Positions 1 to 21,710 of a DNA stretch of 21,710 nt are shown one piece after another; the stretch's first letter is position 1; each line of letters opens with the position of its first letter. The notes beneath the pieces are model-generated. The model saw only the letters and a program-made list of their open reading frames with translations. It was not told the DNA's origin and did no database searches. The translations under genes were made by a program, and so were the position numbers. Origin of the DNA: a virus; IMG/VR virus record IMGVR_UViG_3300014501_001236, positions 1-21,710 of that record. One strand, 5' to 3'.

Positions 1-351
1 CTTCCGGCGGCGGCGGACCTCACGAGCGGTGGAACTGTGAACCCGCAGTTCTACTTCGTGACCGTCAACTCGTCCGGGCAGATCAACTTCACGGGCGCTG
101 GAGCCGTCGCCGATGGCGTGGTCCAGGACAAGCCCAACGCGCAGGGAGTTGAGGGCGAGGTCGCGATCCTTGGAATCACCAAGCTCGTGACCGGCGCTGC
201 GCTCAACAACGGCGACCCACTCATGGCCAACGCCAGTGGCCAGGCCATCACTGCAACCTCCGGCAATTTCGTGCGGGCACGCGCACTGGCGGCATCGGGC
301 GGCGCTGGCGTGATTATCCCTGCGCTGCTTCTCGGCCCGTACAAGATGTAG
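1..351 (+). CDS. Capsid cement/decoration-like protein, 5' end missing
   Basis: The reading frame is open from the first base of the window, so the gene probably starts upstream. The GTG at 37 would give a 104-residue product but lies inside the open frame. The sequence is rich in Gly, Ala and Val. It has a pattern of short beta segments: a 'DGVVQDKPNA' stretch, then a 'GDPLMANASGQAI' stretch, and a C-terminal 'VIIPALLLGPYKM'. This pattern is typical of the small capsid cement proteins (DUF2190-like) that often sit directly upstream of the major capsid gene in siphoviruses. That is also its position here, 27 bases before the capsid gene. The likely role is decorating or stabilising the outer capsid surface. 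The family call rests on pattern and position only. Confidence 0.6.
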   Translation, partial: LPAAADLTSGGTVNPQFYFVTVNSSGQINFTGAGAVADGVVQDKPNAQGVEGEVAILGITKLVTGAALNNGDPLMANASGQAITATSGNFVRARALAASGGAGVIIPALLLGPYKM

Positions 352-378
352 CCGTTCATCACATAGGAGAAATCACAA

Positions 379-1392
379 ATGCCTCAGCCAACACTACAAG
401 ACGTCCACGTCAATCGCCCGCTGACGAATGTTTCAGTGGCCTACCTTCAGGAGGCCGCCGGAGTTGAATTCGTCGCCGACAAGGCCTTCCCCGCCGTCCC
501 CGTCGAGAACAAAAGCGATCTCTATTACACCTACGCGCGGGCCGACTTCAACCGCGACGAGATGCAGAAGCGTGCGCTCGCCACCGAATCCGCCGGCACC
601 GGTTACAACCTGAACTCCACCGGCACGTACAACTGCGACGTCTGGTCGCTGCACAAGGATGTGGATGATCAGATCCGCTCCAACAGCGACTCGCCGCTCG
701 CCCCCGACCGCGACGCCACCATCTTCCTGACTCAAAAGGCGCTGATCCGGCGCGAGAATCAGTGGGTCACGAAGTTCTTCGGCACCGGCATCTGGACCAA
801 CAACGTCACCGGCCAGGCGACCGGGGACTCCACGCACGTCATCTATTGGGACTCCGGGAACTATCCGAACGGCAACCCCATCACGGACATTCGCCACGCG
901 AAGACCCAGATGCGCCTGTCGAGCGGCGGCTTCGCGCCGAACATCTTCGTGGTCAGCCGCCCGGTGTTCGACAAGCTCGTGGATCACCCCGACTTCATCG
1001 ACCGCACCAAGTACGGCCAGACTGCGCCGAACCCGGCAGTAGCCACTCGTCAGATCATGGCCGAGATTCTCGAACTGGAGGATGTCCTCGTCATCGACGC
1101 CGTTTACAACACGGCGGCGGAAGGCGCGGCCGAATCCAACGCGTTCATCGGCGGCATGAGCGCGGCGCTGTTTTACCGCCCGAAGAATGCTGGCCTGATG
1201 ACTCCCAGCGCCGGGTACGTCTTCAACTGGACCGGCTTGATCGGAACGACCGGTGGCGCCGGCGTCCGCATCAAGACGTTCCGCATGGAGCACCTGGCTT
1301 CGGATCGCGTCGAGATCGACTCGGCGTTCGATATGCGCCTGGTCTCCCCGGACCTGGGCTTCTTCTTCAACAACGTGATCTCGGCGGTGTAG
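379..1392 (+). CDS. Major capsid protein
   Basis: This 337-residue protein resembles the major capsid family of many actinobacterial and proteobacterial siphophages. It has an N-terminal 'FVADKAFPAVPV' followed by a Tyr/Asp-rich 'YARADFNRDE' segment. A 'LHKDVDDQIRSNSD' helix follows, then 'DRDATIFLTQKALIRRE', and a C-terminal 'FRMEHLASDRVEID' strand. The length is normal for a capsid protein without a fused protease. It should form the icosahedral shell, probably with the HK97 fold, although the fold is inferred. A strong Shine-Dalgarno run, AGGAGAAA at about 365-371, precedes the ATG and fits high expression. No scaffold or protease domain is visible. The upstream cement-like gene and downstream neck genes support the call. 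Confidence 0.88.
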   Translation: MPQPTLQDVHVNRPLTNVSVAYLQEAAGVEFVADKAFPAVPVENKSDLYYTYARADFNRDEMQKRALATESAGTGYNLNSTGTYNCDVWSLHKDVDDQIRSNSDSPLAPDRDATIFLTQKALIRRENQWVTKFFGTGIWTNNVTGQATGDSTHVIYWDSGNYPNGNPITDIRHAKTQMRLSSGGFAPNIFVVSRPVFDKLVDHPDFIDRTKYGQTAPNPAVATRQIMAEILELEDVLVIDAVYNTAAEGAAESNAFIGGMSAALFYRPKNAGLMTPSAGYVFNWTGLIGTTGGAGVRIKTFRMEHLASDRVEIDSAFDMRLVSPDLGFFFNNVISAV

Positions 1393-1394
1393 CC

Positions 1395-1685
1395 ATGATG
1401 CTTCGCCGTGAATCGTGGGCTCGGCTGACCAGGGGTCTGGTTCCGCCGCTTTACGTTCTGCACCCGTGGCAGGGCTTTACGCCGTCTGACATCGGCGACG
1501 AGTATCCCGCGCCCGATGCCACCAACAAGGTGCAGTTGACGCGCGCACGGCAACTCTACGAGCAACGCCGGATCGGGACCCAGGCAGAAGCGGAGCGGGC
1601 GCTCTCCAGGCTTCCAAAACAGGAACCGGCCAAGCCGGGAAAGGAGAAAAGACATGGCAGTCAAAGTGGAAAAAACGCCCGTTAA
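1395..1685 (+). CDS. Small hypothetical virion-region protein
   Basis: I do not recognise this 96-residue protein. The start is the ATG at 1395, three bases after the capsid stop codon, with a second ATG at 1398. The frame is open further upstream, but that part lies inside the capsid gene in another frame and is not expected to be translated. The N-terminal half has a 'PLYVLHPWQGFTPSDIGDE' segment followed by a helical 'TRARQLYEQRRIGTQAEAER' segment. The tail is Lys/Arg/Pro-rich and basic. The 3' end overlaps the next gene by 32 bases, which suggests translational coupling. The position after the capsid gene points to a head or neck accessory role, but no function can be assigned. Its reality rests on tight packing in the operon. 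Confidence 0.6.
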   Translation: MMLRRESWARLTRGLVPPLYVLHPWQGFTPSDIGDEYPAPDATNKVQLTRARQLYEQRRIGTQAEAERALSRLPKQEPAKPGKEKRHGSQSGKNAR

Positions 1686-1962
1686 CGCTCCGGAGTTTCA
1701 GAGCGCGGGTCCACAGGCAAACTTCAAAGGCACCTATCCATCGAAGCAGAAGCAGTTCCTTTCGGCGGTCCAGACCGGCACGGGCGCGTCGCAGAACATC
1801 GCACATGGGTTGGGCGCGGCGCCTGCGGGCGTACTGGTCTCCTGCACGGACAACAGCGGGAGCACCAACGTCTTCACGGTCGCCGAAGGAACGCACGACG
1901 CAACCAACGTGAAGGTGACGGTAACGACGGGGGCCAAGTACAAGATCCTGGCCTGGCTCTGA
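1654..1962 (+). CDS. Small virion protein with an 'HGLG' beta motif
   Basis: This 102-residue protein is preceded by a good Shine-Dalgarno sequence (AAGGAG) about 8 bases before the ATG. The first 35 residues look unstructured. The remainder is beta-rich and contains 'QNIAHGLGAAPAGVLVSC', a pattern common in small phage surface or fibre-like domains ('AHGLG..P..V'). It ends in 'YKILAWL', as if in a final buried strand. It may be an external decoration or fibre-like protein, but I cannot name a family with certainty. It overlaps the preceding small gene and lies five bases before the next one. Confidence 0.65.
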   Translation: MAVKVEKTPVNAPEFQSAGPQANFKGTYPSKQKQFLSAVQTGTGASQNIAHGLGAAPAGVLVSCTDNSGSTNVFTVAEGTHDATNVKVTVTTGAKYKILAWL

Positions 1963-1967
1963 TTCCA

Positions 1968-2294
1968 ATGAAAGCAAACTCGTTCGGCAGTATCCCGGTC
2001 CCGACGCCTGGTACGCCCGCCCGCGTTACCAGTGACACGAATCTCCGCGTGGAACGGATGCGATTCGCCGCGGTGATCGGGCAGACTGGGCGCGTATTCC
2101 TGGGCGTCTCCGGCATGAACAAGGCGAACGGCACGGGCGTGATCAAGGAGTTCTGGCCAACCGGCTCTGGCGGTGGCGTCGCGGATGCGTTCGACATCTG
2201 GGCGGAGGACTCCAGGCATTCGCTGGTGCCATCGGACTACTACATCGATGCCAACAACGCGGGCGAGGGACTGATCGTTGCCTACTGGACCTGA
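1968..2294 (+). CDS. Hypothetical structural protein, 108 aa
   Basis: This 108-residue protein is of unrecognised family. It has a Pro-rich N-terminus ('GSIPVPTPGTPARV') followed by short predicted beta strands such as 'MRFAAVIGQTGRVFLGVSGM'. It ends in 'GEGLIVAYWT'. The start at 1968 lies five bases after the preceding stop, and the next gene begins one base after its own stop, so it is clearly part of the operon. By position it is a head-surface or neck protein. No catalytic motif, membrane segment or signal peptide is visible. Confidence 0.6.
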   Translation: MKANSFGSIPVPTPGTPARVTSDTNLRVERMRFAAVIGQTGRVFLGVSGMNKANGTGVIKEFWPTGSGGGVADAFDIWAEDSRHSLVPSDYYIDANNAGEGLIVAYWT

Positions 2295-2295
2295 G

Positions 2296-2619
2296 ATGCC
2301 GAACTGGCCCAGCATTGAAGCGTTCGTGGACGGCGTCGTTGCGCAGACGTTCGGCGAGCCGGTGGTGTACCAACCGGTGCAGGCAGGCGCGGCGCAGGGA
2401 AGCCCGTTCACGGTGACGGCGGTGCGCCATCTGCGGCCGCGCGAGGAGTCCGGCGCGATGGCGAGCTTCGAGGAGATTTCGGTAAATCCATCCGACTTTG
2501 CGACCCCGCCGGCTAAAGGCGATTGGGTAACTGCCTGGGGCACGCAGTACGTGGTTACAACGGTGCGCCAGCCCGACGCTTACGGCATGCTCAACCTGGC
2601 ACTTCTTCAGCGCTCGTGA
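2296..2619 (+). CDS. Head-tail joining/stopper-like protein
   Basis: This 107-residue protein is read from the ATG at 2296. An in-frame TTG at 2278 lies inside the previous gene and is unlikely to be the start. The C-terminal half has the layout of small head-tail joining proteins: 'AKGDWVTAWGTQYVVTTV' followed by 'GMLNLALLQRS'. In that family a 'GD.V...G..Y.V' beta hairpin precedes a final hydrophobic strand. Such proteins complete the head after DNA packaging and dock the tail. The position between capsid-associated genes and a tail-terminator-like gene agrees. The family assignment is by pattern and order. The stop codon overlaps the next start in a GTGA arrangement. Confidence 0.6.
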   Translation: MPNWPSIEAFVDGVVAQTFGEPVVYQPVQAGAAQGSPFTVTAVRHLRPREESGAMASFEEISVNPSDFATPPAKGDWVTAWGTQYVVTTVRQPDAYGMLNLALLQRS

Positions 2620-3119
2620 TCAATCCGAAAACAATACTTGGCGAGTGGGTGACCGCGCTCCAGTCCTGCCCGGAATTGGTAACAGCAATCGGCGGCGACG
2701 GCGCCAACGTCCGCGCGTTCATGGAGGGCCTGGCTACCGACAACAATCTGCGGCTTGCTATCCTCCAGATGCCGCCCGGCTCCATCCTGGTAGCGTGGAA
2801 CGGCACGACGCCGCGCCGTCTCACTGGCGGGGCGCTACACTTCGCGCATCGCTTCTCGATTTACCTGCGCGCTCCCGAACAGAATTCCACCGCCACGTAT
2901 GCCGATCTGTTCTGGCTGCTGGTAAGCGCCATACCAACGGGTGCTCCATCATGGGCGTCGCTCTTGCATTTCCAGATCGACCCCGATTGCTACCCGATGG
3001 ACATGGACCTTCCGTCCGCGCAGCGAAACACCGTTGTGGTGAGCGCAGATGGGGCAACGCTCGACTATTTCGAAGTGCAAGCAACGCTCGTGGAGCAAGG
3101 CAATCCCGGCGGGGAATGA
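2616..3119 (+). CDS. Tail terminator / tail completion-like protein
   Basis: The 167-residue product is read from the GTG at 2616, which overlaps the preceding stop as GTGA and suggests coupled translation. The frame is open further upstream, but only as an overlap with the preceding gene. The protein has a helical N-terminus ('ILGEWVTALQSCPELVTAI'). An 'HRFSIYLRAPE' strand and a 'YADLFWLLVSAIP' helix follow, then a C-terminal strand ending near 'FEVQATLVEQ'. This layout, its size and its place between a head-tail joining-like gene and the tail tube gene fit the gpU/tail-terminator group, which caps the tail tube at the head end. The family is inferred from layout, not from a diagnostic motif. 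Confidence 0.55.
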   Translation: MINPKTILGEWVTALQSCPELVTAIGGDGANVRAFMEGLATDNNLRLAILQMPPGSILVAWNGTTPRRLTGGALHFAHRFSIYLRAPEQNSTATYADLFWLLVSAIPTGAPSWASLLHFQIDPDCYPMDMDLPSAQRNTVVVSADGATLDYFEVQATLVEQGNPGGE

Positions 3120-3129
3120 GGAGAACGTT

Positions 3130-3288
3130 ATGGACGGGGTCTTTATGCAATCGCCCGAGGGCGAGATGAAGGAAGTCGAGGCGACTGCCGCAGCGCTCAC
3201 GCCGCTCATGGTCGCCGGGTGGCACCAGGTTCCACCACCGGTGGCCACGAACCAGAAGCCGCCAACTGCGGCTGAGGAGAAGAAATAG
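3130..3288 (+). CDS. Small 52-residue phage protein with a C-terminal 'GW' motif
   Basis: The open frame extends upstream, but the ATG at 3130 has a strong Shine-Dalgarno run (GAGGAGAA, about 3118-3125) and lies ten bases after the previous stop, so it is preferred. The product starts 'MDGVFMQSPEGEMKEVEA', then 'LTPLMVAGWHQVPPPVA', and has a Lys/Glu tail. It resembles very small proteins found among phage neck genes that carry a 'V..P.G....V......L...GW..V' pattern. Their function is not established to my knowledge. The stop lies one base before the tail tube start. Confidence 0.6.
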   Translation: MDGVFMQSPEGEMKEVEATAAALTPLMVAGWHQVPPPVATNQKPPTAAEEKK

Positions 3289-3289
3289 C

Positions 3290-4318
3290 ATGGCGAACAT
3301 CAACGAATTGATGGAAGGTTGGGGATTCGGCAAACAGACCGCCATCGGAACGGCGAATCTGGTCGCCGCCATCTGGCGTCATACCAATCTCAACACCAAG
3401 CCGTGGGCGAAGGTCCCGGTGAACGAGGACGACCGGGCTGAAATCGGCAAGGGACACGAATTCCCGACGCAGCTCTTCAAGTCGCACTACAACACGCCGG
3501 CCTTCGAGATTTCGAAGTACGCTTCCTCGGAGTTCCTCGCGTGGGCGATGTCTTTCGGTCTGGGCAACGTCACCGTGAGTGGCAGCGGTCCTTACACATA
3601 CACCATCGTTCCGGCGCTGGGAGCCACGAACCCGACCGGCCTCGAGCTGCCGTACTTCTCGTTCGTGCAGCAGATCCGCCCCGGTGGGTCCGCGGTGCTG
3701 GACGAGATGCTGGTGGGCTGCGCCGTCAAATCGTGGAAGCTCTCCATCAAGAACTCGCCCGGCCGCGCCAGCGCGATGTGCTCGGCGGAATGCGTTACGA
3801 CCGGGCAGTACACGTCGCCCAGCGGCATCACGCTGCCGGCCATCTCCACGCCGCACGAGTTCAATGCCGGGATGATCAGCGCTCTGACGTTCAACGGCAT
3901 CAACTACCTCTCCGGCGGCAGCGCCAAGCAGTTCGTGTCCATGGACGCCTCCTGGGAGAACAACTTCCGGCCCGGCTTCTTCCCCGGCTCGGGCGCTCAA
4001 GATGGCTACCAGATCCAGGGTCGCTTTGAGTGGGGCGACCGCGTCTTCGCCGTGCAGTTTGTGGTGCGCGTCCAGGCTGGATCGACCGAGTATGCGAACC
4101 TGATCAACCAGACAACCGGGACCGCCACGTTCACTGCGACGCGCGACGCCAACAATTCCTTCACGATGCTGATCCAGAAGATGGGCTTCAACGTCGCCGA
4201 ACTCGGAAACACCGATGGCATCGTGACGCTCCAGATCACCGGTGTGCAACTCTACGACCCCACCAACGGCATGGTGACGATGACCATCACCACGCCGCTA
4301 CAGGGCATCTGCCAATAG
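3290..4318 (+). CDS. Major tail tube protein
   Basis: This 342-residue protein is positioned where the major tail tube gene lies in siphoviruses, after neck genes and before the chaperone and tape measure genes. It has an N-terminal 'WGFGKQTAIGTANL' segment typical of this tail tube group. Many beta strands follow, including 'SWKLSIKNSPGRASAMCSAE', a duplicated-domain-like layout, and 'RFEWGDRVFAVQFVVRV' towards the C-terminus. Tail tube subunits stack as hexameric rings through which DNA passes. The length is at the upper end for the family and suggests an extra surface domain. A strong GAGGAG Shine-Dalgarno lies about 10 bases before the ATG, in keeping with a highly expressed protein. Confidence 0.82.
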   Translation: MANINELMEGWGFGKQTAIGTANLVAAIWRHTNLNTKPWAKVPVNEDDRAEIGKGHEFPTQLFKSHYNTPAFEISKYASSEFLAWAMSFGLGNVTVSGSGPYTYTIVPALGATNPTGLELPYFSFVQQIRPGGSAVLDEMLVGCAVKSWKLSIKNSPGRASAMCSAECVTTGQYTSPSGITLPAISTPHEFNAGMISALTFNGINYLSGGSAKQFVSMDASWENNFRPGFFPGSGAQDGYQIQGRFEWGDRVFAVQFVVRVQAGSTEYANLINQTTGTATFTATRDANNSFTMLIQKMGFNVAELGNTDGIVTLQITGVQLYDPTNGMVTMTITTPLQGICQ

Positions 4319-4327
4319 GAGTCTTGA

Positions 4328-4936
4328 ATGGAAACCGAAAAGAAAGCGGGCTTCGACGCATCGAAGCCTTTCGTGGTGCCGATCCTTTCGGGCGGCGAGA
4401 AGAGTTGCGAAGTGCGGTTCCCTTCGGACGAGGAGGGGTGTGCGTGGGCGCGCGCGCAGCGCACGGTGCGGCATTTCCTCGGACGCGGGAAGTCGCAGAG
4501 CGAGGATGTGGACCTGCCGAAGATCAACGCCGAACTGTTCGCCAAGATCCGCACGGACAAAGACGGTCCCGAGTTCGATGATGCCGAGGCCGGCATGGTG
4601 ATCGGTCGAATTGAACGGTGCGCCGTGGCCAGCGTGGAACGCGAAGGCATCAACTACCGGATCGAGATGAAGGTCCCCGGCGCACGTGTGGTTCATGTGC
4701 TGCGGATGCCGACCGCAAAGGAGATGCAGGACCACGAGCGGGCTTCGACAAGCGTTGTGGCCGCGCGGCGGTCGGTCGAGACGCGTGCGTTTCTGGAGCC
4801 GAGCGGCGCGCTCTACGAGAAGCTGCACATCTCACATGATGGCTACGCCGGCGCGGTGCCAATCGTTCACAAGTCGGCGGCGGTGTCCGAGGTGATCGCT
4901 CAACTGGCCATCGAGGCTGACGAAGACCCGGAATAA
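4328..4936 (+). CDS. Tail assembly chaperone-like protein (G position)
   Basis: The 202-residue product follows the tail tube gene and precedes the tape measure region, which is the usual site of the lambda G-type tail assembly chaperone. That chaperone binds the tape measure protein during tail assembly. I do not see a diagnostic motif. What is visible is a charged N-terminus and a 'EEGCAWARAQRTVRHFLGRG' helix. A beta-rich middle ('GINYRIEMKVPGARVVHVL') and a helical C-terminus ending in an acidic run follow. The Shine-Dalgarno TAGGAG overlaps the previous stop codon. The next gene is in the -1 frame relative to this one, and a candidate slip site and stem-loop lie at the junction, the arrangement used for G/GT frameshift fusion in lambda. 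The role is mainly positional inference. Confidence 0.6.
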   Translation: METEKKAGFDASKPFVVPILSGGEKSCEVRFPSDEEGCAWARAQRTVRHFLGRGKSQSEDVDLPKINAELFAKIRTDKDGPEFDDAEAGMVIGRIERCAVASVEREGINYRIEMKVPGARVVHVLRMPTAKEMQDHERASTSVVAARRSVETRAFLEPSGALYEKLHISHDGYAGAVPIVHKSAAVSEVIAQLAIEADEDPE

Positions 4937-4939
4937 CTG

Positions 4940-4969
4940 CGCCCGGCGACTGGCCGGAAGAGCCGGGCG
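4940..4969 (+). promoter_or_regulatory. GC-rich stem-loop, candidate frameshift stimulator
   Basis: Positions 4940-4947 (CGCCCGGC) are perfectly complementary to 4962-4969 (GCCGGGCG), giving an 8-bp all G/C stem with a 14-base loop. It starts three bases after the stop codon of the chaperone-like gene and six bases after the heptamer CCCGGAA at 4927-4933. No T-tract follows, so a Rho-independent terminator is unlikely. The spacing suits a stimulator of -1 ribosomal frameshifting, but the heptamer is not a canonical X_XXY_YYZ slip site. Confidence 0.4.
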
Positions 4970-4989
4970 TCCGATTCCTGATCCGGTCG

Positions 4990-5367
4990 GTGCTGCGCCA
5001 AGGCGGGCTGTGTGGCGCTGAGGAGGATTGTCCTGACCGCGTCCTCCGCTGCCGGAAGTGCGGTCACTCAGCGCAGGCAGAGTTGGATGGCTGCCCCGCG
5101 TGTGGGGCGGATTGGAAGGCCATTGACGTCAGCCACGGGCCGGGCTGTCCGAAGAACCTGCTCGAAGAGGCGATGGACACGCCGAACGGCGCGTTGGTCC
5201 GGCGATGCTTCCGCATTTTGAACGCAAAGAGTATCGGACTGACGATCACGCTGGCGGATGTTACGGAGGAGGAGTTCCGCGTGCTGGAACTCATCGAAGC
5301 CGAGCGCCAGGAACAGATGAGAGCCGGAGGTGCCGACGATCAGATATCGAGGCAGGCCGCAAGTTAG
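4990..5367 (+). CDS. Zinc-ribbon protein in the tail chaperone T position
   Basis: Read from the GTG at 4990 the product has 125 residues. The frame is open back to 4921 with GC-rich third codon positions, yet has no ATG, GTG or TTG before 4990. The GTG also lacks a clear Shine-Dalgarno. The protein may therefore be made as a -1 frameshift extension of the upstream gene. Residues C21-x2-C24 and C35-x2-C38 form a typical zinc ribbon ('CRKCG', 'CPACG'), with further cysteines at 8, 14 and 53. The C-terminal part is helical and acidic ('LADVTEEEFRVLELIEAERQ'). The position before the tape measure gene, although now separated from it by the DUF4365 gene, points to tail assembly. A zinc ribbon there is not usual in textbook systems. 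Confidence 0.6.
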   Translation: MLRQGGLCGAEEDCPDRVLRCRKCGHSAQAELDGCPACGADWKAIDVSHGPGCPKNLLEEAMDTPNGALVRRCFRILNAKSIGLTITLADVTEEEFRVLELIEAERQEQMRAGGADDQISRQAAS

Positions 5368-5409
5368 CTTCCTGCCCGGCGACAGCGTCAATTCATCGCC
5401 CGCGCGGCT

Positions 5410-6390
5410 CTACTTCTTAACCTGAGGGAACTTCAGAGCGCCCCTTTCTCGGAGCATCTCATCGAATCGTCGGGCGAAGGATGGATCGTGCATGCGAGGG
5501 TCCATGTACGCATATGAGACAGTCATCCTGCCGTCATCCTGGCCAGAAAGTTTGTTAAGGAAAGCAACTAGCTCCTGGTTTTCGAACCGCGGCTCGACGT
5601 GCGCCGTACGTCGCCGGAGTTCACGCAGGGCCTCTTCATAGTCTGGCTCTATGTAGCTCATGAGCTCATCGAAGGTTCCCCAGAAAAGGGCGTGATCGTC
5701 ACCCCAAATCGCCGTACTGCGGAGATACCATTCATCAATTGGCGGCACGTGGGCGCAAGAGAGACCCATGCGGAGGCGCAGTTCGATCAGGTGATGGTAA
5801 AACAACCGGCATTCGCCATCGACATCGTCAGGCAGCATCGACCACGGGTCGCCGAAACCGGCACCCTCCCGAAGATGTAAGAAGATCCGATGGAAGTGGG
5901 GTACCTCGCGAAGGATGTTTTCTGAAAACGCCGTGAACCACGATTGAAGTAGTTTCTCCAACACATCAAAACTGGACCCTAAAGATTGCTGCTCTTCAAA
6001 ACGCAGCGAGATGAATTTTGCCCCTGCCCGAGGCACCTGTGAGATTGGCAGGCTCCAATAGACGCCTTTGGTGTCCACATCACACAGAAGAGCGATGACT
6101 GGTACCGGCGTGGCCTTCCACAGGTTGTATGTAGATACGCTGACCGGAACCGAGGTCGTTCCGTTGGTCCATTCCGTGTTCGCCTGTCCCTTTATCTGGC
6201 CCTTGAAAATCCGCCCTGTGACGAGGTTCCTTTCAACAAGTTCGATTTCAGCATCAATGCCGAAATCATTCCTGCCTTCCTGGCGACGGAAAAGCCAACT
6301 CTGTCTCTCGAAAGCAGCTTGGACGTATGTGACAGCGAGATTCGCCGTTTTGTCCGTGTCGAGAGCTCGGGGAAGATTTCTGTCTTGCAT
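5410..6390 (-). CDS. DUF4365-family PD-(D/E)XK nuclease-like cargo protein
   Basis: A lone gene on the opposite strand to the tail operon. The ATG at 6390 gives 326 residues. An upstream GTG at 6441 would add 17 residues, and neither start has a strong ribosome binding site. The ATG leaves the short N-terminal lead usual in this family. The diagnostic block is 'NDFGIDAEIE' (residues 41-50, with D46) followed by 'IFKGQIKGQ' (about 61-69, with Q65-x-K67). These match the D...QxK core of PD-(D/E)XK-like domains in DUF4365 proteins. A 'PVPVIALLCDVDTKGVYW' segment near 95-112 is also typical. Residues 130-326 are helical and unassigned. A nucleic-acid-cleaving role is inferred from the fold. Base composition is visibly lower in GC than the tail genes: positions 5941-6000 hold 24 G/C in 60. 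This suggests separate acquisition. Confidence 0.75.
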   Translation of the reverse strand: MQDRNLPRALDTDKTANLAVTYVQAAFERQSWLFRRQEGRNDFGIDAEIELVERNLVTGRIFKGQIKGQANTEWTNGTTSVPVSVSTYNLWKATPVPVIALLCDVDTKGVYWSLPISQVPRAGAKFISLRFEEQQSLGSSFDVLEKLLQSWFTAFSENILREVPHFHRIFLHLREGAGFGDPWSMLPDDVDGECRLFYHHLIELRLRMGLSCAHVPPIDEWYLRSTAIWGDDHALFWGTFDELMSYIEPDYEEALRELRRRTAHVEPRFENQELVAFLNKLSGQDDGRMTVSYAYMDPRMHDPSFARRFDEMLRERGALKFPQVKK

Positions 6391-6500
6391 CGTTGCGACA
6401 CCGCACAGGTCGCGAAAGCTGTTCAGCGGGACCGATAACACTTGATCGTAACCCTTCCCTCAACCGCAAGCACCTCCAACATGTTGCCTCCGAGGTAGCC

Positions 6501-6959
6501 ATGGCCAGATTCCAAACCGTCATCAGGCACGCCCGCTTTGTCTACTCGCCTTACACCGCGACCGAGATGCAGGGCTTCGCGCAGGTGCTGGCCGATTCTA
6601 TCCGCGTGCGCATCCAGAGCGGGCAGAACATCTACGACCAGGCGGCCGCACCGCTCAAACCGGGTCTGCCGGGCCGACGTGGTTACCCCGACTACAAGGC
6701 GGCGCGCGGGCTAAATCCCGTCCGTGACTGGACCTGGAGCGGGCATACGCTGCGCTGCCTCAAGGTGCTGACCGCGAATGAGAATCGCGCGGCGATTGGG
6801 TTTCTCGACGAAGCCCGTTCCGGGCGCCGGTTGACGGCTTCGCAGATCGCTGCCTTCAACAACCGGCGCGAGGCGCAATGGGGTGTTTCGCCGCGCGACC
6901 GCCAGGCGGTTCTCGCCGCGTTCCAGGCGCGTCCCTTCGTGATGCTCAAGGCAGCTTGA
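6501..6959 (+). CDS. Virion morphogenesis/tail completion-like protein
   Basis: The 152-residue product starts at the ATG at 6501, preceded by GAGG about five bases upstream. The longer open frame back to 6393 overlaps the divergent cargo gene and is not preferred. The order of motifs resembles phage virion morphogenesis (Mu gpG) and HK97 gp10-like proteins. There is a helix around 'QVLADSIRVRIQSG', then a Pro-rich 'AAPLKPGLPGRRGYPDYK' stretch corresponding to 'W.pL...Y...K'. Next come a 'WSGHTLRCLKVL' segment where the family has its 'TG.L' turn and 'ENRAAIGFLD' as its 'a.iGf' strand. The end is 'GVSPRDRQAVLAAF'. Members join tail tube to neck or complete the tail. The match is by pattern. 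The gene ends one base before the tape measure start. Confidence 0.55.
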   Translation: MARFQTVIRHARFVYSPYTATEMQGFAQVLADSIRVRIQSGQNIYDQAAAPLKPGLPGRRGYPDYKAARGLNPVRDWTWSGHTLRCLKVLTANENRAAIGFLDEARSGRRLTASQIAAFNNRREAQWGVSPRDRQAVLAAFQARPFVMLKAA

Positions 6960-6960
6960 A

Positions 6961-9900
6961 ATGGCAGACCAAGCAGAGCGCGTAATCCTCGAAGCCGAGG
7001 ATCAAGTCAGCCCCGTAGTGGACAAGGCCAACGCCGGCCTCGACAGCTTCGAGAAGAAAGCGGAATCGTCGCACGCCAAGGTCATCCGGATTTCGGATCA
7101 GACGCGGTCCAGCGTGCAGCGGCTCATCGCCTCCCTCGAAAAGCAGGCCGAAACCTACGGCAAGAGCGGCGTGGACCGACTGATCACCCAGCGGGACCAG
7201 CTTCTCCAGCGATACAATCGCGAACCGCAGGCCATCGACGCGATCACCAGGTCTTACGAAAAGATGATCGCCGCGGAAGAGAAGGTAGCGCGTGAAGCCC
7301 TCGCAGTCAAGGCGGCCAAGGAAGCCGAAGAAGCTCTGCAGAAGCAGTCCGAATCCATCAAAGCGTTCGGCGAGCGCGTCGGCCAATTCATGGAGAATCC
7401 GCTCCAGGGAGCCAAAGGCGCAATCTCGTCCGTGCTTACGGCTCTTGGGCCCTTTGGTATCGCGGTCGCCAGCGGCGCGGCCGTTCTGGGAACCATTGCC
7501 GTTTCCGCATTCGAAGCCGCCAAGAGTCTCGGGGAATATGGCACGCGCGTGAAGGACGCCGAACTACGCACCGGTTTGACAGCGAAGGAAGTCGGGCAGT
7601 TTGGCTTCGCGGCGCGCGCGGTCGGGCAGGACATTTCGATTGTCGAACGCCTGATGCGCGGCCTGTCCCAGGCGGCGAACGATAATTCCAGCGAAGGTGA
7701 AAAAGCGCGGGCGACGATGCGCGCGATGGGCATTGATTTCCACACCGCCACCGGGGAGATGAAACCCACCTCCGAGATTCTGGTGGAGATCTCCGAGGGC
7801 TTGAACAAACTTCCCGAAGGATTTCAGCGGGACGCCGCCGCTATGGAACTGTTCAAGAAGGTCGGTGTCGAGGCGATTCCGTTCATGACGGAACTCAATG
7901 AGAACCTGCGCGTCGCCCACGAGCAGGGCTTCGGCCCGACCGAGGAGGACATACGCCGCTTCTCCGAATACCAGCGTGAAGTAACCGTGCTCGAAACCAA
8001 GTGGGATTCGCTGGTCCGCAAGTTCAAAGAAGGGCTGGTCGTCACCGTGACCTGGGTCGGCAAGGGCGTCGACTGGTTCCTCAACAACATCTCGACCGCC
8101 GGCGACGACGAGCGGGAACACCGCGAAGAGATCCAGGCCCTTCAGGATGCGGCGCAGATTAAGGCGGCGGGTGGTTACGGCGCGAGCATGTCGATCAGCG
8201 GCCATCGCAAGGATGTGGCCGACCTGGAGCGGCGGGCCCCGGACATCATGAAGAACCGAGATGCCACCTTGAAGCGCATCGAGGATTTACGGGCAGAGCA
8301 GCAGCGGTTGACCGGTGACTTCGGTGTTCTGCAAGCGATAGCCCCCACTCGCGATGAGGAGGCCCGCGAAAAGCAGGCCAGCGATATCCAGGGCCAGATC
8401 CAGCAGTTGCAGAAGATGCTGCAGGATGCCGAGGCGGCCACCAAGCGGAAAGACCTGCATGAAGGCAAGGAAGAGACGGATCGAATTCGCGCCCGCTTCT
8501 TCGGTACCCACGACGGCATGGAGAAGGCATACGCTGACGCCAAGAAGGATGTGGAGCGCCTCCAGGAGCAGCTGCTCGAACCGGATAAGCCGTTGACGAA
8601 GGCTCAGGCGCTGGATCTGGGTCAACAACTCCACACTGCGGAAGCTACGGAAGCGCGCCGCAAGGCGGCACTGGATGCGGTTGCAAAGGGATCGGAACAG
8701 CTCAAGGATTTCCGTCGCCAGGCGGCCGAGTTCGAGAAGAAGGGCGACGAAGCGGAACTGGACGCGATCGGCAAAATCTATTATCAGCGGGACAAGCTTC
8801 TGAAGCAGGCCGCGCAGGTGAAGGCGTCGGAATCGGAGATCGCGGCGATCCGAAAGGCGGCGGACGTACAGGCAGCGGTCATATCCAAGAAGGCGTGGGA
8901 GGAGTTTGAGAAGTACGCCGACAAGCAAGCTGCCGACCAGCGGAAGAAAATGCTCGCGCTCATGATGCCGAGCAAAGAGCAGATGAAGGAGTGGGAAGAA
9001 GGCTTCGCCGCGCAGGAACGGATCGAGGACATCGGGGTCCAGGCGCAGCGCGATGAATTGCGGCGGCGCGCGGCGCGATCCGGGCGCATGGCGGAACTGA
9101 CTACAGGGCAGGAAACGCCGATGGCAATGTCTGAGGCCGAAAAGCGGGAACTGGCAGCCCGTAAGGAAGAGGCAGCAGCGCATCAAGCCTACCAAATCAG
9201 ATTCGATCTGGCCGTCCAGTTGGCGGGCATCGAAGCGGAGCGGATAGCGAAAGAAGAAAACGCGGCAAAACGCTCCGTCCTGGCCGCGCAGGCGCAGAAG
9301 GATCTGTTCACGGAAATCGCGCAGGCGCAGGATCAGTTCGAGGAAAAGCAGGCGCAGCTCCAGCAGAAACGCGAGCAGGAGTTGCAGTCGCAGATCGATG
9401 GGCTACAGAAGCAGGCCGAGAAACTGATCGACGTTCTGCTCACCAAGCCGGCGAACTTCGGCAAGGATTTGCTCAACACGATCCACTCTGCTGTGCTCAA
9501 GCCGATTACCGAGACCCTGGGCGGCGCGGTGGCGAATGTGCTGCATCCCGTCATCTACGGATCGGACGGGCAGGGCGGAATTAACGGGATGTTACGTGGC
9601 ACGTCAAAGGACCCGGTACGCGTGTCCACCGACCAGAACACCGCGGCGACCATGCAGAACAGCGCGGTGATGGCGGGGTTGACTGCCATCCTCGCCACCG
9701 GGATGGGGATCGCGGCTCCGCACGCGTCTGGAGGAAACTCCGGTGTCCCGAGTATTTCGGTCCCATCGATCTCGGTGCCCGCGCCGGTATCCGGGTCCGT
9801 CGCAATGAGCATGCCGACCTTGTCGGGATCTGGCGCAGGGACATCGCTCCCCGGACCAATCGTTACCGCCGGCGCGGCTCCGGCCGCAGGACCGAGCGTG

Positions 9901-10875
9901 GGCGACCTGATGAATCTTCCGATGAGCGCGCACGCTGGTGCTGGCATGAACCCACTCGCTACGATTCTGGGCTCCGGCTCCAAGGGCGGCACATCCAGTC
10001 TCTACGGGATGTTCAGCAAGGGCGGCTTCTCGAAGTCGCTCTCCAACTTGAAAGGCACGTTCTGGAACCAGGACGCATGGAACGCCTCTGATAGCAACTT
10101 CTGGGGTGGCGTACAGGGCGTCGCGAAGTCTCCCGCCGCCGGAGCCGCTGGGATGATGCTCGCGACCAGCGGACTGTTCGGATCGCAGCGTGGGACATGG
10201 ACGGGCGCTCTTGAGGATACCGCCGGTGGCGCATTGATCGGCGAACAGATCGGCGGTCCATGGGGAGCCGCGATTGGAGCGACGGCGGGTTTCACTGCCG
10301 GAGTGGTCGAGAAACTTCTCGGAATCGAGTCGCCGCAGAGGAAGGCTCACGACGACATCAAGAGCATCTACGGCGTAGACATCCCGCAGAACAGCGGCAC
10401 CATCAAGCAGGTGGTCCAGATCGCGCAGTCCCAGTTCGGCGGCGACATTGCAGTGGCTGTACGCTCCCCGAGTGTGCGTCAACTGGTGATGCTGTATTCG
10501 GAAGCCACGGGCCAGAAGATGCCACTGTCGGCCACGACGCCTTACGCCGGGAGCCTGATGGAGCAGGGTGGCAAGCTTTATCAACAAGCCAGCTACCAGG
10601 ATGGTCAGGCGCACGTCTACGCTTCGAACATTCCAACGCTCGGCGGTATCGCAGCCGGGACCTATCCCACGCCGGGCAGTCCGAACACGGCAGGAGGTAC
10701 CGGCGCAACGTACATGTCGCTGAACATCAGCGGAGCCGACGCGGCGAACTTCATGACCGGACAATTCGTCACACCCCAGTTCGTAACCGACCAGGCGATG
10801 GCGGCGCAGTATTCGAGCTACGGCCGCACACAGCAATCGGCCAACATGCAACTACCTGGATTGACGGTGGCGTGA
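6961..10875 (+). CDS. Tail tape measure protein
   Basis: At 1304 residues this is the characteristic long helical gene after the tail chaperone region. The N-terminal 150 residues are coiled coil, rich in Lys, Glu, Ala and Gln. A hydrophobic, Gly/Ala-rich segment near 155-190 ('LTALGPFGIAVASGAAVLGT') could insert in a membrane during DNA ejection. A 'RTGLTAKEVGQFGFAARAVG' region follows, common in tape measure proteins. About 390-840 is long charged coiled coil. About 905-1010 is a Gly/Ser/Pro low-complexity linker. A second glycine-zipper-like segment lies near 1088-1115 ('GGALIGEQIGGPWGAAIGAT'), ahead of a globular C-terminal domain. By family, the protein sets tail length and is ejected with the DNA. 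No lysozyme or peptidase motif was recognised inside it. Confidence 0.88.
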   Translation: MADQAERVILEAEDQVSPVVDKANAGLDSFEKKAESSHAKVIRISDQTRSSVQRLIASLEKQAETYGKSGVDRLITQRDQLLQRYNREPQAIDAITRSYEKMIAAEEKVAREALAVKAAKEAEEALQKQSESIKAFGERVGQFMENPLQGAKGAISSVLTALGPFGIAVASGAAVLGTIAVSAFEAAKSLGEYGTRVKDAELRTGLTAKEVGQFGFAARAVGQDISIVERLMRGLSQAANDNSSEGEKARATMRAMGIDFHTATGEMKPTSEILVEISEGLNKLPEGFQRDAAAMELFKKVGVEAIPFMTELNENLRVAHEQGFGPTEEDIRRFSEYQREVTVLETKWDSLVRKFKEGLVVTVTWVGKGVDWFLNNISTAGDDEREHREEIQALQDAAQIKAAGGYGASMSISGHRKDVADLERRAPDIMKNRDATLKRIEDLRAEQQRLTGDFGVLQAIAPTRDEEAREKQASDIQGQIQQLQKMLQDAEAATKRKDLHEGKEETDRIRARFFGTHDGMEKAYADAKKDVERLQEQLLEPDKPLTKAQALDLGQQLHTAEATEARRKAALDAVAKGSEQLKDFRRQAAEFEKKGDEAELDAIGKIYYQRDKLLKQAAQVKASESEIAAIRKAADVQAAVISKKAWEEFEKYADKQAADQRKKMLALMMPSKEQMKEWEEGFAAQERIEDIGVQAQRDELRRRAARSGRMAELTTGQETPMAMSEAEKRELAARKEEAAAHQAYQIRFDLAVQLAGIEAERIAKEENAAKRSVLAAQAQKDLFTEIAQAQDQFEEKQAQLQQKREQELQSQIDGLQKQAEKLIDVLLTKPANFGKDLLNTIHSAVLKPITETLGGAVANVLHPVIYGSDGQGGINGMLRGTSKDPVRVSTDQNTAATMQNSAVMAGLTAILATGMGIAAPHASGGNSGVPSISVPSISVPAPVSGSVAMSMPTLSGSGAGTSLPGPIVTAGAAPAAGPSVGDLMNLPMSAHAGAGMNPLATILGSGSKGGTSSLYGMFSKGGFSKSLSNLKGTFWNQDAWNASDSNFWGGVQGVAKSPAAGAAGMMLATSGLFGSQRGTWTGALEDTAGGALIGEQIGGPWGAAIGATAGFTAGVVEKLLGIESPQRKAHDDIKSIYGVDIPQNSGTIKQVVQIAQSQFGGDIAVAVRSPSVRQLVMLYSEATGQKMPLSATTPYAGSLMEQGGKLYQQASYQDGQAHVYASNIPTLGGIAAGTYPTPGSPNTAGGTGATYMSLNISGADAANFMTGQFVTPQFVTDQAMAAQYSSYGRTQQSANMQLPGLTVA

Positions 10876-10881
10876 TTCAAG

Positions 10882-11298
10882 ATGCCGGGCAATCTCGTTC
10901 AAAGCGAACCCAACGGTGTGATGCCGGCTTCGCTGTGTACGGCGTTCACGGAGTTGCGCGAGTACGCGCAGCTCCAGAACCAGTATCACGACGGAACAAT
11001 CCAGCGGTCGCAGCTTGCGCTGACCTCACGGCGGACGTTCCGGCTCAGCAAACGATTGAGCACATCGCTGCTCTCAACGCTGTACAGTTTCTGGGTGTCC
11101 CAGAATGCCGGGCTGACCCCGTTCGCCTTTTACAATCCGTTCGACGTGGCGTCGGGCCAGCAGATCGGCAGCAACCACGATCCCACCGGCAACAACACGG
11201 AGGGGCGTGTGACGGTGGTGTTCCGTGGCAACTGGGCGCAGTCGACGGATCTCGCGCGGACCAATGTGCAGGGCCTGGAATTGGTGGAATCGACATAG
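10882..11298 (+). CDS. Minor tail protein (distal tail, lambda gpM-like domain)
   Basis: This 138-residue protein lies immediately after the tape measure gene, where the distal tail or lambda M-type gene is expected. It has the layout of that group: 'RRTFRLSKRL' strand, then 'LYSFWVSQNAGLTPFAFYNP' and a late 'GRVTVVFRGNW' strand. The family pattern has an aromatic residue and Trp before a Gly and an 'F.y..P' turn. The same pattern is found in the first 130 residues of the next structural gene (13023), so the two appear to be paralogous domains. By family, these form the ring between the tail tube and the tail-tip hub. The FRG-domain gene lies between the two. Confidence 0.6.
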   Translation: MPGNLVQSEPNGVMPASLCTAFTELREYAQLQNQYHDGTIQRSQLALTSRRTFRLSKRLSTSLLSTLYSFWVSQNAGLTPFAFYNPFDVASGQQIGSNHDPTGNNTEGRVTVVFRGNWAQSTDLARTNVQGLELVEST

Positions 11299-11375
11299 GC
11301 CTTTTTCGGAATCATGAGCGCCTCCCCAGACAAGAGGCTCGTCGGATTTCAGGGATCGGACACCGAGCGCAGCGC

Positions 11376-11404
11376 TTCCTACCGTCAAATGTACCCGATA
11401 TAAT
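11376..11404 (+). promoter_or_regulatory. Candidate promoter for the FRG gene
   Basis: A perfect TATAAT lies at 11399-11404. Seventeen bases upstream, TTCCTA (11376-11381) is a weak -35 match (three of six). Transcription would begin near 11411, almost at the GTG at 11417, which would favour the in-frame GTG at 11429 (GAGG at 11421-11424) or leaderless translation. If GAGG at 11405-11408 is instead the Shine-Dalgarno for the 11417 start, with 8-base spacing, this promoter cannot be the one used. The two readings exclude each other. Confidence 0.35.
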
Positions 11405-11416
11405 GAGGGCGCTTAG

Positions 11417-12826
11417 GTGCGAGGTTCCGTGTTCGGAAAATGGCTGAAGAGCGGATCGCGAACAGGCAACGAAGAACTGCGCTTTCAGTCTCCTTCGACA
11501 GCCGCAGCCGATATCGAGGCGTTGGTTGAATACCTCGGGCGAATGGACTCGGACCGATTCGTCTACCGCGGCCAGATCAAAGAATGGCCCGGCCCCCTGA
11601 TCCCATCACTGTTTCGTCGGTCAGTTCGGCTAAAGCGTGTGTTCACACCTAGAGATGCTGAGTACCGACAGTCTCTACGTCATTGCGGTCGAAGTTTCAT
11701 AGAAATGAAACCCGATAGCTACATCGAATGGCTAGTCCGGGATATGAACGATGGCCGATTAACACAGCACGATTATCAATCGCTGGTTAAACTATCCTCG
11801 AATGCAGATTTTGCTGCGCTTGCTGCGAACTCCGGTTTCGATACCGCGTTGTCGAAGTACGTTCGTGCTGAACACTGGTCCTATGTTTCTGAGCGGCGTC
11901 ACATCTGGAAGACAATTCTAGATGCCCAGCATTGCGCCATGATCCGGCAACTGGCGTTCATCCAGCCATTTGGGTACGTGCTCGGCATGACACTCGCACA
12001 GCAGTATGGTTTTGCTTCTGAACTACTCGACTTTACAGCCGACATCAAAGTCGCAGCGTTCTTCGCTACCCACGACGCACCCAACTACAAGTTTGAAGGC
12101 TGCGCCCTTAGCCGTCGGGCTGGGTCGGATGTAGGCGTCGTTTATCGGTTGCCTTCGGCGGCTGGCGCGATCAGACATGACCGTGTTGACAGCTATAACT
12201 ACCACACCTGTCCGCCACAGCTCCACTTAAAGGATGTGTGCATTCGTTTCGAAGATGATTCATCCCCTGAGATGCGTGAACAGTGGGTCCCAAGACTTTT
12301 CCATGAAGAGGCGATCGGTCTCGTGAACGCCGCAATTCCTCTTCGGTTCATGAATGCGATGCAAACAGAGGATGAGACGACTCACCGGCCCCTGCCGCAA
12401 ACTGAGGGAATAGATCGATACCTCGCCCTGTATTACCAAGATGGTACTGGAAACGTGCGCTACTACCGGCTTCTGAATCAGGCGCCCGGGTCGTTTTCTC
12501 GTTCGAGACTTGGCCGACAGAGTGCTGTCATGATCGTTCCAGATGAACTCCGTATTGCCGAGAAGGAACCGGGCCAGTTTGAGAGTGCTGTTTTTCAGGC
12601 CGTCGAGGACGTAAGCCAGCGCGAAGGCTTCGAACGATTTTATTTCCGTCATTCGGAGCGGGCTCCTGCTCTTGCCAACGTGGATCGGGAGTGGTTGTGG
12701 CCCCACGAAGAAGATTGCTTCAAGCTCATGATTTCGCGGGTGCTCGACCCCTCGTCGCAGCAATATTGGTTCGGGGACGACCCGATCCCAAAGCGCCTCG
12801 ATCTTGTGTCACCTGGTTATTTGTGA
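11417..12826 (+). CDS. FRG-domain cargo protein
   Basis: This 469-residue gene is on the same strand as the tail genes but has about 118 and 196 bases of non-coding flank and visibly lower GC (positions 11701-11760 hold 28 G/C in 60). The N-terminal half shows the FRG signature. It consists of 'RFVYRGQIKEWPGPLIPSLF' (about 47-66) and, near 191-218, 'LAQQYGFASELLDFT' followed by 'KVAAFFAT'. In typical members the second block reads close to 'AQH.G.PTRLLDWT', so the His and the Thr-Arg pair are substituted here. FRG domains are widespread in mobile elements and I know of no firmly established biochemical activity. The second half (about 230-469) has no motif I recognise. No membrane segment or signal peptide is visible. 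It starts at GTG 11417 or GTG 11429. A defence or host-manipulation role is inferred only from context. Confidence 0.75.
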   Translation: MRGSVFGKWLKSGSRTGNEELRFQSPSTAAADIEALVEYLGRMDSDRFVYRGQIKEWPGPLIPSLFRRSVRLKRVFTPRDAEYRQSLRHCGRSFIEMKPDSYIEWLVRDMNDGRLTQHDYQSLVKLSSNADFAALAANSGFDTALSKYVRAEHWSYVSERRHIWKTILDAQHCAMIRQLAFIQPFGYVLGMTLAQQYGFASELLDFTADIKVAAFFATHDAPNYKFEGCALSRRAGSDVGVVYRLPSAAGAIRHDRVDSYNYHTCPPQLHLKDVCIRFEDDSSPEMREQWVPRLFHEEAIGLVNAAIPLRFMNAMQTEDETTHRPLPQTEGIDRYLALYYQDGTGNVRYYRLLNQAPGSFSRSRLGRQSAVMIVPDELRIAEKEPGQFESAVFQAVEDVSQREGFERFYFRHSERAPALANVDREWLWPHEEDCFKLMISRVLDPSSQQYWFGDDPIPKRLDLVSPGYL

Positions 12827-13022
12827 TGTGACGAATCTTGACCCCGCCTATCTCTCATAGTCCACGCAGAGCAGAACCATCTGGGTGGTGACCGAGGCTC
12901 AACCCGAGCAATGTCAATGACCGAAGCCGCACTGTGCTGGTTTGTCTTCGAGCACATAGGACCTCGCCAAACGCGCCGAAGCGCCCGAAGGTCATAACCC
13001 GCCAAGCCGCTCCGATAGAGCT
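12827..13022. other. Non-coding flank after the FRG gene
   Basis: About 196 bases separate the FRG gene stop from the tail-tip gene start. I see no convincing gene, T-tracted hairpin, direct repeat or attachment-like sequence. A short antisense open frame here has no start support. The tail-tip gene start at 13023 has only a weak ribosome binding site ('GATAGAGCT' before the ATG). The stretch may be a remnant of the insertion that brought in the FRG gene. Confidence 0.4.
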
Positions 13023-16000
13023 ATGCCAGATACCATCGGCCGCATCACCGTCCCCGCGGTGATCAACTCCGGCCAGACATTCCCGCTCACCACGCAGTAC
13101 CCGTACGGCTTCTCCGTCGAGCGCCCAGTGATCGTGCACCGCTTCGGCAGCCTTGACGCCAAGCAGGAGCAGCGTTACTACGTCGGCATCGGTCCGCGCA
13201 AGTTTCAGTTCAAGCGACCGAACCTCGGCTGGACGGAAGCCAACCAGCTCAAAGCGTTCTGGGAGTCCATGCAGGGACCGTGGAAGGCGTTCACCTACAC
13301 AGTCCCCAATCCCGGCGGCTCGACCACGGGCGTACTGGCGACCTTCGAGCAGACGCCGATCTCGTTTGAATACCTGCGCAACGCCGTACAGGTCGGGCTA
13401 AACCTCATCGAGGTCGTCGATCCGACGCAAGCACCCACCTACGCGGTCAACTCCACCTGCCTGCGATTCCCCTCGACCGCGCTATCCACGGCGCTACTCT
13501 CCGAAGTTCAGCAAATCATTCCTCTGGTGCACATCCGCGTGCGCGAATCCGCGGTCGCGGACATCTATCTCTCTGACCGGCGTGTGACAGTGGGCGGGCA
13601 GCTATACCTGCCCCGATTGATTGGCATCGGCGAGCCCGGCTCCGATGTTCTGATCTCGCAGGACATCAAAGGCACCTCGGACAACGTGCGGTTCACGTTC
13701 GGCAACGGCGACCGAGTGATGACGCAGCTCGCCAACGACACCGACCTGAAGTACGCCGAGATCGATCTCTGCCTTTTCCATGTCAACTCCGGGATTCTGC
13801 TGCAGCTTTGGAAGGGCGTCATCCAGAACTTCACCAGCGACGGGACACCGATCTTCCCGGTGACGTGCTCCGACGGCTTCTTCCAGATCATGAACCAGTA
13901 CCCCGAGCGGCAACTCAGCCGCCAGTGCTGGAAGATTTACAACGATGGCGTGAATTGCCCGTGGGCCTCGAAGGGTCGCAGCGCCAATGCGGTGACGGCG
14001 GCGGGCGGAAATCCCACGAGCTGCGACTATTACCTCGAATCGGCGAACGGATGCCAGGTCCACGGCATGGCTCCCTATTTCGGTGGGCACCAGGCCGATC
14101 CGCAGGGCGTCGTCATTAAGGACGATTCCACCGGCTTCCTCGGCTTCGGCCGCAACACCGTGACGGCAACCTCGATCGTCTCCGATACGATCTGGGGGCT
14201 GGCGCTCCCGGAGGTCTGGTGCAACAGCGGCGGCAATCCGCTCTATGCCTTCATGGCAAGCGCGTTGATGGTGGACTACCGCGATGAATCGGGATACGCC
14301 GACTCACTCGGCATTCTCAGCGCCGGACCCCTCGGTGGATTCACCCCGTCGATGGTCGTCACCAACGCGGACGGCTACCGATACGTGGTCGCGCCGATGG
14401 TTGATGGCTACACCTGGCAGGGCCTGAAGGTTGACGGCAACCTGAACATCACGAAGTACCAGCCGGGCATGGGGCTCCGCTACGTCACCGGCAGCGACCC
14501 GGCGAATTCGAGCAACGACTATTTCTCGCTGGGCCAAGGATCTCCGCAGGTATGGGAGCCGAATGTGTACGCCGCGGGCACGGCGGCGTGCGAAATTCGC
14601 ATCGTCAAATCCACCACGATTCAACCGAGCACGCCCGACCAGCACCAGATGACGGTCCCCATCGACTACGGGATGTGGGGCTGGACATGGGACCAGAACG
14701 GCAACCGCACGGCGGTCAGGGGCCTGATAAATCCGTTCTGGATCGCCGTCAACATGCTGCTGCGCGCCATGAGTTTGTACGGCGATCCGTCCACCGGATC
14801 GAATCCCGCCGGCGGCTCCGGCCCGCTGTCCTCCGCGCAGCTCGCCACGTTTGTGCTGCCGTCGTTGATCGTGGGCGATGGCAGCGGGGCGGCCGAGATC
14901 GCCGCAGACAACGTGGCCGCGATCCTCGGAACCGGCGTCGAAACACAGTTCCAGTTCCAGGGAATCATCAGCAGCCAGAAGCCGTTTCGCGACTGGCTCA
15001 CCGAGGTGCTCAACTGCTGCCTGGGCTTCTACACCTGGGAATTCGGGAAACTGAAGCTCGGCTGCCGGATCAACGCCAGCGCGGTGGATGCGTACACCCT
15101 CGCCAACTCTCTGTTTCAAAGTCTGCGGCTGACGCCGATCCAAGCTGGCTTCGAGCACCTCGTGCTTTCATTCGCTGACGTCGCCTATCAATATCAGGCG
15201 AACACAGCCGAGTACTGCGACAAGAGCCACGCCGCCTACTATGGGCGCGCGGGATCTCCGCTCACGAGCCAGATGCACTCGGTGGGGTGCTCGACGTTGA
15301 GCCAGGCGTTGCGCATCGGAGCAACGCGCACACGTGAAGAGATCGGCGGCGTGAAGTACACGGAGTGGCGGGATGCGCGCGCCGCCGCCTGGCAGACTAC
15401 CCTGCTCGGCCTCGGCAACGAAGTCGGGCAGGTGGTCTCGATGACGCACCCGGACATCCCCGGCCTTCATGGAACCTGCAACGTCACCGGCACCTCTGTG
15501 AGTTGGGTCAGCGGCGACGCCTTTGACAAGTCGATGCAGAACAAAGAAGTTGTGATCAACGGCGTGCAGACCGTGATCACGCTGTGCTTCACGGACCCAA
15601 CCTACACCACGGTGACCGGCTTGCTCCTGGCTTCAGCGCCAGGTGATGGGACGAACCTTCCGTTCCAGATCATTACGATGTCCTTCCGGATTCAGCGCTG
15701 GAGTCTGAAGAAGGACTGGTCGGTGCAGATCGAGGGGCAGACGGTCACCGATTCCATGTACGACCTGGACGTCGGGCCGAAGCCGATGGACGTTGTGCCC
15801 GCGCCCCTGCCGCCTCTGTTCTATCCGATTCCGCTCGGCCCGGCGTGGGCCCCGTATCAGGTGCAGGCGGCATCGAATGACGCGCTATTTCCGGGCGAGT
15901 GGACATTCGATACCAACCAGTCTTACGCGCAGATGGCCGACGGCAGCATGCTCGCGAACCTGGTGGTGACCGGGAAGTTGCCAGTCAACGAGTTCAGTGC

Positions 16001-17441
16001 CACCGGCGCGGGCGCGCCCGGAATCGGATTGATCGCGCAGTCCGCGACGGGCGGATCGCTGCCAGCCAACGTGACGCTGCGCGCGGCGATCTGCGCGATG
16101 GATTCAAGCGGGCTTCCTTCGGCCCCGTCGAATATCGCCATCATAGGCACTTCGTCTTCTGGCACGGACACATTCACCTTGGAAGGCATCACGTGGCCGG
16201 CGGTCGCGGGCCTAGCGTCCTATGTGCTGTTCGTCGCAACCCAGGACGATCTGATCTGCGCGCAAGCCACCGGAGCGCTGACAGCGGGTTCAAACAACAC
16301 CTATACTCCCGGATCGATCACGTTCGCCGGCCCTCTGGTGCGCTCGACGTGGGCTCTGCCGTCCCCGTATGTCAGCAAGGTCCGGCTAAAGGCCAAGCAC
16401 CTGATCCACGGCGGGATTATCGGTGGGTCAATCGATAGCGTGTCCGCCGGTACGCTGGTCACCGGATATCTAAAGGGAGCGCCGCCATCCTCAAACCCAT
16501 CGTGGACGCCAGTTGGCCGCATCATCTCGATCATCGGCAGGCCGGAAGGTGCCACGCCGTACTTCAGCACCAAGGTCACTTCGTGGGACCAGACCACCGG
16601 CACGGTCGGCGTTACTCCCGATCCCAACGGCATCGTCCAGGAGGGCGATTGCTTCGTTCTGCGGTTCACTGCCGATGCGTCCAACACCGCCAATCCGACC
16701 TCGATCACGGACTCGGGGTGCCAGAACAACGTCTACCCCAACGGCATGACGCCCGGCGCGGAGGTCGGGAACCTGATCCGCGTGATTCAGGGAGCCTCGC
16801 GCGGGACGCCGCCGCGGAAGATCGTCTCCAACACAGCAACCGCCGTCACGTGGGACCTCCCGATGGTCATCAATCCCGGCGATGTGTGGATCATCGAGGA
16901 GCCGACGTGGCCCTACTCCTGCGACACCACCTCGCTTGATAACGGAAATCCACTGGCGGTGACGACGATCAACATGCCCACGAACAATTTCGTGGACGAG
17001 ACGCTCGTGATCGCGGGTTTCACGGTGGACGTGAACGGCAACGAGTCGCCGGACGGCGATGCACCTATCCGCGAGGATTGGGTGTTCGGCGCGGAAGGCC
17101 TCTCGAAGGTGGCGGGCCTTGTTTTCCAGATGCAGGGCACGCTAGGCGTCGAATCCAACGCAGCTCAGCCTCTGTATTTGAATCGCCCCGTGACGGTCGG
17201 CGACGTGAAGGGTTATGTTCAGGCCGCGCCGACCGGCGCTGGAATCACGTTCACGATTTACGTGGGCGGCACCGCGTGGCTGACCCTGACAATATCGGCT
17301 GGCCAGACCGTGGTGGTCGCCGCGCCATCTCAGATTAGCGCCCTGTCGCAGATCCCAGCGAACACGGCGGTCTCCATCGGCATCACGGCGGTTGGGACCA
17401 CATTTCCGGGCGCAAACCTCTCGGTATTCATCTACTCGTGA
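13023..17441 (+). CDS. Multidomain tail-tip/hub protein (gpM-, gpL- and gpJ-like)
   Basis: The 1472-residue protein appears to fuse several tail-tip functions. Residues 1-135 resemble the lambda gpM/distal-tail layout ('LKAFWESMQGPWKAFTY', then 'GLNLIEVVDP') and the separate 10882 gene. Residues about 145-350 resemble the gpL/DUF2163 group. They include 'IYLSDRRVTVGGQLYLPRLI' and a Cys set C302, C312, C334 and C344. Lambda gpL binds an iron-sulphur cluster with four cysteines, so a metal site is plausible here. Residues about 580-920 look like a phage hub or gpJ-type domain ('FRDWLTEVLNCCLGFYTWEF', 'KYTEWRDARAAAWQ'). An FN3-like region lies about 1010-1110 ('SGLPSAPSNIAIIG'). A beta-rich C-terminal domain, about 1350-1472, could contact the host. 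No NlpC/P60 peptidase gene lies beside it. The stop is one base from the convergent cargo gene. Confidence 0.75.
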   Translation: MPDTIGRITVPAVINSGQTFPLTTQYPYGFSVERPVIVHRFGSLDAKQEQRYYVGIGPRKFQFKRPNLGWTEANQLKAFWESMQGPWKAFTYTVPNPGGSTTGVLATFEQTPISFEYLRNAVQVGLNLIEVVDPTQAPTYAVNSTCLRFPSTALSTALLSEVQQIIPLVHIRVRESAVADIYLSDRRVTVGGQLYLPRLIGIGEPGSDVLISQDIKGTSDNVRFTFGNGDRVMTQLANDTDLKYAEIDLCLFHVNSGILLQLWKGVIQNFTSDGTPIFPVTCSDGFFQIMNQYPERQLSRQCWKIYNDGVNCPWASKGRSANAVTAAGGNPTSCDYYLESANGCQVHGMAPYFGGHQADPQGVVIKDDSTGFLGFGRNTVTATSIVSDTIWGLALPEVWCNSGGNPLYAFMASALMVDYRDESGYADSLGILSAGPLGGFTPSMVVTNADGYRYVVAPMVDGYTWQGLKVDGNLNITKYQPGMGLRYVTGSDPANSSNDYFSLGQGSPQVWEPNVYAAGTAACEIRIVKSTTIQPSTPDQHQMTVPIDYGMWGWTWDQNGNRTAVRGLINPFWIAVNMLLRAMSLYGDPSTGSNPAGGSGPLSSAQLATFVLPSLIVGDGSGAAEIAADNVAAILGTGVETQFQFQGIISSQKPFRDWLTEVLNCCLGFYTWEFGKLKLGCRINASAVDAYTLANSLFQSLRLTPIQAGFEHLVLSFADVAYQYQANTAEYCDKSHAAYYGRAGSPLTSQMHSVGCSTLSQALRIGATRTREEIGGVKYTEWRDARAAAWQTTLLGLGNEVGQVVSMTHPDIPGLHGTCNVTGTSVSWVSGDAFDKSMQNKEVVINGVQTVITLCFTDPTYTTVTGLLLASAPGDGTNLPFQIITMSFRIQRWSLKKDWSVQIEGQTVTDSMYDLDVGPKPMDVVPAPLPPLFYPIPLGPAWAPYQVQAASNDALFPGEWTFDTNQSYAQMADGSMLANLVVTGKLPVNEFSATGAGAPGIGLIAQSATGGSLPANVTLRAAICAMDSSGLPSAPSNIAIIGTSSSGTDTFTLEGITWPAVAGLASYVLFVATQDDLICAQATGALTAGSNNTYTPGSITFAGPLVRSTWALPSPYVSKVRLKAKHLIHGGIIGGSIDSVSAGTLVTGYLKGAPPSSNPSWTPVGRIISIIGRPEGATPYFSTKVTSWDQTTGTVGVTPDPNGIVQEGDCFVLRFTADASNTANPTSITDSGCQNNVYPNGMTPGAEVGNLIRVIQGASRGTPPRKIVSNTATAVTWDLPMVINPGDVWIIEEPTWPYSCDTTSLDNGNPLAVTTINMPTNNFVDETLVIAGFTVDVNGNESPDGDAPIREDWVFGAEGLSKVAGLVFQMQGTLGVESNAAQPLYLNRPVTVGDVKGYVQAAPTGAGITFTIYVGGTAWLTLTISAGQTVVVAAPSQISALSQIPANTAVSIGITAVGTTFPGANLSVFIYS

Positions 17442-17442
17442 T

Positions 17443-18273
17443 TTATGGGACATTGGGAAACGTCTCGCCCTTGTACAGGGGTTTGCAGATCCCCACCGAA
17501 GTTTCGTAACGACTGATGCAATCGTTGAGAAACGTATATGTGTTCAGGTACTTGCCTCTTACTTCCGGCTGCAAGTCCTCGCGCTGGCTCTCAGCACACA
17601 ACCATTGGGCACATGTCTTGAGCGACAGCCTGCGCTTCTTCATCATGTGCAGAGTTCGGCAGGTCACTGGATTGAGCACAAGAGTGTCTCGGGAGCCAGA
17701 CTTGAAGGGAACGGCGTAGTACAGATACGGTTCGTCAACGAGCCGAAACCCGTCGCTTAGGCCAGTCAACTCATCGTGAGGGAAATCGATGACAGTACCA
17801 GACCAGTCTTGCGCTTTCTCCAACTGGAAGCACCTGTCGATCTCGCGGATGGTAATCAATCGTGGACCGATCATATATGATTCAGATGCTGTGATCACGC
17901 CGCGTAGCGGTACGTGATATCGAATCAGAAGCGTAAGATAGAGTGTCGCGGCGAATTCCAGGAAGAAATCGAAGCGTCCCCACAAGGACCCTCTTCGTAC
18001 ATCCTTTAGAAACACCATCAACGTGTCAAACGCGAAGAAGACTGAGAAGTCACCTTCCGAAAGCGGCCGGAAGAAGTCGCGAATCCCTGCAGGGTCCTTC
18101 GCATTCATGCTCCTCCGGCGCTCCGTGGCCGTTTGAGTGATCGACACGGTAGTGGAAACGCTAGCAATAGCGTTGGACAACAGGCGGTGCAATCCACGGG
18201 TGCCCAACTGTTCCAAAAACGACCGATATCCCAAGACGTCTGCGTAGAAGAACAAACACGCCTTCGCACTCAT
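17443..18273 (-). CDS. Putative nucleotide-cyclase-fold cargo protein
   Basis: A lone opposite-strand gene, 276 residues from the ATG at 18273; a TTG at 18282 would add three. The motif order suggests a class III nucleotidyl cyclase-like fold. 'FFYADVLGYRSFLEQLG' holds D12, resembling the first metal aspartate strand ('F.Di.GF'). 'FSVFFAFDTLMVFL' holds D83, in the place of the second metal aspartate. 'VPLRGVITASESYMIG' then matches the 'RGgI..G' strand, and a helix follows with 'QLEKAQDWSG'. Related uncharacterised proteins carry 'SDs/t' and 'dW.Gv' at these points. Substrate-selecting residues cannot be assigned and the usual 'GD' is not conserved. The remaining 110 residues are unassigned and no membrane effector is encoded nearby. 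Local GC is low (17881-17940 holds 29 G/C in 60). A signalling role in defence is inference; it could also be an inactive cyclase-fold protein. Confidence 0.5.
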   Translation of the reverse strand: MSAKACLFFYADVLGYRSFLEQLGTRGLHRLLSNAIASVSTTVSITQTATERRRSMNAKDPAGIRDFFRPLSEGDFSVFFAFDTLMVFLKDVRRGSLWGRFDFFLEFAATLYLTLLIRYHVPLRGVITASESYMIGPRLITIREIDRCFQLEKAQDWSGTVIDFPHDELTGLSDGFRLVDEPYLYYAVPFKSGSRDTLVLNPVTCRTLHMMKKRRLSLKTCAQWLCAESQREDLQPEVRGKYLNTYTFLNDCISRYETSVGICKPLYKGETFPNVP

Positions 18274-18344
18274 CGTCCACAATCTATCCCATTCCGACCC
18301 GTTCAGGGTATGCCTGATCGAGTCTATTGGCGAGCGGCCTAGTC

Positions 18345-21300
18345 ATGGACCAGATCTACAAGCTGCAGCCGCATCGCACCATGGCCCTGCAGGGCTTTGA
18401 CGACTACGGCGCGGCAGCCGCGCTGTGGAGTGCCTCGGACACCGGGTTCACCGTGTCCGGTGTGTTCCGCGACATGGCCGATTTCGCCGTCCTGGTCCTG
18501 TTTCAGAAGGACGATCCGTTCGGGCACCCGCTCTTCTCCTATCTGCCTGACGGCGATCTCACGGGTCTCGTGCTCGATTTCGATGTCACCTGGCAGGGGA
18601 TTCAGTCCTGGGAGTCGCTCAAGAACCCGTGGACCGACTGGAACACGCTCGACTACTCCATCAACGGCGTCGGCCACAACGACGTGAAGTGGATCGGCAC
18701 GCCCGGCATCACCATCACGTGCAACACAGCGGGGCGCGCCGGAGCGTCGGCCACCTTCACGCTGAACATGGTGAGTCCGCAGGCCGGCGACAAGGTCACG
18801 CTCTGGTATCAGAACCAGTCGTTCATCAGCCCTGCGATCATTCTCGGCAATCCGACCACCGACCAGGCTCTGTGGTGGCAGGGATCGGTGGCGACTACCG
18901 ACCAAGCCCTGTGGTGGCAGGGGAACGCGGCCTACAACCACTGGGTAAAGATCGGCTCGGCCACGTACTCCTGCCTCGAAGATTCGCTGAACAGCGCGGG
19001 CGTTGCCAACAATATTGCCAGCCAGATCAACGCCTCCGATCCTAATTGTTCCTGCACCACAGGAGGCGCCTACGGCAACGAGATCTTCATTTCGCTGAGG
19101 TCCGGTAAGTACGGCCCCGTGGCGGTGTCTAGCTCAGACGGCTCTGGGGGCGCCACGCTATCGAACTACCAGCACTGGGTGAAGATCGGCAGTGTCACGT
19201 ATTCCTGCTACGAAGGGTCGTTGAACAGTGCCCAGATCGCGGCCAACGTCGCAGCGCAGATCAACGTTTCCGACCCAAACTGCACGGCCACGGTGGGAGG
19301 TCAGTACAACAACGAGATCCTCATTACGCTGAAGGCCGGCGTAGCGGGCCCAATTGCGGTATCGAGTTCGGATGGTTCCGCGGCTGCATCGTTGACCCAA
19401 GGCACGGTTGCCCCGACCATCCTGATCAACATCGCGAGCCAGATCAACGGAACGAACTGGGTGCTGAACGGCCCCGCCGTGCTCAGCGCCTCCGTAGTGT
19501 TGCCGAACCAGTTGGTGATCACGGCCACGGCCGGAGCTGACGGAAACATGGTCGCGTTCTACCAGACAGACAACAACAGCAGCAGCCGGCTCTACTTCAC
19601 CGCGAGCGACTGGAACCTGTCCGGCGGTTCATCGGATAACGTTTCGTGGCACGTGCACATCGATTTCACGACCCTCGGCTGGAACAATGTGGATAAGGTC
19701 TGGTGGACCATCGCTCCATCGCTCCCCAACCGCCAGGCATACCAGTCAACGGAGTGGCAGATGGTCGTCACCAATTGGACGGTGACCAGCAGCCCGGCGT
19801 CCAAGCGCGCGCTAAAAGTTGCCGGGCCGGGGTCGGTTCGGATCGAAGAAGACAGCACGTGGGTCAGCACCTCCGGATTCTGGGAAGCCGCCCCCGGCAA
19901 CGACCCCGTGAATGGCGCGTTCGCCTTCTGGAGCCAGGGACGGGCGATCCGTGCAGCGGCTTCCGGTGCCAGCGTCACCATCGAGACGCATTGCCAGTAC
20001 ACGCACGGCATCTACGTCGGCACGCGCCTCGATACCACCTGCGGCATCGTAACCGCAACGCTCGACGGCGGCGCGCCGGTCACACTCGACTGCTACTATC
20101 CCGCAGCCACCACCTCGCAGACGCGGCGGTTGCTCTTCTCCGGCGTCGCGGCAGGCCAGCACGAGGTAGTGATCACGCTCTCGGGCAACAAGAACGCATC
20201 GAGCCAAGGCTGGTACTTCTATTTCGACTTCCTCGAATGCGCTGTGGCGAGCGACGTTCCCGATCCGGTCTCGACAACTACCGCCGTAGCCGTGGCCACC
20301 GACTTTGACACGGACAACACCTACAAGCTGTCGCCGCAAAGGCTGGTGTGGAACATTCAGAAGCTCGGGCTGCTGGGCGAGATAGATCACTACTGCGGCG
20401 TCTTCTGGTGGAAGCAGGCAGTGGCGTCAAATCCGTCCTACCCGCAATGCACGGTCACATTCTCCGGGAGCTGGAACGATCAGGATGTCGTTTGGCTTCA
20501 CGTTGGTGGCTCTGCCATCGGCAAAACGGTGTTCGGCGGGCAGGACAGTAGCAACACTATCGCCCGGCACTTCGCCAATTTCATCAATGCCATCTTCGAC
20601 GGTGCCTGGGCTTCGGCCACCGGCAGCGTCCTGACGATCACCGCGCATTCGTTCTCCAGCGTCTGGCAATTTCACGTGTACAAGGAACTGCCCGTCTCGA
20701 ACACCGGTAGCGGCCAGGCCACCGTGACGGGAGATCTTCAGGGCGGAACCTACGGTGTGACTTGGGTGATCGATCCGACCCAAACGCCGGTGCTCAACCG
20801 GGCCTTCCGCGATTGGAACACGGATTTCTTCAGCCTTCTCAAGACCAATAACATGAGCGTGGTTTGCTCGTTTTCGCAGGAACTGGTGCAGCCGCCGGAC
20901 AACCCAGCCGGTGGCGCGGTGTGGGTTCAACGCTTCCCCGACGGCACGGCGGTGGAAACTGCAACCGGATTCGGGACGTTGAACAGTTCGCAAATCGCCT
21001 TTAGTTCGGGGCCGCAGAACTATCTGGGCCAGGCCTTCGCCGCGATGGCAGGTCTGATGTTGGCTGCGGGACTCACGCCGAAGCTCCAGTTCGGTGAAAT
21101 TCTCTGGTGGTTCCTGGCGAACTCGTCCGGGATGGCGTTCAACGATGCTGACACGCAGGCCGCCGCACAAACGGCGCTCGGCCGCGCGCTGGTGACCTTT
21201 CACACGCCGAACGACGATCCCTCGGTCAACAGCTACGCCGACGCGAACTTCCTGCGCACGCGCCTGTACAACTATGTGGCCGCGATCCAAGGCTACGTCT

Positions 21301-21710
21301 TATCGCAGTGCCCGGCGGCGATCTTCGAACTGCTGTGGCCGATGGACGTGAACGACCCGGACAACTGTCGCCTGCTGCGGTATATCAACCTGCCGTCGCA
21401 GTGGACGGCGCGCGCGGGCTCCGGCTTCGACACGTTCCTCATCGAGGGCTATCAGTACCCCGGCTTGAACCACAACCTCGACCAGGCGATCCGATGCGCA
21501 CAGTACCCGTGGAAGGAACTCGCCTGGGACCAGGCACATTGCCGTTACCTGATGGGCCTCTACTACGGCACCTGGCCGTGGATGCGCGAGTTCGTGAACG
21601 TCAGCCGCCTCGGGCTGCCAGCAATCAAGCTCTGGGCTTACGACCACCTGCGCTTGTTCGGATGGCCGATACCGTTGCCCACGACCGATGACCGCTCGTT
21701 CATTTACTGA
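18345..21710 (+). CDS. Large tail protein with internal repeats and TIM-barrel-like region
   Basis: The 1121-residue product starts at the ATG at 18345; a TTG at 18327 is less likely. The N-terminal 130 residues ('YKLQPHRTMALQGFDDYGAA') form one domain. Two 13-residue repeats (171-183, 184-196) and two 78-residue repeats (197-274, 275-352) follow. The 78-residue repeats each run from 'HWVKIGS' to 'AVSSSDGS'. A jelly-roll-like module follows near 500-640, where 'ATLDGGAPVTLDC' suggests carbohydrate binding. From about 655 a second 'YKLSPQRLVWN' start leads into a region like the TIM-barrel domains of gene-transfer-agent and phage tail proteins. Its candidate catalytic Glu residues are E918 ('LQFGEILWW') and E1034 ('FLIEGYQY'). 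It may bind or cleave host surface glycans. Alternatively it is a purely structural sheath or fibre around the tail, as TIM-barrel tail sheaths of non-contractile tails have been described. The gene is complete at the window end. Confidence 0.7.
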   Translation: MDQIYKLQPHRTMALQGFDDYGAAAALWSASDTGFTVSGVFRDMADFAVLVLFQKDDPFGHPLFSYLPDGDLTGLVLDFDVTWQGIQSWESLKNPWTDWNTLDYSINGVGHNDVKWIGTPGITITCNTAGRAGASATFTLNMVSPQAGDKVTLWYQNQSFISPAIILGNPTTDQALWWQGSVATTDQALWWQGNAAYNHWVKIGSATYSCLEDSLNSAGVANNIASQINASDPNCSCTTGGAYGNEIFISLRSGKYGPVAVSSSDGSGGATLSNYQHWVKIGSVTYSCYEGSLNSAQIAANVAAQINVSDPNCTATVGGQYNNEILITLKAGVAGPIAVSSSDGSAAASLTQGTVAPTILINIASQINGTNWVLNGPAVLSASVVLPNQLVITATAGADGNMVAFYQTDNNSSSRLYFTASDWNLSGGSSDNVSWHVHIDFTTLGWNNVDKVWWTIAPSLPNRQAYQSTEWQMVVTNWTVTSSPASKRALKVAGPGSVRIEEDSTWVSTSGFWEAAPGNDPVNGAFAFWSQGRAIRAAASGASVTIETHCQYTHGIYVGTRLDTTCGIVTATLDGGAPVTLDCYYPAATTSQTRRLLFSGVAAGQHEVVITLSGNKNASSQGWYFYFDFLECAVASDVPDPVSTTTAVAVATDFDTDNTYKLSPQRLVWNIQKLGLLGEIDHYCGVFWWKQAVASNPSYPQCTVTFSGSWNDQDVVWLHVGGSAIGKTVFGGQDSSNTIARHFANFINAIFDGAWASATGSVLTITAHSFSSVWQFHVYKELPVSNTGSGQATVTGDLQGGTYGVTWVIDPTQTPVLNRAFRDWNTDFFSLLKTNNMSVVCSFSQELVQPPDNPAGGAVWVQRFPDGTAVETATGFGTLNSSQIAFSSGPQNYLGQAFAAMAGLMLAAGLTPKLQFGEILWWFLANSSGMAFNDADTQAAAQTALGRALVTFHTPNDDPSVNSYADANFLRTRLYNYVAAIQGYVLSQCPAAIFELLWPMDVNDPDNCRLLRYINLPSQWTARAGSGFDTFLIEGYQYPGLNHNLDQAIRCAQYPWKELAWDQAHCRYLMGLYYGTWPWMREFVNVSRLGLPAIKLWAYDHLRLFGWPIPLPTTDDRSFIY
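18855..18932 (+). repeat. Two tandem 39-bp repeats
   Basis: Two in-frame copies (18855-18893 and 18894-18932) encode 'TTDQALWWQGSVA' and 'TTDQALWWQGNAA'. The first ten residues are identical, while their 30 bases differ at four positions, all silent third positions. This indicates an old duplication kept under selection at the protein level. Confidence 0.85.
18933..19400 (+). repeat. Two tandem 234-bp repeats (78-residue module)
   Basis: Copy 1 is 18933-19166 and copy 2 is 19167-19400, in frame and abutting. By hand alignment without gaps about 51 of 78 residues are identical. The best conserved parts are 'HWVKIGS.TYSC', 'SDPNC', 'NEI.I.L' and 'AVSSSDGS'. Each module looks like a small beta-rich domain with one helix. 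A more divergent third copy may follow at about 19401-19600 ('NIASQING' ... 'LVITATAGADGN'). Confidence 0.85.

Follow-up and report, generated by a model that had tools for sequence, protein, structure and literature searches.

The window, by which we mean the whole 21,710-base stretch analyzed here (a metagenomic virus record), very probably carries a programmed −1 frameshift cassette in a tail chaperone locus of the G/GT type, belonging to a siphovirus-like phage of soil Acidobacteriota. On the strength of sequence comparison, we put the probability of this reading at about 0.92. In the mechanism that we propose, the majority of ribosomes would terminate at 4934 and release a G-like protein of 202 amino acids. 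A minority would pause on C CCG GAA, aided by the stem-loop at 4940–4969 and perhaps also by the GAGG at 4913, and their tRNAs would slip back by one base, the Pro codon CCG re-pairing as CCC and the Glu codon GAA as GGA through a central G:U pair. Reading in the −1 frame from the ATA at 4933 to the stop codon at 5367 would then give a GT-like fusion of 346 residues. The features of the locus are collected in Table 1.

Table 1. Features of the proposed frameshift locus and its neighbors, with positions in the window
Feature	Position	Strand	Basis
Probable major tail (tube) protein gene	3290..4318	+	Position; counterpart in prophage L380
Gene 1 ("G"), 202 aa, proposed N-terminal part of a tail assembly chaperone	4328..4936	+	ORF
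GAGG, possible internal Shine-Dalgarno-like stimulator	4913..4916	+	Tentative
Gene 2 ("T" extension), open −1 frame, 144 aa	4921..5367	+	ORF, conservation
Candidate slippery heptamer C CCG GAA (−1: CCC GGA)	4927..4933	+	Conservation across relatives
TAA stop of gene 1 (relatives mostly have TAG)	4934..4936	+	Sequence, relatives
Stem-loop, proposed stimulator	4940..4969 (arms 4940–4947 / 4962–4969)	+	Folding, conservation
Tape measure protein gene	6961..10875	+	PHROG tail length tape measure, E 2.4e-10

Read directly from the sequence, the 3′ end of gene 1 is GAC (4925), CCG (4928), GAA (4931), and TAA (4934–4936). The −1 frame is bounded upstream by a TGA at 4918–4920, is open from 4921 onward, and closes with a stop codon at 5365–5367, giving an overlap of 16 bases between the two frames. 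A preliminary description made from the letters of the window had placed gene 2 in this frame with this overlap, and all of its coordinates hold. After the shift, reading of gene 2 would begin at 4933 (ATA). The predicted frameshift product, 202 + 144 = 346 residues, agrees with the earlier estimate of about 345. The stretch 4937–4989 had also been said to lack a standard start codon, and indeed no ATG, GTG, or TTG is present in the −1 frame of the window upstream of the GTG at 4990. Transcriptional slippage was rejected as an explanation because the site is without a long homopolymer.

Virus contigs were scanned with gene 1 and gene 2, and more than 120 near relatives were found among the matches listed. 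The virus-contig scans listed up to 80 loci, closest first, and thus cover the less divergent part of the near clade. The gene pair is also present in five Acidobacteriota genomes (Bryobacterales, Solibacteraceae, and others) and, because these genomes carry near relatives, we take the host group to be Acidobacteriota. The near set was reduced to 89 distinct junctions, leaving out L151, which has a damaged junction.

Conservation at these 89 listed near junctions is pronounced at the end of gene 1. The heptamer is CCCGGAA in 82 of them, CTCGGAA in 5, TCCGGAA in 1, and ATCGGAA in 1, and the string GGAA-T is invariant (89/89). The last codon of gene 1 is likewise GAA in every case, compared with 1162 GAG and 379 GAA (75% versus 25%) at the other Glu codons of the gene. 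No in-frame CCCGGAA was found in 1602 control stretches of gene 1. Conservation of the overlap in relatives had been proposed earlier as a check; we observed it at all 89 near junctions and in the distant group described below as well. Overlap, frame, heptamer, and stem are jointly conserved in the 89 relatives, beyond what chance would produce. Given the metagenomic origin of this virus record, one might suppose that these are two separate genes whose overlap was made by chance or by assembly, gene 2 being decayed or joined through a sequencing error. However, the same arrangement recurs in 89 distinct near and 60 distant junctions, from viral contigs as well as cellular genomes. The 89 distinct junctions rule out a sequencing artifact, and we regard this explanation as a whole as scarcely credible.

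The pattern of variation beyond the stop codon points to translation in the −1 frame. In the 75 aligned near junctions free of indels, the entropy over 4937–4989 was 0.12, 0.13, and 0.58 at the first, second, and third codon positions of the −1 frame, in agreement with the earlier characterization of this stretch as coding-like. Past the stop codon, variation thus falls on third positions as counted in the −1 frame, and we therefore conclude that 4937–4989 is probably translated in that frame. The preliminary description had named two findings that would speak against frameshifting, a clear start for gene 2 in relatives and −1-frame stops across the junction. Near relatives have no conserved start for gene 2, and the 77 tabulated contain no −1-frame stop in the interval from the heptamer to gene 2. 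The first standard start codon available is the GTG at 4990, which is present in 58 of the 77 near relatives. If gene 2 began there, the preceding 53 bases would be untranslated. However, the other relatives have GTA, GTC, or GTT at this place, as expected for the third position of a Val codon; no ribosome-binding site is in view; and the preceding region is under protein constraint in the −1 frame, including a G[DE]WPE.P motif that is common to near and distant relatives. Initiation at 4990 is thus rejected by conservation and by the distant relatives, and we consider it very improbable.

The strongest evidence for the frameshift comes from these distant relatives. A gene 1 profile searched against the family of one host genome gave matches in 42 genomes, and the distant gene 1 copies in these Acidobacteriota genomes are 29–37% identical to that in the window. 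Among 65 distant junctions, a gene 2 homologue was detected at 61 and lies in the −1 frame at 60; the exception is L327 (frame 0), for which a one-base indel past the junction is the probable cause. A canonical X XXY YYZ heptamer is present within the final 30 nt of gene 1 at 53 of the 65 junctions (CCCAAAC at 38, AAATTTT at 8, GGGAAAC at 4, and AAAAAAC, GGGTTTC, and GGGTTTT at 1 each), against a background of 3 in 1145 control stretches from the same genes. Most of the remaining junctions have either TTT followed by the stop codon (AGT TTT TAG and similar, with a run of five T) or AAATTTT slightly more upstream. GAC CCG GAA TAA in the window occupies the exact place of the commonest distant form, GAC CCA AAC TGA.

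When 77 proteins encoded by gene 1 were placed on a tree, the CCCGGAA clade and its variants formed one group, and the heptamer types require at least 16 changes on this tree. The exact sister of the CCCGGAA clade, and hence the polarity of the replacement, is uncertain because of long branches.

The distant junctions also bear on the possibility that ribosomes reinitiate at a non-standard AUA codon (4933–4935), which overlaps the stop codon of gene 1, and so translate gene 2 separately. All near relatives have ATA or ATG at exactly that place (ATA in nearly all, and ATG only with a TGA stop, in 5 of 89), and ATGA overlaps are a common form of translational coupling. The ATG of these TGA-stop relatives would permit independent initiation there, which counts against the frameshift reading. 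However, distant relatives have CTG or TTA as the codon overlapping the stop, with no conserved start there, and still keep gene 2 in the −1 frame. Selection for initiation should favor ATG, yet TGA stops are found in only 5 of 89 cases versus 52 of 266 long upstream ORFs. Moreover, the GAGG lies 16 nt from the ATA, beyond the ordinary distance of a ribosome-binding site, and an AUA start would leave the canonical heptamers of the distant relatives unexplained. Conservation and the distant relatives led us to reject this start, which we regard as unlikely. The G/GT-type frameshift originally suggested for the gene pair is, by comparison, supported by conservation, by the −1 frame, by the canonical heptamers of distant relatives, and by the gene order of prophage L380 (see below).

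We infer slippage itself, its rate, and the identity of the slipping tRNAs from these comparisons, and the window heptamer is not a textbook case. CCCGGAA departs from the classical heptamer pattern (XXX, followed in frame by YYY consisting of A or U), which occurs only in the distant relatives. The preliminary description had called the heptamer weak for tandem slippage, a doubt that published work eases. The window heptamer exactly matches the "threetwotwo" motif of PRFect, a hypothetical −1 motif of which CCCGGAA is the commonest form in the SEA-PHAGES frameshift data (BMC Bioinformatics 2024, PMC10885494). For the heptamer GGGGGAA, the same study proposed that the Glu tRNA re-pairs with GGA through a G:U pair (PMC10885494).

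Seven near relatives have CTCGGAA, TCCGGAA, or ATCGGAA, which, like the non-classical form of CCCGGAA itself, counts against the frameshift reading; for CTC and ATC, re-pairing in the P site is expected to be poor. Because these exceptions keep GGAA-T and lose part of the Pro-site re-pairing, a slip of tRNA-Glu alone beside the stop codon appears viable. The essential slip in this clade might therefore involve one tRNA-Glu only, moving from GAA onto GGA with UAG or UAA in the A site, or the requirement at the Pro codon may be loose; we hold this variant as tentative and the less probable one. If true, it would represent a stop-adjacent −1 frameshift via a G:U pair in the middle position, evolved from a classical tandem site. 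The peptide across the junction would differ between these routes. A tandem slip, or a slip of tRNA-Glu, would give DPE-ITAPGDWPEEPG (DPE-ITAPGDW). The junction peptide predicted in the preliminary description, "DPGITAPGDW...", would arise only if the Pro tRNA slipped alone before decoding of GAA. The alternatives at the junction would thus be DPE-ITAPGDWPEEPGVR for a tandem or Glu slip and DPG-ITAPGDWPEEPGVR for a Pro slip.

The heptamer is followed 6 nt later by a perfect 8-bp stem with arms CGCCCGGC (4940–4947) and GCCGGGCG (4962–4969), an arrangement noted at the outset and borne out by the sequence and by folding. The stem extends to 9 bp with a G-U pair and has a predicted energy of −20.4 kcal/mol. 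Taken alone, in a single GC-rich window sequence, it is not striking: compared with dinucleotide shuffles it has a z score of −1.1, and 25 of 200 shuffles fold equally well. When synonymous codons were shuffled so that the gene 2 protein was kept, the stem position gave a mean z of −1.5 in near and −1.7 in distant relatives, with values of about 0 in four control windows downstream. The synonymous sites 4941, 4944, 4965, and 4968 within the stem are nearly invariant in the near group. Of the few stem changes in this group, half replace C by U opposite G and one forms a compensatory pair (L080); this covariation is slight, as variation in the near clade is too scarce to make it proof. These data suggest that the stem is likely a stimulator of the frameshift.

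A Shine-Dalgarno-like element may possibly act as a second stimulator. The GAGG in the window is located 10 nt 5′ of the heptamer and is the sole motif of this kind in the near group, in which GAG is present at that Glu codon in 77 of the 89 listed relatives. Among the distant junctions, 42 of 65 have AGGAG, GGAGG, or AGGAGG shortly upstream.

The chaperone identity of gene 1 and gene 2 is suggested by gene order and by the frameshift. The product of gene 1 (4328–4933) has an AlphaFold model with a pLDDT of 92, apparently built of beta-beta-alpha repeats, and the predicted model of the gene 2 product has a pLDDT of 88. Neither protein gave a significant match to Pfam, PHROGs, PDB, or BFVD, or any match among 50,697 phage records. 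The missing match weighs against the reading, but known tail chaperones of the G/GT type have little sequence in common, and a chaperone would be compatible with it. Because no known family or fold was matched, we infer the chaperone function from position and from the frameshift itself. The gene at 3290–4318 had no convincing family match of its own. In prophage L380, the order is a tail protein (phrog_290), gene 1, gene 2, and directly downstream the tape measure gene. The window has two genes, one of cargo and a small one, between gene 2 and the tape measure gene.

Gene 2 of the window also encodes a zinc-ribbon-like segment (CRKCG...CPACG, at about 5040–5150) that is absent from most distant relatives and present in the group L364/L366/L367. 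Because this distribution is patchy, the segment appears to have been gained or lost within the T extension.

The proposed mechanism is already known from phage lambda, and the presumed function is ordinary; the candidate heptamer is what is unusual. In lambda, gpG and gpGT are encoded by overlapping ORFs before the tape measure gene, the second in the −1 frame and without a start codon, with a slippery heptamer close to where the first ORF terminates, and the fusion consists of the chaperone and a part that binds the tail protein (PMC5009743). The window pair is similar in having an overlap, a second ORF in the −1 frame without a start of its own, a heptamer at the end of the first ORF that is conserved as a slip sequence, and a position between a tail protein gene and the tape measure gene. 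Downstream RNA structure, a frequent but not universal component of G/GT loci, is present as well, and its stimulatory role is putative. Unlike the lambda proteins, those of the window do not detectably resemble a known chaperone in sequence or fold, the heptamer is the non-classical CCCGGAA, and the shift would occur immediately beside the stop codon.

The −1 cassette of Escherichia coli dnaX consists of an upstream Shine-Dalgarno-like element, the heptamer, and a downstream stem-loop, in the same order as here. It differs in that the upstream element in the window is merely GAGG, the heptamer is another one, and the purpose would be a C-terminal extension rather than a truncation. For the GGGGGAA tail chaperone site of actinophages such as corynephage phi16, an internal GAGG Shine-Dalgarno sequence and a 3′ structure were proposed (PMC5506516). 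The A-site step from GAA to GGA would be the same in the window as at these sites (PMC5506516), whereas the P-site codon would be Pro (CCG to CCC) in the window and is Gly (GGG to GGG) in the actinophages, and a simple stem-loop takes the place of the proposed pseudoknot. In PRFect, the "threetwotwo" motif is hypothetical and derives from annotation statistics (PMC10885494), whereas here it is a conserved site of one phage clade.

We found no report of a tail chaperone frameshift in Acidobacteriota phages in a literature search, and the present case would document one. The classical heptamers at the homologous place provide evolutionary evidence for CCCGGAA as a working −1 site. The value of the case lies in this apparent interchange, at a single homologous position, of CCCGGAA and classical slip sites, and the family may serve as a natural site-replacement series for testing which codon-anticodon re-pairings are tolerated by ribosomes.

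Aside from the junction, the DNA directly 3′ of gene 2 differs in nearly every near relative, revealing a hypervariable cargo site bounded by gene 2 and the tail gene that follows (5368–6500 in the window, with a homologous site in about 85 relatives). In 85 loci, the site is empty in L072 and L212 (8–9 bp), holds 38 bp in L151, and ranges from 0.4 to 4.3 kb in the rest, the largest being that of L011 (4.3 kb). These loci contain 100 cargo ORFs of at least 100 amino acids in 91 clusters. Many cargo matches are to known or candidate defense genes (Lit, AbiU, PifA, capP, QatA, and restriction enzymes), and further ones are to toxin or TIR domains. The window carries a DUF4365 gene as its cargo (minus strand, 5410–6441, E 6.6e-18), with a weak match to the PADLOC model Aga_REase-PNTD1-PNTD2.

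Additional cargo sites are possible further downstream. A second one may be represented by an FRG-domain gene in the tail module (11417–12826), which matches the candidate defense model PDC-S15 (E 2e-12). A third may lie between two large tail genes, where a minus-strand gene of 279 amino acids (17443–18282) is without a family match. Finally, a TIM-barrel domain belonging to the non-contractile tail sheath family is present (E 1.4e-20) in the large open-ended ORF at 18327–21710.
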